Below are positions 1-57,750 of a stretch of 57,750 nucleotides of DNA, piece after piece; the stretch's first letter is position 1; each line of letters begins with the position of its first letter. Position numbers and translations under genes: made by a program. The stretch comes from an archaeon (lineage in GTDB: Archaea; Nanobdellota; Nanobdellia; Woesearchaeales; GW2011-AR4). The notes under the pieces were generated by a model. The model saw only the letters and a list, made by a program, of their open reading frames with translations, was not told where the DNA came from and ran no database searches. The stretch spans positions 6,242-63,991 of the forward strand of contig NZEC01000002.1 in assembly GCA_002688925.1 (NCBI GenBank), read 5' to 3'.

Positions 1-198
1 GCATCATGCACTCCAGACCCTTTGCTGTTTGACTCTAACCTTAATTTGATATTCCACAGCAGGCTTGATGATACTCACGGCGAAGAAGCTGCAAACAAGC
101 ACGAGATGCATGAAGCAATCGGCCAATATCTTGAGAATGGCTCAATCTCATTGACAGAACAGCCGTCTTTAGGATGCAGCATAAAGTGGAAGCATTAA
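1..198 (+). CDS. 3' end of a thioredoxin-fold (AhpC/TSA-like) protein, partial
   Basis: The frame is open from the first base to a TAA at 196-198, giving the last 65 residues of a protein whose start lies outside the window. The fragment begins with A-S-C-T-P-D-P, continues with an L-F-D-S-N-L strand and an R-L-D-D segment, and ends in P-S-L-G-C-S-I-K-W-K. This pattern (CTPD, FD, GxLDD, C-terminal GC-x-IKW) is the one I know from the C-terminal half of thioredoxin-family proteins related to alkyl hydroperoxide reductase and thiol-disulfide oxidoreductases. The active-site region would lie upstream and cannot be examined, so catalytic competence is unknown. Confidence 0.7.
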   Translation, partial: ASCTPDPLLFDSNLNLIFHSRLDDTHGEEAANKHEMHEAIGQYLENGSISLTEQPSLGCSIKWKH

Positions 199-225
199 AA
201 ATAATAATTTGATTTCAATAAAAAA

Positions 226-567
226 ATGCCCAAAAAATGCCCTGGTTGCGGAAAAATTCTTGCACATGATGAAAGGTACTGCTATTTCTGCGAAGGGGAC
301 ATTTCAAAGCTGAAAGATAAGGAAGAAAAGCCAAAGTGCTTTATTGCAACTTCCGTATATGGGGAAAATGCTTATGAAACTCTTTTATTGAGGAACTTCA
401 GGGACAAAAAGCTTAAAAACAGCTTTATTGGAGCAATATTCATAGATATATATCATACAATAAGCCCCTTAATTGCAAAATTAATCTCTAAAAATGAAAC
501 ATTAAAGAAGATAACAAGATTGATATTAAAGCCAATAATTGCTTTTGCCAGGAAGACACTGCATTAA
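226..567 (+). CDS. Zinc-ribbon plus CFI-box domain protein
   Basis: A 113-residue protein. Residues 5-22 hold two CxxC-type pairs (C5-P-G-C8 and C19-Y-F-C22), a small zinc ribbon. From C38 it reads C-F-I-A-T-S-V-Y-G, then L-R-N-F-R-D and Y-H-T-I-S-P-x-I-A, which is the C-terminal 'CFI-box' module found on many unrelated small bacterial and archaeal proteins. The second half is hydrophobic and may associate with the membrane. Function is unknown. It follows the thioredoxin-fold gene by 27 bp and precedes tpiA in the same direction. Confidence 0.75.
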   Translation: MPKKCPGCGKILAHDERYCYFCEGDISKLKDKEEKPKCFIATSVYGENAYETLLLRNFRDKKLKNSFIGAIFIDIYHTISPLIAKLISKNETLKKITRLILKPIIAFARKTLH

Positions 568-621
568 CAATAAAAGCATTCCAACAACAAAAATCAATAA
601 AAATTTTAAAAAATAACCAAA

Positions 622-1374
622 ATGCCCAAACCTCTAATTGCAGCAAACTGGAAGATGAACAAGAATATTGAAGAAAGCATTTCTTTCATTAATAATTTCA
701 AAAATTCATCTAAAAAAATTAAAAACGCAGAAATTGCAATATGCCCACCATTCACATCATTAAATGAAGTAAATAAAATAATCAAAGGCTCAAACATTAA
801 AATTGGAGCGCAAAACATGCATTACGAAGACAATGGCGCATTTACAGGAGAAATTTCACCATTGATGCTGAAAGATGCAGGATGTGATTACGTCATATTA
901 GGGCATTCCGAAAGAAGGGAATATTTTAATGAAGACAATCAGTTAATAAATAAAAAATTAATTTCCGCGTTAAAAAACAATATAAATCCAATATTATGCG
1001 TAGGAGAAAAACTGGAGCAAAGGGAAAACAATCAAACTTTTGATGTAATAAAAGGCCAATTAACAAATTGCCTAAAAAATATTAACAAAGAAGATGCCAA
1101 AAAAATAACCATTGCTTATGAACCAGTTTGGGCCATAGGTACAGGAAAAAATGCAACACCGGAACAGGCAGAGGAAGTCCATAAATTCATAAGGGGATTA
1201 TTGTCAAAATTATACAGCAATATTTCTGAAAACACAAGGATCATATATGGGGGATCTGTAAAGCCTAACAACATCAAGGATTTGATGAACCAGGATAATA
1301 TTGACGGCGCTTTAGTCGGGGGAGCTTCTTTAAAAGAAGAGGATTTTTTTCAGATCTGCAGTTATTCAGATTAA
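622..1374 (+). CDS. tpiA: Triosephosphate isomerase
   Basis: Interconverts dihydroxyacetone phosphate and glyceraldehyde 3-phosphate. All catalytic features are visible: the N-terminal A-A-N-W-K-M-N with N9 and K11, H95 in G-H-S-E-R-R-E, the catalytic E167 in A-Y-E-P-V-W-A-I-G-T-G, and the phosphate loops Y-G-G-S-V-K and A-L-V-G-G-A-S-L. At 250 residues it is as long as bacterial and eukaryotic enzymes, whereas typical archaeal enzymes are about 220-230 residues. This suggests a bacterial-type copy. The start is an ATG with an AT-rich TATA-like stretch just upstream and no Shine-Dalgarno motif. Confidence 0.96.
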   Translation: MPKPLIAANWKMNKNIEESISFINNFKNSSKKIKNAEIAICPPFTSLNEVNKIIKGSNIKIGAQNMHYEDNGAFTGEISPLMLKDAGCDYVILGHSERREYFNEDNQLINKKLISALKNNINPILCVGEKLEQRENNQTFDVIKGQLTNCLKNINKEDAKKITIAYEPVWAIGTGKNATPEQAEEVHKFIRGLLSKLYSNISENTRIIYGGSVKPNNIKDLMNQDNIDGALVGGASLKEEDFFQICSYSD

Positions 1375-1437
1375 TTCTATGGTTAGATTTATTATTAAAG
1401 AAATAAAATTGTTTAAACACCACATCAATTTTCTACT

Positions 1438-1959
1438 TTATGGCACTTCAACATACAGCTTATGCAGTGAATCATAAGGCTGCACTTTAACGTTGAAAAT
1501 ATAAGTTCCTGCCAAAGTATCTGCCGGGACTTCAACCCCTATGCCTATATTTTCTTCATCATTTCTTTTTATAAAAAAATTATCTGTCCTGTATTTCATT
1601 TTTATGCCGCTTGTTGATATTGGATCGTTATTTCTGGTATAACCTGCAGGGCTTGTAGGATTGATATTAATTTCAAAATTACGGCCTTCTTTTATATTTG
1701 TTATCTTGACTCCGAAAACATCAAATTTTCCCCTTGTTATTTTTCTCTTATCAATTCCAATGCATACCCTTTCACTGCTTTCGCAAAGCAGCTCTCCTAT
1801 CCTCTGGTCAAGCTGTTCAGTTGTCAATCCCTCAAGCTCAGTTGCCTCTCCGGAAAGGTTGTAGATGAACCTAATCCCAAAAATGAAAATAGTGATGGCT
1901 ATTATAATTGTTACCAGGAAACTTATTGACATCTCAATTCCTTTTTTATTATATCGCAT
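1438..1959 (-). CDS. Pilin-like single-span membrane protein
   Basis: A 173-residue protein with a short basic head (R-Y-N-K-K-G), then I-E-M-S and about 20 hydrophobic residues, then an extracellular-looking beta-rich domain. The head resembles the class III (type IV pilin-like) signal of archaea, but the glutamate is at +2 after the glycine rather than the classical +5, so processing by a prepilin peptidase is uncertain. It shares this architecture with the gene at 3199-3750. Its partner in the cell is not recognisable from sequence. Confidence 0.6.
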   Translation of the reverse strand: MRYNKKGIEMSISFLVTIIIAITIFIFGIRFIYNLSGEATELEGLTTEQLDQRIGELLCESSERVCIGIDKRKITRGKFDVFGVKITNIKEGRNFEININPTSPAGYTRNNDPISTSGIKMKYRTDNFFIKRNDEENIGIGVEVPADTLAGTYIFNVKVQPYDSLHKLYVEVP

Positions 1960-2021
1960 CTTTAAAATTCAAGAGATAAAATGATTTTATTGCTGGCATT
2001 GTTTTTTAATGAATTCACTAT

Positions 2022-2855
2022 TCACTTAACTTCTGACCTTACCAAATTTACCTTTGTTGAGAATCTTTTCTCATAGTCATCCCTTACAAACTCAAGGCCA
2101 TAAGATTCAGAGCCATCCGGCAGCCTTTCTGCTACAACCCTCTTTGTGTACTCATAATTTACCTTGTATGTCAATCCTCTCGATTCTTCCGGCTGCACAA
2201 GATCATATGACAGCTGAACGTTAAAACTAATGCTCTCTCCAACTTTATTAAGGAACAAATCCAGGTTTTTTTCTCCCAAAAACACTTCTCCATCTTTAAG
2301 GATTATCTTATTCATCTTAATTGGAAATACAATATCTTCATTCTCATCGATAATTGACATCCTGAAATCAAACCTGTCTTTGCCTATATCGAAAGGATCA
2401 TTAAACTTTACTGTTGTTTCCAATTCAAAGAATTTAAAGTCCCTTTCATCAAGCAAAGTTTTTGCTGCTACATCTTCACTCGGAACACCGGACTTGCATT
2501 CTTCATTTTCGCAGAAATACTCAAGATATTTCGCATCATAGCTCCTGCTGCCCTTTGTTAACTGCACTTTGCCATCGCATTTTCCGTAATCAGCAGGGCA
2601 CGTGCATTTATTTCCCGGTTTATTATTCTCAACAGTCTCCTTAACCTGGTTGCCGCAGCAGTTCTTTGTTGTAGTATATTTGCATTGCTTATCTATACAG
2701 GAAGCAACAGCGCAGGTTTTCTCCAAACATTGGGCATCTGTCTTACATTCCGATTTAGTACAGCTGATTAGAAATATAAGTGAAATTGCTAAAACAATCA
2801 CTAAAAAATACCTGTTTTTTATTTTAAACACCTCATTTTTAATAAAATAAATCAC
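2022..2855 (-). CDS. Cysteine-rich secreted lipoprotein, unknown function
   Basis: A 277-residue hypothetical protein. A hydrophobic segment (about residues 15-31) ends in L-I-S-C, a lipobox-like site that would anchor the mature protein through C32. Residues 32-120 contain more than a dozen cysteines in short spacings, suggesting a disulfide-rich or metal-binding module. The remainder is soluble and beta-rich without recognisable motifs. The start is uncertain: the frame opens with GTG at 2853-2855, but a GAGGTG Shine-Dalgarno-like motif lies inside it near 2830 and precedes an AUA codon at 2820-2822, so a shorter protein beginning around K-N-R-Y-F is possible. Confidence 0.6.
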   Translation of the reverse strand: MIYFIKNEVFKIKNRYFLVIVLAISLIFLISCTKSECKTDAQCLEKTCAVASCIDKQCKYTTTKNCCGNQVKETVENNKPGNKCTCPADYGKCDGKVQLTKGSRSYDAKYLEYFCENEECKSGVPSEDVAAKTLLDERDFKFFELETTVKFNDPFDIGKDRFDFRMSIIDENEDIVFPIKMNKIILKDGEVFLGEKNLDLFLNKVGESISFNVQLSYDLVQPEESRGLTYKVNYEYTKRVVAERLPDGSESYGLEFVRDDYEKRFSTKVNLVRSEVK

Positions 2856-2925
2856 AATATTAACAGTTTTATGAATAATTGAACAACATATATTAAAAGA
2901 TTGCTATATTTAGGAGGTTAGTGCA

Positions 2926-2955
2926 AAGCCAGTGCTTATGCGTAAATTGCCAATG
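2926..2955. repeat. Dispersed repeat, single-arm copy
   Basis: These 30 bp are identical to the reverse complement of 48282-48311, the right arm of the inverted-repeat element at 48179-48326. The preceding GGTTAGTG (2915-2922) also matches the flank of that arm. Only one arm is present here, in the gap between two minus-strand genes, so this looks like a truncated or solo copy of the element. Confidence 0.85.
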
Positions 2956-2984
2956 CATATATATTTAAGAAAAAATACCTAAAC

Positions 2985-3197
2985 TTATTTTACAAATTCG
3001 TATTCCTTTACGATAAGCACCATAAACAGGATAAGAAGTACAGCTCCAACCACAATCCACAGAAGCCCAGCAGATACGCTTGATACAAACATCTTGTACA
3101 TTCCAAAGCCCATCACAATAAATCCAAGCCAAAGGAATTTATCCAAAACAAGCTTCATGATTTCAAATTCCTGCTGCCCGGTTAATCTTTTTTTCAT
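2985..3197 (-). CDS. Small two-span membrane protein
   Basis: A 70-residue protein with two hydrophobic segments (about residues 20-38 and 44-63) and a charged N-terminal helix. It begins 2 bp after the stop of the pilin-like gene at 3199-3750, behind an AGGGGA Shine-Dalgarno motif that overlaps that gene's end, so the two are co-transcribed and probably coupled in translation. No family is recognised. It could be an accessory subunit or anchor for the pilin-like protein. Confidence 0.6.
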   Translation of the reverse strand: MKKRLTGQQEFEIMKLVLDKFLWLGFIVMGFGMYKMFVSSVSAGLLWIVVGAVLLILFMVLIVKEYEFVK

Positions 3198-3198
3198 T

Positions 3199-3750
3199 TT
3201 ATCCCCTGATCACGATAAAAAAGTCTTTTTTAGCATATTCATTCTCTCCATCTGGCTTATCAACATCTACAACCTGGAATGTTAAAAAGTAAGATCCCGC
3301 TTTAACTCCAGTAGGAATGCTTAACCTTATGCTTCTCACATCTGAATCTGCAGCAGTTAACTCATAACCCTCCCCTCTGCCGTACTGGAACCATGGGGGA
3401 TTTTCTATGTCAAAAGGTACTCCATCCGGATCCGATATAGCCTTGAATTCCATATCATAATATAGCTTATTGTCTTGTTTATTCCTGATTCCTACAGTAA
3501 TAATTTCTGAACCACCTTTATCAATTAGAATCTGTGTTTTAGGGAATGATACTCGCTTGTCATTTGTTATTAAATCATCCAGAATCTGCTGCCTTATTTG
3601 CTCAGAAACATCTGTGGTTATTCCGCTGATATCCTTGAACATGGTTCTAATGAATCCTAATCCCAAGCCCAATAAAGTCATAGCGAGAATTACAATAACA
3701 ATAGCCCTGATTGACAATTCTAAAGAAGCCTTTCTGTTTTTATAACGCAT
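3199..3750 (-). CDS. Pilin-like single-span membrane protein
   Basis: A 183-residue protein with the same plan as 1438-1959: basic head (R-Y-K-N-R-K), A-S-L-E-L-S, a long hydrophobic stretch with L-G-L-G-L-G-F-I-R, and an outer domain of about 140 residues with beta-strand character. The glutamate follows the basic head closely, as in type IV pilin-like N-termini, but the exact class III motif is not met. A GAGGTG Shine-Dalgarno motif precedes the ATG, and a TATA-like element (TTTATAAAT, around 3793-3801, read on the minus strand) lies upstream, so it heads a two-gene unit. Confidence 0.6.
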   Translation of the reverse strand: MRYKNRKASLELSIRAIVIVILAMTLLGLGLGFIRTMFKDISGITTDVSEQIRQQILDDLITNDKRVSFPKTQILIDKGGSEIITVGIRNKQDNKLYYDMEFKAISDPDGVPFDIENPPWFQYGRGEGYELTAADSDVRSIRLSIPTGVKAGSYFLTFQVVDVDKPDGENEYAKKDFFIVIRG

Positions 3751-3808
3751 AACCTACACCTCTTTTTAATTCTCTTCTATACTTTAACTTATTTATAAAT
3801 CTTTCTAT

Positions 3809-4582
3809 CTATTTCACTAACTTCCTTAATTCCTTTGCTTTTTCAATGCCAATTTCAACCATCTTACATATATCTTCATCTGTTAATGGGAAATCTCCGC
3901 CTTTTTGCATTGCGCATAATGTGCCGTCACTTAAGCTGGCTACTGTCAATCTTGCATCAATTGCCTTTTCCTCTTCAGAATCAGCATCTACAATAAACTT
4001 ATCGCCTATCTTGATTACTGTAACTTCTATTGGCAGGTCTTTTAATTCCAGCCCTTTGTCTGTTTTTTTCTTGTAATCTATTTTATCATCTTTATATTCA
4101 GGAAATCTCATGCTTTTTAGCGCGGCAATTGCTGCCAGAGCTGCAGCATCAAACAAATTCCCTGCATCATTGATTATGCATACATCTATTATGACCATCC
4201 ATATTTTCTCCCCTTCTTTTATGCACAGGCTTTTGAAATCCAGGCATTTGCTTTCTCTAATACCCCTGTCAACTATCCTTGCAAGCTCTACTGCTCTAGC
4301 GCTTGGAGGCCCCGATTCAAAGTCCGGGCTTGATAATGGAAGCAATTCAACTCCCACCATAATGCTGCCCTCAGAAGGAGAATCAGGATACGGCTCCATG
4401 ACTTCTGTCTTTATCCCCGCGATAACATCTGTCTCTCCTATTTTAACACGGGCAGAGCCTTCTGCAGTGCTTGTTGCATTAAGCTGCACATCAACCTTCC
4501 TATACTCCGTAAGTTTTCTTCCATCTAATCTTCTATCGGAATTAAAAAGCTTTATTATATGTGTTCTTATTTGGTTATTCAT
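3809..4582 (-). CDS. rrp42: Exosome complex subunit Rrp42
   Basis: An RNase PH-fold subunit (257 residues) of the archaeal exosome. It pairs with Rrp41 to form the hexameric ring that degrades or tails RNA 3' ends, and contributes RNA binding rather than catalysis. Family signatures are visible: R-L-D-G-R-K-L near the N-terminus, G-S-A-R-V-K-I-G, the V-E-L-L-P-L-S-S-P segment, G-I-R-E-S-K and the I-I-D-V-C-I-I-N-D-A-G-N core. It lacks the catalytic aspartate motif seen in Rrp41. It lies 14 bp after rrp41 and is the last gene of the superoperon. Confidence 0.96.
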   Translation of the reverse strand: MNNQIRTHIIKLFNSDRRLDGRKLTEYRKVDVQLNATSTAEGSARVKIGETDVIAGIKTEVMEPYPDSPSEGSIMVGVELLPLSSPDFESGPPSARAVELARIVDRGIRESKCLDFKSLCIKEGEKIWMVIIDVCIINDAGNLFDAAALAAIAALKSMRFPEYKDDKIDYKKKTDKGLELKDLPIEVTVIKIGDKFIVDADSEEEKAIDARLTVASLSDGTLCAMQKGGDFPLTDEDICKMVEIGIEKAKELRKLVK

Positions 4583-4596
4583 TTTAAGCTCCTAAA

Positions 4597-5298
4597 CTAA
4601 ATTTTATATCTGTCTTTTAGCGCTTTCTTTTGCACTTCATAAATATCCTTGCATGCCTTTTTTCCCATTTCAATTACTTTTTTAAGCTGCTCTTTTGAGA
4701 TTAAGCCATCCATCTGCAGCAAAGTTACTTTGCCATAATTTGGAGACATTGCAATCGGAATATCAGCAACAGGACCTTCTTCATAAGCCTCCTCATTATA
4801 GTCCAAATCCACTAAAAGCTTGTCATCAACCCTTCCAACAGAGACTGCTGCAACTAAATCTTTCATTGCCAGGCCTGCATCAGCCAAAGCCATGGCAGCT
4901 GCGCATATTCCTGCGCACCTTGAGCCGGCTTCTGTCTGCGGAAACTCGATAAAAACATCCACAACTGAGTTGGGATACTCGCTTAAATCAAGGACCGGAA
5001 GCAATGCTTTCTCTGTTACCAATGAAATTTCTTTTGATCTTCTTGAAGAACCGGGCCTTACTCTGTCACCTGAGCTTGAAAAAGGCATCATGTTGTAATT
5101 GCACCTTAATATTCCTTTAGAAGGGTCCTGCAAAAACTTTGGATGTAAATTCCTTGGGCCGTAAACAGCAGCATAAGCCCATGTATTGCCTATCTTGAAC
5201 ATCGCAGAGCCGTCCGCCCTTGGAATAACGCCTGCTTTGGCCTCTATTTTCCTTGTTTCGTCAAATTTTCTTCCATTTAACCTTTCTTTGTATGCCAT
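4597..5298 (-). CDS. rrp41: Exosome complex catalytic subunit Rrp41
   Basis: The phosphorolytic 3'-5' exoribonuclease subunit (233 residues). It begins with L-N-G-R-K-F-D-E-T-R, contains the phosphate/RNA-binding R86-R87 within P-G-S-S-R-R-S-K-E, and has the catalytic aspartate motif P-V-A-D-I-P-I-A-M with D179. Together with the inactive Rrp42 it forms the ring capped by Rrp4. It is 18 bp downstream of rrp4 and 14 bp upstream of rrp42, in the conserved archaeal order. Confidence 0.97.
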   Translation of the reverse strand: MAYKERLNGRKFDETRKIEAKAGVIPRADGSAMFKIGNTWAYAAVYGPRNLHPKFLQDPSKGILRCNYNMMPFSSSGDRVRPGSSRRSKEISLVTEKALLPVLDLSEYPNSVVDVFIEFPQTEAGSRCAGICAAAMALADAGLAMKDLVAAVSVGRVDDKLLVDLDYNEEAYEEGPVADIPIAMSPNYGKVTLLQMDGLISKEQLKKVIEMGKKACKDIYEVQKKALKDRYKI

Positions 5299-5316
5299 TA
5301 TTCCACCTTAAAATTA

Positions 5317-6021
5317 TTATTTATCAGTTTTTTGAGTTTTTTTATTTTTATCCAAAAATTCCTTTATCTTGTCAGTCAATCCTGAAAGATGGCTTTCTTC
5401 CTCGATCTTCCTTATTGTAGTTATTGCTAAAAGCTCATCTTCCGGGCTTCCGTCTATCCACACAAGCCCGTTCTGGCCGACAGTGATATTGCATTTTGTA
5501 GCATCCTTTATCATAGAGACCATGCTTCCCTGCTTCCCGATTATTCTTGGAACTTTGTTGCTGGAAACCTCTATTATCCTTCCCCCGCTTAATTTCCTTA
5601 ATCCCGGGCCTTTCATTGTTACATCAACAAGCTTCTGGCTGGTAACATTTGTTATGCTGCATACAATTTGGTCACCTAAATCATAGAATTGAGTAAGGTC
5701 CGCGCCTCTTGCAATAAATTGGGAAGTCGCGTCTTTCATGGAAAGCATTGCTGAATAAGGCCCGTTAGTTTCCAATCTCCATCCGCTAAATCCTACATCG
5801 ATGACCTTGCATATTATTGTATCCCCTCTTTTTGGGATGTACCTTCCTGACAAAAGTATGAGCTTTATTGTCCTTCCGTCTAACTGGACTAATCCTAGCC
5901 TCGAAGCAACTATGTTTTCTCCTTCCCTGTAAGTCCCAATCCCCGGGAAAGACTCCATTCCAACAGCCAATACTTCTCCAGGAACTGCAATATCCTTGTT
6001 CTTTACATTAATTTTTGACAT
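5317..6021 (-). CDS. rrp4: Exosome RNA-binding cap subunit Rrp4
   Basis: A 234-residue cap protein with an N-terminal strand-rich domain containing P-G-E-V-L (residues 14-18), a central S1 domain (about 65-130; G-D-T-I-I-C-K-V-I-D-V start) and a C-terminal KH domain (about 140-210) with the G-K-Q-G-S-M loop. It delivers RNA substrates to the Rrp41/Rrp42 ring. The leader to SBDS (55 bp) is almost purely A/T and may contain an internal start or processing site. Confidence 0.96.
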   Translation of the reverse strand: MSKINVKNKDIAVPGEVLAVGMESFPGIGTYREGENIVASRLGLVQLDGRTIKLILLSGRYIPKRGDTIICKVIDVGFSGWRLETNGPYSAMLSMKDATSQFIARGADLTQFYDLGDQIVCSITNVTSQKLVDVTMKGPGLRKLSGGRIIEVSSNKVPRIIGKQGSMVSMIKDATKCNITVGQNGLVWIDGSPEDELLAITTIRKIEEESHLSGLTDKIKEFLDKNKKTQKTDK

Positions 6022-6076
6022 TTTTATTTCAATCCTTTATTTTTTTATTATTTTTTATTTCTAATTTTTTATTTTT

Positions 6077-6778
6077 TCACTTCGTTTTTAAAACTTTTGC
6101 CTCAACTTCCCCATGGCATATGCTGTTTATCTTTTCATAAAATTCCTCTTCTAATCCTCCTGGCATCTCAATAACACCTGACCAATAGCCGTCATTCTGC
6201 CACTCTTCCCTTAAGATAGTCCCAAAGCTTTTCAATATTGCATAGGATTTTGCAGCATATTCAGGCCCTATCTTCACAGCAATTTCCTTCACCTCAAACC
6301 TTATCGGAAGGATTGGCTTTAATTTTTTCAAAGCATCCTGGACCTGTTGCTCTACAGGAGCAAACTCATCGACATGGAACTTTGCCTCTTCCATAGCATT
6401 TTCCAGCCTGTTTATCGGATGAGGCAGATGTGTTTTAGGGTCCACACCGTTCCTGTGTATTATATTTATGATTTGCTTTCTCTTGATTTCTTTTAGCTCA
6501 TTTCTATATTCAGCAGTTAATTGAATTTCTCCTTTCTTTATTATTTGCCTGGCTCCTTCTTCCATATCTGTTGTCTGGAAAACCTGGCTCATGGCAGTCT
6601 CAGACGCTTCCAATCCTTTTTTTGCGTCTGTAAAAATTTTAGCTGTTGCAAGAACATCCTTCATATCAATTTCTTTTCCATGCTTCAGCGCTATTGCATT
6701 ATTGCAGTCGACCAGCACTTCAAAATTTTGGTTGTGCGATTTCAATCTTGCAATGACTGCTTCGTCAACAGATACCAT
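6077..6778 (-). CDS. SBDS ribosome maturation factor
   Basis: A 233-residue homologue of the Shwachman-Bodian-Diamond protein, which helps release the anti-association factor aIF6 from the 50S subunit. The N-terminal FYSH domain (E-V-L-V-D-C-N-N-A near residues 20-28), the helical middle with [18 protein letters not shown], and the C-terminal ferredoxin-like domain are all present, and the length is normal for archaea. It starts 1 bp after the psmA stop, so translation is likely coupled. The link of SBDS with exosome and proteasome genes is a well-known archaeal arrangement. Confidence 0.96.
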
Positions 6779-6779
6779 T

Positions 6780-7538
6780 TTATTTCTTCTTGCCTTTTTC
6801 TTTGATATCCGCAGCAGTCTTCTCTATTTTTTCCTTAGAAAACTTTTTGAATTTCCTTTCATCAGTTTTTATGTATGCAGCGTCTATTCTCTCGATCTTG
6901 AAATTAGCGCCAAGAACCTTCTTTAATGCCTTTAATGAAAGCAGAAGCCCCCCTTCTATAGTAATATCATCCTTGTACTCGGTATGCAAAATTTCCTCAA
7001 CCTCAACTTCGCCTTCCCCAATGGCTGTTGCCTTGTACTGGAAGAATATTCCTGTTGGGTCTGTTTCATAAAGTTTTGGAGTGCTATTGTCCAGGCCTGC
7101 AACAAGCAAAGAAACGCCAAAAGGCCTTAAGCCTCCGCTTTGAGTGCATACCTGCTTCAGGTCGCAAATATCCTTTACTATTGAAAGAGTGTCTATCGGG
7201 CTGTCATAAGTAACCCTGTGCTGCTGCGCCTTTAACTGCGCCCTTTCGATTAAAACACGGGCATCAGAAAGTATTCCTGAAGCTGTAACGCCAATATGCT
7301 CGTCTATCTGCCATATTTTTTCAACTGCTTCCGGCACGACTAAGCTGTCAATAACCCTTTTATCTGTGACAAGCAAAATGCCGTCAGAACATACCATAGC
7401 AATTGCAGTTGATCCCTGCCTTACTGTCTTCTTTGCATATTCAACCTGCAATAGCCTGCCGTCCGGGCTGAACATTGTTATAGCCCTGTCATATCCCATC
7501 AATTGATGGGGAAGTGTTTGTACATTTTCTTTTACCAT
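6780..7538 (-). CDS. psmA: Proteasome subunit alpha
   Basis: Forms the outer rings of the 20S proteasome and the gate used by PAN/Cdc48-type ATPases. The 252-residue protein has the diagnostic N-terminus [20 protein letters not shown], the following G-S-T-A-I-A-M strand, and a lysine-rich C-terminal tail. It has no N-terminal catalytic threonine, as expected for alpha. The partner beta subunit is separately encoded at 17792-18436. It lies 20 bp after rnp2. Confidence 0.97.
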
Positions 7539-7558
7539 GTTATGTCGCCTTTATTTAT

Positions 7559-7942
7559 TTAATTAAAATAATTTTGCTCTGTTTTTTTTAAAATTCCAGA
7601 GGCTCCAACACTTTTTATTATTGCCTCTTTTCCATCAATATTTTTTACAAAAATTAAAGACGCTTTTAGGTTATTTACGTGCTTGTTATTGACCCTTAAA
7701 AGCCCCCTCTGCAGTTCCTTATCCCACTTGTCATTTAAAGCTAAAATTCCTGCATTTGCCATTCCCATGCTGCCTAAAAATTCCTTTGCAGCATCTAAAA
7801 TTACCTTGTTGACATGAACAGCATCATTAAACTTGTATTTTGACATTACCTCATAAGCTAGGTATCTTTTTCTTTCCCTTAAGCTTGGTAATAATGGCTT
7901 TATTTTTCCTTTCATGTTGTTAACCGAGAAACTATAGTCCAT
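7559..7942 (-). CDS. rnp2: RNase P protein component 2 (Pop5)
   Basis: A 127-residue archaeal Pop5 protein, a subunit of the tRNA 5'-maturation ribonucleoprotein. The N-terminal L-L-P-S-L-R-E-R-K-R-Y-L block is the family hallmark, followed by the alpha-beta fold with G-L-L-R-V-N-N-K-H. It is first in the superoperon: a GGAGATAAGGAG Shine-Dalgarno region directly precedes the ATG and a TATA box lies at 7979-7990. Confidence 0.92.
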   Translation of the reverse strand: MDYSFSVNNMKGKIKPLLPSLRERKRYLAYEVMSKYKFNDAVHVNKVILDAAKEFLGSMGMANAGILALNDKWDKELQRGLLRVNNKHVNNLKASLIFVKNIDGKEAIIKSVGASGILKKTEQNYFN

Positions 7943-7978
7943 TTCTCCTTATCTCCCGCTGACAAAAGAATTTTTTAT

Positions 7979-7990
7979 TAGTATATAAAG
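7979..7990 (-). promoter_or_regulatory. TATA box of the exosome/proteasome superoperon
   Basis: Read on the minus strand it is CTTTATATACTA, a strong archaeal TATA element about 40 bp before the rnp2 ATG. That leaves room for a short leader carrying the purine-rich Shine-Dalgarno region. It is the only clear promoter seen upstream of the six minus-strand genes. Confidence 0.6.
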
Positions 7991-8091
7991 TTTTGGGTAG
8001 AAAGATAGTTTTTTTAAAAGGTCTTATTTGAAGCTTTTTAAATTCTAAAAGGTTTTGATGAAGTATAATTTATGCGATAATGAATGTGATA

Positions 8092-9999
8092 TTACTTTAC
8101 ATAAGGGACATCCTTGCGGAATTTGATTCCATGGACATAAATATAGTTCCAGAATAATCCTTTTTTTCTTGTTACATAAACAGAAAATCCAGACTTCCTG
8201 AAAACTTTTTCAATAACCTCATCTTTGCTGAGCCACTCAACATTAGGTATAATTCTGAAAAAATCAGCATAATCGACAAAAACAATTTTTCCGCCATACG
8301 GCAATAATTCCCACATCTCCTTCAGAACCTTCTTGACGTCCTGCAGATACCCCATCATCCCCATGCTTACAATGGCATCAACCTTTGGAATATCAGGATG
8401 TACCCTGTTCATCTGGTGCTCGTCAGGAATCACTATAACATGCTCATGCCCTTTCTTCTTTAGCCTGTTATGCGTGATTTTTACTTCTTTTCTGGATATG
8501 TCCGTAGCATATATGATTCCCCTGGGCTTTACTTTTTTTGCCAAATCCAAAGTAAGTGTTCCAACTGAGCATCCAAATTCCAAAACCGTTTTGTCTTTAA
8601 TCTGCCCTAAAAGAGCCAATATTTCTTTTCTTACGCTTTTTGGAAGTATAAAATTTTCACTAAGAAGAGTAAGGTATGCAAAAGAATCATTTACTTTTAC
8701 AATCGAATCAGGATCATGGTACATTTTAAGAAGAAAATAAATTGGGATGCCGACTAAAAGAAATGAAAAGCCGATTTTAACGAAGTTCAACGCATTTTTT
8801 TCTGTAAAAAACCACACGCCTATCAGGATAATATTGACAATAATAATCAGGGATGCAACAGCCTTGCCAAAAGGAACCTTAAAATATCTTTTTATTTCCG
8901 GCCTTTTGAACCTCAGCACTAATAATGACAATATAACAGCAGAATATATTAAAAATACCATTGGCAATAGCAGGGTTAGCAGGAGATTATAAGAGCCGGA
9001 AGCAAGCACTATAAAAATGGAAGTAACTATTGTTTGGAATATGATAGCCTTGTAAGGCGTATTGTACTTGGGATGCACATCGCTTAATTGCGTGATAAAT
9101 AATTTATCTCTTGCCAAAGCCAGCAACAGCCTTGGAGAGCTTACAATCCAGCCTGCTGCAGCGCCTATGATAACAAGATAGGTTCCCAGGGTCACAATAT
9201 ACATTCCAGTCCCGCCAAACATGCTATTGGCAAGGTCTGCTAAAGGCGCAGTAGAGCCTCCGAAAATCTTCCAGGGAATAACACCAAGAGAAGAAATAAC
9301 TAATAAAATGCTTATCAGGGCTATTATTCCTGTTGCTATTACAAGAACCTTTGGAATTACCCTTTCAGCATCTTTAGTTTCTTCTGCTAAAAAAGTCGTT
9401 GTTTCCCAGCCAAAAAATGTCTCTGAAATGAAAAAGACTGTAAGAAAAACTGCAGAGAACGGAAAAACAAAGAATGGCGAAAAATTGCCCGGTTGAAAGT
9501 TGAAAAACCCGGATATTATCAAGGATAAAAGCAATATCAGGTTAATAATTGCGAAAGTTATTAGCGTAACAGCGCTTGTTTTCATCCCCCTGAATGCCAT
9601 GAAGTTGAATATCAGCACAAACACTATGGAGATAGAGACTAAAATAATTTTGTCTGCATATGGGATAAGGTATTGAATTGCCCCCACAATAAGCATTGCA
9701 GTGGTAATATTTCCTATCAGCCATGCTGTCCAGCCGACTAAAAATGAGGTAAATTTGCCAAAAGCCTGCTTTGCGAATTCATAAACTCCTCCTGCCTTGG
9801 GAAACATCGAGACAAGTTCTGCAAAGCACATGGCAGTCAGCATTGCAACTATGGAAACCAAAATCCATGATAAAATCGAAGCAGGTCCTGCTATACTTGC
9901 TCCAAGAGCAGGCAAAAAATATATCCCTGTCCCCATAATGGAATTAATTGTGATTAAAAGTATAACTTTAAAGCCCAATACTCTTTTTAGTTCGGTCAT
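8092..9999 (-). CDS. APC-family amino-acid permease fused to a SAM-dependent methyltransferase
   Basis: A 635-residue, two-part protein. Residues 1-425 are an amino acid/polyamine/organocation (APC) transporter with about 12 membrane spans. The first helix carries N-S-I-M-G-T-G-I-Y, the usual substrate-binding kink, and later E-E-T-K-D-A-E-R-V-I-P-K matches the APC loop. Residues 450-625 form a soluble class I methyltransferase: V-L-E-F-G-C-S-V-G-T (472-481, motif I), I-Y-A-T-D-I-S (motif II) and L-L-P-Y-G-G-K-I-V-F-V-D (565-576). The two parts are joined without a stop or frameshift. A TATA box centred about 25 bp before the ATG suggests a leaderless mRNA. Substrates of both halves are unknown. 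Confidence 0.9.
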   Translation of the reverse strand: MTELKRVLGFKVILLITINSIMGTGIYFLPALGASIAGPASILSWILVSIVAMLTAMCFAELVSMFPKAGGVYEFAKQAFGKFTSFLVGWTAWLIGNITTAMLIVGAIQYLIPYADKIILVSISIVFVLIFNFMAFRGMKTSAVTLITFAIINLILLLSLIISGFFNFQPGNFSPFFVFPFSAVFLTVFFISETFFGWETTTFLAEETKDAERVIPKVLVIATGIIALISILLVISSLGVIPWKIFGGSTAPLADLANSMFGGTGMYIVTLGTYLVIIGAAAGWIVSSPRLLLALARDKLFITQLSDVHPKYNTPYKAIIFQTIVTSIFIVLASGSYNLLLTLLLPMVFLIYSAVILSLLVLRFKRPEIKRYFKVPFGKAVASLIIIVNIILIGVWFFTEKNALNFVKIGFSFLLVGIPIYFLLKMYHDPDSIVKVNDSFAYLTLLSENFILPKSVRKEILALLGQIKDKTVLEFGCSVGTLTLDLAKKVKPRGIIYATDISRKEVKITHNRLKKKGHEHVIVIPDEHQMNRVHPDIPKVDAIVSMGMMGYLQDVKKVLKEMWELLPYGGKIVFVDYADFFRIIPNVEWLSKDEVIEKVFRKSGFSVYVTRKKGLFWNYIYVHGIKFRKDVPYVK

Positions 10000-10080
10000 T
10001 AACTAAAAACTCACGCTATTAATATAAAAATGAGTGTATATACTTTTGTGTGGTGACTTAAGATATACCCAAAATAGCAA

Positions 10081-10090
10081 TATTTATAAA
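10081..10090 (+). promoter_or_regulatory. TATA box of alba
   Basis: TATTTATAAA lies 67 bp before the alba ATG, implying a leader of about 45 nt. Unlike most genes here the leader ends in a strong Shine-Dalgarno sequence, GGGAGGT at 10144-10150, seven bases before the start, as expected for an abundantly made chromatin protein. Confidence 0.6.
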
Positions 10091-10156
10091 ATAAATAAGC
10101 TTTTTCTCTCTTGTTAACATTAATGACAACAATATCAGAAATAGGGAGGTAGCAAA

Positions 10157-10438
10157 ATGGATGACAACAATATCTTTATCGGTGGAAAGCCGTTTATGAA
10201 CTATGTGACTGGAGTAGTGATGCAGTTTACAACCAAAAACGCAGAGAGTGTAGTGATAAAAGCCCGAGGAAAGTTCATAAGCAGGGCAGCGGATGTTGCA
10301 GAGGTTGCAAGCAAAAGATTTCTTGAAGGCAGTGTTGGTATAAAGGACATAAAGATAGACAGCGAAGAGTTCAAGAACACCGAAGGCAAGGACATCAGGG
10401 TTTCCACAATGGAGATAACATTAGGCAAGAACCAGTAA
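10157..10438 (+). CDS. albA: DNA/RNA-binding chromatin protein Alba
   Basis: A 93-residue Alba protein. It shows the family pattern of a short N-terminal strand (I-F-I-G-G-K-P), P-x-x-x-Y, then I-K-A-R-G-K-F-I-S-R-A-A-D-V-A-E, and the C-terminal strand with I-R-V-S-T-M-E-I-T-L. Alba dimers coat DNA and also bind RNA. The lysine normally subject to acetylation would be at K11 (I-G-G-K-P). It is monocistronic, with its own TATA box, Shine-Dalgarno and downstream T-tract. Confidence 0.95.
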   Translation: MDDNNIFIGGKPFMNYVTGVVMQFTTKNAESVVIKARGKFISRAADVAEVASKRFLEGSVGIKDIKIDSEEFKNTEGKDIRVSTMEITLGKNQ

Positions 10439-10460
10439 AAACATCAAATAAGGAAATTAA

Positions 10461-10492
10461 ATTTTATCTATCTTTTATTTCTGTTTTTTAAT
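10461..10492 (+). terminator. T-rich intrinsic terminator after alba
   Basis: A run of T clusters (TTTTATC, CTTTTATTTC, GTTTTTTAA) begins about 20 bp after the alba stop. Archaeal RNA polymerase terminates at such oligo-T tracts without needing a hairpin, and none is seen here. Confidence 0.45.
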
Positions 10493-10514
10493 AAATAATA
10501 TAGTATAAATTAAA

Positions 10515-10892
10515 ATGGCTATAAAAAAAGGAATTTACATTTTGATAATTTACCTTAATAAACCAAAAAAAATTAAGATTGGAACTCTTGGAAATATATT
10601 CTTCAAAAAAGGCTATTATTGCTATATAGGCTCTGCCCTGAATAATTTAGAAAAAAGAGTGCAGAGGCATCTAAGCTCTAAAAAGAAAATAAGATGGCAT
10701 ATTGACTATTTACTCAAGCATGCTAAAATAATTAATGTTAAGGTTAAGATCACAAACAGAAAATTAGAATGTTCTGTCAATAAAAAAGTTGAAAAGAATT
10801 CCAAAGAAGTGATAAAATCATTCGGCTCAAGTGATTGCAGATGCAAGGGGCATTTATGGTATTTTGAGAAGAAACCGAATATTAAAATTTAA
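10515..10892 (+). CDS. DUF123 protein of the GIY-YIG type
   Basis: A 125-residue archaeal DUF123 protein. It has G6-I7-Y8 at the start, Y37-I38-G39-S40-A in the second strand, R48 in the following helix, W61-H62-I-D, and the C-terminal F-G-S-S-D-C-R-C-K-G-H-L-W-Y-F block that marks the family. DUF123 occurs alone or fused to endonuclease III. Its relation to GIY-YIG nucleases suggests a nucleic-acid role, but no activity can be assigned from sequence. It follows alba by 76 bp with an AT-rich gap. Confidence 0.85.
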   Translation: MAIKKGIYILIIYLNKPKKIKIGTLGNIFFKKGYYCYIGSALNNLEKRVQRHLSSKKKIRWHIDYLLKHAKIINVKVKITNRKLECSVNKKVEKNSKEVIKSFGSSDCRCKGHLWYFEKKPNIKI

Positions 10893-10927
10893 AAATACAC
10901 AATTGATTAATCTCAAGAATTCAAACA

Positions 10928-12070
10928 TCAACCAACCAAAATCCCGGAATCAATATCTTTCCATGCTTCCATCCCGCCAACAACATAGACTAAATCCTTA
11001 AAGCCATTATTCTTTAAGATATCAATTGCAATGTTGCTTCTTAGGTCAGTCCTGCAGTAAATCACTATCTTTTTATCCTTAAATTTTTCCAGTTCTCCAA
11101 AATCCTTGTTTTTTATCTGGCTTAATGGAACCAATATAGAATCATTAATATTGCTTATACCATGCTCTATCTTCTCCCTTACATCAACCAAAACAAAATC
11201 ATCTTTGTTGTCAATCATCTCTTTTAATTCATCAACTGTAATTTTTTTATTATCATTTTCCTTAACTCCGCAGAACTGCTCATAATCAACAAGTTCCTTA
11301 ATCTTTGGCTCATCACTGCAAATTAGACAGTTCTTATTTTTCCCCAGTTTCAATTCCTTAAAACTCATGCTTAAGGCATTATAGACAAGAAGCCTTCCTG
11401 ATAATATATCTCCTTTCCCTAAAATAATCTTTAGCGCTTCTGTTGCCTGTATAGTTCCAATTACTCCGGGCAAAACTCCCAAAACACCTGCCTCTACACA
11501 GCTCGGAACTAAACCTTGAGGAGGAGGATTCGGAAACAAACACCTGTAACAAGGCCCGTTTTTATAATTAAACACAGAGCTCTGCCCGTCAAACCTGAAA
11601 ATGCTCCCATACACATTAGGCTTATTTAACAATATACAGGCATCATTAACCAAATATCTCGCAGGAAAATTATCAGTTCCATCAATAACAATATCATAAT
11701 TTTTTATTATCTCTAGAGTATTTTTTGAATCAAGCTTTACATTATGCAGATTAACATTAATATTAGGATTAAGCCCAATAATGGATTTTTTTGCGCTTTC
11801 CAATTTAGATTTTCCTATGCCTCTGGTAGAATGAATTATCTGCCTTTGCAGGTTATTTTCCTCAACTTTATCAAAATCAACTAAGCCAATAGTTCCAACA
11901 CCTGCAGCTGCCAGATACAAAGCAGCAGAACTTCCTAAGCCACCGGCACCGATTATAAGCGCCTTAGCTTTCTTTATTTTTTCCTGCCCTTCAATACCTA
12001 CTTCCGGCAGCAATAAATGCCTCGAATACCTGTCCATTTCCTGTTTTGTCAGTCTGTTATTTTCCTCCAT
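10928..12070 (-). CDS. E1-like adenylyltransferase with rhodanese domain (MoeB/ThiF/UbaA-like)
   Basis: A 380-residue enzyme of the MOCS3/Uba4 type. Residues 1-250 are the E1-like domain: G41-A-G-G-L-G-S nucleotide loop, D-G-T-D-N-F-P-A-R-Y, the zinc cysteine pairs C174xxC177 and C248xxC251, and a candidate thioester cysteine C191 in P-S-C-V-E-A-G-V. Residues 280-375 are a rhodanese domain with active-site C339 (I-Y-C-R-T-D-L-R-S). Such fusions adenylate the C-terminal glycine of small ubiquitin-like proteins (SAMP, ThiS/MoaD) and pass sulfur on to make thiocarboxylates for tRNA thiolation or molybdopterin. Which partner it serves here is not shown by the neighbours. Confidence 0.93.
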   Translation of the reverse strand: MEENNRLTKQEMDRYSRHLLLPEVGIEGQEKIKKAKALIIGAGGLGSSAALYLAAAGVGTIGLVDFDKVEENNLQRQIIHSTRGIGKSKLESAKKSIIGLNPNINVNLHNVKLDSKNTLEIIKNYDIVIDGTDNFPARYLVNDACILLNKPNVYGSIFRFDGQSSVFNYKNGPCYRCLFPNPPPQGLVPSCVEAGVLGVLPGVIGTIQATEALKIILGKGDILSGRLLVYNALSMSFKELKLGKNKNCLICSDEPKIKELVDYEQFCGVKENDNKKITVDELKEMIDNKDDFVLVDVREKIEHGISNINDSILVPLSQIKNKDFGELEKFKDKKIVIYCRTDLRSNIAIDILKNNGFKDLVYVVGGMEAWKDIDSGILVG

Positions 12071-12211
12071 TTTAATTAGGTTACATGCTTCGATATTTAT
12101 TTATTTCTGTTATTTTTATGCTTATTTACACAATCAAATTTTTTTACTACCCGTAAAGTTTAAATACTAGTTGTTATTTTATAATAATTACTAATCAAAG
12201 GAGGGGTTTTA

Positions 12212-13303
12212 ATGATAAAAAAAGAAATTATATTTGCATTAATGATTATTTCTGTATTTTTGATAAGTGCATGTGATGTTTATAATAATACCCTTCACGT
12301 AACTGAAGGAGAAGCAGTGGAGATTCCAGAAGAAGATATAATAGTAGAAATTACAGAAGAAACCGATATGGATGAAGAAGCAGTTTCAGAAGCTCCTGAT
12401 GAGGAGGCAGAAGAAGGAACCGATATGGATGAAGAAGCAGTTTCAGAAGCTCCTGATGAGGAGGCAGAAGAAGGAACAGAAGTAGTAATGGAAGAGGAAA
12501 TTTCTGAAGATGCAACAGTTATAATGGTTGATGAAACACAGATGGTAAGCTTAGTGCCTCAAGCCCAGGATCCTGACCAGGATGCGCTTATCTTTACATT
12601 CACAAGCCCTTTAAATGAGAATGGCGAGTGGCAGACAACTTACGGTGATGCAGGCGAATACACAGTTACAGTAACTGTAAGTGATGGCACATTATCCGCA
12701 AGCCAGCAGGTTTTAGTAATAATTAACAGGAAAGAGGAAGCACCTGTTTTTGACAGCTTTAGTCCTGAAGAGCAAGCCATAGAAATTGATGAAACAGGCA
12801 GTGTTGCATTTGATGTGCAGGCTTCAGATTTAAATGATGATGAATTGGCATACTCCTGGAAGCTTGACGGCATAGAATCAGGAAATGAAAATTCCTACCA
12901 ATTGCAGACAACTTATGAGGATTCAGGATCCCATACTGTCAAAGTTACAGTGTCTGATGATATGTTTGACACAGAAAAGATATGGGCAGTTACAGTCAAT
13001 AATGTGAACAGGAAGCCAGTACTTGAAGGAATAGATGACATAGAAGCAGATGAAACAGACATAATTATTGTCAGATTGGACGCAAATGATGCTGATGGAG
13101 ATGAGTTAAGCTATGCAATGGATGATGAGAGGTTTGTGCAGGATGGAAATCTGTTTACATGGGAAACAACCTATGATGATTCAGGGGAGCATTCAGTCAC
13201 AGCAACAGTTTCAGATGGCCAGGATACAACAAGCCAGGAAATTAGTGTTGCTATAGAAAATGTCAACCGGGCTCCAATTATACTGGACATCGTGCAAAAG
13301 TAA
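12212..13303 (+). CDS. Surface lipoprotein with PKD/cadherin-like repeats
   Basis: A 363-residue protein with a signal peptide ending in L-I-S-A-C21 (lipobox), then an acidic linker (residues 25-100) containing two perfect copies of a 19-residue unit, then about three beta-sandwich repeats (roughly 100-170, 175-265, 270-355). Each repeat has the pattern W-x-T-x-Y-x-D-x-G-x-Y/H-x-V-x-V-x-V-S-D-G and ends N-V-N-R-x-P, as in PKD/cadherin-like modules. A TATA box near 12157-12170 and an AAAGGAGGGG Shine-Dalgarno precede it. It is probably a cell-surface adhesin or S-layer-associated protein, co-transcribed with the related gene 20 bp downstream. Confidence 0.8.
   Translation: MIKKEIIFALMIISVFLISACDVYNNTLHVTEGEAVEIPEEDIIVEITEETDMDEEAVSEAPDEEAEEGTDMDEEAVSEAPDEEAEEGTEVVMEEEISEDATVIMVDETQMVSLVPQAQDPDQDALIFTFTSPLNENGEWQTTYGDAGEYTVTVTVSDGTLSASQQVLVIINRKEEAPVFDSFSPEEQAIEIDETGSVAFDVQASDLNDDELAYSWKLDGIESGNENSYQLQTTYEDSGSHTVKVTVSDDMFDTEKIWAVTVNNVNRKPVLEGIDDIEADETDIIIVRLDANDADGDELSYAMDDERFVQDGNLFTWETTYDDSGEHSVTATVSDGQDTTSQEISVAIENVNRAPIILDIVQK
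12362..12475 (+). repeat. Perfect 57-bp tandem duplication in the acidic linker
   Basis: Units 12362-12418 and 12419-12475 are identical at every base and encode the same 19 acidic residues (starting T-D-M-D-E-E). Perfect identity indicates very recent duplication, and unit number may vary between strains. Confidence 0.95.
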
Positions 13304-13323
13304 TGGCTTTTCGCAGATGAAAA

Positions 13324-15213
13324 ATGAAAAAATCAGCAACAATATTTTTAATTTTTTTCTTTATTCTTATATCTTCTGCAAGCTCTTTAAAGACATTTGA
13401 GATAGAAGAGACAGAAAAGATAAGCCTAGTTCCAAAAGTTGAAGATGCAGATCGTGATACACTTATTTACACATTTACAGACCCTTTAGATGGGAATGGC
13501 GAGTGGCAGACAACTTACGGTGATGCAGGCAGCTATAATTCCATTATCACTGTGAGCGATGGAGTTACTGAAGTAAGCGAAGAGATTTTAATAACAGTCA
13601 ATAAGAAGGAAGAAAAGCCTACAATAGATGATTTTAAGCCAAAAGAAGATTCTATAACTATTGATGAAGGCAATAATCTAGAATTTAACATTGTAGCTTC
13701 AGACTTGAATAATGATAAGCTTACTTATGGATGGGAAGTAAATGACAAATTTGTTTCTAATGCCAATGAAATTATATTTGGTACTAATTATGAAGATGCT
13801 GGAGAATATAAGATAAAAGCTGCTGTCAGCGATGGCACATCTAAAGTAACTAAAGAATGGAGTATAAACGTAGCTAATGTTGACCTTACAAATATTTTGG
13901 GGCAGATTAATGATATTACAGTACTGGAAACAGAGACAGCAAGATTAGAGCTGCCTGATTTTAAAAAATACGGCTTAAGCTATAGCATTTCTGAGCCGAT
14001 AGGGGATTTTAATGAATGGAAAACAGACTATGATGATAGTGGAGAATATACTGTAACAGTAGCAGCAGAGGGCAAAGGCTTTAAAGGAGAAAAAGAGGTT
14101 AAGGTTATTGTAAGGAACAAAGACAGGCCCCCGAAATTTGTTGATTTAAAAGATATTTCTATATGGGAAAACCAGGAAGCAAGGATAGAATTAAAAGCCA
14201 GTGATGAAGACAATAATGATGTATTTTTTTCAGCCGAGGACATGCCTGAGAATGCAGCTTTTGAGGGGAATGTTTTTGTTTGGAAGCCTTCCTTTGATTT
14301 TGTGCAGAAAGATAAGGTGTTTGATTATATTTTGGACAAGTTCAGGATTTTCAGAAAAAGCACTATTGTTGTTTTTACAGCCCAAAGCAATGATTTAAGT
14401 GACAGAAAAAGCGTAAAGATAACCGTAAAGGAGGTTAACAGGCCTTTTGTGCTGGAAAATATCGATGATATTGAAGTAGATGAAGGCCAGCAGATTATTA
14501 TCAAGCCTGCTTACAATGACCCTGATAATGACAGAGTTTCTTTTTCATACTCCGGATTTATGGACAGCAACAAGAAAAATGTTGGCTTTGATGATTCTGG
14601 CGAGTATGTTGTTAAAATTACTGCAACTGACGGTGTTTTTACAGAAACAAGGTTCGTTGATGTTAAAGTCAATGATGTGAACAGAAAACCTGTATTTGAT
14701 CAAATAGAAAATGCAGTTGTAACAGAAGATAATGAAATAAGGATTGAATTAAAGGCTAATGATGAAGATAACGATGCTATAGGCTTTTCAACACTAAATT
14801 TGCCTAAAAATGCCAAGCTTAAGGATAATTTATTCATTTGGAAACCTGACTTTGATTTTGTTGAAGGCACTCAAAAAGAATTGACAGTTTTCTTTACCGC
14901 TTCTGATGGAACTGATGAAGTTACACAAAAAGTAAAAATTACAGTTCTAAATAAAAACAGGCCACCAAAATTAGTGAATGCAAGCAACAATCTGATAGCA
15001 AACAAAGACAAGCCAGTGCTATTTGGGATAAATGCAGTTGATGAAGACAGCGATATATTGACTTACGAATGGAAATTCAGCTTTTTTGATGAGTTTACAG
15101 GAGAAAACAACCATCAGAGAATCTTCACAACAACAGGAACAAAAAAAGTAGAAGTAAAGATAAGCGATGGCTTTGAAACTATTTCTAAGGTGTGGAATGT
15201 TGAGGTTGTTTGA
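13324..15213 (+). CDS. Secreted multi-repeat PKD/cadherin-like protein
   Basis: A 629-residue protein with a cleavable-looking signal peptide (M-K-K-S-A-T, hydrophobic core, S-S-A-S-S) and about seven consecutive beta-sandwich repeats of 80-95 residues. They have Y-D-D-S-G-E-Y or Y-G-D-A-G-S-Y turns, D-x-D-x-D calcium-type acidic loops and N-R-x-P linkers. It is a paralogue of the preceding gene: a 37-bp stretch is identical between them (12619-12655 and 13494-13530), pointing to recent duplication or gene conversion. No membrane anchor is seen at the C-terminus, so it may be held by the lipoprotein partner. Confidence 0.8.
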   Translation: MKKSATIFLIFFFILISSASSLKTFEIEETEKISLVPKVEDADRDTLIYTFTDPLDGNGEWQTTYGDAGSYNSIITVSDGVTEVSEEILITVNKKEEKPTIDDFKPKEDSITIDEGNNLEFNIVASDLNNDKLTYGWEVNDKFVSNANEIIFGTNYEDAGEYKIKAAVSDGTSKVTKEWSINVANVDLTNILGQINDITVLETETARLELPDFKKYGLSYSISEPIGDFNEWKTDYDDSGEYTVTVAAEGKGFKGEKEVKVIVRNKDRPPKFVDLKDISIWENQEARIELKASDEDNNDVFFSAEDMPENAAFEGNVFVWKPSFDFVQKDKVFDYILDKFRIFRKSTIVVFTAQSNDLSDRKSVKITVKEVNRPFVLENIDDIEVDEGQQIIIKPAYNDPDNDRVSFSYSGFMDSNKKNVGFDDSGEYVVKITATDGVFTETRFVDVKVNDVNRKPVFDQIENAVVTEDNEIRIELKANDEDNDAIGFSTLNLPKNAKLKDNLFIWKPDFDFVEGTQKELTVFFTASDGTDEVTQKVKITVLNKNRPPKLVNASNNLIANKDKPVLFGINAVDEDSDILTYEWKFSFFDEFTGENNHQRIFTTTGTKKVEVKISDGFETISKVWNVEVV

Positions 15214-15298
15214 TTGATAGTAATAATATAAATAATAATTTAAGATTCATTATATACCAATCAACAACTTTATAAATTTACAAATAATATTTATTTTA

Positions 15299-16849
15299 AT
15301 GCCAACAAAAAAGATTTCTTCTGAAACAGGAAATGCTGCGCTGGATTTAGCTATTGATACCATAAAGATAGGCAAACAAGCATTAGTATTTGCCAACACA
15401 AAAAGAAGCGCAGAGAAAGTAGCAGAGGACATTGCACATAAGATAAAAACAAATGACAAAAAGCTTGCTGATTTGGGCAATAGTGCGCTTAAAGCTCTAT
15501 CCACGCCCACAAAACAGTGCGAAAGGCTTTCCAGATGCGTAAAAAAAGGCATAGCATTCCATCATGCAGGCTTAGTTGCAAAACAAAGGGAATTGATAGA
15601 GGACAATTTCAGGCTTGGAAATATTAAGATAATATGCGCTACTCCCACTCTTGCAGCCGGAATTGATTTGCCAGCTTTCAGGACAATCCTTAAAGACTTA
15701 AGAAGATACACAAGCAGGGGAATGGCTTTAATTCCCGTTCTTGAATATCTGCAGATGTCAGGAAGGGCAGGAAGGCCAAAATACGACAAGTTCGGGGAAG
15801 CAATTATAGCAGCAGCAACTGAAAACGACAAGAAAAAACTGCATGAAACCTATATTTTAGGAATTCCAGAGGACATTTACTCTAAATTAGCTGTTGAGCC
15901 TGTATTAAGGACATACATCCTTAGCTTAATAGCTGTAAATTTTGTGAATACTAAAAAAAACATCCTGGATTTTTTCGGCAAGACTTTCTGGGCATATCAA
16001 TTTATGGACATGGAAAAACTTTCTTTGATAATAGATAAGATGCTTGATCTGTTGAATGGCTGGGAATTTATCCAATACCAAAAAGATGATTTTATGGATG
16101 CTGATAAAATTGATAATTCAAATGTAAAATCTACATTACTGGGAAAAAGAGTGGCTGAGCTTTACATCGATCCTTTAACTGCTTACTTTTTCACTGCATG
16201 CTTCAGGAATGCTTCAGATAAACAAACAAATGAATTCTCATTCCTGCAGATGATATGCCATACTTTAGAGATAAGGCCTTTATTGAGAACAGGAGTCAAG
16301 GAGCAGGAAAAAGTGCAGGAACACTTGCTTAAATTTTCCAGTTTGCTTTTAGAAAAAGAGCCTTCTATGCACGAGCCCGAATATGAAGATTTCATAAACA
16401 GCATAAAAACCGCAATGATGCTGCAGGAATGGATAAATGAGAAAGACGAGCAGTATTTATTAGATCAATTTAACATAAGGCCGGGGGAATTAAGAAACAA
16501 ACTCAATATAGCAGACTGGCTTTTGTACTGCAGCGAAGAAATAAGCAGAATATTACATTATCAATACTTAAGAAAGGAATTAGTAAAATTAAGATTAAGG
16601 CTAAAGCACGGCATTAAAGAGGAATTACTGCCTTTAGTAAGGATAGAAGGCATTGGAAGAGTAAGAGCCAGAAAATTATTCACAAACAAGATAAAAGACC
16701 TAAAAGCTCTAAAGAACACAAACATAACAACATTGTCTCAAATTCTAGGTGGCAAAGTCGCATTAAGCGTAAAGAAGCAGATTGGCCAGGAAACAAAAGA
16801 AATTCCGAAAGGAAAAAGAAAAGGTCAGTTAAGTCTTGAGAAGTATTAG
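15299..16849 (+). CDS. Hel308-type helicase lacking RecA domain 1 (C-terminal half only)
   Basis: A 516-residue protein that begins where helicase domain 2 of Hel308-type superfamily 2 helicases begins. It shows motif IV (A-L-V-F-A-N-T-K-R-S-A, 28-38), motif V (C-A-T-P-T-L-A-A-G-I-D-L-P, 113-125) and motif VI (Q-M-S-G-R-A-G-R-P, 152-160), then the winged-helix and ratchet region and a C-terminal helix-hairpin-helix (I-E-G-I-G-R-V-R-A-R, about 448-457). The Walker A and DEAH motifs of domain 1 are absent. The gene upstream is an unrelated surface protein, and a TATA box (about 15268-15276) sits before this ATG, so it is an independent gene. Either the N-terminal half is encoded elsewhere (a split gene) or the protein has lost ATPase activity. 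Confidence 0.85.
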   Translation: MPTKKISSETGNAALDLAIDTIKIGKQALVFANTKRSAEKVAEDIAHKIKTNDKKLADLGNSALKALSTPTKQCERLSRCVKKGIAFHHAGLVAKQRELIEDNFRLGNIKIICATPTLAAGIDLPAFRTILKDLRRYTSRGMALIPVLEYLQMSGRAGRPKYDKFGEAIIAAATENDKKKLHETYILGIPEDIYSKLAVEPVLRTYILSLIAVNFVNTKKNILDFFGKTFWAYQFMDMEKLSLIIDKMLDLLNGWEFIQYQKDDFMDADKIDNSNVKSTLLGKRVAELYIDPLTAYFFTACFRNASDKQTNEFSFLQMICHTLEIRPLLRTGVKEQEKVQEHLLKFSSLLLEKEPSMHEPEYEDFINSIKTAMMLQEWINEKDEQYLLDQFNIRPGELRNKLNIADWLLYCSEEISRILHYQYLRKELVKLRLRLKHGIKEELLPLVRIEGIGRVRARKLFTNKIKDLKALKNTNITTLSQILGGKVALSVKKQIGQETKEIPKGKRKGQLSLEKY

Positions 16850-16915
16850 TTACTACTTAAAAATGATTATAAAATAGAAAGCTTTAAATAGAAGTAATTC
16901 ATTCTGAACAGTAAG

Positions 16916-17671
16916 ATGCTTATACATAAAGATTCCTTAAATGAATTAAGGCAAAGATTTAAGCTTAATATCTATGAAGTGAAGATATGGACTTCTTTGT
17001 TAAGCAGGGGAATTGCTGCTGCTTCAGAATTAGCAGATATATCAGGAGTTCCAAGAAGCAGATGCTATGATGTTCTTGAAAGTTTAGAGAAAAAAGGCTT
17101 TATTATAATGAAGATTGGCAAGCCAATCAAGTATATTGCAGTGCAGCCAAATGCTGTTGTTGACAGGGTAAAAAAAGGATTGAGTGAAGAAGCTGAGCAG
17201 CAGATAAAGGTTGTTGAGAAAGTTGCAAATACTGATCTTTTTAAGGAACTGGAATTATTGCATAAGACCGGAATCAAAAAAGTTGATCCTGAAAGCATAA
17301 CAAATTCAGTTGCCGGAAGGACTAATGTCAACAGTTTTTTGAAAGACATGCTTTTGAGGGCAAAGGGCAGTGTAACTATTGCCACAAATGAAGAAGGCAT
17401 AAAGCATAAAGTAAAGGTTTTAAAAAAAGTAAATGAAAATTTAACAAGGAAAAAAATAAAAGTAAGATTATACACAAACGCTCAGCCTAATTATAATGTA
17501 AATAACGTTGAAATAATTCCGACAAAGCACGATGCAAGATTTGTAAACATTGACAATGAAGAGATTTTCTTTATAATGACAGGAAAAGACCCTGAATTTG
17601 ACTCAGGAGTCTGGATAAAAAGCCCTTACTTTGTAAAAGCCCTTAATGATTTGTTTGAAGGGAGTTTGTAA
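16916..17671 (+). CDS. TrmB-family transcriptional regulator
   Basis: A 251-residue regulator. Residues 10-85 form the TrmB winged helix: L-N-I-Y-E-V-K-I-W-T-S-L-L, then A-S-E-L-A-D-I-S-G-V-P-R-S-R-C-Y-D-V-L-E-S-L-E-K-K-G with the recognition helix. The C-terminal half (about 110-250) is the family's effector domain related to phospholipase D folds (I-K-V-R-L-Y-T-N). TrmB proteins often sense sugars, but the ligand is not evident. A TATA box (CTTTAAATAG, about 16884-16893) about 28 bp upstream of the ATG indicates a leaderless mRNA. Confidence 0.88.
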   Translation: MLIHKDSLNELRQRFKLNIYEVKIWTSLLSRGIAAASELADISGVPRSRCYDVLESLEKKGFIIMKIGKPIKYIAVQPNAVVDRVKKGLSEEAEQQIKVVEKVANTDLFKELELLHKTGIKKVDPESITNSVAGRTNVNSFLKDMLLRAKGSVTIATNEEGIKHKVKVLKKVNENLTRKKIKVRLYTNAQPNYNVNNVEIIPTKHDARFVNIDNEEIFFIMTGKDPEFDSGVWIKSPYFVKALNDLFEGSL

Positions 17672-17791
17672 GAAGATATTCTTTTATGATTTTTTATATC
17701 CCATAATGAAATTATGTAAATTACAAACCCAAAACCGCAACATTTAAATACAACATATATATAACTGAAATTCAGAGTTCTTAGATTTAAA

Positions 17792-18436
17792 ATGATTGAT
17801 AATAAGGAATTGATGAAAACAGGAACAACAACTTTAGCATTAAATTGCAAAGACGGCATAGTTCTGGCTGCAGATAAAAGAGCAACATCAGGCTATTTGG
17901 TATCATACAAGAAATTTGACAAGATAATCTTTATTGATGATAACCTGGCTGTTACAGTTGCAGGCACAGTTTCTGATGTACAGTTGCTGGCAAAATACAT
18001 AAGGGCAGAATTAAAGCTAAAGTCAATGAGAACAAGCAGGGAAAATACTGTTAAGGAAGCAGCTAACCTGCTTTCAACCTTAGTCTATAACAATATAAGG
18101 AAAATGAGCATGATTCCCGGAATATCGCATTTCATAATCGGAGGAAAAGACTCAACAGGATTTCATATCTATGACTTAAGTCCTGATGGTTCCATTGTAG
18201 AAGTTGAAGATTATATTTCTTCAGGCTCAGGAAGCGTAATGGTATTCGGTGTTTTAGAAACATTGTACAAAAAAGACCTAAGTGTAAGCGAAGGAATAAA
18301 ATTAGCAGGAAAGTCAATAAATGCCGCTGTACAGAGAGATATTGCATCAGGAAACGGAATAGACATCGTTACAATAACAAAAGACGGAATCAAAAAAGTC
18401 TTTACACAGGAACTAAGCGCAAAAGTAGAGGTATAA
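17792..18436 (+). CDS. psmB: Proteasome subunit beta
   Basis: The catalytic subunit of the 20S proteasome. An 11-residue propeptide ends in K-T-G and is followed by the nucleophile T12 in T-T-T-L-A-L. The conserved D-K-R-A-T-S-G motif (catalytic Asp and Lys) and S-G-S-G-S in the fourth strand are intact, so the subunit should be active after autocleavage. Mature length is typical. It is 10 kb away from psmA, as is usual in archaea. Tandem TATA-like elements lie at 17739-17765. Confidence 0.96.
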   Translation: MIDNKELMKTGTTTLALNCKDGIVLAADKRATSGYLVSYKKFDKIIFIDDNLAVTVAGTVSDVQLLAKYIRAELKLKSMRTSRENTVKEAANLLSTLVYNNIRKMSMIPGISHFIIGGKDSTGFHIYDLSPDGSIVEVEDYISSGSGSVMVFGVLETLYKKDLSVSEGIKLAGKSINAAVQRDIASGNGIDIVTITKDGIKKVFTQELSAKVEV

Positions 18437-18479
18437 TTATTCTTTCAAAAAAAATAGTACAGCAATTTTTTCCAATTAA

Positions 18480-18533
18480 GCAACAACAGCAGAATAAATA
18501 GCTGTCCAATGCGGGACAGTGTATATTTGTTGC
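18480..18533 (+). other. Nested inverted repeat between psmB and aCPSF1
   Basis: A 54-nt segment in the 234-bp gap can fold into a two-part hairpin. The outer stem is GCAACAA (18480-18486) with TTGTTGC (18527-18533). The inner stem is CTGTCC (18502-18507) with GGACAG (18514-18519) around the loop AATGCG, and A/T pairs can extend it outward. It could be a structured 5' leader of the aCPSF1 mRNA, a small RNA, or a processing or termination site for psmB. The rest of the gap is plain AT-rich DNA. Confidence 0.45.
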
Positions 18534-18670
18534 CTGCAATGTAAAACAATAACGGAAAAACAGTTCCACCTAAATTTTTTAAAATTAAATCTTAATATAT
18601 GGTAAAAATTAAAATAAAGCTTAATTAAAAATATTCAAAATAAAAAAATAAATTCTTAATTGTGATATAA

Positions 18671-20569
18671 ATGATAGATATAATTAAAGAAATCCTTAAA
18701 CAATTACCCTCAGATAAGATAAGCGAGGCTAATTTCGAAGGCGCAAATATTGTGCTTTACACAAAAGACAAGGACTTCTTTCTGAACAATAACGGGATCA
18801 TAAAAAAGGTAGTTGACAGCATAAAGAAAAGAGTGGAATTAAGGCCTGACCCAAGCATAACTTTGGATATGGAAGAGGCAGAAAAAGAGATAAAAAAGAT
18901 AATACCTGAAGAAGCAGGCGTCGATCAAGTTATTTTTGATCCGCAAAGAAGCCGTGTAATTATAGAGGCTGAAAAGCCAGGGCTTGCTATAGGAAAGCAG
19001 GGATCCATTTTAAGGGATATAAGAAGCAAGACATTATTTGTTCCGTTAATAAACAGAAAGCCGGCCATAAGGTCAAAATTAATAGAAACTATAAGGGCAG
19101 TTTTATACCAGAACAGCGATTACAGGAGAAAGTTCCTGGATAAAATAGGCCATAGGATCTATGACGGCTGGATAAGGGAAAAAAAGAACGAATGGATAAG
19201 GATGAGTTACCTTGGAAGCGGCAGGCAGGGTGGAAGAAGCTGCTTATTCCTGCAGACTCCTGAGAGCAGAGTTTTATTGGACTGCGGCGTTGACGTAGCT
19301 TCTGATCAGAATCCATATCCTTATCTTGAAGCGCCAGAGTTCAACATAAACGACCTGGATGCCGTAATTGTAAGCCATGCTCACATTGACCATTCTGGTT
19401 TTGTGCCTTATCTGTTCAAATACGGTTATAGGGGTCCGGTATATTGCACAGCTCCAACAAGGGATGTTATGTCATTGATGCTTTTGGATTTTGTAAAGAT
19501 ACAGCGCTCTGATAGCAATGGCAAAGAGCCTCTTTTTTCAACAGATGACATCAAGGAGATGGTAAAGCATACTATTACTTTAGAGTATAATGAAGTAAGT
19601 GATATAACTCCTGACGTAAGAATTACTTTGTATAATGCCGGCCATATATTAGGAAGCTCTATGGTGCACATGCATGTCGGCAACGGCCTGCATAATATAT
19701 TATATTCAGGAGACCACAAGTATGGAAGAACCATGCTTCTTGATCCTGCTGTTACAGTATTCCCAAGATTAGAGACTTTACTTTTAGAGTCAACTTACGG
19801 GGGTAAAGACAGCAATACTCCTGAAAGGCAAAGCAGTGATGAGGAACTTAAAAGAATTGTGCAGGAAACAGTAAAAAGAAAAGGAAAAGTATTAATTCCG
19901 ACTTTAGGAGTCGGAAGAAGCCAGGAAATCATGGTTGTCATAGAGAACATGGTTAGAAACGGCACTTTAGAAAATATACCTGTTTACATCGATGGATTGA
20001 TTTGGGACGTTACTGCAATTCATACTGCATATCCCGAATACTTAAACAGCTCCATAAGGAAGCAGATTTTTCACAAAGACCAAAATCCATTCCTGTCTGA
20101 TATATTCAAAAGGGTTGGAAGTCAAAAAGAAAGGATGCAGGTTATCGAAGAAACAGGATCTTGCGTGATATTAGCTACATCAGGCATGTTGCAGGGAGGC
20201 CCTTCTGTTGAATATCTAAGGCATCTTGCTGATAATCCAAAAAACTCAATGATATTTGTAAATTACCAGGGAGAAGGAAGTCTAGGAAGGCGCGTCCAGA
20301 GAGGAGAAAAAGAATACAGTGTAACTAATGGCAGCAAAAGCGAAGTTGTACAGATAAAGCTGGAAGTGCACACTGTAGAAGGATTTTCCGGACACAGCAG
20401 CAGGAATCAATTATTAAATTTTGTCTCAAAATGTGAACCAAGGCCAAAAAAAGTAATCATAAACCACGGAGAGAGTTCTAAATGCTTGGATTTAGCAAGC
20501 ACCATGCACAAGAACTTCAGGATTGAAACAAGTGCTCCGAGGAATCTTGAGAGTGTTAGGATAAAATAA
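18671..20569 (+). CDS. aCPSF1/FttA beta-CASP ribonuclease (transcription termination factor)
   Basis: A 632-residue archaeal CPSF73-like nuclease that cleaves nascent RNA and drives factor-dependent termination. The N-terminal type II KH region holds the G-K-Q-G loop (108-111). The metallo-beta-lactamase domain follows, with H236-A-H238-I-D240-H241 and the later L-Y-S-G-D-H-K-Y metal ligand. The beta-CASP domain and the C-terminal E-V-H-T-V-E-G-F-S-G-H-S motif complete it. All metal ligands are present and the length matches the family. It is transcribed after psmB with a 234-bp gap containing an inverted repeat. Confidence 0.96.
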   Translation: MIDIIKEILKQLPSDKISEANFEGANIVLYTKDKDFFLNNNGIIKKVVDSIKKRVELRPDPSITLDMEEAEKEIKKIIPEEAGVDQVIFDPQRSRVIIEAEKPGLAIGKQGSILRDIRSKTLFVPLINRKPAIRSKLIETIRAVLYQNSDYRRKFLDKIGHRIYDGWIREKKNEWIRMSYLGSGRQGGRSCLFLQTPESRVLLDCGVDVASDQNPYPYLEAPEFNINDLDAVIVSHAHIDHSGFVPYLFKYGYRGPVYCTAPTRDVMSLMLLDFVKIQRSDSNGKEPLFSTDDIKEMVKHTITLEYNEVSDITPDVRITLYNAGHILGSSMVHMHVGNGLHNILYSGDHKYGRTMLLDPAVTVFPRLETLLLESTYGGKDSNTPERQSSDEELKRIVQETVKRKGKVLIPTLGVGRSQEIMVVIENMVRNGTLENIPVYIDGLIWDVTAIHTAYPEYLNSSIRKQIFHKDQNPFLSDIFKRVGSQKERMQVIEETGSCVILATSGMLQGGPSVEYLRHLADNPKNSMIFVNYQGEGSLGRRVQRGEKEYSVTNGSKSEVVQIKLEVHTVEGFSGHSSRNQLLNFVSKCEPRPKKVIINHGESSKCLDLASTMHKNFRIETSAPRNLESVRIK

Positions 20570-20744
20570 AATATATGTTGTAAACTCTATATTAAAATAT
20601 ATATTTTCTAATAACTATTAATAGATAATTTAAGATAACGGATTTTATTTCTCTGGGCTAATTTATTAATTGTATTCTGTTTTATGATTCTTGCGAATTA
20701 ACACTAATGCCCTTCTTTTTCCAGAAACAGCAACATTTAAATAT

Positions 20745-20764
20745 AAGTTAGGTTTACCGAACTT
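20745..20764. promoter_or_regulatory. 20-bp DtxR-type operator of the iron operon
   Basis: AAGTTAGGTTTACCGAACTT is a palindrome with a single mismatched pair (A versus G at the sixth position of each arm). It resembles the iron-box consensus of DtxR/IdeR regulators (TTAGG...CCTAA). It lies between the TATA element (ATTTAAATA, about 20736-20744) and the ATG at 20767, over the expected transcription start. Bound repressor would block initiation of the dtxR-feoB operon, implying autoregulation. Confidence 0.75.
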
Positions 20765-20766
20765 TT

Positions 20767-21183
20767 ATGATTAAAAAAACTACAGAAGATTATCTTAGAG
20801 CAATATATCATATTCAGGAAGAAAATCCTGGCAAAAAAGGAGTAAGCTCTATTGGCATATCTGATTATCTTAAAATATCTAAATCAAGCGTGTCGGAAAT
20901 GTTAAGAAAACTAATGAAAAAAGGCCTTATTCAGCATACAGCCTATGGAAAAATAAGGCTAACAGCAAAAGGGAAAAAAGAGTCAATTACTCTTACACGA
21001 AAACATAGAATAATTGAGATTTTTCTTTCTGAGACATTAAACTTAAACCAAAAGTTAATTCACGAAGAGGCGCATAAGCTCGAACATGCATTCTCTAATG
21101 AATCCATTATTAAAATAAAATCATTATTAAAAAATCCTAAATTTTGTCCGCATGGAAAGCCTGTTCCAAAACTAACTAAATAA
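20767..21183 (+). CDS. DtxR-family metal-dependent repressor, short form
   Basis: A 138-residue regulator with an N-terminal winged helix (T-E-D-Y-L-R-A-I-Y to S-K-S-S-V-S-E-M-L-R-K-L) and the dimerisation/metal-binding domain: H86-R at the T-R-K-H-R-I-I-E motif, E-x-x-x-L-E-H, and C-P-H-G near the C-terminus. The third SH3/FeoA-like domain is missing, as in MntR-type members. It heads the FeoB operon immediately behind a DtxR-like operator, so it probably senses Fe2+ and represses its own operon. Confidence 0.9.
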   Translation: MIKKTTEDYLRAIYHIQEENPGKKGVSSIGISDYLKISKSSVSEMLRKLMKKGLIQHTAYGKIRLTAKGKKESITLTRKHRIIEIFLSETLNLNQKLIHEEAHKLEHAFSNESIIKIKSLLKNPKFCPHGKPVPKLTK

Positions 21184-21198
21184 TTTATGAAATAAAAT

Positions 21199-23199
21199 AT
21201 GAAACTTAGAGTTAAGAATAAGGAAAAAAAATCTCAAAGCTGTCACAACTCTTTGAATGAAAATATTGAAGGCCTTAAAAAGATTGTTTTAGTTGGAAAT
21301 CCTAATGTTGGAAAAAGTGCGCTTTTCAATAGGCTTAGCAAGGCATACGTTACTGTTTCTAATTATCCTGGCACAACCGTAACTATTGATATTAGCAAAG
21401 CAATTATTCAAGGCAAAAAGTACGGAATAATGGATACTCCCGGAATATACTCTTTAACACCAATAACAGAAGAAGAAAGAGTTGCTAGAAATGTGCTATT
21501 AGAACAAAAGCCAGAAGTAGTGCTTCATGTTGTAGATGCAAAGAATATTGAGAGAATGCTTCATCTGACTATCGAGCTTATAGAAGCAAAACTGCCTGTT
21601 ATTTTAGTTTTAAATATAATGGATGAATCAGAGGAAAAAGGCCTAAGAATAGATATAGAAGAATTAGAAAAAATACTTAATATTCCTGTTGTAGGAACAG
21701 TTTCAACAACAGGTAAAGGAATTAATGTTCTTAAAAAAAGAATAATTGAGTTCAAGAGGAAGAAAATAAAAAAAACAGAATACAATCCAATCCTGGAAGA
21801 TTCAACTAAAGCTATTTTAAAAAATCTAAAAGAAACATATCCTATTTCGAAAAAAGCTATTTCTTTATTATTACTGCAAGGGGATAAGGATATTGAAAAG
21901 TTAGTTAAGAATAAAGAGCCAGATTTCAAAATAATAAAAAAAATAATTGATGAAACAAAAGAAAAACACAATAGGCCGTTAAAGTATCTAATGACGATTG
22001 ATAGGCAAGACAAAATAAAGAATATTGTTAATAAGACTGTAATTCAGGATAAGAAAATTAAGCTTAATTTCAGAGAAAAGCTAAGCAGATTAATGATGAA
22101 CCCATTGACAGGCATCCCTATTTTTTTGGCTGTTATATATTTTGGGCTTTACCAGTTTGTAGGTGTTTTTGGAGCTGGAACATTAGTTGATTTTCTTGAA
22201 TCAAGTGTTTTTGAAGCCCATATAAATCCCTACATTGATAATTTTCTTACAACCTATGTGCCTTGGGTATGGCTGCAGAATTTAATTGGGATGGATTACG
22301 GAATTATCACTTTAGGTCTAAGATATGCAATAGCTATAATTTTTCCAATTGTAGCAACATTCTTCATTGTTTTCTCAATTATTGAAGATACTGGCTATTT
22401 GCCAAGATTAGCTATGCTAATAGATAGGATATTTAAGAAAATAGGTCTTAATGGCAGGGCCGTTATCCCAATGGTTTTAGGTTTTGGCTGTGACACAATG
22501 GCAACAATTGTAACAAGAACACAAGAAACAAAAAAAGAAAGAATCATTACTACTCTGCTGCTTGCTTTAGCTATTCCATGCTCTGCTCAATTAGGGGTAA
22601 TATTTGCAATATTAAGCGGCTACCCAAAGGCATTGATGGTGTGGATTTTTACAACGACAATGGTATTCCTGTTTATAGGATATCTAGCGTCAAAGATCAT
22701 TCCTGGAGAAAAACCGTATTTTTACATGGAAGTTCCTCCTTTAAGGACGCCTAAATTATCTAATGTATTAACAAAAACATATACAAGAATGGTATGGTAT
22801 TTTAAAGAAGTCTTGCCATTATTTATTCTAGCAAGTATCCTAATTTGGATAGGAAAGCTAACTGGCTTATTTGATCTTATTATTAGTGGATTAGAACCAA
22901 TAGTCAGATTTGTCGGTTTGCCTAATGAAACAGCTAGTACATTCTTATATGGCTTTTTTAGACGTGACTATGGTGTAGCAGGATTATACGATATTCAAAA
23001 TATATTAACAGGAGCTCAGTTAGTTGTTGCAGCAACAATACTCACTTTATTCCTGCCCTGCATTGCTCAACTTTCTATAATGATAAAAGAACGTGGCTTC
23101 AAAACAACAATAGCAATGGTTTTATTTATAGTTCCATTTGCATTTCTTGTTGGTTTTATTCTTAATTTAATATTAACTACTTTAGGTGTTCAACTATGA
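21199..23199 (+). CDS. feoB: Ferrous iron transport protein B
   Basis: A 666-residue inner-membrane Fe2+ transporter with an N-terminal GTPase domain: G1 G-N-P-N-V-G-K-S (about 34-41), G2 region with Y-P-G-T-T-V, and G3 D-T-P-G. A guanine nucleotide dissociation-inhibitor helical segment follows, then about eight membrane spans carrying the two Gate motifs (G-C-D-T-M-A-T near residue 430 with A-I-P-C-S-A-Q-L-G, and L-P-C-I-A-Q-L-S). A short N-terminal extension with an S-C-H motif precedes the GTPase. It is 15 bp after the DtxR gene and overlaps the next ORF by ATGA. Confidence 0.96.
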   Translation: MKLRVKNKEKKSQSCHNSLNENIEGLKKIVLVGNPNVGKSALFNRLSKAYVTVSNYPGTTVTIDISKAIIQGKKYGIMDTPGIYSLTPITEEERVARNVLLEQKPEVVLHVVDAKNIERMLHLTIELIEAKLPVILVLNIMDESEEKGLRIDIEELEKILNIPVVGTVSTTGKGINVLKKRIIEFKRKKIKKTEYNPILEDSTKAILKNLKETYPISKKAISLLLLQGDKDIEKLVKNKEPDFKIIKKIIDETKEKHNRPLKYLMTIDRQDKIKNIVNKTVIQDKKIKLNFREKLSRLMMNPLTGIPIFLAVIYFGLYQFVGVFGAGTLVDFLESSVFEAHINPYIDNFLTTYVPWVWLQNLIGMDYGIITLGLRYAIAIIFPIVATFFIVFSIIEDTGYLPRLAMLIDRIFKKIGLNGRAVIPMVLGFGCDTMATIVTRTQETKKERIITTLLLALAIPCSAQLGVIFAILSGYPKALMVWIFTTTMVFLFIGYLASKIIPGEKPYFYMEVPPLRTPKLSNVLTKTYTRMVWYFKEVLPLFILASILIWIGKLTGLFDLIISGLEPIVRFVGLPNETASTFLYGFFRRDYGVAGLYDIQNILTGAQLVVAATILTLFLPCIAQLSIMIKERGFKTTIAMVLFIVPFAFLVGFILNLILTTLGVQL

Positions 23200-23369
23200 A
23201 ATGCTCGTTTTGCGGTTATAAATTTAGTGAAAAAGATGCTAAAAAAGCCTGCCAGGGTTGTGTAATGAAGAATTGCAATATGATAAAATGCCCAAACTGC
23301 AACTATGAAAATCCTATAGATACTAAATTAATAAAAAATATCAAAAGGTGGATGAAAAAATGGAAATAA
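23196..23369 (+). CDS. Small double zinc-ribbon protein of the feo operon
   Basis: A 57-residue ORF that starts in the ATGA overlap with the feoB stop. Cysteines at 3, 6, 19, 22, 27, 32 and 35 form C-S-F-C-G-Y, C-Q-G-C and C-P-N-C-N-Y-E-N-P, a treble-clef or zinc-ribbon arrangement. The C-terminus is basic with tryptophans (K-R-W-M-K-K-W-K). Similar tiny cysteine-rich proteins accompany FeoB in other archaea and bacteria and may bind iron or the FeoB cytosolic face. The role is inferred from position only. The stop overlaps the start of the next gene. Confidence 0.75.
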   Translation: MKCSFCGYKFSEKDAKKACQGCVMKNCNMIKCPNCNYENPIDTKLIKNIKRWMKKWK

Positions 23370-23992
23370 CAAATGAAGAAGAGGAAATATTGGAAAGATT
23401 GTGGGAAACTTTGATTGAAAAAAAGAAAGCACCGAAAAAAATAGGAAGGAATGATTTATTAAATAAATTAAAAGAGTCAAAACATATAATTATTCCTAAA
23501 GATAAAATAAAATTAACAGAAAAAGGGTATGAAGCGGCTCAAAGTGTAATAAGAAGACACAGATTAGCAGAGAGATTATTTTATGATGTTTTAAATATCA
23601 GAAAAAGTAAAATTGAGAAGCCCTCTTGTGAATTTGAACATGTTTTATCTGGCGAAGTTGAAGAAAGCATATGCACTTTGCTTGGCCATCCCAAGGAATG
23701 CCCGCATGGAAACCAAATCCCGTCAGGAAAATGCTGCAGTAGTAATTCAGAGATTATAAATAAAATTGTTTCTTCGCTTTCTGAACTGAAAAAAGGACAG
23801 TCTGGAAAAATAGCATATATTCTTACACAAAACCATAAAAAACTTCAGAAATTGATGGCTCTTGGTGTATTGCCCGGCAAACCTATCAAGCTCATACAAA
23901 ATTTTCCTTCCTATGTTTTTCAGATTCAACATACACAGATAGTAATAGATAAGGATATGGCAGAAGATATTTATATAAAGATAAGAAAATAA
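23360..23992 (+). CDS. DtxR-like regulator with C-terminal FeoA domain
   Basis: About 210 residues. The first 60 residues are a winged-helix-like region, followed by the DtxR metal-binding domain (R-R-H-R-L-A-E-R-L-F-Y-D-V-L, E-F-E-H-V-L, C-P-H-G-N) and an inserted C-C pair. Residues about 137-210 form an SH3-like FeoA domain (A-L-G-V-L-P-G-K-P-I-K-L). It could regulate the operon, act as the FeoA partner of FeoB, or both. A GTG at 23348 would add four residues, but a GGTGG Shine-Dalgarno motif (23347-23351) is correctly spaced for the ATG at 23360, so I chose that start. A GGATATATCC palindrome and a CCGC/GCGG hairpin follow the stop. Confidence 0.85.
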   Translation: MEITNEEEEILERLWETLIEKKKAPKKIGRNDLLNKLKESKHIIIPKDKIKLTEKGYEAAQSVIRRHRLAERLFYDVLNIRKSKIEKPSCEFEHVLSGEVEESICTLLGHPKECPHGNQIPSGKCCSSNSEIINKIVSSLSELKKGQSGKIAYILTQNHKKLQKLMALGVLPGKPIKLIQNFPSYVFQIQHTQIVIDKDMAEDIYIKIRK

Positions 23993-24178
23993 GGATATAT
24001 CCGGTCCGCATAAGCGGGAAATTTATTTAAAAAGCATTGTTTGAAGGAGAAAGCACTATTTCTTTAGAGAAAGTTGTTGCTATGGATTAAAGTAAGCCCA
24101 TATAACTTAAATATGTCACATCTTTAGAGTAGTAATAAATAGAAAGATTTATATACTAGTTCTGCCCATATATTCACT

Positions 24179-24856
24179 ATGAAACTATTCAAGCTGGGGG
24201 TGGTACTAGTTTTTATTATAGTCACAGCTATAGCTTCTTTTGCTTCAATCAACAAAGAAATTTCATATGAAGTAATGTCATTTGAGAGCTTGAATACCTT
24301 TAAAGAAGAGGTTTGTGTTGATAATACTGGCGATATCACTTGCACAGAAAATACATATATCGAACAGGACGGCCAAAAGCAAGATGTTCCTATTCTGACA
24401 GCCTACACAATCTATGAAAAGATTTTTGTGCCGGAATATATTGAAAAAGAAAAGATAGTTATAAAGGAAAAAAAGCTGACAGGAGAAGAAATGCCATCTC
24501 CCTTAGATAGGATTGAGGAATCTGATGTCAGAATCTATAGCAATAGAGTCACAATAAGCATCAAAAACCCTAACTGGAGAAAATACATTGACAGCAATTC
24601 GATGGACCCTTTGATAGATGAGGGCACAACAACTATTGAGATAAAGCCTAAAAACGCAGATGAGATAAAAGTAGGAGACATTATAGCTTACGATGTAGAA
24701 GGCTATGACTATGCATTTGTGCACAGGGTCATTAAAAAAGGCACTGACCAAAAAGGAAGCTATTTCATAACAAAAGGGGATAATTACCATAAAGAAGATC
24801 CGAATAAAGTAAGACTTTCAGATATTGAAGGTATTGTTGTTGGGATACTTTACTAA
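24179..24856 (+). CDS. SEC11-like signal peptidase (S26B) family protein
   Basis: A 225-residue protein with one N-terminal membrane span (about 5-23), a unique spacer of about 110 residues, and a C-terminal S26 peptidase core: S139-N-S141-M-D-P with S141 as the nucleophile, F-V-H182-R-V where histidine replaces the bacterial lysine (the SEC11 type), and K-G-D-N-Y-H-K-E-D-P. It should cleave signal peptides or a dedicated substrate outside the membrane. The long insert between anchor and core is unusual for an archaeal signal peptidase. A TATA box at about 24146-24157 lies close enough for a leaderless start. Confidence 0.8.
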   Translation: MKLFKLGVVLVFIIVTAIASFASINKEISYEVMSFESLNTFKEEVCVDNTGDITCTENTYIEQDGQKQDVPILTAYTIYEKIFVPEYIEKEKIVIKEKKLTGEEMPSPLDRIEESDVRIYSNRVTISIKNPNWRKYIDSNSMDPLIDEGTTTIEIKPKNADEIKVGDIIAYDVEGYDYAFVHRVIKKGTDQKGSYFITKGDNYHKEDPNKVRLSDIEGIVVGILY

Positions 24857-24934
24857 CCCATTTAATTATATTATTTCAAATAAACAACAAGATTTTTAAA
24901 ATATAAAATAAAAATTAATGGTGGTGATGAATAA

Positions 24935-25213
24935 ATGACAGAAAGAACAGAAGCATTATTAAGGATTTTAATAGGAATAATTTCCGGATTAATACTAGGA
25001 ATTTGGAAGGTTGTTGTGCAGGTTGTTGTAATACTGCACTGGTTTTACACAATAATAACCGGAAAAAGAAGCAAAGCACTTGCAGATTTTTCTAATATGT
25101 GGATAACTTATGTCTATAATTTTTTGAGGTATATGACCTTTGCAACAAACAAAAGGCCATTCCCTTTCAATGACTTTGGAAAGGATATAGAGAAAGTTGA
25201 TATGAAGAAATAG
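24935..25213 (+). CDS. DUF4389 membrane protein
   Basis: A 92-residue protein with a broad hydrophobic region (residues 8-40), the motif H-W-F-Y-T-I-I-T-G-K-R, then an amphipathic segment ending R-P-F-P-F-N-D. This pattern corresponds to DUF4389, whose members are small membrane proteins of unknown role. A repeated GGTGGTGATG Shine-Dalgarno region (24920-24929) precedes the ATG. Confidence 0.75.
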   Translation: MTERTEALLRILIGIISGLILGIWKVVVQVVVILHWFYTIITGKRSKALADFSNMWITYVYNFLRYMTFATNKRPFPFNDFGKDIEKVDMKK

Positions 25214-25231
25214 ATTTTTATTATTTTTTTA

Positions 25232-25522
25232 TTAAATCTGTATTTCAAGTTTTTTATATTTAGCAGTTATACTATTTAATACATCATGATATTTCATAAG
25301 ACAGGATGTTGTCTCACTAAAATTTCCAATTCTTCCAAATTTTTCTTCAAATTCTTGGGTGTGTTTTTCGACCAGTTTACCCAGATGCCCACTTCGTCCG
25401 CCCGAGAAGAACTTTAAATTTTCGTTTTGAGGTTCAACTGTGTTTGCTAGCAGATATTTTTCTGTCATTTCTCTTAATGCAACATAAAAATTCAATTTAT
25501 GCATTGATATTACATCTCCCAT
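25232..25522 (-). CDS. Small hypothetical protein
   Basis: A 96-residue soluble protein with no recognised motif. It is helix-rich, with a glycine turn F-F-S-G-G-R-S-G-H in the middle and a conserved-looking C-terminal helix. The frame can be extended to a TTG at 25534, but a TATA box (TTTATATATAAG on the minus strand, about 25541-25552) is 25 bp from the ATG at 25522, which fits a leaderless start there. It converges with the DUF4389 gene. Confidence 0.55.
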   Translation of the reverse strand: MGDVISMHKLNFYVALREMTEKYLLANTVEPQNENLKFFSGGRSGHLGKLVEKHTQEFEEKFGRIGNFSETTSCLMKYHDVLNSITAKYKKLEIQI

Positions 25523-25608
25523 GTTTAGAGGCAAGAAAGACTTATATATAAAATTTCCTATGAAATGATTAGTGAGAAAAGGAATAGTAAAGCTGTGGTT
25601 GGGATTTG

Positions 25609-26247
25609 TTAAACAAACCTTTTCAAACCCATCTCCTGACCTTTTTCTTTCTCAATACCCCTTTGCATATCTTTGACTTCTTTATACTCTTTGACCATCT
25701 CCAGGAAATATTCATGCACTCTTGTGTCATTAGTCAATTCCGGATGGAAAGTTGTCAGTAAAATATTGTCCTGCTTTACCATTACCGGGCAGTTTCTGTG
25801 CTCTGCCAGGATTTCAGCTCCATTAAAGAAAGATTTGATTACCGGAGCCCTGATAAAAATCCCCTTAAAATCCCCAATATCCTTAATGCTTAAATCTGCC
25901 TCAAAGCTGTTTATTTGCCTTCCGTACTCATTCCTTTTTATGCTTATATCCATTAAATCTAGTTTAATCTGCCTGTTGTCTAAAATTTCTTTTGCAAGCA
26001 GAATTGCTCCTGCACAGCTTCCATAAATCGGCATTCCCTGCTTATGCTTTTCCTTAATTGCTTTGTCAAGCCTGTATTTTTTCATTAATGCGCCGATAGT
26101 TGTGCTTTCTCCACCAGGAATTATTAATGCATCAATATCTTCCATGTCTTCCGGGAATTTTACCTTTACTGGGTTTGCTTCCAGCTTCTTTATTATATTA
26201 GAATGCTCTCTTATGCTGCCCTGCAATGCCAATATTCCTATTTTCAT
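25609..26247 (-). CDS. pdxT: PLP synthase glutaminase subunit PdxT
   Basis: Releases ammonia from glutamine for pyridoxal 5'-phosphate synthesis by PdxS. The class I amidotransferase triad is visible: C78 in G-S-C-A-G, then H168 and E170 in T-F-H-P-E-L. The oxyanion loop P-G-G-E-S-T-T and the A-L-Q-G-S-I-R-E-H N-terminus are also present. At 212 residues it is slightly longer than usual because of a charged C-terminal tail. The ATG begins at the base next to the pdxS stop, so the two subunits are coupled. Confidence 0.96.
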   Translation of the reverse strand: MKIGILALQGSIREHSNIIKKLEANPVKVKFPEDMEDIDALIIPGGESTTIGALMKKYRLDKAIKEKHKQGMPIYGSCAGAILLAKEILDNRQIKLDLMDISIKRNEYGRQINSFEADLSIKDIGDFKGIFIRAPVIKSFFNGAEILAEHRNCPVMVKQDNILLTTFHPELTNDTRVHEYFLEMVKEYKEVKDMQRGIEKEKGQEMGLKRFV

Positions 26248-27138
26248 TTAAGCGCTTCTCTCCTGCATCTTTAACTCAATCTTATCCATCTCAAGACCTT
26301 TCATTGCATCTCCCAATCCTTGCGAGACTTTTGCAACTATCTCCGGCTTGTCATAGTGCGTAGTAGCTTCAACTACAGCCTTTGCTGTCTTAGCAGGATT
26401 TTTGGATTTAAAGATTCCAGAGCCTACAAATATTCCATCTGATCCAAGCAACATCATCAAGGCTGCATCAGCAGGAGTTGCAACGCCGCCGGCTGCAAAA
26501 TTTACTACAGGAAGCCTTTGCAATTTTCTTGTTGCCTCAACTAAAGAATATGGAACTTTCATCTTTATTGCTTCTTTATTCAGCTCCCTGTTAGACATTT
26601 TCTTTAAAGACAAAATCTCTTCATTAATAAGATTGATATGCTTTACAGCCTCAATTATATTCCCAGTTCCTGGCTCTCCTTTAGTCCTGATCATTGCAGC
26701 GCCTTCATTGATTCTTCTTAAAGCCTCTCCAAGATTTTTTGCGCCGCAGACAAAAGGAACCTTAAACTTATTCTTGTCAATATGGCTGCTTGATGCAGGC
26801 GTTAGCACTTCACTTTCATCAATATAATCCACTCCAAGCGATTGAATAATTTGCGCTTCTGCCAAATGGCCAATTCTGACTTTTGCCATAACCGGAATAG
26901 TAACAGAATTCATTATTTCCTTTACTTTTTTAGGGTCAGCCATCCTGGCAACACTACCCTCCTTTCTTATATCTGCAGGAACCCTTTCCAGAGCCATAAC
27001 TGCAACTGCCCCTGCTTTCTCAGCTATTTTTGCCTGTTCAGCAGAAACAACATCCATGATAACTCCGCCTTTCAGCATCTCTGCAAGGCCTTTTTTCAGC
27101 TTAAAAGTCCCGGTTTTCCCATTAGATTCTATTTCCAT
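26248..27138 (-). CDS. pdxS: PLP synthase lyase subunit PdxS
   Basis: Condenses ribose 5-phosphate, glyceraldehyde 3-phosphate and PdxT-derived ammonia into pyridoxal 5'-phosphate. The 296-residue beta-barrel protein carries the imine-forming lysine K86 in V-M-A-K-V-R-I-G-H, the second lysine in [10 protein letters not shown]29 and the phosphate-binding [13 protein letters not shown]. The highly conserved [10 protein letters not shown] block confirms the family. The gene is preceded by a GGGGTAGGT Shine-Dalgarno-like region. Confidence 0.97.
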
Positions 27139-27250
27139 ATATTACCTACCCCAAAATAAGAAATGCATATCAAATTAAAAAGGTTGCGAAAAAACTTTGT
27201 TTTTCAGCTGGTTTTGATTTATTAATTCTATCTCTAATTATTTTAACCTG

Positions 27251-27916
27251 TCACTTTCTCTTGCAGATAAACATAACATGGTCCTTTTGGTAAGGCTCCA
27301 ATTCCCTAAAATCAATTATTGTTAATTCTCTTTGCAGTATTTCCCTGATTTCATTAAAAATCTGCTTTGGTTTTCTTGTCACGTCAATGCTCCTGGCCTT
27401 TACCGCAATAATGGCATAGCCGTCCTTTTTCATGAATGTATTTACACTGTTTAAGAAAATATCAACCTGGTTTTTCTGCGCAATATCTTGATATATAACA
27501 TCAACCATGCTTACTTTTTCCCTTAATGCCTTAAAATTATTCCCATCAGCAAGCACCGGAGCAACATTCTTCCTTGCCTCAAGGTTAAAAACTAAATCTC
27601 TCATCACTCTTGGAGCAATATCAACAGCAAAAACAAATCCTTCTTTTCCTACAATATCAGATACATGGCTTACTGTAGTTCCTGTAGAGCTCCCAAGATA
27701 CAAAACTACATCATTTTTCCTCAAAAAAATATTAGGGCACTTATTCAGTATTGCAGCAGCCAGCTTGCTGCTGTAAGCATTCCATTCCCTATACTCAATA
27801 TTATTCTGCCTTGACAGGCTTTCATCATAAACGCTCTTTCCAGGAATAAGATTTACAGTGTATAATTTATTCATCCTGCCTTCATAAACCTCAAACACTT
27901 TTGATTTTTTTATCAT
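27251..27916 (-). CDS. flpA: Fibrillarin-like 2'-O-methyltransferase
   Basis: The catalytic subunit (221 residues) of box C/D RNP complexes that 2'-O-methylate rRNA and tRNA under guidance of C/D sRNAs. SAM-binding motif L-Y-L-G-S-S-T-G-T-T-V-S-H, acidic strand F-A-V-D-I-A-P-R, and catalytic residues D in Y-Q-D-I-A-Q-K and K in V-K-A-R-S-I-D are present. It lies 14 bp after nop5, the standard archaeal pairing. Confidence 0.96.
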   Translation of the reverse strand: MIKKSKVFEVYEGRMNKLYTVNLIPGKSVYDESLSRQNNIEYREWNAYSSKLAAAILNKCPNIFLRKNDVVLYLGSSTGTTVSHVSDIVGKEGFVFAVDIAPRVMRDLVFNLEARKNVAPVLADGNNFKALREKVSMVDVIYQDIAQKNQVDIFLNSVNTFMKKDGYAIIAVKARSIDVTRKPKQIFNEIREILQRELTIIDFRELEPYQKDHVMFICKRK

Positions 27917-27930
27917 TTTTCTTTGATTTT

Positions 27931-28887
27931 CTAATATTGAACCTTAAACTTACTAATTATCTCTTTTTTCAGTTTATCTCCGATAAACTTGCCCTTGAAA
28001 TAATCAACCTTAACTGCAATGCTTGCCTTATCTGCCAAGGTCCTTGCAGCCTTTCCAAGCATATCCTTTTTTGATTTTTGTATTAATTGATGCTCATGCA
28101 GCAAGCCGTACTTTGGAGACCTGTTCTTCTTATTCTTCAAATGCCTGAATAAAGCTTTTTCAGCTCCCAGAATCTGTATTGTGGAAGCAGGCATCTGGGC
28201 CAGTTTTTTTAGGCTTCCCACATGCTCTATTAATTTTGCAGCAATTCTGATTCCGACAACAGCAGCGAGATTAGGGCATGCCTCTTTTTCCAGTTCTGCA
28301 AGGTAGTTTGCATAATGATCCCTCAACTTATAGAAATTATTAACCTGTGCTGCAATCAGCATCATTGCGCTTACATCCTTATCCCTTAAATCAGCCCCCA
28401 TGCTGTCTTTTTCATCTAAATTTAATTCTTTTAACAGCTGTTTTTTTTGCTTTTTTATTATCAAAGAAACAAATTTTTCATGGTCCTTGGCCTTGTTTGA
28501 AATTTCAGGAGCATAAAGAGAATACCATTCCCTAAGCCTTTTCACATGCATATTAAGTGTCTTATCGATCTCCTCAATAGTGTTGATTGTCTGCATTATC
28601 AATGAATCAGTATTTACCGATTCCTTTACCAGAAATTTAGTCAATTCAAGATTTTTTTTATAGAACTGGGAAAAATATTTCCTGTTTTTGAAAGAATCCA
28701 GTATAATGCAAAGCTGATTATCATCAGGATTATTCACATCTCCATGTTTTTTTATCAGCTTCTCTTCATATATCTTTTTATTCTTATAATGCTCAATATC
28801 CTTGAACAATAACCCATCTGTTATCCTGTACTTTTCATTGAAGATAAAAGTCCCGATAATATTAGTGAAAATATAATTTTTTGGCAT
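27931..28887 (-). CDS. nop5: Nop5/Nop56-like C/D RNP scaffold protein
   Basis: A 318-residue protein that bridges L7Ae-bound box C/D RNA and fibrillarin. The N-terminal fibrillarin-binding domain, a central coiled coil (about 110-190) and the C-terminal Nop domain with A-S-T-I-Q-I-L-G-A-E-K-A-L-F-R-H-L and P-K-Y-G-L-L-H-E-H are present. The open frame extends upstream to a TTG at 29067, but that extension is hydrophobic and overlaps the divergent cutA. The ATG at 28887 starts the normal M-P-K-N-Y and has a TATA box (28911-28920) 28 bp before it, so I start there. Confidence 0.95.
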   Translation of the reverse strand: MPKNYIFTNIIGTFIFNEKYRITDGLLFKDIEHYKNKKIYEEKLIKKHGDVNNPDDNQLCIILDSFKNRKYFSQFYKKNLELTKFLVKESVNTDSLIMQTINTIEEIDKTLNMHVKRLREWYSLYAPEISNKAKDHEKFVSLIIKKQKKQLLKELNLDEKDSMGADLRDKDVSAMMLIAAQVNNFYKLRDHYANYLAELEKEACPNLAAVVGIRIAAKLIEHVGSLKKLAQMPASTIQILGAEKALFRHLKNKKNRSPKYGLLHEHQLIQKSKKDMLGKAARTLADKASIAVKVDYFKGKFIGDKLKKEIISKFKVQY

Positions 28888-28982
28888 AATCCAAGAGAAC
28901 AATAGGTGGTTTTTAAATGTTTTTACCGAAATATTAATAAACAAGATTATCAGTTGAAGCATAAACATAAAATTATCCAAAA

Positions 28983-29285
28983 ATGACCATAATCTACATA
29001 ACCTGCAAAGACGAGAAAGAAGCTGTAAAAATATCAAAGCATCTGCTGGAAAAAAGGCTGATTGCATGCTCTAACATGCACCCAATAAAAAGCATGTATT
29101 GGTGGAAAGGCAAGATAGCAGATGATAAGGAAATAGTCATTATGGCAAAAACAAAAGAAAAAAATTACAAAAAAATAAAAGAGGAAGTAAAAAAACTGCA
29201 CAGCTATGATGTTCCATGCATACTTAAAATTGATGCACAAGCCAATGAAAGCTATGAAAACTGGGTTAATAAGGAAGTGAAATAA
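28983..29285 (+). CDS. cutA: CutA-like divalent-ion tolerance protein
   Basis: A 100-residue CutA1-fold protein: I-I-Y-I-T-C-K-D-E-K-E-A, the helix A-K-H-L-L-E-K-R-L-I-A-C, the Y-W-W-K-G-K loop, and H-S-Y-D-V-P-C near the C-terminus. CutA trimers resemble PII proteins. A role in divalent metal tolerance is the usual annotation but is poorly established in archaea. It is divergent from nop5, with both promoters in a 95-bp gap. Confidence 0.93.
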   Translation: MTIIYITCKDEKEAVKISKHLLEKRLIACSNMHPIKSMYWWKGKIADDKEIVIMAKTKEKNYKKIKEEVKKLHSYDVPCILKIDAQANESYENWVNKEVK

Positions 29286-29354
29286 TTTTAGTACCTTCTT
29301 TACCAGTCAAATCCGACAAAAAGCTATATAAATACCGAATATACTGATTCTTTT

Positions 29355-29426
29355 ATGGTTTTTAAGCTGGTAAAAGAGGTAAAGGATATCAACAGGTTCA
29401 GGGAAATACTTACAGGTAAATATTGA
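29355..29426 (+). pseudogene. 23-codon remnant with promoter, possibly the start of a UbiB/AarF-like gene
   Basis: A strong TATA box (CTATATAAATA, 29324-29334) lies 26 bp before an ATG whose frame encodes M-V-F-K-L-V-K-E-V-K-D-I-N-R-F-R-E-I-L-T-G-K-Y and stops. The L-V-K-x-V-K-x-I-N-R-x-R-E-I-L pattern resembles the extreme N-terminus of ABC1/UbiB-type kinases as I remember them, but this is weak evidence. The intact promoter before such a short frame suggests a gene cut off by a rearrangement just left of the mobile element. Confidence 0.35.
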
Positions 29427-29460
29427 TAAATTTTTTAAATACAATGCCATTTCTTATATC

Positions 29461-30036
29461 ATGGATGATAAGTACGTGGCTTCGGGTAAATTGGCAGACA
29501 GCATTGAAAATGAAGCTACAGTAGCATTGGAGTATCATGTTGCTCAGCTTGCTAAAGGCCTAGACTTAATACCAAATATTCATAAGAGAAATTTGAGCAA
29601 AGTTTCGTTATTGACTGATTCTATTGATACTTCATTAAATTCTGGAGATGTTAGCATTGCAATATCGGCTGTTGAAACAACTTTTTATGAAATGGAACAA
29701 GATTTGGAGCAGATTGGAGATGAAAGGGAAAATTTGATGGGTTTAAGGGATAACATTAAAGGATTATTAAAAAAAAGAGTAGAATATCATTATTGTAATT
29801 TTGCAAAAACTTACTCTAAATCTGATGCATCAGAAAAGCCTTTTTTGGAAATAGCATTCCAATATCAAACAATTATTGAAGCATTATATGGTATAATCAA
29901 TGATTATAATGAAGCAATCACTGAGTTAAAAAATACTCAGGAAACTGAAAAAGCAGCTTTTAGATCTGAGAAAGATAAATTAATTTCTTCAATAAATCAA
30001 AATCATTCTCAATTTTCGGACACTAAAGGTATATAG
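29461..30036 (+). CDS. Hypothetical coiled-coil protein abutting the attachment site
   Basis: A 191-residue, strongly helical, acidic protein without recognisable motifs. Heptad-like stretches occur at about 70-115 and 135-180. A TATA box (TTTTTTAAATAC, 29431-29442) lies about 24 bp upstream, so it starts leaderless. Its TAG stop (30034-30036) falls within the first bases of the left attachment core. Before integration the gene would have ended in the same place, converging on the tRNA-Gln 3' end. It could be a host gene or part of an older insertion at the same site. Confidence 0.6.
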   Translation: MDDKYVASGKLADSIENEATVALEYHVAQLAKGLDLIPNIHKRNLSKVSLLTDSIDTSLNSGDVSIAISAVETTFYEMEQDLEQIGDERENLMGLRDNIKGLLKKRVEYHYCNFAKTYSKSDASEKPFLEIAFQYQTIIEALYGIINDYNEAITELKNTQETEKAAFRSEKDKLISSINQNHSQFSDTKGI

Positions 30037-30045
30037 CCCCGCCAA
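30033..30045. repeat. Left attachment core (att, tRNA-derived)
   Basis: ATAGCCCCGCCAA, identical to 37544-37556 inside the tRNA-Gln 3' end. Nothing else of the tRNA is present here, so this is the short duplicated core made by integration. Confidence 0.85.
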
Positions 30046-30055
30046 ATTTATGTAG

Positions 30056-30064
30056 GTTTTACCC
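30056..30064 (+). promoter_or_regulatory. Left recombinase arm site
   Basis: GTTTTACCC, 10 bp inside the left core. Its exact reverse complement, GGGTAAAAC, lies 4 bp outside the right core at 37531-37539. In the circular form the two would flank the core as an inverted pair, as expected for recombinase binding sites. Confidence 0.65.
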
Positions 30065-30119
30065 GTAAATAATTGGGCTAAGATATAAAAAAGAATATCC
30101 TGATTATGATAAAGAAGAA

Positions 30120-30227
30120 ATGGATAGAATGGCAAAATTAATTTGGGCAAGAAATCAGGTTTTTGCTACTCAAGAAGAAATTGATGGATACAATGAAGTG
30201 GCTCTCAAAATATCCAGATGGGAATAA
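30120..30227 (+). CDS. 35-residue ORF at the left end of the element
   Basis: The frame is open from 30069 and reads in a protein-like way (L-R-Y-K-K-E-Y-P-D-Y-D-K-E-E, then the ATG at 30120 and D-R-M-A-K-L-I-W-A-R). It stops 10 bp inside the next gene, which suggests coupling. The absence of a start codon for the upstream part suggests it may be the surviving C-terminus of a longer gene cut at the attachment site. Confidence 0.35.
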   Translation: MDRMAKLIWARNQVFATQEEIDGYNEVALKISRWE

Positions 30228-30832
30228 TTAAATCAATATTAATTAAGTTAGTTAGGTTTATTAGGTTTTGGGATAGGGAAAATATAGGGAAAATAGAATC
30301 TATATTTGCAATTGACAAAAGGTATAACATTAATAAAACTGATGATGATAGTTTGGAATCACTGCCACAAGACTTCGGAGAATTTTTTGGAGATTTTTTT
30401 GGAGATTTTTTTGGAAATGGAGCATTTACTTATTTTGATTTATTTAAGGAATGGAAGGGTTCAATAATTAAAATATGGTTGCCAAAAAGTGAACTTAGGA
30501 CAAATTATTTTCTAAAAAGTCCAGATAATTTTATACCCTGTATGGAATTATTTATAGATAAAGTTGAAACTATTGCATTAAGATATCTCTCTGTTAAGGA
30601 TTTGAATCTTAATTTCATTAATACAGATGAAATCAAGGATATAGTTTATCCAAAAGAAAAAAATGGAAAGAAGTATAAGGATTTCTTTGATTTTGCGTGT
30701 GATTATTTCCTTGTATGGCCAAATAAAAATACATCTGGTGTAATAATTGAATTAAAAATTACTGACAAAGAAGAATTTGATAATTTTCCGGGTAGAATAA
30801 TATCCAAGTCAAAAAGGGATAGAGAACTTTAG
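30218..30832 (+). CDS. Hypothetical protein with FFGD repeat
   Basis: A 204-residue protein not recognised from any family. A basic amphipathic N-terminus (I-K-S-I-L-I-K-L-V-R-F-I-R-F) is followed by an acidic stretch and three copies of G-[ED]-F-F encoded by a 12-bp DNA repeat (30377-30412). The C-terminal half is alpha/beta in character. It begins at an ATG overlapping the small upstream ORF. Base composition is extremely AT-rich, as elsewhere in the element. Confidence 0.55.
   Translation: MGIIKSILIKLVRFIRFWDRENIGKIESIFAIDKRYNINKTDDDSLESLPQDFGEFFGDFFGDFFGNGAFTYFDLFKEWKGSIIKIWLPKSELRTNYFLKSPDNFIPCMELFIDKVETIALRYLSVKDLNLNFINTDEIKDIVYPKEKNGKKYKDFFDFACDYFLVWPNKNTSGVIIELKITDKEEFDNFPGRIISKSKRDREL
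30377..30412 (+). repeat. Triple 12-bp repeat inside the gene
   Basis: Three consecutive 12-bp units of the form GGAGA(A/T)TTTTTT encode G-E/D-F-F three times. The in-frame unit length allows expansion or contraction by slippage without a frameshift. Confidence 0.85.
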
Positions 30833-30920
30833 TTATGATGCGTGATGATATAACCTTCAAAGAAGCAAAGTTTTTATACTGATTCTGAACTGATAAGTTG
30901 TATTGGGGTGGTAAATAAAC

Positions 30921-31127
30921 ATGCCAAAACTTATTAATTTACTTTTAAAAGGTGGTCTTATAATTGGATGTATTCCAATTTTATATGGATTTTTCCAGAT
31001 AATAGGGTTTGTGCAAAGTTTGATGTTAGTTATATTCATAATTTTGTTTGGTTTATTGGGATATTATATAAAGGAAAAGATTATAAAAAAGGGAAATAAG
31101 AAAGAAAGGAAGATAAGAAAAAAATGA
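30921..31127 (+). CDS. Small two-span membrane protein of the element
   Basis: A 68-residue protein with two hydrophobic helices (about 6-28 and 32-50) and a very basic C-terminus (K-E-K-I-I-K-K-G-N-K-K-E-R-K). A GGGGTGGT Shine-Dalgarno region lies about 9 bp before the ATG, and a TATA-like element is near 30868-30878. The shape resembles holins or small toxins but nothing specific supports either. Confidence 0.55.
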   Translation: MPKLINLLLKGGLIIGCIPILYGFFQIIGFVQSLMLVIFIILFGLLGYYIKEKIIKKGNKKERKIRKK

Positions 31128-31157
31128 ATTTTGATAAATAGTGGAGTTCCAAAAAAA

Positions 31158-31790
31158 ATGAAGAAAAAATCAAATAATTTTGGTTTTAAGCCAAAAAAAA
31201 GGAAAAAGGAAAAAAGTTTTCAAGAACTATTAGCAGAGGAATTAGCTAAACCATCAGAAGATGAAGAAGAGGAAAGAAAACAAGCTAAACCACATCAACG
31301 CAATAAAAGGGTCAGAGTTGTTCGGTTGTCTAAGAAAGAAACTAAAGGGCTAAGAGAACAGGAAGAAATCCGTGAAAATTTTATCAATGACCTTAAAGAG
31401 ATAGAAAGGGAAACTAAGAGTTTAGAAAAAAATCAAGAGAAGCTAAAGGATCTGGATACATTTAATAGAGCTATGAAAAGTGGAAATGTTACTATGTCTG
31501 GTGGGATAGGGGGAACAGTCCAGAAAGTAAAGGAATATAATGCAATAAGATTACAAAGAAAAAAAGATGAATTAGCATTGAGTAAAGGAAAACTTAAAGA
31601 ATTGCAAGCTGAGCTTAAAAAATTAGACAGAGAGGAAATTATGATTAATAGAAAAGAAGAAAAAGATAAAATAAGAGAATTATTATATCAGAGCGCTAAA
31701 TTAGGTCAAACTCTTGATAGGGGAAAAAAGATAAAAAATGAAAAAAAGAATAGAAAGAAAAAGAAACGCAAGAACACCAAAGGTTTGTAA
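31158..31790 (+). CDS. Highly basic coiled-coil protein of the element
   Basis: About 210 residues, almost a third of them lysine or arginine. It has basic clusters at the N-terminus (K-P-K-K-R-K-K-E-K) and C-terminus, and a long predicted coiled coil (about 70-190) interrupted by a glycine-rich turn (G-G-I-G-G). It probably binds nucleic acid or condenses element DNA. That is inference from charge alone. The frame extends to a TTG at 31131, but the ATG at 31158 follows a GTGGAG Shine-Dalgarno-like motif and is preferred. Confidence 0.55.
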   Translation: MKKKSNNFGFKPKKRKKEKSFQELLAEELAKPSEDEEEERKQAKPHQRNKRVRVVRLSKKETKGLREQEEIRENFINDLKEIERETKSLEKNQEKLKDLDTFNRAMKSGNVTMSGGIGGTVQKVKEYNAIRLQRKKDELALSKGKLKELQAELKKLDREEIMINRKEEKDKIRELLYQSAKLGQTLDRGKKIKNEKKNRKKKKRKNTKGL

Positions 31791-31899
31791 AAATAGGGAA
31801 GCATATTTTAAGGCTCAGAAAAAGGAATATAATAGGCCCATCTTAACAAAACAATGCGAATGATTAGGCCAGAAAAAGTCCTCCGTAGGTTTTAGATAG

Positions 31900-32086
31900 A
31901 GGATTGGCATAATCACGCAAGATTGTTTAATGGTGGAAAGATGAATCTAAAAAGAACAAATTTACTTCATTGAATGAAATAGAAGAAGAAATTAAGAAAA
32001 CAGATAAGGAAATTAATGAACTTGTTTACAAATTATATAACATAACAGAAGAGGAAAAAAAGATAATAGAAGAAAGTTTAAAATAA
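31900..32086 (+). pseudogene. 3' remnant of a type II restriction-methylase gene
   Basis: The 354-bp gap between 31790 and 32145 contains decayed coding sequence. One frame reads D-W-H-N-H-A-R-L-F-N. After a frame change it continues W-K-D-E-S-K-K-N-K-F-T-S-L-N-E-I-E and ends K-T-D-K-E-I-N-E-L-V-Y-K-L-Y-N-I-T-E-E-E, followed shortly by a TAA at 32084-32086. The D-W-H-N block and the D-K-E-I-x-x-L-V-Y-x-L-Y-x-[LI]-T-E-E-E ending are the C-terminal signature of Eco57I/TaqI-like adenine methylase-endonucleases. Only this tail survives, with at least one frameshift. The bases before 31900 show no clear coding content. Confidence 0.7.
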
Positions 32087-32144
32087 AAAAATATAACTCC
32101 CAACACAACCCCATCAAAACCTTAAGATGGTTGCAATCCATTAA

Positions 32145-32846
32145 TTAATAATAAAAATCAAAATTATTTTTTTTGAATGCATCCTGTAAAGGTTTTAATA
32201 TAATTTCCTTAATGATAGAGTAAGTCATGTCAAATTTATCCCTTTCCAAGCCCCAGCTTTTTTCATCATTGTTTTTAAGTTGTGGGCTCAAATCTGGCTG
32301 GACACTCTTAAATGCCTGAGAAACTTTAAACTTAATGATTTTATCATAAGGAGATTCTTCTGTAAAATCATGTCTTAATTCTGTAGAATTGTTCTGGTCT
32401 GATTCAGTCAAGCTGAATAATTCCATATAATTTTTTTTATCATTCATCAATATTGATAATGATGCTGGATCAAGGTCATCAATATAATTATCATCACTTT
32501 CTCCCTCTATTTTAACTACTTCTACCTTTTCTTCAATTGGCTTTCTCAAATATTCACCTACGAATCCATTGAATTTACTAAAGGAACCATCACCATGTTT
32601 TATCATTCTTGCTACAAAATAGCCACCTTCCCTATAATCAGGACTTTCAAAATCCAGTAATGAACCATCAGTTTCATTTTTTGTTTTGTAAACTTCAGTT
32701 ATAAGATCTTTATTTTTACTATTAGAATATATTTTTTCATCTCCTACTTTGACAAAGTTTTTCCCAACCCTAAATTCTGCATTTATTTCTTTTACAGCTT
32801 TTTCTATTAATAATTCAAAGTCCGATTTTACGTATAAAAATGCCAT
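32145..32846 (-). CDS. Hypothetical protein, last gene of the element's minus-strand operon
   Basis: A 233-residue soluble, acidic protein with no motif I recognise. It has a mixed alpha/beta N-terminal half (F-L-Y-V-K-S-D-F-E-L-L-I-E-K) and an acidic linker (residues 110-130). It starts 21 bp after the stop of the 32868-33488 gene and belongs to the same transcription unit. Confidence 0.55.
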   Translation of the reverse strand: MAFLYVKSDFELLIEKAVKEINAEFRVGKNFVKVGDEKIYSNSKNKDLITEVYKTKNETDGSLLDFESPDYREGGYFVARMIKHGDGSFSKFNGFVGEYLRKPIEEKVEVVKIEGESDDNYIDDLDPASLSILMNDKKNYMELFSLTESDQNNSTELRHDFTEESPYDKIIKFKVSQAFKSVQPDLSPQLKNNDEKSWGLERDKFDMTYSIIKEIILKPLQDAFKKNNFDFYY

Positions 32847-32867
32847 TTTATTTTGTTTGATTTTTCA

Positions 32868-33488
32868 TTATTTTTTGCTTGGTTTAAAATTAAGCAGTTC
32901 AAGTATTGCTCTTTCTGTCTGTTTCGGGCTCATGTTATCCCGCTCTAAAACAAATCCTTCAACACCATCTTGTTGATATAATTTTGTGTCTTCAGAATCT
33001 CTTAATATCCTAAGTGCGTGAAGTATAAACTCCTCGGATGCCCGTATACTAAAATCAAATACATTTTTTTCTCCGCTTATATCTACACTGTAAAGATTAT
33101 CAGGTGATTCAAACACTACGAATTCATGACCGCATCTTAAGTCTTCTACTCTTTTAACCAATGCCTCTGTTTTTATGGTATATTCATCATTTTTCCAACT
33201 TACTTCTTTAGAATTATAGGAGAATTCATCTCGTCCCCTTTCAGCATATTCTTCTCTTGTTTGTGGACTTCTTATGCACCTAAGATAATCTATATCATTT
33301 TTACTGTCAGGAAATCCATATGTCCTAAATAATCTGATAATCTCGCTATCATCCTCAAGAAATTTATTTTTAAGATGAAAATTATTTTCTCTTAGGGTTG
33401 AATCTAGTGATTTCCCAAAATCTGTATAAGGCTGGATAATTTTGCTTTTATCAAATCCCTCTGGTAATTTTAAGTATTCTTTTGCCAT
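32868..33488 (-). CDS. Hypothetical protein, probable paralogue of the next upstream gene
   Basis: A 206-residue protein. Its start (P-Y-T-D-F-G-K-S-L-D-S-T-L-R-E-N) aligns with that of 33495-34088 (P-F-T-E-F-A-K-I-L-D-N-T-L-K-D-K). Both continue with a short W-x-N turn and a cluster of beta strands at similar distances, so they are likely diverged duplicates of one unknown family. The two genes are 6 bp apart. No catalytic motif is evident. Confidence 0.55.
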   Translation of the reverse strand: MAKEYLKLPEGFDKSKIIQPYTDFGKSLDSTLRENNFHLKNKFLEDDSEIIRLFRTYGFPDSKNDIDYLRCIRSPQTREEYAERGRDEFSYNSKEVSWKNDEYTIKTEALVKRVEDLRCGHEFVVFESPDNLYSVDISGEKNVFDFSIRASEEFILHALRILRDSEDTKLYQQDGVEGFVLERDNMSPKQTERAILELLNFKPSKK

Positions 33489-33494
33489 TTTTCA

Positions 33495-34088
33495 TCATTT
33501 CCTTGTATAAGTTGCTATGTCTATAATTTTGCTGATTATATTTTCTATGTCATAGGTTTTAGAGCGGTAATTTAGCTCTCCTTTTTCTTCAATTTTTTTT
33601 GATTTGGTTCCAAGTGTATTTATTACATGTTTTGAATATTTTTTGTCTTCCAAATTACCCCCTACTTGGAAACTCCATCTTGGGTGTATATAAAAATCCA
33701 CGCGGTCTGCCAGGTTAGAATGCGAAATTGCTACCTTTTCCCAGCCTTCGTCATGCTTCAATGTAGATAGAACAAGGTCATTTTGAATTTTTGGCATTCC
33801 ATTTATCCAAGTTATATGTTCCGGATAAATATAACCTGTAGAAGTTGAGCCATCATCTTGAATATGAATTCCCTTGGTATAAATAAGTGAACCATACCTA
33901 TAAGAATCTTTATAATTCCTGCTTATGAATATTTCTTTTTCTTTTTTATCAAAAGGAACATACTCTCTGCTTTGTAAATCAAAGCGCTTATCTTTCAGCG
34001 TATTATCTAATATTTTTGCAAATTCTGTAAATGGCCAAGGTTTTACTTCATTGTTTGGCATTATTATTGTTTCTTCTTTTTGTTGCAT
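33495..34088 (-). CDS. Hypothetical protein, probable paralogue of the next downstream gene
   Basis: A 197-residue protein sharing the N-terminal P-[FY]-T-[ED]-F-x-K-x-L-D-x-T-L block and overall layout with 32868-33488. The first nine residues before M10 are polar and may be an extension: an internal ATG begins M-P-N-N-E. It starts 18 bp after the stop of the regulator gene 34107-34814. Function unknown. Confidence 0.55.
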   Translation of the reverse strand: MQQKEETIIMPNNEVKPWPFTEFAKILDNTLKDKRFDLQSREYVPFDKKEKEIFISRNYKDSYRYGSLIYTKGIHIQDDGSTSTGYIYPEHITWINGMPKIQNDLVLSTLKHDEGWEKVAISHSNLADRVDFYIHPRWSFQVGGNLEDKKYSKHVINTLGTKSKKIEEKGELNYRSKTYDIENIISKIIDIATYTRK

Positions 34089-34106
34089 TTATATCACCTA
34101 ATATTT

Positions 34107-34814
34107 TTATTGATTATTTCTCCCTTTCTTTTTCTTTTCTTCCAGCTTCATCTCATTCTTTATCCTTTCCAGCATATTCCCGAGTATGTTGAATGTTTTC
34201 TGGCTGTCCTTTTCATAAACATAAACATTCATTTCTGTTCCGCAGCTGAATGTACTCACGACATTAATCTTGTTTATTGTAATTTCATTCAGCAATACTG
34301 AGTTCATGCCGTACTGCTTGTATGCCTCTTTTGGCACTATAATGGAAATCTCGCACAGATCCTTTTCAATATCAAGAATCCTCTCGGAAAATGCATGCCT
34401 TACCTTTTCCAGGTTGCCTTCATCAACAAGTATTGTAAGTATGTTCTGCCCTTTGATTACCCTGAATGTATCTCCCCCGTAAATCTCGAGTGTCTTTAGG
34501 CTCCTGTTTATGAGCTCGAGTGACGCATCCCCTTTCTTAAAAGAAACTCTTACCACTCCGCTTTTTAAATGTATTTTTGAATCTTTTAGCACGCCGTATA
34601 CCGGCTTGTTTATGTCTTTAATCTCAGAAAAATCTGTATCGCACCTTCTTATTGCCGTCCTGACTGATTCAAGGCTAAGGTTCTTGTCCGGATTGGTCTT
34701 GATAATATATGCAGCTAGGGCTCTTGGAGTTATTAGATTTCTTGACAATCCCTGCATAATCACTCCATCTCGGTTCACGGTTTCATGTATGAACTGGGTC
34801 AGGTTTGCTATCAT
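34107..34814 (-). CDS. HTH plus ACT-like domain regulator, first gene of the element operon
   Basis: A 235-residue protein. The first 65 residues look like a winged helix (R-A-L-A-A-Y-I-I-K, then S-L-E-S-V-R-T-A-I-R-R-C as recognition helix). The rest has two beta-alpha-beta units. The last (L-N-E-I-T-I-N-K-I-N-V-V-S-T-F-S-C-G-T-E) resembles an ACT-type ligand-binding domain. Related proteins appear to be common in DPANN genomes. A TATA box (34834-34845) gives a leaderless start, and palindromes on both sides of it suggest autoregulation. It may act as the element's control switch. Confidence 0.6.
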   Translation of the reverse strand: MIANLTQFIHETVNRDGVIMQGLSRNLITPRALAAYIIKTNPDKNLSLESVRTAIRRCDTDFSEIKDINKPVYGVLKDSKIHLKSGVVRVSFKKGDASLELINRSLKTLEIYGGDTFRVIKGQNILTILVDEGNLEKVRHAFSERILDIEKDLCEISIIVPKEAYKQYGMNSVLLNEITINKINVVSTFSCGTEMNVYVYEKDSQKTFNILGNMLERIKNEMKLEEKKKKGRNNQ

Positions 34815-34816
34815 AC

Positions 34817-34875
34817 GGGTCAGAATAACCCAGCCATATATAAACCTTTCTATAATTTAACTACTTTTAAGTAGT
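34817..34875. promoter_or_regulatory. Control region with two palindromes around the TATA box
   Basis: On the regulator side GGGTCAGAATAACCC (34817-34831, stem GGGT/ACCC) lies between TATA and the start codon. Upstream of TATA, ACTACTTTTAAGTAGT (34860-34875) is a perfect 7-bp inverted repeat around TT. These are good operator candidates for the HTH/ACT protein. The remaining gap to 35075 holds the opposite promoter (GGATATATTATAAAC, about 35051-35065) and otherwise nothing I recognise. Confidence 0.5.
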
Positions 34876-35074
34876 TTCATTCAATTTACATTCAATTTTG
34901 TTGAAAATCAGGCTAAACACATCCATAAAACAATCTTTCTGACCTGAAAACCATGCTTTTGGTACACAGATATAAGTATTCCAGACGGTATTCTTGCCAT
35001 TGGTGATTAAAAATGACATACAGATGCAATACAAAATATGGAATTAGGCTTGGATATATTATAAACACAGGGGG

Positions 35075-35455
35075 ATGAAAATGAACAACAAACAGGTAAA
35101 AATGACATTAATGGATATATTTGGCCAGTATGTTGCTGGCCTGTATAATGGAAGAGAAGCAGCTGTGGCAATAGATAGCGCCCTTCATGGGCTGACAGGA
35201 TTAAGGTACAAGAATGCCAGCTGTTTGTCTGTCGATGACGGCCAGGACAGATACAGCCTGAGTGTAGCCGGATTAAGCAAAAAGCAGAAGAAAAAGGTAG
35301 AAAATGATTTAGTTCCGGCAATGCACATTTTAAGGACACAGCACGGCCAGGGCAATGGAACTGAAGCCCATATAAGCAACAGCTGCTCAACAAAACATTA
35401 TAGGGGCAATTTTGAATATTTGGTAAACAGGGTGTCAATGCAATATGGAATGTGA
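35075..35455 (+). CDS. Hypothetical protein of the element
   Basis: A 126-residue protein with helix-rich N-terminal half (L-M-D-I-F-G-Q-Y-V-A-G-L-Y-N-G-R) and a C-terminal region rich in H, N, S and C (T-E-A-H-I-S-N-S-C-S-T-K-H-Y-R-G-N). It is less AT-rich than its neighbours, which may indicate a different origin. It has its own TATA box and a GGGGGATG Shine-Dalgarno region. Its stop overlaps the next gene's alternative GTG, so the two are translationally linked. Confidence 0.5.
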   Translation: MKMNNKQVKMTLMDIFGQYVAGLYNGREAAVAIDSALHGLTGLRYKNASCLSVDDGQDRYSLSVAGLSKKQKKKVENDLVPAMHILRTQHGQGNGTEAHISNSCSTKHYRGNFEYLVNRVSMQYGM

Positions 35456-35460
35456 TAAAG

Positions 35461-35691
35461 ATGATGAAAAGGACTCTTATAGTAAGGCTGACAAAGAATC
35501 AGCATGAACGGGTTAAGAATAATGCAGAGTCCAAAGGCTACAAAACAATTTCTTCTTACATAAGATCATTGGCTCTGGAGCATGATTTAGGCTTTGTAAA
35601 AAAATTTGATGAAATATATACAAAGCTTATTGATAGAAGTTCTGATAAGGCTGAAAGTAAGGATGAGATTAAGCTGACTAGGTTTTTGTAA
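35461..35691 (+). CDS. Ribbon-helix-helix DNA-binding protein (MobC/CopG-like)
   Basis: A 76-residue protein beginning K-R-T-L-I-V-R-L-T-K-N-Q, a ribbon strand, followed by two helices (H-E-R-V-K-N-N-A-E-S-K-G-Y and T-I-S-S-Y-I-R-S-L-A-L). This matches ribbon-helix-helix proteins such as MobC-type relaxosome or CopG-type copy-control factors. The frame could start at a GTG at 35452 overlapping the preceding stop. It may control element copy number or excision. Confidence 0.7.
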   Translation: MMKRTLIVRLTKNQHERVKNNAESKGYKTISSYIRSLALEHDLGFVKKFDEIYTKLIDRSSDKAESKDEIKLTRFL

Positions 35692-35751
35692 GGTTGGATA
35701 ATGAAGCCCTGAAAAGTAAGTTTTATAATTCAATATGCAATACTAGAAGTA

Positions 35752-36180
35752 ATGGCTCCAAATGAAATATTAAATTACACAATCGAAGGAATTAAATGGC
35801 TAGCTATAGGTGGAGCTTCAACATATGTTGGATTATTAATATCATGTCCCGTTTCAATGTTATTTGCAGAGAAAATAAAAGAACAAAAGAGATTAGATGT
35901 TCTGGTTAAAAAAGAGTCAGATAAATTAGGATTAAAAGGAGTTAAAGGAATTTTGTGCGATGAATATCTAGGGGGAGGGGCTTATCATGAAAATGGAAAT
36001 CCAATCGTTGAATTAGGTGGAATTGGGGCAAATAGGAGTACTTTAAGGCATGAACTATATCATCACTTCACAGGCGACAGCAAACATTCAATGAAAAACA
36101 AATGGCTTAAAGAAGCAAGATACATGTTAATAGTAGAGCCAAGAGCCTGGTTATATCAGTCTACTGGAATAAAAGTTTAA
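35752..36180 (+). CDS. Small membrane-anchored HExxH protein, putative metalloprotease
   Basis: A 142-residue protein with one membrane span (about 14-38), a basic linker, and a compact domain with H100-E-L-Y-H104 followed by H105-F-T-G-D. E129 in V-E-P-R-A-W-L-Y-Q is a candidate third zinc ligand. The HExxH...E arrangement is that of gluzincin-like peptidases, but the domain is very small and no wider family similarity is recognised. A TATA-like element (about 35722-35732) allows a leaderless start. Confidence 0.6.
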   Translation: MAPNEILNYTIEGIKWLAIGGASTYVGLLISCPVSMLFAEKIKEQKRLDVLVKKESDKLGLKGVKGILCDEYLGGGAYHENGNPIVELGGIGANRSTLRHELYHHFTGDSKHSMKNKWLKEARYMLIVEPRAWLYQSTGIKV

Positions 36181-36222
36181 AACTCTAATATTTTAAATTA
36201 TAGAATTCATATGGCTTAACAT

Positions 36223-37482
36223 TCACCCAGAAAGCTTTACTAATTCTTTTTCCATTTTTTCTTCTCGCACCATGTCAACTGCATCATTAAGCTTGCCTTT
36301 CTTGACAAGGCCTTTGATTATTTTATGTATCAGCTCATCCTTTTTGTCTTTATCTTCAATCTGCTTTTGCAATTCTTCCAACTGCTCTTTCTGCTTTTCT
36401 ATCTCCTTGTTAATAATCTTATTTTCTAATTTTGTCTTTTCAAACTCTGTTTTAAATTTTGCAATTTCATGGTCTTTGGTCTGCCCTGCAATTTCATCAT
36501 CATCAACAGCATGAAAATACCTTTGAGCAGTTCCTGACTTTAAATTCCAACCATACCTGCTGCAAAACTGTGCATAGGTCTTTATGATGCTTGCATAATA
36601 AGTTGCAGAACTGTGCCTCATTGTATGTAATGAGATATCTTTATTCAAAACTTTTTTAGCATTATCCTTGATTGTTTCGAGCATCGTATGATAATTGGTT
36701 TCAAAAATAAAATTATTTTCATCAAAATTATCTCCCAACCTCTGCTTTTCAGAATTCTTAAAATTATCAATTAGATCTGTTGCCAGCCATAAGCTAACCC
36801 ATCTTTCTTTTTTTGTCTTTGATGTTTCTTTCCTGACATGAGCCTTATAATAACCCCTGTCCTCTGGCTTTGCAACATCAACCCATCTCAGATTAGCAAA
36901 CTCCTCTGCCCTAAAACCGCCATCAAACAATGCCATAATATAGGTCTTAACCCTTAATGCAGAAGCGGATAATACCATCTTCTCTACTTCAGACCTTGTT
37001 AAAAATATCTTTGTTGGACTTTCCTCTGTAGTATCCCATGAATCACAAAAAGGAGGATAGTATTTATTTTCTCCAAATTTCCATTTCAAGAATTTCCTGA
37101 CAGTTTTATAATTTTTAGCTTTAGCTGATGGTTTATACTTATTGCCATAAGCATTAATTATAACATCATTTTCCATATTCTCATAGAAATCATCCCAATC
37201 CTTTTGGGTAGTTTTGTCAAAATCCTTGTTTATCCATTCATTTGAAAGCATACGCATTAGTCCCATTACCCTGTATAATGTGCTTTTAACAACTTTCTTG
37301 TTTTTATTTCCGCTTTTAGCTTTCCCCAGCCTACACGCTTTAAGATAATCAAGAACTATTAGCCTGTTATTATCATGTTTCCAAGTCTCATTGGCTTCTA
37401 ATTCATGAATAGCCTTATCTGATTCATATTCTAGGTTATGGAAGTCTCTTTTACCATTAGAAGCATAGTTTATCTTTGCCAT
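36223..37482 (-). CDS. int: Tyrosine recombinase (integrase) of the element
   Basis: About 419 residues. An N-terminal core-binding SAM-like domain (about 25-140) is followed by the catalytic domain with R (G-G-F-R-A-E-E-F-A-N-L-R), a lysine in the beta hairpin, H-T-M-R-H (H and second R) and the nucleophile Y in A-Q-R-Y-F-H. Residues after the tyrosine form a long K/E-rich coiled coil of about 80 residues, unusual for integrases. The frame extends to an ATG at 37503, but a TATA box (37504-37513) is 26 bp before the ATG at 37482, so I prefer that start (M-A-K-I-N-Y). It lies immediately beside its target tRNA. Confidence 0.93.
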   Translation of the reverse strand: MAKINYASNGKRDFHNLEYESDKAIHELEANETWKHDNNRLIVLDYLKACRLGKAKSGNKNKKVVKSTLYRVMGLMRMLSNEWINKDFDKTTQKDWDDFYENMENDVIINAYGNKYKPSAKAKNYKTVRKFLKWKFGENKYYPPFCDSWDTTEESPTKIFLTRSEVEKMVLSASALRVKTYIMALFDGGFRAEEFANLRWVDVAKPEDRGYYKAHVRKETSKTKKERWVSLWLATDLIDNFKNSEKQRLGDNFDENNFIFETNYHTMLETIKDNAKKVLNKDISLHTMRHSSATYYASIIKTYAQFCSRYGWNLKSGTAQRYFHAVDDDEIAGQTKDHEIAKFKTEFEKTKLENKIINKEIEKQKEQLEELQKQIEDKDKKDELIHKIIKGLVKKGKLNDAVDMVREEKMEKELVKLSG

Positions 37483-37503
37483 GTATGGCTGAAAGTGTGA
37501 CAT

Positions 37504-37513
37504 CTATATATAG
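37504..37513 (-). promoter_or_regulatory. TATA box of the integrase
   Basis: CTATATATAG, a palindromic TATA element between the right arm site and the integrase start. Its distance to the ATG at 37482 decides the leaderless start. Recombinase binding to the arm at 37531-37539 would lie just upstream and could modulate expression. Confidence 0.55.
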
Positions 37514-37530
37514 TTTTCCTTTTTTTTTCG

Positions 37531-37539
37531 GGGTAAAAC
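37531..37539 (+). promoter_or_regulatory. Right recombinase arm site
   Basis: GGGTAAAAC, the exact reverse complement of 30056-30064, positioned 4 bp before the right core. Together they would give an attP of the form arm, 4 bp, 13-bp core, 10 bp, inverted arm. Confidence 0.65.
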
Positions 37540-37543
37540 GTTA

Positions 37544-37556
37544 ATAGCCCCGCCAA
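37544..37556. repeat. Right attachment core within tRNA-Gln
   Basis: ATAGCCCCGCCAA, identical to 30033-30045. It spans the tRNA discriminator base, the 3' acceptor strand and part of the T stem, so integration reconstitutes a complete tRNA. Confidence 0.85.
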
Positions 37557-37617
37557 GATTCGAACTTGGGTCACAAACTCCAGAGGCTTGTATGATTGGC
37601 CGCTACACTACGGGGCT
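37545..37617 (-). tRNA. tRNA-Gln (anticodon CTG)
   Basis: Read on the minus strand, the 7-bp acceptor stem AGCCCCG/CGGGGCT closes a standard cloverleaf. The D arm has AGCGG, the anticodon stem is CAAGC/GTTTG with loop CTCTGGA (anticodon CTG), and the T arm is CCAAG-TTCGAAT-CTTGG. A follows as discriminator and CCA is not encoded. No intron is seen. It is the integration target of the element and lies between the integrase and eS1. Confidence 0.95.
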
Positions 37618-37663
37618 GTTTATAAAAAAAGAATAAGTTTTGGTTTTAAAATATTTGCTATAT

Positions 37664-38473
37664 CTATTGCTCTGAAGCCTCTTTTTGTGGCTCTTTAGCT
37701 TCCTCTGCTTTCACTTCATCAGCTTTCTCTGTTTTAGCTTCCTTGACTTCTTCATGTTTTTCCTTAACTTCCTTTTCTTTCACTTCACTTGCTTTTTCTT
37801 CCTTTTTTTCTTTTGATTCCGCTTTCTTTTCAATCTTTTCTTCCTTGACTTCTTTAGCCTTAGCCTTTTTCACCTTTTTTGGCGGCTTTTGGCTTTCAGC
37901 TTCTTTTTTCTTTTCCAAATCCACTACTTCCATTGACCTTATCTCGCATATTCTTAAAGGATAAGTCTTCTTTAAATGGTCTTTTAAAGAACTTTGAATC
38001 TTATGGCCTATCAGGTCATTAAGGAAGTTATCATAGCTTATCTCATTAATATATTTTAGCAGGAAATCCTGGGCATTCTTTCTTATTTTTGATGCAATTG
38101 AGCCCTTTGTTGCAGCTCTTGTGATTATGATTGGCTTAATTCTCATGTTTTTCTTATCAGATGTGCTGCACATAAATGACATATCAATTTTCTCAATATT
38201 CCTTCTGGCCATTCTCTTAAGAGAAGAAGGTATAATCTTATAGCCTACAACATGTGTAAGAGCCTTGCCGTCTTGAACACCATTAACTTCAAAATCAATG
38301 TTTACATTCTGCCTTTTTATGTCCTTTGTCAGGTTTGCAAGATTATACGTTATCCCCTTTCCAACCATCTGCTCAGGCTCAAATACAACAGTTTCCCCTA
38401 AAACAGAATTCCTGAATATTTTTGGAGCTAGAATAGGATACCACTGCTTCTTTGCTACCTTTAGTTTTGCCAT
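37664..38473 (-). CDS. Ribosomal protein eS1 (S3Ae) with long charged tail
   Basis: A 30S subunit protein shared by archaea and eukaryotes. Residues 1-190 match the family: K-K-Q-W-Y-P-I-L-A-P, V-G-Y-K-I-I-P-S-S-L-K-R-M-A-R-R, R-A-A-T-K-G-S-I-A-S-K-I-R-K and the Y-P-L-R-I-C-E-I-R strand. The last 80 residues are a low-complexity K/E/A tail that makes it clearly longer than typical archaeal eS1. A TATA box (about 38494-38504) 26 bp upstream gives a leaderless start. Confidence 0.94.
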   Translation of the reverse strand: MAKLKVAKKQWYPILAPKIFRNSVLGETVVFEPEQMVGKGITYNLANLTKDIKRQNVNIDFEVNGVQDGKALTHVVGYKIIPSSLKRMARRNIEKIDMSFMCSTSDKKNMRIKPIIITRAATKGSIASKIRKNAQDFLLKYINEISYDNFLNDLIGHKIQSSLKDHLKKTYPLRICEIRSMEVVDLEKKKEAESQKPPKKVKKAKAKEVKEEKIEKKAESKEKKEEKASEVKEKEVKEKHEEVKEAKTEKADEVKAEEAKEPQKEASEQ

Positions 38474-38551
38474 AGCATAAGGGAAAAATACTTGGTTTAT
38501 AAAGATTTTGATTGGTTTTAATCGTATATTAGAGATTAGTTAGAATTATTT

Positions 38552-38806
38552 TCACTTATACTTCAGCTTAAGAATTAAAATTGTCAATGCCAAAACAAAA
38601 GTCACGACATTTGCAGCGATAACAGGCATTGATAATATTAAGAAACCATAAACTACCCATAAAAAAATACCTATAGTTAATACTATGAACATTATCAGAG
38701 AAATATCCTTGGTATGCTTTGATTTCCATGCCTTAATTACTTGAGGCAAAAAGGCTATTGTAGTCAATGCAGCTGCTGTAAATCCTATTGTTTCAATATA
38801 GCCCAT
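38552..38806 (-). CDS. SemiSWEET-type transporter
   Basis: An 84-residue protein with three membrane spans forming one PQ-loop/SWEET half: I-G-F-T-A-A-A-L-T-T-I-A-F-L-P-Q-V-I-K-A-W with the P-Q motif, K-H-T-K-D-I-S, and a third hydrophobic helix. SemiSWEETs dimerise and transport sugars. The substrate here is unknown. It is separate from eS1 and gyrB but in the same direction. Confidence 0.9.
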   Translation of the reverse strand: MGYIETIGFTAAALTTIAFLPQVIKAWKSKHTKDISLIMFIVLTIGIFLWVVYGFLILSMPVIAANVVTFVLALTILILKLKYK

Positions 38807-38861
38807 TTTTTCGTGTATTGTTTGTTTTTGTTATTGGATTTTTTAAATGGGTTATTATATC

Positions 38862-40763
<1,902 letters not shown>

Positions 40764-41017
40764 CTAATTATTGAGTTTTTATGAAAAATATCGTCGAGAT
40801 TTAGACATCTGTCATAATAAAATTAATCCAGAAAACTATATAAATCTTTCGATTAAATTTTGCTGTTTTAAGGCTTCTAGAGCCAGAATTTAGGGGTTTT
40901 AGAGGTCAAATATTATAAATTTATTTATTCCTAAATAAGATAATTTTCAGATTATTTAGTACTATAAAGGGACTACAAACCGAAATGTTTATATAGTACA
41001 TATAATCATTAAATTAT

Positions 41018-41587
41018 ATGGTATTTGTAGAGAAGTCGCTGGATCAGATGATTTCAGAAATTGGAGGAGTTACTAGTAGACAAGTTGATAATATAAAAAC
41101 AGAAAATGGCTATAAGTGGATTAAAAGGTTTGTAGAGGATTGTAAATATGATTTTGATATAAATCACCTACCAGAACGTGTTAATAGACCATATGTAAAG
41201 AATATCCTTTTCGATACTGAATCGAATCAGAATCTTCTCACATATCTTATTGAAAATTGCTTTATCAGAGCTTACGCCGAAGAACCAGATAAACCAATAA
41301 AAATAGATTATTTTTTTGGACCTAAAGGATTTATTTACCAAGTGTCTGATAAAGGAGTTGGTTTTGACTCTGAAAAATTAACTGCAATAGAAAGCAAAAA
41401 AGAGCTAGTTAAAGGAGTACATTATCAAAATAAAGGTCGTGCGACTAAATATTTATTAAATCCAAAATTCCAAGCTACAATTAAATCAAGAATGAAACAC
41501 CCAACTGGTACAACTGTAACAGCTATGTATACATATTTAAACCATCTAGCCTTTAAGAATATATCGAGAATACAAAAGCAACCCTGA
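41018..41587 (+). CDS. Stand-alone HATPase (GHKL) domain protein
   Basis: A 189-residue protein. After an N-terminal helical part it shows the Bergerat-fold motifs: N box L-I-E-N80-C-F-I-R-A-Y, G1 box D111-K-G-V-G115-F-D, a basic lid, and the final T-G-T-T-V-T-A-M strand. There is no receiver or phosphoacceptor histidine, so it resembles anti-sigma-factor kinases or lone ATPase domains rather than a full histidine kinase. A TATA box (about 40986-40996) 26 bp upstream indicates a leaderless mRNA. No partner gene is adjacent. Confidence 0.7.
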   Translation: MVFVEKSLDQMISEIGGVTSRQVDNIKTENGYKWIKRFVEDCKYDFDINHLPERVNRPYVKNILFDTESNQNLLTYLIENCFIRAYAEEPDKPIKIDYFFGPKGFIYQVSDKGVGFDSEKLTAIESKKELVKGVHYQNKGRATKYLLNPKFQATIKSRMKHPTGTTVTAMYTYLNHLAFKNISRIQKQP

Positions 41588-41627
41588 CATTGATTAAGTA
41601 TCTTGCAAGGACAGTCTTAAATATGGA

Positions 41628-42725
41628 TTAATACCCCTCAAAAACAATATTTTTATTTCCTTTTTCTAAAACAGTTCTTGTGCTGTTGCTCTTTTTCACT
41701 TCGCCTACAATTTTCCCACCATTAGCAGTCTGCAGAATTTTATCAGCATCATCCTTATTGCAAATAATAAAAAATCCCATCCCCATGTTAAGGGTTTTAT
41801 ACATCTCTTCATCTGAAAACTTTGATTCTTCCTTCATTAATTCAAAAATCGGCTGCGGCTTTAAAGGATTATTTATCCTGAATTCAAATCCTTCTATTCT
41901 ATTAAAATTCTTCAATCCATTCCCTGTATTATTTATCCCGATGATATCATGATTTTTAGAAACTTCTGCTATCAGTTTTGTGTATATTCTTGTTTCCTTT
42001 AACAAAGCATCTCCAACAGTAGAATTATCAAATTTATCATGCAAAGAAAATTTACCTTTGTATGATTTTTTAAATTCTTTTCTTGTTTCAAAATCCCCAT
42101 TAAGCAAATGATGCCTTAGAACAGTATAGCCATTGGAATGTGCTCCAGAACTCGGCAGAGCAATTATCTTATCTCCAGAACTAACCTTATTTTTTATCTT
42201 TCCCTTTTCAATAAAACCAATCATGCATCCTGCAACATCAAATCCATAGCCTTTTTTTGCAGAGCTTATCAATTCATCCACAGAAGCAGTCTCTCCTTTC
42301 CCAAAATTCATCCTTATCGAATTTCTTAAGATTTTTGAGGCATCGCACTGTTTTAATCCTGAAACAATCCCTTTTATTATGTCCTTAGTTAGCAATTTTT
42401 CCTGGATCTTGCTTTCGCATGCAAGATAGTCCATGAACAAAAATGGGCTTACTGGCCCTAAAGTTGCCAGGTCATTTGCGCTCATTGCTACTAAATCAAT
42501 TCCAACAGTATCATATTTCTGCATTGCCTCTGCGATTATTATCTTTGTTCCAACGCCGTCAATAGCAGTAGCAAGATAATGTTTAGGAAAAACTTCCTTG
42601 TTTTCATAAAGCTCAGCAAACATTCCTTTGCTGATAGGAAGCCTATCTGATTTTAAAGAAGAAGGTATAGCATTCTTTATGGCATTGACCGCTTTTGATT
42701 CTCTTTTTTGATAGCTTTTACCCAT
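41628..42725 (-). CDS. purM: Phosphoribosylformylglycinamidine cyclo-ligase PurM
   Basis: Makes 5-aminoimidazole ribonucleotide (AIR) in purine synthesis. Family marks: A-I-D-G-V-G-T-K, D-L-V-A-M-S-A-N-D-L, P-F-L-F-M-D-Y, S-S-G-A-H-S-N-G-Y and I-N-N-T-G-N-G-L, with a G-M-G-F-F near the C-terminus. At 365 residues it is near normal length. It is divergent from the purS-like gene, and the gap contains both promoters (TATA for purM at about 42746-42756). Confidence 0.93.
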   Translation of the reverse strand: MGKSYQKRESKAVNAIKNAIPSSLKSDRLPISKGMFAELYENKEVFPKHYLATAIDGVGTKIIIAEAMQKYDTVGIDLVAMSANDLATLGPVSPFLFMDYLACESKIQEKLLTKDIIKGIVSGLKQCDASKILRNSIRMNFGKGETASVDELISSAKKGYGFDVAGCMIGFIEKGKIKNKVSSGDKIIALPSSGAHSNGYTVLRHHLLNGDFETRKEFKKSYKGKFSLHDKFDNSTVGDALLKETRIYTKLIAEVSKNHDIIGINNTGNGLKNFNRIEGFEFRINNPLKPQPIFELMKEESKFSDEEMYKTLNMGMGFFIICNKDDADKILQTANGGKIVGEVKKSNSTRTVLEKGNKNIVFEGY

Positions 42726-42847
42726 ATAAAAAAGAAGGAAATTTGATGTTTATAAAGCTTTTTAGATTTGCTCAATTAGCATTATGCCAAGAAAGGTTTT
42801 TAAAGATATTATCCAAAAAGTTAAATAGTTAAGCTTATACCAATATT

Positions 42848-43324
42848 ATGAAAATGACTGCCGTAGAATTGATTGTTGGCTTAAAAGTTCCCGATAATAC
42901 TGCTATAACAGCATTTAATACCCTGCAAAATATTGGTTATAAACAGCTAAAAAAGCTTGAAAAGTGCGATTATTATAAATTCCACATAACAGAAGACGCT
43001 GATAAATTCAGGGAAAGAATAAGCAAAACAGATATTTTAATCAATGCAAATAAGCATAAATTTTCATTTTCAATTGGAAACAACCAAGATACAGGGGAAA
43101 ATTATAAAAAAGTCAATATCCTGGTGCAGGAACTGGACAATCCAGAAGCCTTGTTAACAACTTTAAGGGAAAGATTAGGATTTAATGAAATAACTAAGCT
43201 TGAAAAAGGAATATTATGGGCACTATCTTTTGATAAAAATGCTGATGCAAAAAATACTGCCAAAGATATAGCAAAAAACTTATTAATGAATGAAAACTAT
43301 CAGAAATTTAAAGTAATAGAATAA
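42848..43324 (+). CDS. PurS-like protein, double length
   Basis: A 158-residue protein between purM and purE. The N-terminal part (V-E-L-I-V-G-L-K-V-P-D-N, then A-F-N-T-L-Q-N-I-G-Y) resembles the start of PurS, the small subunit of FGAM synthase. The C-terminal part (I-T-K-L-E-K-G, then A-K-D-I-A-K-N-L-L-M-N-E-N-Y) resembles the end of PurS, so it looks like two PurS-type ferredoxin-like units in tandem. PurS is normally about 80 residues. Position supports a purine role. PurL and PurQ are not in this window. Confidence 0.65.
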   Translation: MKMTAVELIVGLKVPDNTAITAFNTLQNIGYKQLKKLEKCDYYKFHITEDADKFRERISKTDILINANKHKFSFSIGNNQDTGENYKKVNILVQELDNPEALLTTLRERLGFNEITKLEKGILWALSFDKNADAKNTAKDIAKNLLMNENYQKFKVIE

Positions 43325-43344
43325 AAAACAAAATTAAACAAAAA

Positions 43345-44112
43345 ATGACAGAAGTTTTGGTTTTATTCGGCTCAAAGTCTGATGAAGCGTGTTATAAGAA
43401 TATTATTCATAGTCTTAAAAAGAAAAAAATAAGCTATGACCTTAAGATAGCAAGCGCGCATAAGACTCCTGATGATGTTGACAATATTCTGAAAAAAGAT
43501 TACAAGGTTATAATTTCAGGCGCAGGCTTGTCTGCTGCCCTGCCGGGAGTTGCAGCCTCAAAGACATTAAAACCAGTCATCGGAGTCCCATGCCATGGAA
43601 ATTATCAAGGGTTAGATGCCTTATTATCCATCATGCAGATGCCTCCGGGAATTCCTGTTTTAGGAGTAGGAGTTGAAAAAACAGATATAGCTGCAAACTC
43701 TGCCATAAATATCCTAAAAAAATATGAAAAGGTTGTTTTGGTAGGGGATAAAAACACAAAAGCATTCAAAAAAGCTGAGGAAATTTTTAAAAAATTCAAC
43801 ATTAACCATGCCCACTCAACACAGATATCTGATGATGCAATAAACATAAGTTTTGTCTATTTTAATGAGGAAATTGAAAAGAAAGAGCAGCTTGTAATCT
43901 ACTGCCCATTATTGTTAAAAGACGATGATAATGCAGAGGCTTCCCTGAACTTATTAAAGCATTCTGAACATGGCTTGTGGGTAGGCCTCAACAACGGCGC
44001 AAATGCCGCTCTGGCAGCAATAGAAATACTTAATATTGATAATAAATACGAAGAGCCATTAACCAAATATAGGAGAGAAATAGCAAAGAAGGTTTCAGAC
44101 AGCAATAAGTAA
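43345..44112 (+). CDS. purE: AIR carboxylase PurE (class II-like), C-terminally extended
   Basis: Carboxylates AIR to CAIR. Residues 1-130 match PurE: F-G-S-K-S-D, I-A-S-A-H-K-T-P-D-D, S-G-A-G-L-S-A-A-L-P-G-V, C-H-G-N-Y-Q-G-L-D and M-Q-M-P-P-G-I-P-V. The H-K-T-P motif, in place of the H-R-T-P of class I, points to class II enzymes that use CO2 directly, so no PurK would be needed. An extra domain of about 115 residues follows the core and is not recognised with confidence. It lies 20 bp after the PurS-like gene. Confidence 0.9.
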   Translation: MTEVLVLFGSKSDEACYKNIIHSLKKKKISYDLKIASAHKTPDDVDNILKKDYKVIISGAGLSAALPGVAASKTLKPVIGVPCHGNYQGLDALLSIMQMPPGIPVLGVGVEKTDIAANSAINILKKYEKVVLVGDKNTKAFKKAEEIFKKFNINHAHSTQISDDAINISFVYFNEEIEKKEQLVIYCPLLLKDDDNAEASLNLLKHSEHGLWVGLNNGANAALAAIEILNIDNKYEEPLTKYRREIAKKVSDSNK

Positions 44113-44252
44113 AAAAACCAATAAAAAATTCCAATAAAAAAATTAAACAAGCGACAACAGCAGTAACATCCCCATCTAAAATTTTTCAAAATAAAAATAA
44201 TAGAATAATAAAAAATAATAAAAACAAAATAATAATTAAAAACAAAACAAAA

Positions 44253-45209
44253 ATGCTAAGCGACGATATACTAAAAGAACAATTAAAAAATACTTTAGAC
44301 AAAACTAACCTTAATATTGGAAAAAAATATGAGGGAAAGGTAAGAGACAGCTATGTTATTGACAATAAAAGGCTAATCATAACAACAGACAGGATATCTG
44401 CCTTTGACAGGGTTTTATGCACATTGCCTTTCAAGGGCCAGGTCCTTAACCAAACAGCAGCATTCTGGTTCGAAAAGACTAAAGATATCGTTAAAAACCA
44501 TGTAATAGATATTCCTGACCCAAATGTATTGGTAGCAAAAGAATGCGAGTTAATTCCGGTTGAGATGGTTATCCGCGGTTATTTAACCGGAGTTACAACC
44601 ACATCTGCCTGGTACAATTATGAAAAAGGCATTAGAAACTTTTGCGGAAATATTCTTCCGGAAGGCATGGAAAAAAACCAGAAATTTGAAAAGCCGATAA
44701 TAACACCTTCTACAAAAGCAGAGAAAGGCGCTCATGACGAATCAATATCAGGAGAAGAGATAGTAAAAAGAGGATTAGTTGATGAAAATATATACAAAAA
44801 GATGGAAAGTGTTGCCCTTGCTTTGTATAATTTCGGCAACCAATATGTAGCAAAAAACAATCTAATCCTTGTAGATACAAAATATGAATTTGGATTGCTG
44901 GATGGAGAGTTAATTCTTATTGATGAAATACACACTCCGGATTCCTCAAGATTCTGGGTAAAAGATACATATGATGAGCTATTCTCAAATAACAAAGAGC
45001 CGCAAAAGCTGGATAAGGAATATGTAAGGCAGTGGCTTGCAGATAAAGGCTTTATTGGCGAAGGAAAAATTCCTTCTATTCCTGACGAAGTAAAAATCGA
45101 GGCTGCAAAGCGCTATATAACAGCTTACGAAATGATAACAGGAAAGGATTTTGAAGCAAAGAATGAGGATATTTTAGCAAGAATTGAGAATAATCTGAAG
45201 AAGATTTAA
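44253..45209 (+). CDS. purC: SAICAR synthetase PurC
   Basis: Joins aspartate to CAIR. The 318-residue protein has G-K-V-R-D-S-Y, R-I-S-A-F-D-R-V, V-I-R-G-Y-L-T-G, P-I-I-T-P-S-T-K-A and L-I-D-E-I-H-T-P-D-S-S-R-F-W, all family signatures. The length matches the longer (yeast-like) form rather than the ~240-residue bacterial form. The 140 bp before it contain only A-rich DNA with no visible gene. Confidence 0.96.
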   Translation: MLSDDILKEQLKNTLDKTNLNIGKKYEGKVRDSYVIDNKRLIITTDRISAFDRVLCTLPFKGQVLNQTAAFWFEKTKDIVKNHVIDIPDPNVLVAKECELIPVEMVIRGYLTGVTTTSAWYNYEKGIRNFCGNILPEGMEKNQKFEKPIITPSTKAEKGAHDESISGEEIVKRGLVDENIYKKMESVALALYNFGNQYVAKNNLILVDTKYEFGLLDGELILIDEIHTPDSSRFWVKDTYDELFSNNKEPQKLDKEYVRQWLADKGFIGEGKIPSIPDEVKIEAAKRYITAYEMITGKDFEAKNEDILARIENNLKKI

Positions 45210-45257
45210 TGCATATAAACCAAAACCTATTAATATATCTTGACTTTCTAAAATTGT

Positions 45258-46007
45258 ATGAAATCAACAGCAATAAAAGCAGCCAGGGAAGCAGGAAAAG
45301 TTCTGATGAAAAATTATGGTAAAATAAAATTTATAAAAACAAAAGAGCGCAACAGCTTTTTTACCAATGTTGATCTGGAAAGTGAAAAAAAAGTCTTCTC
45401 TATAATAAGGAAAAAATTCCCAGATCATAACATTGTTTCTGAAGAATCCGGAAGCTTTGATAAAAAATCCGAATACACATGGTATATCGATCCACTGGAT
45501 GGCACTCACAATTATATCAACAATTTCCCTCTTTTTGGAGTTTCAGTTGCTCTTGCTAAAAATAATATTGTAAAGTATGGAGCAATTTTCCTTCCTTATT
45601 TTAACGAGCTTTACACAGCAGAAAAAAGCAAAGGAGCTTTTTTGAACGGGAAAAGAATCAAAGTCTCAGATAAAAAAAATCTTGAAAAATCATTTGTATT
45701 GACAGAGTTGGCATTAAGAAGAGAAACAGAAAAACTGCGCATTTTATCAAAAATTAAGGATATTGTCTTTGATGCCAGGGTCTTTGGCTGCGCCGTCTTT
45801 TCGCATGCTTACATAGCTAAAGGTTCAGCTGATATTTATATTACCACAAAAACAAACTCTTGGGACATTGCAGCAGGCTTCCTATTAATAGAAGAAGCCA
45901 ATGGTAAAGTTACAGATTTTAACAACAATCCATGGAAGCCAAAAGACGGCTCTTATGTTGCATCTAATAAGCATCTTCATAACAAAATTCTAAATGCTTT
46001 GAAATGA
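45258..46007 (+). CDS. Inositol monophosphatase-family phosphatase
   Basis: A 249-residue Mg2+-dependent phosphatase: E-E-S-G in the first metal site, D-P-L-D-G-T-H-N-Y (metal ligands, with H where most members have T or N), and the C-terminal S-W-D-I-A-A-G. In archaea such enzymes act on inositol monophosphate, fructose 1,6-bisphosphate or both, and the sequence does not decide between these. It follows purC closely and may be co-transcribed. Confidence 0.92.
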   Translation: MKSTAIKAAREAGKVLMKNYGKIKFIKTKERNSFFTNVDLESEKKVFSIIRKKFPDHNIVSEESGSFDKKSEYTWYIDPLDGTHNYINNFPLFGVSVALAKNNIVKYGAIFLPYFNELYTAEKSKGAFLNGKRIKVSDKKNLEKSFVLTELALRRETEKLRILSKIKDIVFDARVFGCAVFSHAYIAKGSADIYITTKTNSWDIAAGFLLIEEANGKVTDFNNNPWKPKDGSYVASNKHLHNKILNALK

Positions 46008-46078
46008 ACTTTTTCTTAAGAAATATTTTTCCTATACCCAATCAAAACCATTTTAAAGACTAATTTTTCAGTATAATT

Positions 46079-47035
46079 ATGCTTGATTTATTCATCTGGA
46101 TAGCAGTTTTTATTGCAAGCCTGATTGTTTTAATCAAAGCCTCGGATTACTTTACAGATTCTGCTGAAAAAATAGGCATATTTTTTGGCCTGCCTGCATT
46201 TATTGCCGGAGTTACTATTGTTGCAGTTGGAACTTCCCTGCCGGAGCTTATCTCATCTATTTTTGCTGTATTAAGAAACTCATCAGAAATAGTGGTTGGA
46301 AATGTTATAGGATCCAATATAACAAATATATTTTTAATATTAGGAATCATTGCCATACTCAGCAAAAAATTAAAAATAGCCTATGAGCTTATTCATGTAG
46401 ACCTGCCATTATTGGTTGGCTCTGCATTTTTATTGGCTATTACTATTTGGGATGGCATTTTTTCTTTAGGTGAAGCATTTTTATGCATTGCAGGCTTTCT
46501 CATCTACCTTAATTATACATTAAACTCAGAAAAAAGGCATAAAGATAAAGAGATAAAAAAAGAGATGAAAGGCCTTAAAATAGAAAAATTGGGGTTTAAA
46601 GTCTGGGCTATTCTTGTTATCAGTGCGTTTTTTATTTTTCTTGGGGCAAAGTACACTATTGAATCGGTCATTGAATTGTCTGAAATACTGAATGTAGGAA
46701 AAGAAATAATAGCGCTTACTGCTGTAGCTCTTGGAACATCACTGCCTGAATTGACCGTAAGCGTTGCCGCAATAAGAAAAGGAAAGCCTGAGATTGCTGT
46801 TGGAAATGTTCTTGGCTCAAATATATTCAATTCTTTTTTAGTGATGGGAATTCCTGCATTGTTTGGAACCTTAATTATTCCCAATAATATACTTATATTT
46901 GCGCTGCCTATCATGATAATAGCGACATTGCTTTTCTTTTTTATAACACAGGAAAAAGAAATCACAAGATGGGAAGGATGGCTTTTAGTTCTTTTCTATG
47001 TTTTCTTTGTTGGGAAAATAGTGGGGTTGTTTTGA
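46079..47035 (+). CDS. CaCA-family sodium/calcium antiporter
   Basis: A 318-residue membrane protein of about ten spans with the two alpha-repeats of the family: G-T-S-L-P-E-L-I-S-S followed by G-N-V-I-G-S-N-I-T-N in the first half, and G-T-S-L-P-E-L-T-V-S followed by G-N-V-L-G-S-N-I-F-N in the second. The inverted-repeat layout and length match YrbG-like exchangers. The exact ion is not predictable. A TATA-like element lies about 25 bp before the ATG. Confidence 0.94.
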   Translation: MLDLFIWIAVFIASLIVLIKASDYFTDSAEKIGIFFGLPAFIAGVTIVAVGTSLPELISSIFAVLRNSSEIVVGNVIGSNITNIFLILGIIAILSKKLKIAYELIHVDLPLLVGSAFLLAITIWDGIFSLGEAFLCIAGFLIYLNYTLNSEKRHKDKEIKKEMKGLKIEKLGFKVWAILVISAFFIFLGAKYTIESVIELSEILNVGKEIIALTAVALGTSLPELTVSVAAIRKGKPEIAVGNVLGSNIFNSFLVMGIPALFGTLIIPNNILIFALPIMIIATLLFFFITQEKEITRWEGWLLVLFYVFFVGKIVGLF

Positions 47036-47124
47036 TAAAAGAACGTAAAATATTTAAATAAAGCATACCAAAAACAAGATAATCGATTATTTAATAAAAA
47101 TATTGGTTAAAAAGAGAGGTAAAA

Positions 47125-47769
47125 ATGGGTGCAGATAATAAACACGGAAATACTATTCTGCTGGCAATAGTTTTTGGTATATTGGCAGGAGGAATAACAG
47201 CTTATGCTGTTGTTAATTCCCAAACAGGAAAAAGTCCGGAAGAAAAAACAACAGATCAATTAATCAAGGAATTCTATGATGTGGAAACAGCAGTTTCTAT
47301 AAGCCCGCATGGCTTAAGAAAGCATATGGGAGAAGATGACACTTACATTCTTATTGACCTTAGAAGCCAGGAAGAATATGAAGAAGAGCATATTACAACT
47401 GCTGTCAATGTTCCCGCATATAAGGACAGGGATCATTCTGATTACGGCGCTATTGATAGGATTGTAAGCACATTCAAGCAGTTGCAGGCAGAAAATCCGG
47501 ATAAAGACTTCATTGTTTACTGTTACAGTGCACCATGCATGACCGGAAGAAAAATCGGAAAGATTCTGGCTGACAACGGAATATTTGTAAAGCACCTTGG
47601 CGTTGGCTGGAATGAGTGGAGATATGATTGGGAATCATTCAATCATCCCCATGAATGGGCTACAACAAGTTCAGACCAGTACATTTCAAGCGGCCCAGAG
47701 CCGGGAACTTTAAGTCCTGACCTTGTAGGCACAGGCTGCCCAATAGGAAGCGATGAGCTAGGCTGTTAA
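47125..47769 (+). CDS. Membrane-anchored extracytoplasmic rhodanese
   Basis: A 214-residue protein with one N-terminal membrane span (about 10-30) and a rhodanese domain (about 55-175): L-I-D-L-R-S-Q-E-E-Y, then the active-site loop V-Y-C133-Y-S-A-P-C138-M-T-G-R. The loop is longer than usual and has a second cysteine, so it may work as a thiol/disulfide or persulfide carrier. A tail of about 40 residues ends with cysteines (G-T-G-C, L-G-C). It is 2 bp before the thioredoxin-like gene, with which it should act outside the membrane. A TATA box near 47047-47060 and an AGAGGT Shine-Dalgarno precede it. Confidence 0.85.
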   Translation: MGADNKHGNTILLAIVFGILAGGITAYAVVNSQTGKSPEEKTTDQLIKEFYDVETAVSISPHGLRKHMGEDDTYILIDLRSQEEYEEEHITTAVNVPAYKDRDHSDYGAIDRIVSTFKQLQAENPDKDFIVYCYSAPCMTGRKIGKILADNGIFVKHLGVGWNEWRYDWESFNHPHEWATTSSDQYISSGPEPGTLSPDLVGTGCPIGSDELGC

Positions 47770-47771
47770 CG

Positions 47772-48167
47772 ATGAAAAAAATACTTTTATTTATTTCTTT
47801 AATTATTGGTATTTTTGCTGCTTCTTGCAGTCAGCAGGAAGCTTCAGAAATACAGGAAGATTTAGGTCCTTCTGAATTTGATGATTTTGCAAAATGCATT
47901 CAAGCAAGTGGCCTAAAGATGTACGGCCAGTATACCTGCGGTACATGCAAGAAGCAAAGGGAGCTTTTTGGCCCTTCTTTCCGTTTTGTCGGTGAGATAG
48001 AATGCCATCCTCGCGGAGAAAATCCGCAAACTCAGCTATGTTTGGAAAGAGACATCAAAAAAACCCCAACATGGATTTTGGAAAAAGACGACAAAGCTAT
48101 AGAAACGCTTGAAGGATTCCAGACTTTAGAAACATTATCAGAATTATCAGGTTGCCCGTTAGAATAA
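47772..48167 (+). CDS. Thioredoxin-like lipoprotein
   Basis: A 131-residue protein with a lipoprotein signal (F-A-A-S-C19) and a thioredoxin fold: C56-G-T-C59 in M-Y-G-Q-Y-T-C, extra cysteines at 42 and in I-E-C-H-P, and the cis-proline P-T-W. The F-A-K-C-I-Q-A-S-G-L-K-M-Y-G lead-in resembles the thioredoxin domains fused to VKOR proteins. It probably oxidises, reduces or isomerises disulfides at the cell surface, recharged by CcdA downstream. Confidence 0.85.
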   Translation: MKKILLFISLIIGIFAASCSQQEASEIQEDLGPSEFDDFAKCIQASGLKMYGQYTCGTCKKQRELFGPSFRFVGEIECHPRGENPQTQLCLERDIKKTPTWILEKDDKAIETLEGFQTLETLSELSGCPLE

Positions 48168-48178
48168 TGTAATTAGGA

Positions 48179-48326
48179 TTAATGCAAAAGCCAGTGCTTA
48201 TGCGGAGCCTTAGAGGGCTTCTCAACTTCGCAAAACTGCGTTTTGCTCAGGTCGCTTAGCACAACCTTTTGGGAATTAATCCATTGGCAATTTACGCATA
48301 AGCACTGGCTTCAACAACACTAACCC
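48179..48326. repeat. 148-bp inverted-repeat element (MITE/REP-like)
   Basis: Perfect 17-bp inverted ends AAGCCAGTGCTTATGCG (48188-48204) and its complement (48295-48311) enclose 90 bp containing a second hairpin, GCAAAAC-TGC-GTTTTGC (48230-48246). The right arm reappears at 2926-2955. The element fills nearly the whole 167-bp gap between the thioredoxin and CcdA genes and could form one long RNA hairpin in their transcript. No transposase is encoded in it. Confidence 0.85.
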
Positions 48327-48334
48327 TTTAAAAA

Positions 48335-49048
48335 ATGGTTGAGCAGCTTACTTTAGGAATAATAATTGTAGCAGCATTAGCAGACAGCATCAACCCCTGT
48401 GTTTTTGGAGTATTAATATTTCTATTAGCTTATATGGTTGCTGTCTTTAAAAATAGGGCAAAGATGCTTATTGCCGGATTAATTTATACATCTGTTGTCT
48501 ACCTCTCTTATTTTTTGATTGGGATAGGCATAGTTGCATTTACGCAGTCAACAGGAGTTGTAAAGCCGTTCTACTGGTTTGCAGCTGTAATCGCAATTTT
48601 AGCAGGAATTCTTGAAGTAAAGGATTATTTTTGGTATGGACGTGGCTTTTCCTTGCAGATGATTCCAGGCGGAGCAGAAAAAATAAAGAAAATCTCAAGC
48701 ACAATGAAGAGATTAGAGACAACACATCCAATGCTCAGCTTAGGCATCTCTGGTTTGCTTGGATTCCTCGTAGTTCTTTTTGAGTTTCCATGCACCGGTG
48801 CCCCGTATCTTGCTGTTATAGCATTGATATCAACAGGAGATTATGCATCCGGAATACCATTGCTATTATTATATAATTTAATATTCATACTCCCATTATT
48901 TGTGATAATAGGTCTCGTATACATGGGCCACACCTCTCATAAGCTGGAGAAATGGAGAAAACAGCACAGGGGCTTGATGAGATTAGGAATTGGACTGTTT
49001 TTACTGGCATTCGGAGCTTATTTAATATACACAGCATTGCAATTGTGA
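48335..49048 (+). CDS. CcdA/DsbD-like thiol-reductant transporter
   Basis: A 237-residue membrane protein with six predicted spans that passes reducing equivalents across the membrane. The paired redox cysteines are present: N-P-C22-V-F-G in the first helix and F-P-C153-T-G-A-P-Y in the fourth. It would reduce the rhodanese and thioredoxin-like partners encoded just upstream. The insertion of the inverted-repeat element between them may have separated or altered their expression. Confidence 0.93.
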   Translation: MVEQLTLGIIIVAALADSINPCVFGVLIFLLAYMVAVFKNRAKMLIAGLIYTSVVYLSYFLIGIGIVAFTQSTGVVKPFYWFAAVIAILAGILEVKDYFWYGRGFSLQMIPGGAEKIKKISSTMKRLETTHPMLSLGISGLLGFLVVLFEFPCTGAPYLAVIALISTGDYASGIPLLLLYNLIFILPLFVIIGLVYMGHTSHKLEKWRKQHRGLMRLGIGLFLLAFGAYLIYTALQL

Positions 49049-49057
49049 GGAAAAAAA

Positions 49058-49357
49058 ATGAAAAACGTAAAAAAATGTAAGAACTGTATTGTAAAAAGAA
49101 AAGGCCACACAGAAGAGTTTGACGAAAAAAAGGTTTATGGATCTGTTTATGCAGCCTGCGCCAGTGCGCACTATGACGAGCCAAACTGCGAGAAACACGC
49201 TGATGAAATAACAAAAAAAATCAAAGCCTTTGCAAAAGGAAAAAAAGATATTTCATCAGCAGTTATCCATAAAAAGGTAAACAACGAATTGAAAAAGAAA
49301 GATAAAGAGCTGGCATTTTTCTATGAGCACCATCTGCCTGATTTGAAGAGGCTTTAG
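49058..49357 (+). CDS. Stand-alone ATP-cone domain protein
   Basis: A 99-residue protein made of one ATP-cone: V-K-R-K-G-H-T-E-E-F-D-E-K-K-V-Y-G-S-V-Y-A-A, then the helix D-E-I-T-K-K-I, then I-H-K-K-V-N-N-E-L-K-K and F-F-Y-E-H-H. Three cysteines precede and interrupt it (C7, C10 and C34). ATP-cones sense ATP/dATP in ribonucleotide reductases and NrdR. As a lone domain beside redox genes its role is unclear. It lies 9 bp after the CcdA-like gene. Confidence 0.85.
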   Translation: MKNVKKCKNCIVKRKGHTEEFDEKKVYGSVYAACASAHYDEPNCEKHADEITKKIKAFAKGKKDISSAVIHKKVNNELKKKDKELAFFYEHHLPDLKRL

Positions 49358-49441
49358 CAAATATAAAATTTTCAGAAGTAATTAATTTGAGTTTAAATCA
49401 AAATAACAAATTTTAAATAATCTAAATAGAATATTGTAATA

Positions 49442-51475
49442 ATGACAGTTAAAAAAGATTTTAATAAAGCAGAAAAATTAGAAAAAAGAGAAGCAAAATG
49501 GCTCAAAGGTGAATCTTCTTACATCAGTAATTTTAGAGATGCCATCAAAAATAGGGACAATAAAAAAGCAAAAAATATAATTAAAAGACTAGTGAAATAC
49601 CAGGAAGTTTTAGAACGGTACCATATAAGGGTTTTACGGGCAATTATTATCCTGGAAGAGGATTTTCCCCATATTTATTTTAAGGAATCAATTGAACAAT
49701 ATAAGAATAAAATTCATAATCTTTACATTGATTCAGAGAGATATTTTAAAAAAGATTATGGAAGTATTGCAAAATTTTCAACACAGCTTAATTCTTATGT
49801 AGATGATAATAAATGGAAAGAACTTTCAAATGCTCTTATAATAATCGAAAAATCGATTAGGGACTGGATTAGCTTAGATAAGCAATTAATCGAATTCGAA
49901 AAAAAGATGTATGAACAGAGAAGCAAAGTTACCACAGTTGTTTTTGAGGCAATAAACAAAATTGACCCAAAATCATCTAATTCTGCTGAAATTCAAAAAA
50001 ACTTATTAGTAATAAAATCCAATATTGACACGTATGGAAATATCTATTCAGAGAAAGAAAGAAAAAGGTTTATTACCCCTTTCAAAAAATTAGTTATATC
50101 TGGATTTCTAACTGTTACAATGGCAATTACAATGCTAACTACGGTTGGCTGTGGTAAGAATGAAGTTAACCCAATCATAGATATTACTCCGAAAGTCTCA
50201 GTGAGTAAAAAAGGAGATATTGTTTCTGCTATTCCGATGACAGGATTAGAAAAAACTCAACCACAAAAAGAGATTACTGACCCAAAGCTGATTGAGGAAT
50301 ATAAAGAATTAAAAACTGAATACCAAACAACCGGAAAAATCAATATAAAGCTATTGTCTAACTTGTATTGGGGCATTCAGGCAAGAAAACACATAAAAGA
50401 AAGTTCAAGAAATTATTATTCTCAAGAATTTTTCCGCCTTGCGTATGCAATTGATAGAAAATATAAGCTTAGGGGCCAAGGAAATGCCACTGATAATCTA
50501 GCCCTTGTAAAAATGGGGGTTATGCAGCCAATAAAAAAATATAACAAAGCAGCTAATTCAATTGTTCACCCTGTGACAATAGAAAAATCCCAATGTTACA
50601 GTAGCTCAATTCTTACAGTGTTGACTTATTTTAACATAATGGCAAGGCATCTAGAAAATATTTCAAAAAGCTACAGGTATAATTATATTGACCCGGTAGT
50701 TTTTATTTATACAGATGGACATGTACTACCTGGTACAATCGTTGGCTCAAAGTTTTTTGGAACTGAATCAACAGATAAGGGCAAAGCCAGAATAGATTTT
50801 GGAACTAAGGCTAGGCTTAAGCAAGGAAAAAATAACATATATATTGTAAAAGCTGATAAGGCAATTGCCTGTCAGATTGCCTTAGCATTTAAAGATAAAG
50901 TATTTGCAAAAAAATTAGAACAAGATGCTTTTGTATTTAAGCATATACCTAATGAAGGTACATACAGTGAAGCTTCTGATGAGGCATCTGGAACTGGTTT
51001 TGAAAATCCATTTGCTTTTGGCAAGTCAAGACAACTTGAAGGAGATTTTGACATGGAATCCAACGATTCTTTCCAACCTTTTTCAGCACTGCCTGTTTAT
51101 TCTGGTGCAAGTGGTAGTGCTAAACCTGATACAGAAGTTCGGCAGACTACAGAGAAATTGACATTTAATAAATCAAATTTATCAGAGATAGAGCAGAAAA
51201 AGTGTTTAAAAATATTGTCTGCTTACCTTAGATGGTTTAATGATAACAACGTTGGGAAAACAAATTATATTGACGCAAATATATTAGGTCAAGTCAATAA
51301 TATGGGATTTACCGAGGCCTCTTACATACTTGAAAAACAAGACAGAATTAACTTTATGAGTAAATCTTTTGGAGTCTTTTTACGAGAAGCAAAGAAATTT
51401 ACTGGCAAGTCCAGTTTCGGATGGAAAGAAGGTTATGATGAGATTGCGAAAGCAATTGATAGATATTTAAAATAA
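49442..51475 (+). CDS. Large hypothetical membrane protein
   Basis: A 677-residue protein of unknown family. Residues 1-205 are charged helices with coiled-coil character. A single hydrophobic segment (about 217-236) ends in T-T-V-G-C-G. The remaining 440 residues include an alpha/beta region (S-Q-C-Y-S-S-S-I-L-T-V-L-T-Y, then F-I-Y-T-D-G-H-V-L-P-G), a low-complexity Ser/Pro-rich linker (about 510-570) and a helical C-terminal domain (590-677). The cysteine at the end of the span could be lipidated only if the N-terminal part were removed. A TATA box (about 49410-49420) lies upstream. A diverged copy of its C-terminus follows at 51649-51927. Confidence 0.6.
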   Translation: MTVKKDFNKAEKLEKREAKWLKGESSYISNFRDAIKNRDNKKAKNIIKRLVKYQEVLERYHIRVLRAIIILEEDFPHIYFKESIEQYKNKIHNLYIDSERYFKKDYGSIAKFSTQLNSYVDDNKWKELSNALIIIEKSIRDWISLDKQLIEFEKKMYEQRSKVTTVVFEAINKIDPKSSNSAEIQKNLLVIKSNIDTYGNIYSEKERKRFITPFKKLVISGFLTVTMAITMLTTVGCGKNEVNPIIDITPKVSVSKKGDIVSAIPMTGLEKTQPQKEITDPKLIEEYKELKTEYQTTGKINIKLLSNLYWGIQARKHIKESSRNYYSQEFFRLAYAIDRKYKLRGQGNATDNLALVKMGVMQPIKKYNKAANSIVHPVTIEKSQCYSSSILTVLTYFNIMARHLENISKSYRYNYIDPVVFIYTDGHVLPGTIVGSKFFGTESTDKGKARIDFGTKARLKQGKNNIYIVKADKAIACQIALAFKDKVFAKKLEQDAFVFKHIPNEGTYSEASDEASGTGFENPFAFGKSRQLEGDFDMESNDSFQPFSALPVYSGASGSAKPDTEVRQTTEKLTFNKSNLSEIEQKKCLKILSAYLRWFNDNNVGKTNYIDANILGQVNNMGFTEASYILEKQDRINFMSKSFGVFLREAKKFTGKSSFGWKEGYDEIAKAIDRYLK

Positions 51476-51488
51476 AAAATAAAAAAAA

Positions 51489-51626
51489 TCAACCTTTCTT
51501 CATCTCTTTTTCAAGCTGACACTCAATAATATCGATGATGTTATCATATTTCTCTTCACAATCCAAAAAATCAGGATCATTCATATCAATGCACATTCCT
51601 TTTTTAGACACAATGTTTTGTTTCAT
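51489..51626 (-). CDS. 45-residue acidic protein, minus strand
   Basis: A short ORF with a well-placed GAGGTG Shine-Dalgarno (about seven bases before the ATG at 51624-51626). The peptide is acidic with three cysteines (K-K-G-M-C-I-D-M, F-L-D-C-E-E-K-Y, I-I-E-C-Q-L-E-K-E) and a helical C-terminus. No family is recognised. It converges on the 677-residue gene. It could be a small regulator or antitoxin, but nothing beside it supports a toxin partner. Confidence 0.5.
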   Translation of the reverse strand: MKQNIVSKKGMCIDMNDPDFLDCEEKYDNIIDIIECQLEKEMKKG

Positions 51627-51648
51627 TTCCATTCACCTCACACAAATA

Positions 51649-51927
51649 TGCAATAATTACAGGCTTTGTCTTATATTGGATTATGATACTTATCTTGATG
51701 AAGCTAGCCTAAAACAATTAAATCTAAACAATGTTAATATGGATTATATATTAAGAAAGCCAGATAGGATTATTTATTTTAAAAAAGCATGGAGGGTTTT
51801 TACAGTAAACACCTGGAACAATAATCCTAATATTCGAAAAAGCGATATGAAGAGAAGAGAGATATATGAAACACCATATAAAATTTTAGATAAAAATATA
51901 GGAGATTGTATCAATAATTTTTTTTAA
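51649..51927 (+). pseudogene. Decayed C-terminal copy of the 677-residue protein
   Basis: The frame reads Y-D-T-Y-L-D-E-A-S-L-K-Q, N-N-V-N-M-D-Y-I-L-R-K-P-D-R-I-I-Y-F and V-F-T-V, matching the C-terminal domain of the gene at 49442-51475 (T-N-Y-I-D-A-N-I-L, then S-Y-I-L-E-K-Q-D-R-I-N-F). No ATG lies near the start of similarity. The open frame further left is antisense to the small minus-strand gene and is probably spurious. Most likely it is the remnant of a tandem duplicate. Confidence 0.6.
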
Positions 51928-51998
51928 TTAATAGTGCATGTTAAGAATAAATATCAGTTGTAACAAACTTAATATACTCCAATATACAATCCAATAAC

Positions 51999-52103
51999 AT
52001 GCCCAAAACAAAAATAATTTTTTCAATTTTCCTTCTAATAATATTATTTACATTAACAAGTTGAAGAGGATTAGAAGCTGATTGTAGGGTAAAGCTAAAT
52101 TAA
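51999..52103 (+). pseudogene. Lipoprotein remnant with a stop at the lipobox cysteine
   Basis: A TATA-like element (TTAATATACT, about 51970-51979) about 25 bp upstream and an ATG lead into M-P-K-T-K-I-I-F-S-I-F-L-L-I-I-L-F-T-L-T-S, a textbook signal peptide. The next codon, where L-T-S-C would place cysteine, is TGA. The frame then continues for 12 codons to TAA. A single TGC/TGT to TGA change would explain it. The surrounding 250-bp gap holds nothing else. Confidence 0.4.
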
Positions 52104-52177
52104 CGTTCACTCCAAACAAACAATAATACCATTAAATTATAGAAAAGTTTATAAATAATAAACGATTTCTACTATAT

Positions 52178-53827
52178 ATGATAACCGAAATATTCACAAA
52201 GAAAAACATAGAAATCCTGAGATTACTCTCAAAAGAAAGCCTGCACATAAGGGATATTGCGCAGAACTTAGACATTTCCCCGGCTAAAGTGCATGCAACG
52301 ATTCAATTGTTCAAGAAAAACAACCTCATAAAGGAGCACAATGAAAAAAACAGGATAATTATCAGCTTAAACAAGGAAAGCTCGATGCTAAAAGAGATCC
52401 AGGATCTGTTAAATACAGGAATCAAAGAAACCCGTTTTGAGCCAAAGCTAAATATTTTTGACACAATAAGCCCATTGGATTTCAGGTATTATGCAAGAAA
52501 TGAAGGAATATTCCAAAAATTACAGCCTTACTTAAGCGAAAATGCAATGATTAAGTACATGGCTAAGGTTGAATCTGCTTTAACTAAAGTTCTTGCCAAA
52601 AAAAATATCTGCAGCCAAAAAATTGCTGATGAGATTGAAAAAGCCTCAAAAAAAATAACAGCAGAAGAAGTCTATATTGAAGAAGATAAATTAAAGCACA
52701 ATATCCGGGCTTTGGTAAACTGCATAAGGGAAAAAGTAAGCGATGAGGCAAAGCCGTTCGTACATTTTACAACAACAAGCCATGACATAATATCAACAGC
52801 AGACGCATTAAGATACAAAGAATTTACTGAAAATGTTCTTGTTCCTGAACTGATTAATTTCGAAAATACTTTAATCAGCTTATCATTAAGGGAAAAAAAC
52901 ACTTTACAAGTAGGAAGAACTCACGGCCAGCATGCAGTCCCGATTACATTTGGCTTCTCAATTGCGCAATATGTTTCCAGATTCGGAAATACTATCAAAA
53001 AAATAAAAAAATCCGGGAATAATTTAAGAGGCAAAATAGCTGGAGCAGTAGGAAGCTACAACGCATCATCATTATTCTTTGACAACCCGGAAGAATTCGA
53101 AAAGCTTGTATTAGAGGAAATAAATCTTAAAGCTTCCCCTATCTCGACGCAAATACCTGAAGCAGAGTTTATCACAGATTATGTTAATGCAGTAATTGAA
53201 AGCTTTGGCGTTCTTGCTAACTTGTCAGATGACATGAGAAATCTTCAAAGATCAGAAATCTCAGAAGTTGCAGAAGTTTTTGCAGCAAAGCAGGTAGGAA
53301 GCTCAACAATGCCCCAGAAAAGAAACCCAATAAACTTTGAAAACGTTAAGAGCCTATGGAAGGAATTCATGCCAAGGATCCAGACAGTTTACTTAGACCA
53401 GATATCAGAGCATCAAAGAGACTTAACAAATTCTGCAACCTCAAGATTCATCCCGGAAATTCTTGCAGCATTATACATCTCTGTTAAAAGATTGAACAGA
53501 ACAATGAAAAACCTTACAGTAGACAAAGTTAACTTAAAAAAGAATTTTGACATGAACAAAGGCCTTATCGTAGCAGAGCCATTATACATCTTATTGGCAG
53601 CAACAGGCCATCCTGATGCCCACGAAGCAGTAAGGCAATTAACACTAAAAGCCCAGTCAGAAAAAAAGCCATTAACAGAGATTATAAAAAAGGAAAAATC
53701 ACTCCAGGATTATCTGAAAAAATTCAGCAAAAAACAGATGAAAATAATAACAAACCCTGAGAAATACACAGGAATATCAGCTAAAAAGACAGAAAAGGTT
53801 TGCAGGGAATGGAAGAGTGAGTTTTAA
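52178..53827 (+). CDS. purB: Adenylosuccinate lyase with N-terminal HTH domain
   Basis: A 549-residue protein. Residues 1-65 form a winged helix (K-K-N-I-E-I-L-R-L-L, then I-R-D-I-A-Q-N-L-D-I-S-P-A-K-V-H as the helix-turn-helix). From about residue 92 it is a full PurB: T-T-T-S-H-D-I (198-204), G-R-T-H249-G-Q-H, and the fumarase-superfamily signature G-S-S-T-M-P-Q-K-R-N-P (374-384) with the catalytic serine. PurB acts twice in purine synthesis (SAICAR to AICAR, and adenylosuccinate to AMP). The fused HTH suggests DNA binding. A TATA box centred about 26 bp upstream of the ATG indicates a leaderless mRNA. Confidence 0.93.
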   Translation: MITEIFTKKNIEILRLLSKESLHIRDIAQNLDISPAKVHATIQLFKKNNLIKEHNEKNRIIISLNKESSMLKEIQDLLNTGIKETRFEPKLNIFDTISPLDFRYYARNEGIFQKLQPYLSENAMIKYMAKVESALTKVLAKKNICSQKIADEIEKASKKITAEEVYIEEDKLKHNIRALVNCIREKVSDEAKPFVHFTTTSHDIISTADALRYKEFTENVLVPELINFENTLISLSLREKNTLQVGRTHGQHAVPITFGFSIAQYVSRFGNTIKKIKKSGNNLRGKIAGAVGSYNASSLFFDNPEEFEKLVLEEINLKASPISTQIPEAEFITDYVNAVIESFGVLANLSDDMRNLQRSEISEVAEVFAAKQVGSSTMPQKRNPINFENVKSLWKEFMPRIQTVYLDQISEHQRDLTNSATSRFIPEILAALYISVKRLNRTMKNLTVDKVNLKKNFDMNKGLIVAEPLYILLAATGHPDAHEAVRQLTLKAQSEKKPLTEIIKKEKSLQDYLKKFSKKQMKIITNPEKYTGISAKKTEKVCREWKSEF

Positions 53828-53835
53828 GATATAAT

Positions 53836-54402
53836 TTATTTTTTAATAATTGACTCAAGGTTCTTTTTTGAAAATTCACTAATCTGGTTTTTTACTTCTT
53901 CAATTTTGTTTAACAGGTTCTCAAAGTCTAATTCAGATCCAGTTTTTTCGTTTAGAGTAGTTGCAACTTCAATAACATATTCTATTTTTTTATCAATTAG
54001 GATAACAGCGTTCCCATACCTTTTTTTTAGAATGTATTTTCTTATTTCAAGAAAACTGTCATAAAATCCTTTCGTTGCTTCGGGATGCAATTTTTGTTCA
54101 TAATTCCCCTCCCAATACCTCTTGATATCACCAAGTTTTTCCCCAGTATAATCATTAAACACTGTTACTATTTTTTCTTTTTTATCTATATCAGTTTCTT
54201 CTTTAACCTTTTTATTTTTATCTATCATTTTGCCACATTTTTGATTTTTCTTTCTGTATACCTGAAATTGAATAATATCGCCTACTTTTGGTTTTTTACT
54301 ATATTGTTTAAGAACTACATATTCAGGATCATAGAAATCAGATACTATCGGATGGCCCTTTTTTCCATAATCAATAACCCTTCCGTTACTATGTACTTTC
54401 AT
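53836..54402 (-). CDS. Hypothetical protein
   Basis: A 188-residue charged protein. The first 60 residues look like a small beta domain (G-R-V-I-D-Y-G-K-K-G-H-P, then V-G-D-I-I-Q-F-Q-V-Y-R-K) that may be an OB or SH3-like fold. The remainder is helical with a basic middle (D-K-N-K-K-V-K-E-E) and an amphipathic C-terminal helix pair. Not recognised. It converges with purB, and its promoter region is shared with the thermosome upstream gap. Confidence 0.55.
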   Translation of the reverse strand: MKVHSNGRVIDYGKKGHPIVSDFYDPEYVVLKQYSKKPKVGDIIQFQVYRKKNQKCGKMIDKNKKVKEETDIDKKEKIVTVFNDYTGEKLGDIKRYWEGNYEQKLHPEATKGFYDSFLEIRKYILKKRYGNAVILIDKKIEYVIEVATTLNEKTGSELDFENLLNKIEEVKNQISEFSKKNLESIIKK

Positions 54403-54556
54403 ATTTATTAAGATAAGCTATTTAAATATAAAAACATTGCCTAAAAACCATAACATTTAAATAGAACTGCTTACTTACTTTTTCCACTAATTTTAAGAAA
54501 TATCTATATTTACAATAAATTAGCAATAAACAGAACACTGTGGAGGGTGGTAAAAA

Positions 54557-56203
54557 ATGACACAACAACAAGTACAGCCTATATTTATTTTGCCTGAAGG
54601 CTCGCAAAGAACTTTAGGAAAAGAAGCTCAGAGAAACAATATTCTGGCAGCAAAAGCAGTTGCAGAGACTGTCAGGACAACACTAGGCCCAAAGGGCATG
54701 GATAAGATGATTGTTGATACTCTTGGAGATGTTACTGTTACAAATGATGGAGTTACAATATTAGAAGATATGAATATTGAGCATCCATCTGCAAAGATGA
54801 TAGTGGAAGTCGCAAAAACACAGGAAAATGAAGTTGGAGATGGAACCACAACAGCTGTTGTTTTAGCAGGAGAGTTATTAAAAAACGCAGAAGAGCTTCT
54901 GGATCAGGATGTCCATCCTGCTGTCATTTCAAGAGGCTACAGGCTCGCAGAAGTAAAAGCCCAGGAAATATTAAACCAGATGGCTGAAAAAATAACTGCC
55001 AATAATGAAGATATCCTTAAAAAAATCGCGCAGACAGCAATGACCGGCAAAGGAGCCGAATATTCAAAAGAAAGCCTTGCAGCATTAGCTGTAAAAGCAG
55101 TTAAAATGGTTGCAGAAGATAAGCATATTGATCGTGATAATATTAAAATAGAAAAAAGGACTGGTGGAAGTGTCCAGGATTCTGAATTGATCAAAGGCAT
55201 TGTAATAGACAAGGAAAGGCTAAGCCCTGGAATGCCAAGGGTTATTGCAGACGCAAAAATCGCTTTGATTGACAGGGAAATTGAGATAAAGAAAACAGAA
55301 ATAGACGCTAATATACAGATAAAGACCCCTGACCAACTGCAGGGATTTTTAGACCAGGAAGAAAAGATGCTTCAGGACATGGTCAATTACATAACCTCTG
55401 CAGGAGCAAACGTTCTTTTATGCCAGAAAGGAATTGATGATGTTGCAACACACTACCTTGCAAAAAACGGAGTTTATGCAGTAAGGAGAGTTTCAGAAAG
55501 CGACATGAAAAAGATAGCAAAAGCAACAAGGGCAAATATCATAAATAATCTTAAGGACTTATCAGGAAATGACCTGGGATTTGCAGGAACAGTAGAGGGA
55601 AAGAAAGTAGGGGATGAGGAATTTACCTATATCCAGGACTGCAAAAACCCAAAAGCTGTTACTTTGTTAATCAGGGGTGGAACAGAGCATGTTACAAGTG
55701 AAATTGAAAGGGCTGTAACAGACGCAGTAGGAGATGTTGCTGCTGCATTAAAAACCGGGTTAGTAGTTGGAGGCGCAGGATCTCCTGAAATCGAGCTGTC
55801 AATGTCAATGAAAAAATATGCAAATTCCCTTTCTGGAAGAGAACAACTAGCAGTAATGGCATTTGCAAATGCAATGGAAGTAATTCCAAGAACATTGGTG
55901 GAAAATGCAGGTCTTGACCCAATAGACTCAATGGCAGACATTAAGGCAGCTCACTCAAAAAAGCAGAAATGGGCAGGAATTGATGTCTTTACAGGAAAGG
56001 TTATGGATGCCTGGAAAAGAGGAGTTATTGAGCCGTTGAACATCAAAACACAGGCAATAAGCTCAGCTGCGGAAGTCTCAGTCATGGTATTAAGGATTGA
56101 TGACGTAATCCAGTCAGCAAGCTCAAACGATCAAATGCCTCAACAAATGCCTCCTGGCGGAATGGGAGGAATGCCACCTGGTATGGGCGGCATGGGCATG
56201 TAA
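54557..56203 (+). CDS. Thermosome subunit (group II chaperonin)
   Basis: A 548-residue chaperonin that folds proteins in a two-ring ATP-driven chamber. ATP-site motifs [17 protein letters not shown] and G-D-G-T-T-T-A are present, with the helical protrusion region in the middle and the methionine/glycine-rich tail [10 protein letters not shown]. Only one subunit gene is seen in this window. It has a TATA box (about 54450-54460), a leader of about 70 nt and a strong GGAGGGTGGT Shine-Dalgarno, consistent with high expression. Confidence 0.97.
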
Positions 56204-56204
56204 G

Positions 56205-56226
56205 ATTTTTTATATTCTTTTCTTCT
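56205..56226 (+). terminator. T-rich terminator after the thermosome gene
   Basis: Two T clusters (ATTTTTTATATTC and TTTTCTTC) directly after the stop, without a hairpin, match the oligo-T terminators used by archaeal RNA polymerase. Confidence 0.45.
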
Positions 56227-56267
56227 AAACAAAATATATTTAAAACATCAAACTATTCATTGATTCA

Positions 56268-56672
56268 ATGAAAAAAGTAATGGCATTCGGGGCATTTGAC
56301 ATACTCCATAAAGGGCATGAGCATTATCTTAAGGAAGCAAAAAATTATGGAGATTATTTAATTGTTTTAGTTGCAAGAGACCAAAATATTGCAAAAATTA
56401 AGGGAAAAAAAGCAGTGCATAATGAACTTTTTCGATTAGAACAAATAGTAAAACTCGATTTTGTTGATGAAGCTGTTTTAGGGGATAAAGAAGATTACCT
56501 TAAAGCTTTGGATGAATACAAGCCCGATATCCTGTGCCTTGGCTATGACCAGAAAACAATAGACGAAAATAAGCTAAAAGAAGAGCTAAAGAAAAGAAAT
56601 ATTAATGCAGAGATTATAAGGGCAAAGCCATTCAAAGAAAATATCTATAAGAGCTCGATACTAAAAAAATAA
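56268..56672 (+). CDS. ribL: RibL-like FAD synthetase / cytidylyltransferase-family protein
   Basis: A 134-residue nucleotidyltransferase: G-A-F-D-I-L-H-K-G-H with the H-x-G-H nucleotide motif, V-A-R-D near residue 37, R-L-E-Q-I-V-K-L-D-F-V-D-E-A and the late L-G-Y-D-Q-K. This pattern fits the archaeal RibL group that adenylylates FMN to FAD. Other cytidylyltransferases (glycerol-3-phosphate type) are close alternatives. A TATA-like element (about 56233-56243) is near the ATG. Confidence 0.8.
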   Translation: MKKVMAFGAFDILHKGHEHYLKEAKNYGDYLIVLVARDQNIAKIKGKKAVHNELFRLEQIVKLDFVDEAVLGDKEDYLKALDEYKPDILCLGYDQKTIDENKLKEELKKRNINAEIIRAKPFKENIYKSSILKK

Positions 56673-56687
56673 GATATAGAAATTAAA

Positions 56688-57395
56688 CTAATTCTTTATC
56701 ACAACTTCCTTGTTAACTAAACTTAACTTATTAATTATTACATGCCCGCAATATTCATCTTCTTTTACAATTTTATAATCATCAACCTGCAGTTTTTTGT
56801 CAAATATTGGGCAATTCAAAACTAAAGTGTCTGCATAGCCGCCTTCAAATCCAACATGGAACTTATACTTTTCGCTGTCTTTTTTTAATTCAGGAAAATT
56901 ATCTTTTGTCAGTGTTTTTCCAAGCCATGGCATTAATCCGGCTGATGCAACCTGGGTAATCATGATTTCATACCCTTTATCCAGCATTTTCTGGAATGCA
57001 ATATCATGATCTTCTCCGGCATGCGCTGCAAAACTTTCGATTCCCATCGGCATCAATACTTCCTGTATGCTTCTTAATTGTGTTTCCTGCAGTCCGGTGC
57101 CCCCTAAAATAACCACATCAACGGGCTCGGTTTTCTGCTTTTCTTCGATTATTTTTTTCACGATCTGGGCTTCCTGTTTTGGGTCTGCTACAGTACATTC
57201 TTTCAGGATATGGGGTATCTTAAGGATTTTTGACAGTTCTTTGGTATGCTCAACAGTTGCATAATGGAATAAATAACAATCCGTTCTATTTGGCTTTATA
57301 GAAACCAGGTATTTTATGTTCCATCCTTTTTCCAAAGCGCAATCTATTGCAAATGTACTGTCCTTTCCTCCTGAATATAATATTGCCACATTCAT
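56688..57395 (-). CDS. dph6: Diphthine-ammonia ligase (Dph6)
   Basis: A 235-residue PP-loop ATPase that amidates diphthine to diphthamide on elongation factor 2. The P-loop S-G-G-K-D-S at residues 8-13, the A-T-V-E-H-T segment, and the family blocks G-G-T-G-L-Q-E-T-Q, H-A-G-E-D and F-E-G-G-Y-A-D-T-L-V-L are present. The length fits archaeal Dph6. Its promoter (ATTTATAAAT, centred about 57424) is 29 bp from the ATG and could also drive transcription rightward. Confidence 0.9.
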   Translation of the reverse strand: MNVAILYSGGKDSTFAIDCALEKGWNIKYLVSIKPNRTDCYLFHYATVEHTKELSKILKIPHILKECTVADPKQEAQIVKKIIEEKQKTEPVDVVILGGTGLQETQLRSIQEVLMPMGIESFAAHAGEDHDIAFQKMLDKGYEIMITQVASAGLMPWLGKTLTKDNFPELKKDSEKYKFHVGFEGGYADTLVLNCPIFDKKLQVDDYKIVKEDEYCGHVIINKLSLVNKEVVIKN

Positions 57396-57454
57396 ATAAT
57401 TAATGGATTAATAACGTATTTATAAATGTTATGTCTTAGTTAGCTCTGTAGAAA

Positions 57455-57550
57455 ATGAAGGTAGCATCAAATTGCGAGCCCTTTGAAAAGCTCATTAAGC
57501 CTGACGGGGACGTCCCTCACGGGGTGGCAGGCATAGAAGACGGTAAATAA
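57455..57550 (+). CDS. Possible 31-codon ORF or GC-rich structured RNA
   Basis: The 355-bp stretch after dph6 starts with a TATA element shared with dph6 and then a GC-richer patch unlike its surroundings. An ATG at 57455, 31 bp from the TATA centre, opens a frame reading M-K-V-A-S-N-C-E-P-F-E-K-L-I-K and later D-V-P-H-G-V-A-G-I-E-D-G-K before TAA. The same patch can fold (GCCTG at 57509-57513 with CAGGC at 57528-57532, and a GGGACGTCCC palindrome), so a small RNA is equally possible. Neither is proven. Confidence 0.3.
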   Translation: MKVASNCEPFEKLIKPDGDVPHGVAGIEDGK

Positions 57551-57600
57551 ACTTATTCCGAGCAATAAGATATTCCTAGATGATTTATTCATCGATAAAG

Positions 57601-57750
57601 GTATTAATAAAGGTATTAATAAAGGTATTAATAAAGGTATTAATAAAGATATTAATGAGGATATTAATAAATATATTAGTGAAGATATTAGTGAAGATAT
57701 TAATGAAGATATTAATGAGGATATTAATAAATATATTAATGAAGATATTA
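57601..57750. repeat. 12-bp tandem repeat array running off the window
   Basis: At least 12.5 units of the type GTATTAATAAAG or ATATTAATGAAG follow each other without spacers to the last base. Two frames stay open: one reads G-I-N-K then D-I-N-E units, the other V-L-I-K then I-L-M-K units. The second starts at an ATG (57580-57582), and unit-to-unit differences there are conservative (V/I, I/M, K/R). The array is either the start of a repetitive protein or a non-coding minisatellite, and the window edge prevents a decision. Confidence 0.85.

Follow-up and report, generated by a model that had tools for sequence, protein, structure and literature searches.

Mirror-symmetric arms as candidate integrase sites in the reconstructed attP of archaeal tRNA-targeting elements

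The attP site of lambda Int contains a short core common to attB, a 7-bp overlap and additional sites that are present in attP only, and the attB partner is bare (PMC8371274). In dif, 11-nt repeats lie directly against a 6-nt spacer (PMC8371274). Among archaeal systems, the SSV, pTN3 and pT26-2 integrases require nucleotides beyond the shared core, and the SNJ2 family is, according to the same review, confined to Halobacteria (PMC8371274). The review describes the tRNA 3′ end as devoid of symmetry, states that att sites set by identity alone fail to recombine, and asks how the 14-nt, stem-loop-free site of SNJ2 gets recognised (PMC8371274). The element described here resembles the IntSNJ2 type in being an archaeal MGE, in its tRNA 3′-end target and in its att site of 13–14 nt without a stem-loop (PMC8371274). 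In its reconstructed attP, a pair of inverted arms flanks the predicted crossover. A literature search outside whose coverage the primary SNJ2 paper fell, so that a prior description there is possible, returned no account of such a dyad; the mirror-image arrangement of attP arms is apparently undescribed.

The integrated element and its reconstructed attP

The window, i.e., the whole analysed stretch of 57,750 nucleotides, belongs to an archaeal genome of 864 kb in 20 contigs. It carries an element of about 7.5 kb between two core copies, integrated at the 3′ end of a tRNA-Gln(CTG) gene. The 13-bp cores are direct att repeats flanking the element, one of which completes the intact tRNA-Gln gene. 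Up to two mismatches were allowed in a search of the whole window for the core, and no copies beyond the two were found. The features of the locus are the following:

30033-30045: attL core ATAGCCCCGCCAA, a copy of the tRNA-Gln 3′ end and exact 13-bp repeat of 37544-37556
30039-30045: 7-bp overlap predicted for strand exchange in attL, with the axis at 30042, placed by the dyad axis and the left identity edge in relatives
30056-30064, plus strand: left member of the inverted arm pair, GTTTTACCC, at 14-22 bp from the axis
30075-30077: GGG, candidate outer-arm remnant, two bases of which pair with the CC at 37518-37519; a weak feature of the window element
36223-37503, minus strand: tyrosine integrase, 426 aa (Pfam PF00589, E 9.2e-9; phrog_1, E 1.2e-16)
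37504-37513, minus strand: TATA-like box CTATATATAG of the putative integrase promoter, directly next to the zone of the right arm
37518-37519: CC, candidate outer-arm remnant, partner of 30076-30077
37531-37539, minus strand: right member of the pair, reading GGGTAAAAC on the plus strand, likewise at 14-22 bp from the axis
37544-37556: attR core ATAGCCCCGCCAA, 3′ end of the intact tRNA-Gln gene, 13-bp exact repeat
37545-37617, minus strand: tRNA-Gln(CTG), the target gene (ARAGORN; Rfam RF00005)
37550-37556: 7-bp overlap predicted for strand exchange in attR, with the axis at 37553, placed by the dyad axis and the left identity edge in relatives

The arms GTTTTACCC and GGGTAAAAC are exact complements over 9 bp, separated from their cores by 10 bp on the left and 4 bp on the right, and 27 bp lie between them in the reconstructed circular junction. 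All of this agrees with the preliminary description of the locus, except that the right arm had been placed outside the element; both arms sit between the two cores and therefore meet in the circle. No further copy of GTTTTACCC was detected in the window on either strand. The suggestion that the symmetry appears in the circular form only was borne out: in the ±40 bp test, the best inverted match in attB, attL and attR of the window element did not exceed 5 bp, and the relatives share the arrangement with different arm sequences. The earlier statement that the symmetry is hard to explain by chance is too strong for the window case. Compared with random window segments, the probability of an equal or longer match was 0.0037 within ±30 bp, 0.0097 within ±40 bp and 0.08 within ±100 bp, i.e., a post hoc p of about 0.003–0.01 in the narrower ranges. 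Taken alone, the window arms are suggestive only, and it is the family evidence that makes a strong signal of this weak single case.

The predicted overlap, CCGCCAA, lies at the boundary of the T and acceptor stems, on the last base pairs of the former and the first of the latter. The dyad had been taken to fix the two element ends with single-base precision; what it does set is the axis (30042 in attL, 37553 in attR), and the positions of the cleaved phosphates are predicted.

The integrase gene adjoins the tRNA gene, and its reading frame is unbroken in the integrated state, with the att site outside the gene. On the chromosomal side, a 191-aa ORF (29461-30036) ends with a TAG stop (30034-30036) that falls within the attL core. 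The empty site supplies identical stop bases from the tRNA side, so the stop of this ORF survives both integration and excision. Within the element, a 142-aa ORF (35752-36180) has a HELYH motif and no family match, and is possibly a zinc metallopeptidase.

A dyad axis among related elements

Relatives were sought in the family, order, class and phylum to which the genome belongs, using the integrase and a 16-integrase alignment as queries. The resulting sample of 42 elements, all from Nanoarchaeota, spans many tRNA genes, with cores at the tRNA 3′ end. For each of them attP was rebuilt from the integrated copy in a draft genome; only the attP sites of the virus records considered below are not reconstructions of this kind. 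The core was called, blind to the arms, as the longest exact repeat of the tRNA 3′ end beyond the integrase; for three of the 42 (L064, L073 and L082) the core was taken from a list of repeats compiled before. At every axis, the longest exact mirrored match lying beyond the core was then determined. As a control, the left end of one element was joined to the right end of another in 1722 mismatched pairings. Axis positions take the base that follows the tRNA end as their reference, and the call of that end is uncertain by ±1 base. Peptide-pattern searches of genome contigs and viral contigs with the window integrase alone found no close relatives. With alignment A2 such a search gave one genome locus; the matches obtained with alignment A3 were all weak (22–29% identity) and were discarded.

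Exact arms of at least 6 bp were found at axis −9 in 15/42 elements and at axis −8 in 9/42, against 0.63 and 0.68 expected from the control. Together these two positions account for 24 of the 42 elements versus 1.3 expected, and every other axis has at most three. When imperfect arms were allowed, 25/42 elements were significant at p < 0.05 and 21/42 at p < 0.01. The former count rises to 27/42 if the second candidate end is accepted in two tandem arrays, at the cost of an extra choice per element. Related elements lacking the arms, which the preliminary description had named as a possible refutation, do occur: 15–17 of the 42 have no significant arms at the axis, next to the 25–27 that have them. 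Some of the armless elements may have a miscalled distal end. The longest exact arms noted, 15 bp, belong to L184.

The complementarity of the two half-sites stays at background to about 9 bp from the axis, is raised at 13–26 bp, dips at 27–30 bp and rises a second time at 31–37 bp. The peak, 20 bp from the axis, reaches 0.74 versus 0.33 (z 5.6) in a profile for which the control picks its axis by the same procedure. At 13–26 bp, the corresponding values are 0.09–0.32 in attB and 0.15–0.35 in attL, and attR is mostly at background with irregular values (0.56 at 13 bp, 0.47 at 19 bp). Since attB, attL and attR are mostly at background, the dyad is a property of attP. Among the 23 elements with significant arms and an integer axis, the distance between the axis and the left end of core identity is 3 bp in ten, 4 bp in six, 5 bp in three, 6 bp in two and 8–9 bp in two. 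It is never below 3 bp, which is the expectation for a 7-bp overlap centred on the axis.

In several tandem att arrays the arms single out one end: 6578 (score 11.5) and not 8020 in L063, 6624 (score 18) and not 8452 in L165, and 6081 (score 10.5) and not 6154 in L147. The half-sites of L165 are similar to each other over 48 bp. In a tRNA-Glu element, L067 (1120-9960), the core measures 25 bp and the 10-bp arms CCTCGTGTCA have their centre on the T loop and not on the usual axis; this is perhaps the same principle at a different sublocation. A scan of 52 additional tRNA-adjacent loci for short-core ends with arms gave none, with 1/518 controls positive. The closest integrase-bearing relative, G328, comes from another family of the same order; its integrase (L062:1271-2614) is 56% identical to that of the window and adjoins the same tRNA-Gln(CTG). 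No core of at least 11 bp marking the far end of this element was found within about 18 kb.

Records annotated as circular are available for the Archaeoglobi pleomorphic viruses ThalV2 and GacPV1, which encode relatives of the integrase studied here (25–28% identity). ThalV2 (BK065158.1) features arms GGGTTATAGACCTT and GGGTTATAAACCTT that match at 13 of 14 bp, 18–31 bp off an axis at −9. Its dyad spans the record junction, and its tRNA-like core is oriented opposite to the integrase gene. In GacPV1 the arms are GGGGGCT, and the fit requires a 1-bp indel. As two cases found by a free axis scan, for which there is no separate significance value, the virus records support the dyad pattern seen in the rebuilt sites. 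The paper describing these viruses (PMC10919331) gives no arms, and the word "inverted" is absent from its main text. AvPV1, which has an integrase of another group, shows a core copy at one record end only, and its attP cannot be rebuilt with confidence.

Candidate readers of the arms

The window integrase scores 35.7 bits against PF00589 (cut-off 27.1) and contains the R-K-HxxR-W-Y catalytic set as R198, K229, H293/R296, W319 and Y329; R198, K229, R296, W319 and Y329 are conserved in alignment A1. Its C-terminus is coiled-coil-like. The start codon may be Met8 of a leaderless transcript (37480-37513), because CTATATATAG lies about 25 bp upstream of it and the G328 integrase aligns from Met8. 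A single-sequence AlphaFold model had a pLDDT of 41.6, too low to use. Profile searches identified no separate arm-binding N-terminal domain and no cofactor family of the IHF/Xis type.

The more alike two integrases are, the more alike are the arms of their elements (Spearman 0.16, Mantel p 0.0005), although this correlation is weak overall and the closest pairs carry the signal. The trend includes pairs at different tRNAs: the L119 element at tRNA-Gly and the L137 element at tRNA-Phe, with integrases 49% identical, have a common motif in their arms GGCATTTAACAATTCT and GGCATTAAACAATTTCT. The integrase is the one gene family present in 42/42 elements, the runner-up occurring in 8/42. Arms were found both with coiled-coil-like integrase C-termini (15/19) and with zinc-ribbon-like ones (12/23). 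The evidence favours the integrase as the reader of the arms, as arm sequence covaries with the integrase and not with the tRNA, and the integrase alone is universal. Arm presence was also considered as a clade trait and rejected: it is scattered on the integrase tree, and 228 of 500 shuffles were equally low.

We consider it likely, with a probability of roughly 0.7, that the inverted arms are integrase arm sites on attP flanking a 7-bp crossover overlap. In the circular element, Int protomers on either side of the overlap would touch mirror-image DNA 13–26 bp from its centre and, in many relatives, a second contact zone at 31–37 bp. Int itself would bind the arms, and cleavage would flank the 7 bp. 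Assembled on attP, Int would capture the bare attB, i.e., the chromosomal tRNA 3′ end that contains the overlap and no arms. After integration, attL and attR would retain one arm each, and the confinement of the arms to attP may give the reaction its direction. Autoregulation is a plausible side effect of the right arm lying beside the integrase promoter. The part of this model read from sequence is the attP-only dyad, the axis fixed by the tRNA, the identity edge at least 3 bp from it and the covariation of arms with the integrase. Some observations speak against arm sites: the distance from the axis to the arm varies, which is not what a rigid protein contact would predict, the outer zone is weak in the window element, GacPV1 needs an indel to fit, the scan of 52 additional loci was negative, and a share of the elements has no significant arms, as given above.

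Mirror symmetry suits dimeric DNA-binding proteins in general, and the arms could be bound instead by an architectural or directionality factor of the host or the element, which would bend attP or control excision. A candidate is the RHH protein encoded by ORF 35452-35691, which is NikA mobilisation-like (Pfam E 2.1e-6). The arm-bearing L197 element at tRNA-Glu encodes an RHH protein 48% identical to it over 54 residues, and IntSNJ2 is known to be aided by two small proteins (PMC8371274). However, no accessory family occurs in more than 8/42 elements, while arm sequence tracks the integrase, and a host factor would be expected to keep the arms alike in sequence throughout a host clade, yet they vary between elements. 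Such a factor is accordingly regarded as an unlikely reader.

The remaining possibilities are less probable still. That the arms act as structure, with strand folding or duplex extrusion producing a hairpin whose shape is recognised, as in integron attC or folded phage attP, would accord with the maintenance of pairing while arm sequence varies and with the 15 exact bp of L184. It is nevertheless improbable: relatives at different tRNAs have arm motifs in common, which shape alone does not need, and the core would sit in a loop of 19–51 nt, where double-strand exchange is hard to picture. The right arm lies immediately upstream of the TATA-like box preceding the integrase start, and the int gene begins close to the core in most relatives, so that the right arm might act on the integrase promoter as its operator, with the left arm incidental; the mirrored left arm at the far end and an axis fixed on a tRNA base would then go unexplained, which makes this a very doubtful reading. 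Chance symmetry, for which the p value of the window element on its own would leave some room, is hardly credible given a single axis in 24/42 relatives where 1.3 were expected, barring a systematic error in the rebuilt attP sites. Arm sites of the integrase itself remain the preferred reading, and the dyad probably locates the grip of the integrase and the position of the cut on the DNA. It thereby offers a testable answer as to the crossover position, the nucleotides needed outside the core and the true partner among tandem att copies, and, for uncultured archaea, helps to set the limits of an integrated element that has several candidate ends.

Comparison with known recombination systems

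The best match of the integrase profile among solved structures is XerA (5hxy, E 2.3e-29). Like the simple tyrosine recombinase sites of Cre/loxP and XerA/dif, the attP site studied here has inverted sequences flanking a central region of 6–8 bp. In contrast to XerA/dif, the symmetry starts about 13 bp from the axis, and the partner site attB has none. Membership of XerA/dif was rejected on this form of the site, and the NCBIfam XerA model gives 45.6 bits against a cut-off of 220.

The integrases of SSV, pTN3 and pT26-2 are likewise archaeal tyrosine recombinases directed to tRNA genes. They are suicidal, with the gene split on integration, and their cores are long and span the anticodon, D or T loop, whereas the integrase gene here stays intact. 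An SSV-type suicidal integrase is ruled out for the window element, ORF 36223-37503 being intact when integrated and att lying outside it. The Archaeoglobi viruses share a similar integrase and, in ThalV2, the same dyad axis; they differ in the orientation of the core, which is reversed with respect to the integrase gene, and in the position of the ThalV2 arms at 18–31 bp.

The likeness to lambda comprises a short core, a 7-bp overlap (predicted here), additional sequence in attP only and a bare attB. Unlike lambda, no IHF or Xis counterpart was identified here, and instead of asymmetric sites over about 240 bp there is one mirror-symmetric pair within about 40 bp on each side of the overlap. 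The odds are even that a wide set of archaeal integrases acting at tRNA 3′ ends, from Nanoarchaeota to the viruses of Archaeoglobi, shares a distinct attP design with one or two mirror-symmetric, integrase-specific arm pairs, a 7-bp overlap at the T-stem/acceptor boundary and a bare attB. If so, direction would be built into the reaction by the symmetry of the site, without the long arms of the lambda type.

Follow-up and report, generated by a model that had tools for sequence, protein, structure and literature searches.

Four closely spaced genes on what looks like a mobile element of an archaeon raise the question of whether they form a functional module in their own right or an operon assembled from parts of different origin. 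The locus lies in a 57,750-nt stretch of DNA, here called the window, from a genome whose 20 contigs total 864,511 bases (85% complete). The account that we prefer, tentatively and with a confidence somewhat short of even, is that the cassette is accessory cargo, probably of the defence or addiction type, carried by a small integrated element associated with tRNA-Gln in a Woesearchaeales-type archaeon, and that it stands behind a copied ACT regulator. In the order in which they follow one another, the genes of the cassette are:

34107..34814, minus strand: head gene, 235 aa, with an HTH-like N-terminus and an ACT region; putative copy of a chromosomal regulator family
33495..34088, minus strand: gene B, 197 aa, a near-orphan with the N-terminal motif PWPFT-x-F-x(3)-LD
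32868..33488, minus strand: gene C, 206 aa, remote paralogue of B in its N-terminal half
32145..32846, minus strand: gene D, 233 aa, an orphan with no detectable relation to B or C

The four genes are co-directional and are separated by 18, 6 and 21 bp. In a hexamer coding model built from the host genes of the window, the annotated frame of all four ORFs scores positive (0.44–0.73) and the other five frames negative. ORFs, spacing and coding signal confirm the four genes with gaps of 6–21 bp that a sequence-only reading had described. A Shine-Dalgarno sequence is clear at B (AGGTGATATAAATG), weak at C and absent at D. To judge from the packing, the four genes are likely transcribed as one from a TATA promoter at about 34840.

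The surroundings of the cassette are those of an integrated element, which bears out the mobile location given in the same reading. On the regulator side of the cassette lie:

35075..35455, plus strand: backbone gene, 126 aa, of which a 70% identical copy lies beside NikA and integrase genes of another genome (L064)
35452..35691, plus strand: NikA-like ribbon-helix-helix (RHH) protein, Pfam PF21983
35752..36180, plus strand: metallopeptidase-like small protein; hydrophobic segment at the N-terminus, HExxH motif (HELYH, read from the sequence)
36223..37503, minus strand: tyrosine integrase that retains R198, H293-x-x-R296 and Y329
37545..37617, minus strand: tRNA-Gln(CTG), at the edge of the element; its place beside rps3ae is conserved in two relatives

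A tyrosine integrase that retains its catalytic residues thus adjoins a tRNA gene, the arrangement expected of a tRNA-associated integrative element, with the NikA-like RHH protein alongside. The backbone recurs elsewhere: L064 has the 126-aa gene together with a NikA-like gene and an integrase, L062 has NikA and the C-terminus of an integrase, and NikA relatives are found in 14 other genomes. The small protein between NikA and the integrase matched no family. A search of the window for a second copy of the tRNA end, which could serve as direct repeat of an attachment site at the other border, gave none within 3 mismatches. The left end of the element is therefore provisional, and the element is described here as tRNA-associated and not as delimited; the second site may be decayed or lie elsewhere. 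A separate ORF on the plus strand, 30218–30832, contains three tandem 12-base units at 30374–30418 that give a GDFF-type repeat in the protein, and has no family match.

The head gene belongs to a family with members in 45 of the 59 genomes searched, at up to four copies per genome, and the source genome carries three further copies. Identity to chromosomal members is 21–30%, and the homology is nearly full-length (E down to 1.2e-28 over residues 2–214). Among 24 family members, 20 matched ACT_7 in Pfam, eleven DUF7523 and eight ACT (best ACT_7 match 1.9e-07), and the family profile matches aspartokinase ACT domains among solved structures (1.3e-05). By itself, the window protein gives weak matches, among them one to the C-terminus of aspartate kinase, and its domain call leans on the family. 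Of the original description as an HTH/ACT-like regulator, the ACT part is thereby upheld, and the N-terminal HTH is suggested by the family alignment, not by a family match. Chromosomal members adjoin varied housekeeping genes, and B, C and D are absent downstream of them in the neighbourhoods examined. Literature searches for DUF7523 and for HTH-ACT regulators of archaea returned nothing on this family. Within our tentative account, the head gene would have been captured or duplicated from the regulator family of the host.

Upstream of the head gene are two features that could bear on its control:

34836..34850, minus strand: TATA/BRE-like promoter of the regulator, read from the sequence, about 22 bp upstream of the ATG
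34859..34876, no strand: perfect 18-bp palindrome AACTACTTTTAAGTAGTT a short way upstream of the promoter, a possible operator

The promoter had been taken to be autoregulated. The palindrome points that way, as weak evidence of an operator, because comparable inverted repeats (arms of at least 8 bp) occur in 5 of 32 upstream regions of homologues; as strong evidence of autoregulation it was rejected, equal palindromes being common in that position. The promoter arrangement of the family counts against the claim, in that a strict pattern search did not find it upstream of the window head gene. This arrangement, TGACA/TGGCA followed by a TATA box and GACA, is seen upstream of the chromosomal ACT regulators L016, L017, L025, L027, L031, L032, L036, L040 and L042. 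In its strict form (TGACA-TATA-GACA) it is present in 9 of 32 homologues, compared with 1 of 294 control upstream regions; it marks a subset of the family and is not needed for membership. Judged from these sequences, it is likely an operator of the chromosomal ACT regulators, and as such it offers a testable site in part of a family that we did not find described in the literature searched.

Genes B and C, which had been called probable paralogues, are remote paralogues, in the N-terminal half only. They share a 23-residue N-terminal stretch (E 2e-4), and their local alignment (z = 6) has a score reached by none of 500 shuffles. Gene D was considered as a third paralogue and rejected, no pair with D exceeding all shuffles. 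The only convincing relative of B is a 150-aa gene (L010/L075) flanked by pyrF and pyrB in a Woesearchaeota genome with the isolate name LacPavin; B aligns with this gene at z = 22 and C at z = 11, both above all of 500 shuffles. A possible C-terminal continuation of L010 in another frame showed no similarity, and no mobile or defence gene was seen near L010 on its 8-kb contig. Further convincing members of the B/C family were not found in 288 genomes of the order searched with B, 288 searched with C or 371 genomes of the phylum searched with a joint profile. Searches of 288 and 167 genomes gave no convincing relative of D; a match in 1 of 288 genomes, to a 170-aa protein encoded near nop5 (E 2.3e-4), was judged to be due to chance.

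Nothing usable came from B, C and D against Pfam, PHROGs, NCBIfam and PADLOC, or from the B/C profile and D against PDB sequences, and no known anti-phage defence family was matched by any of the three (PADLOC, Pfam, NCBIfam). An AlphaFold model of B reached a pLDDT of 60, and that of C, at 41, was unusable. Matches of the B model were treated as uninformative, both in Foldseek (best E 0.028, RnlA chains, TM about 0.2) and in VIA (best Z 6.5, bilin reductases). The searches and models used thus gave no confident fold or sequence family for B, C or D. Nor do B and C form a recurrent gene pair of the toxin-antitoxin kind, their pairing being confined to the window among the genomes searched. In viral contigs, including IMG/VR, relatives were found neither for B, C or D nor for the 126-aa gene or the integrase; plasmid records gave none of B or C, and phage records none of B or D. 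These results weigh on the idea that the element is virus- or plasmid-like and degraded, with B, C and D as its structural or replication proteins and no host-directed cargo function for them. The integrase with its catalytic residues in place, the NikA-like RHH protein and a low GC3 common to B–D and the element ORFs e1–e4 argue for this idea, which we nevertheless consider unlikely, as B–D have no PHROG family, no match among phage records or IMG/VR contigs with the methods applied, and no recognised replication or capsid gene beside them.

Base composition divides the cassette. GC3 is 0.458 in the head gene and 0.457 in the divergent backbone gene (35075–35455), and 0.22–0.25 in B–D; the mean of host genes is 0.344 (sd 0.044), and e1–e4 share the low values of B–D. 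This suggests that the regulator and B–D are of different origin and that the operon looks assembled. Recurrence of the cassette elsewhere had been set beforehand as a test of the module, and the outcome was negative, with no second copy in 167–371 genomes per search. The break in GC3 and this lack of recurrence together suggest that B–D were joined to a regulator that originated elsewhere. The proposed functional module is supported in part: its gene order, regulator type, paralogy and mobile location are borne out, and it fails in recurrence, with no second copy and with chromosomal relatives without B–D. A stronger version, in which all four genes have co-evolved into a single new module for defence, replication or stability under its ACT regulator, would explain the tight packing (18, 6 and 21 bp) and suits an element type known to carry restriction-modification (R-M), Abi or toxin-antitoxin (TA)-like genes. 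It is distinctly improbable, given that the unit did not recur in the genomes searched, that relatives of the regulator are without B–D and the relative of B stands alone, and that composition breaks between regulator and B–D. At the other extreme, an ordinary chromosomal-type ACT regulator could by chance precede a recently inserted string of three orphan genes, without functional linkage. The composition break and a regulator family normally without B–D are in keeping with such chance neighbours; the shared strand, the 18-bp gap and the good Shine-Dalgarno of B suggest read-through from the regulator promoter, and we regard mere juxtaposition as very unlikely.

What remains of our preferred account, the nature of the cargo, is argued from the company that the cassette keeps. 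One piece of this company lies next to gene D:

31928..32086, plus strand: remnant of a type IIG restriction enzyme-methyltransferase, a decayed C-terminal stub that converges with gene D

The stub ends 58 bp from the end of D and matches positions 1026–1063 of a 1066-position profile (2.7e-6), behind several stops. Four other NikA neighbourhoods carry R-M, AbiGi or MNT/HEPN-like genes, all of known families. In L062 (L062:814-7719) there are a PD-(D/E)XK nuclease, DpnI and DpnII with a methyltransferase, and an MNT/HEPN-like pair, in L122 type I R-M genes, and in L124 an MNT/HEPN-like pair; L127 (L127:285-4657) has AbiGi between NikA and integrase beside tRNA-Glu. L127 matches the window element in architecture, and the cargo position is occupied by a known abortive-infection gene. 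A fifth neighbourhood, L125, has a Fic gene with reverse transcriptase pieces. By eye, no defence genes were seen in the NikA neighbourhoods L119, L120, L123, L126 and L128. In ten control neighbourhoods, none of 71 proteins matched R-M, Abi or TA models at 1e-10, a comparison that is uneven in that these proteins were unselected and those on the NikA side hand-picked. Control proteins matched only PD-T4-6 and viperin models, which were read as generic kinases and radical-SAM proteins.

Because related NikA elements are loaded with R-M, Abi or TA-like genes and the remains of an R-M enzyme lie beside D, a role of B–D in defence or addiction is our likeliest guess, made by company and not by sequence. 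Of the original suggestion of defence, replication or stability, defence or stability fits the cargo of related elements, and B, C and D themselves match no known family. Against the cargo account stand the want of a family or confident fold for B–D and the fact that the sole relative of B is a lone chromosomal gene in a pyr operon. The missing repeat of the tRNA end, the hand-picking on the NikA side of the comparison and the NikA neighbourhoods in which no defence gene was seen count against it as well. The course of events might have been that a host HTH-ACT regulator was captured or duplicated onto the element and that the lineage-specific genes B, C and D then came to lie behind the copy. 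The ACT protein would respond to a small ligand, an amino acid or the like, and control the TATA promoter, and B and C, possibly with D, would provide a defence- or addiction-type accessory function, the weakest step of the proposal. A bolder version, that B and C (with D) constitute an undescribed DPANN defence or addiction system under an amino-acid-sensing ACT regulator, such that protection is tied to nutritional state, is a long shot. If the cargo account is true, small NikA/integrase elements are a place to seek new DPANN immune or addiction genes, and B and C are a candidate pair with almost no relatives.

Several known systems resemble parts of this arrangement. Closest to the head gene are the chromosomal HTH-ACT regulators of Woesearchaeales (ACT_7/DUF7523-like, with an aspartokinase-type ACT), which likewise begin with an HTH-like motif and continue with an ACT region; unlike the head gene, they are without B–D behind them, and 9 of 32 have the strict TGACA-TATA-GACA promoter. 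Lrp/FFRP regulators, too, join an HTH to an ACT-like ligand-binding fold. In contrast to the archaeal members of that group (PMC2995911), the head gene has no Lrp/AsnC family match, and its ACT region resembles that of aspartokinase; among them, Sa-Lrp is reported to bind its own control region (PMC3584215). Tailed proviruses of Woesearchaeales, reported with defence systems that include DISARM and Dnd genes (PMC11705971), are like the window element in being integrated, in belonging to the same order and in their defence cargo. They differ in that this cargo is unrelated, and the window element is without a recognised capsid or tail gene. The elements L062, L122, L124 and L127 carry cargo of known families (R-M, AbiGi, MNT/HEPN-like), to which B, C and D do not belong, and share with the window element the NikA-like RHH protein in all four, the tyrosine integrase in L062 and L127, and the tRNA gene beside it in L127.
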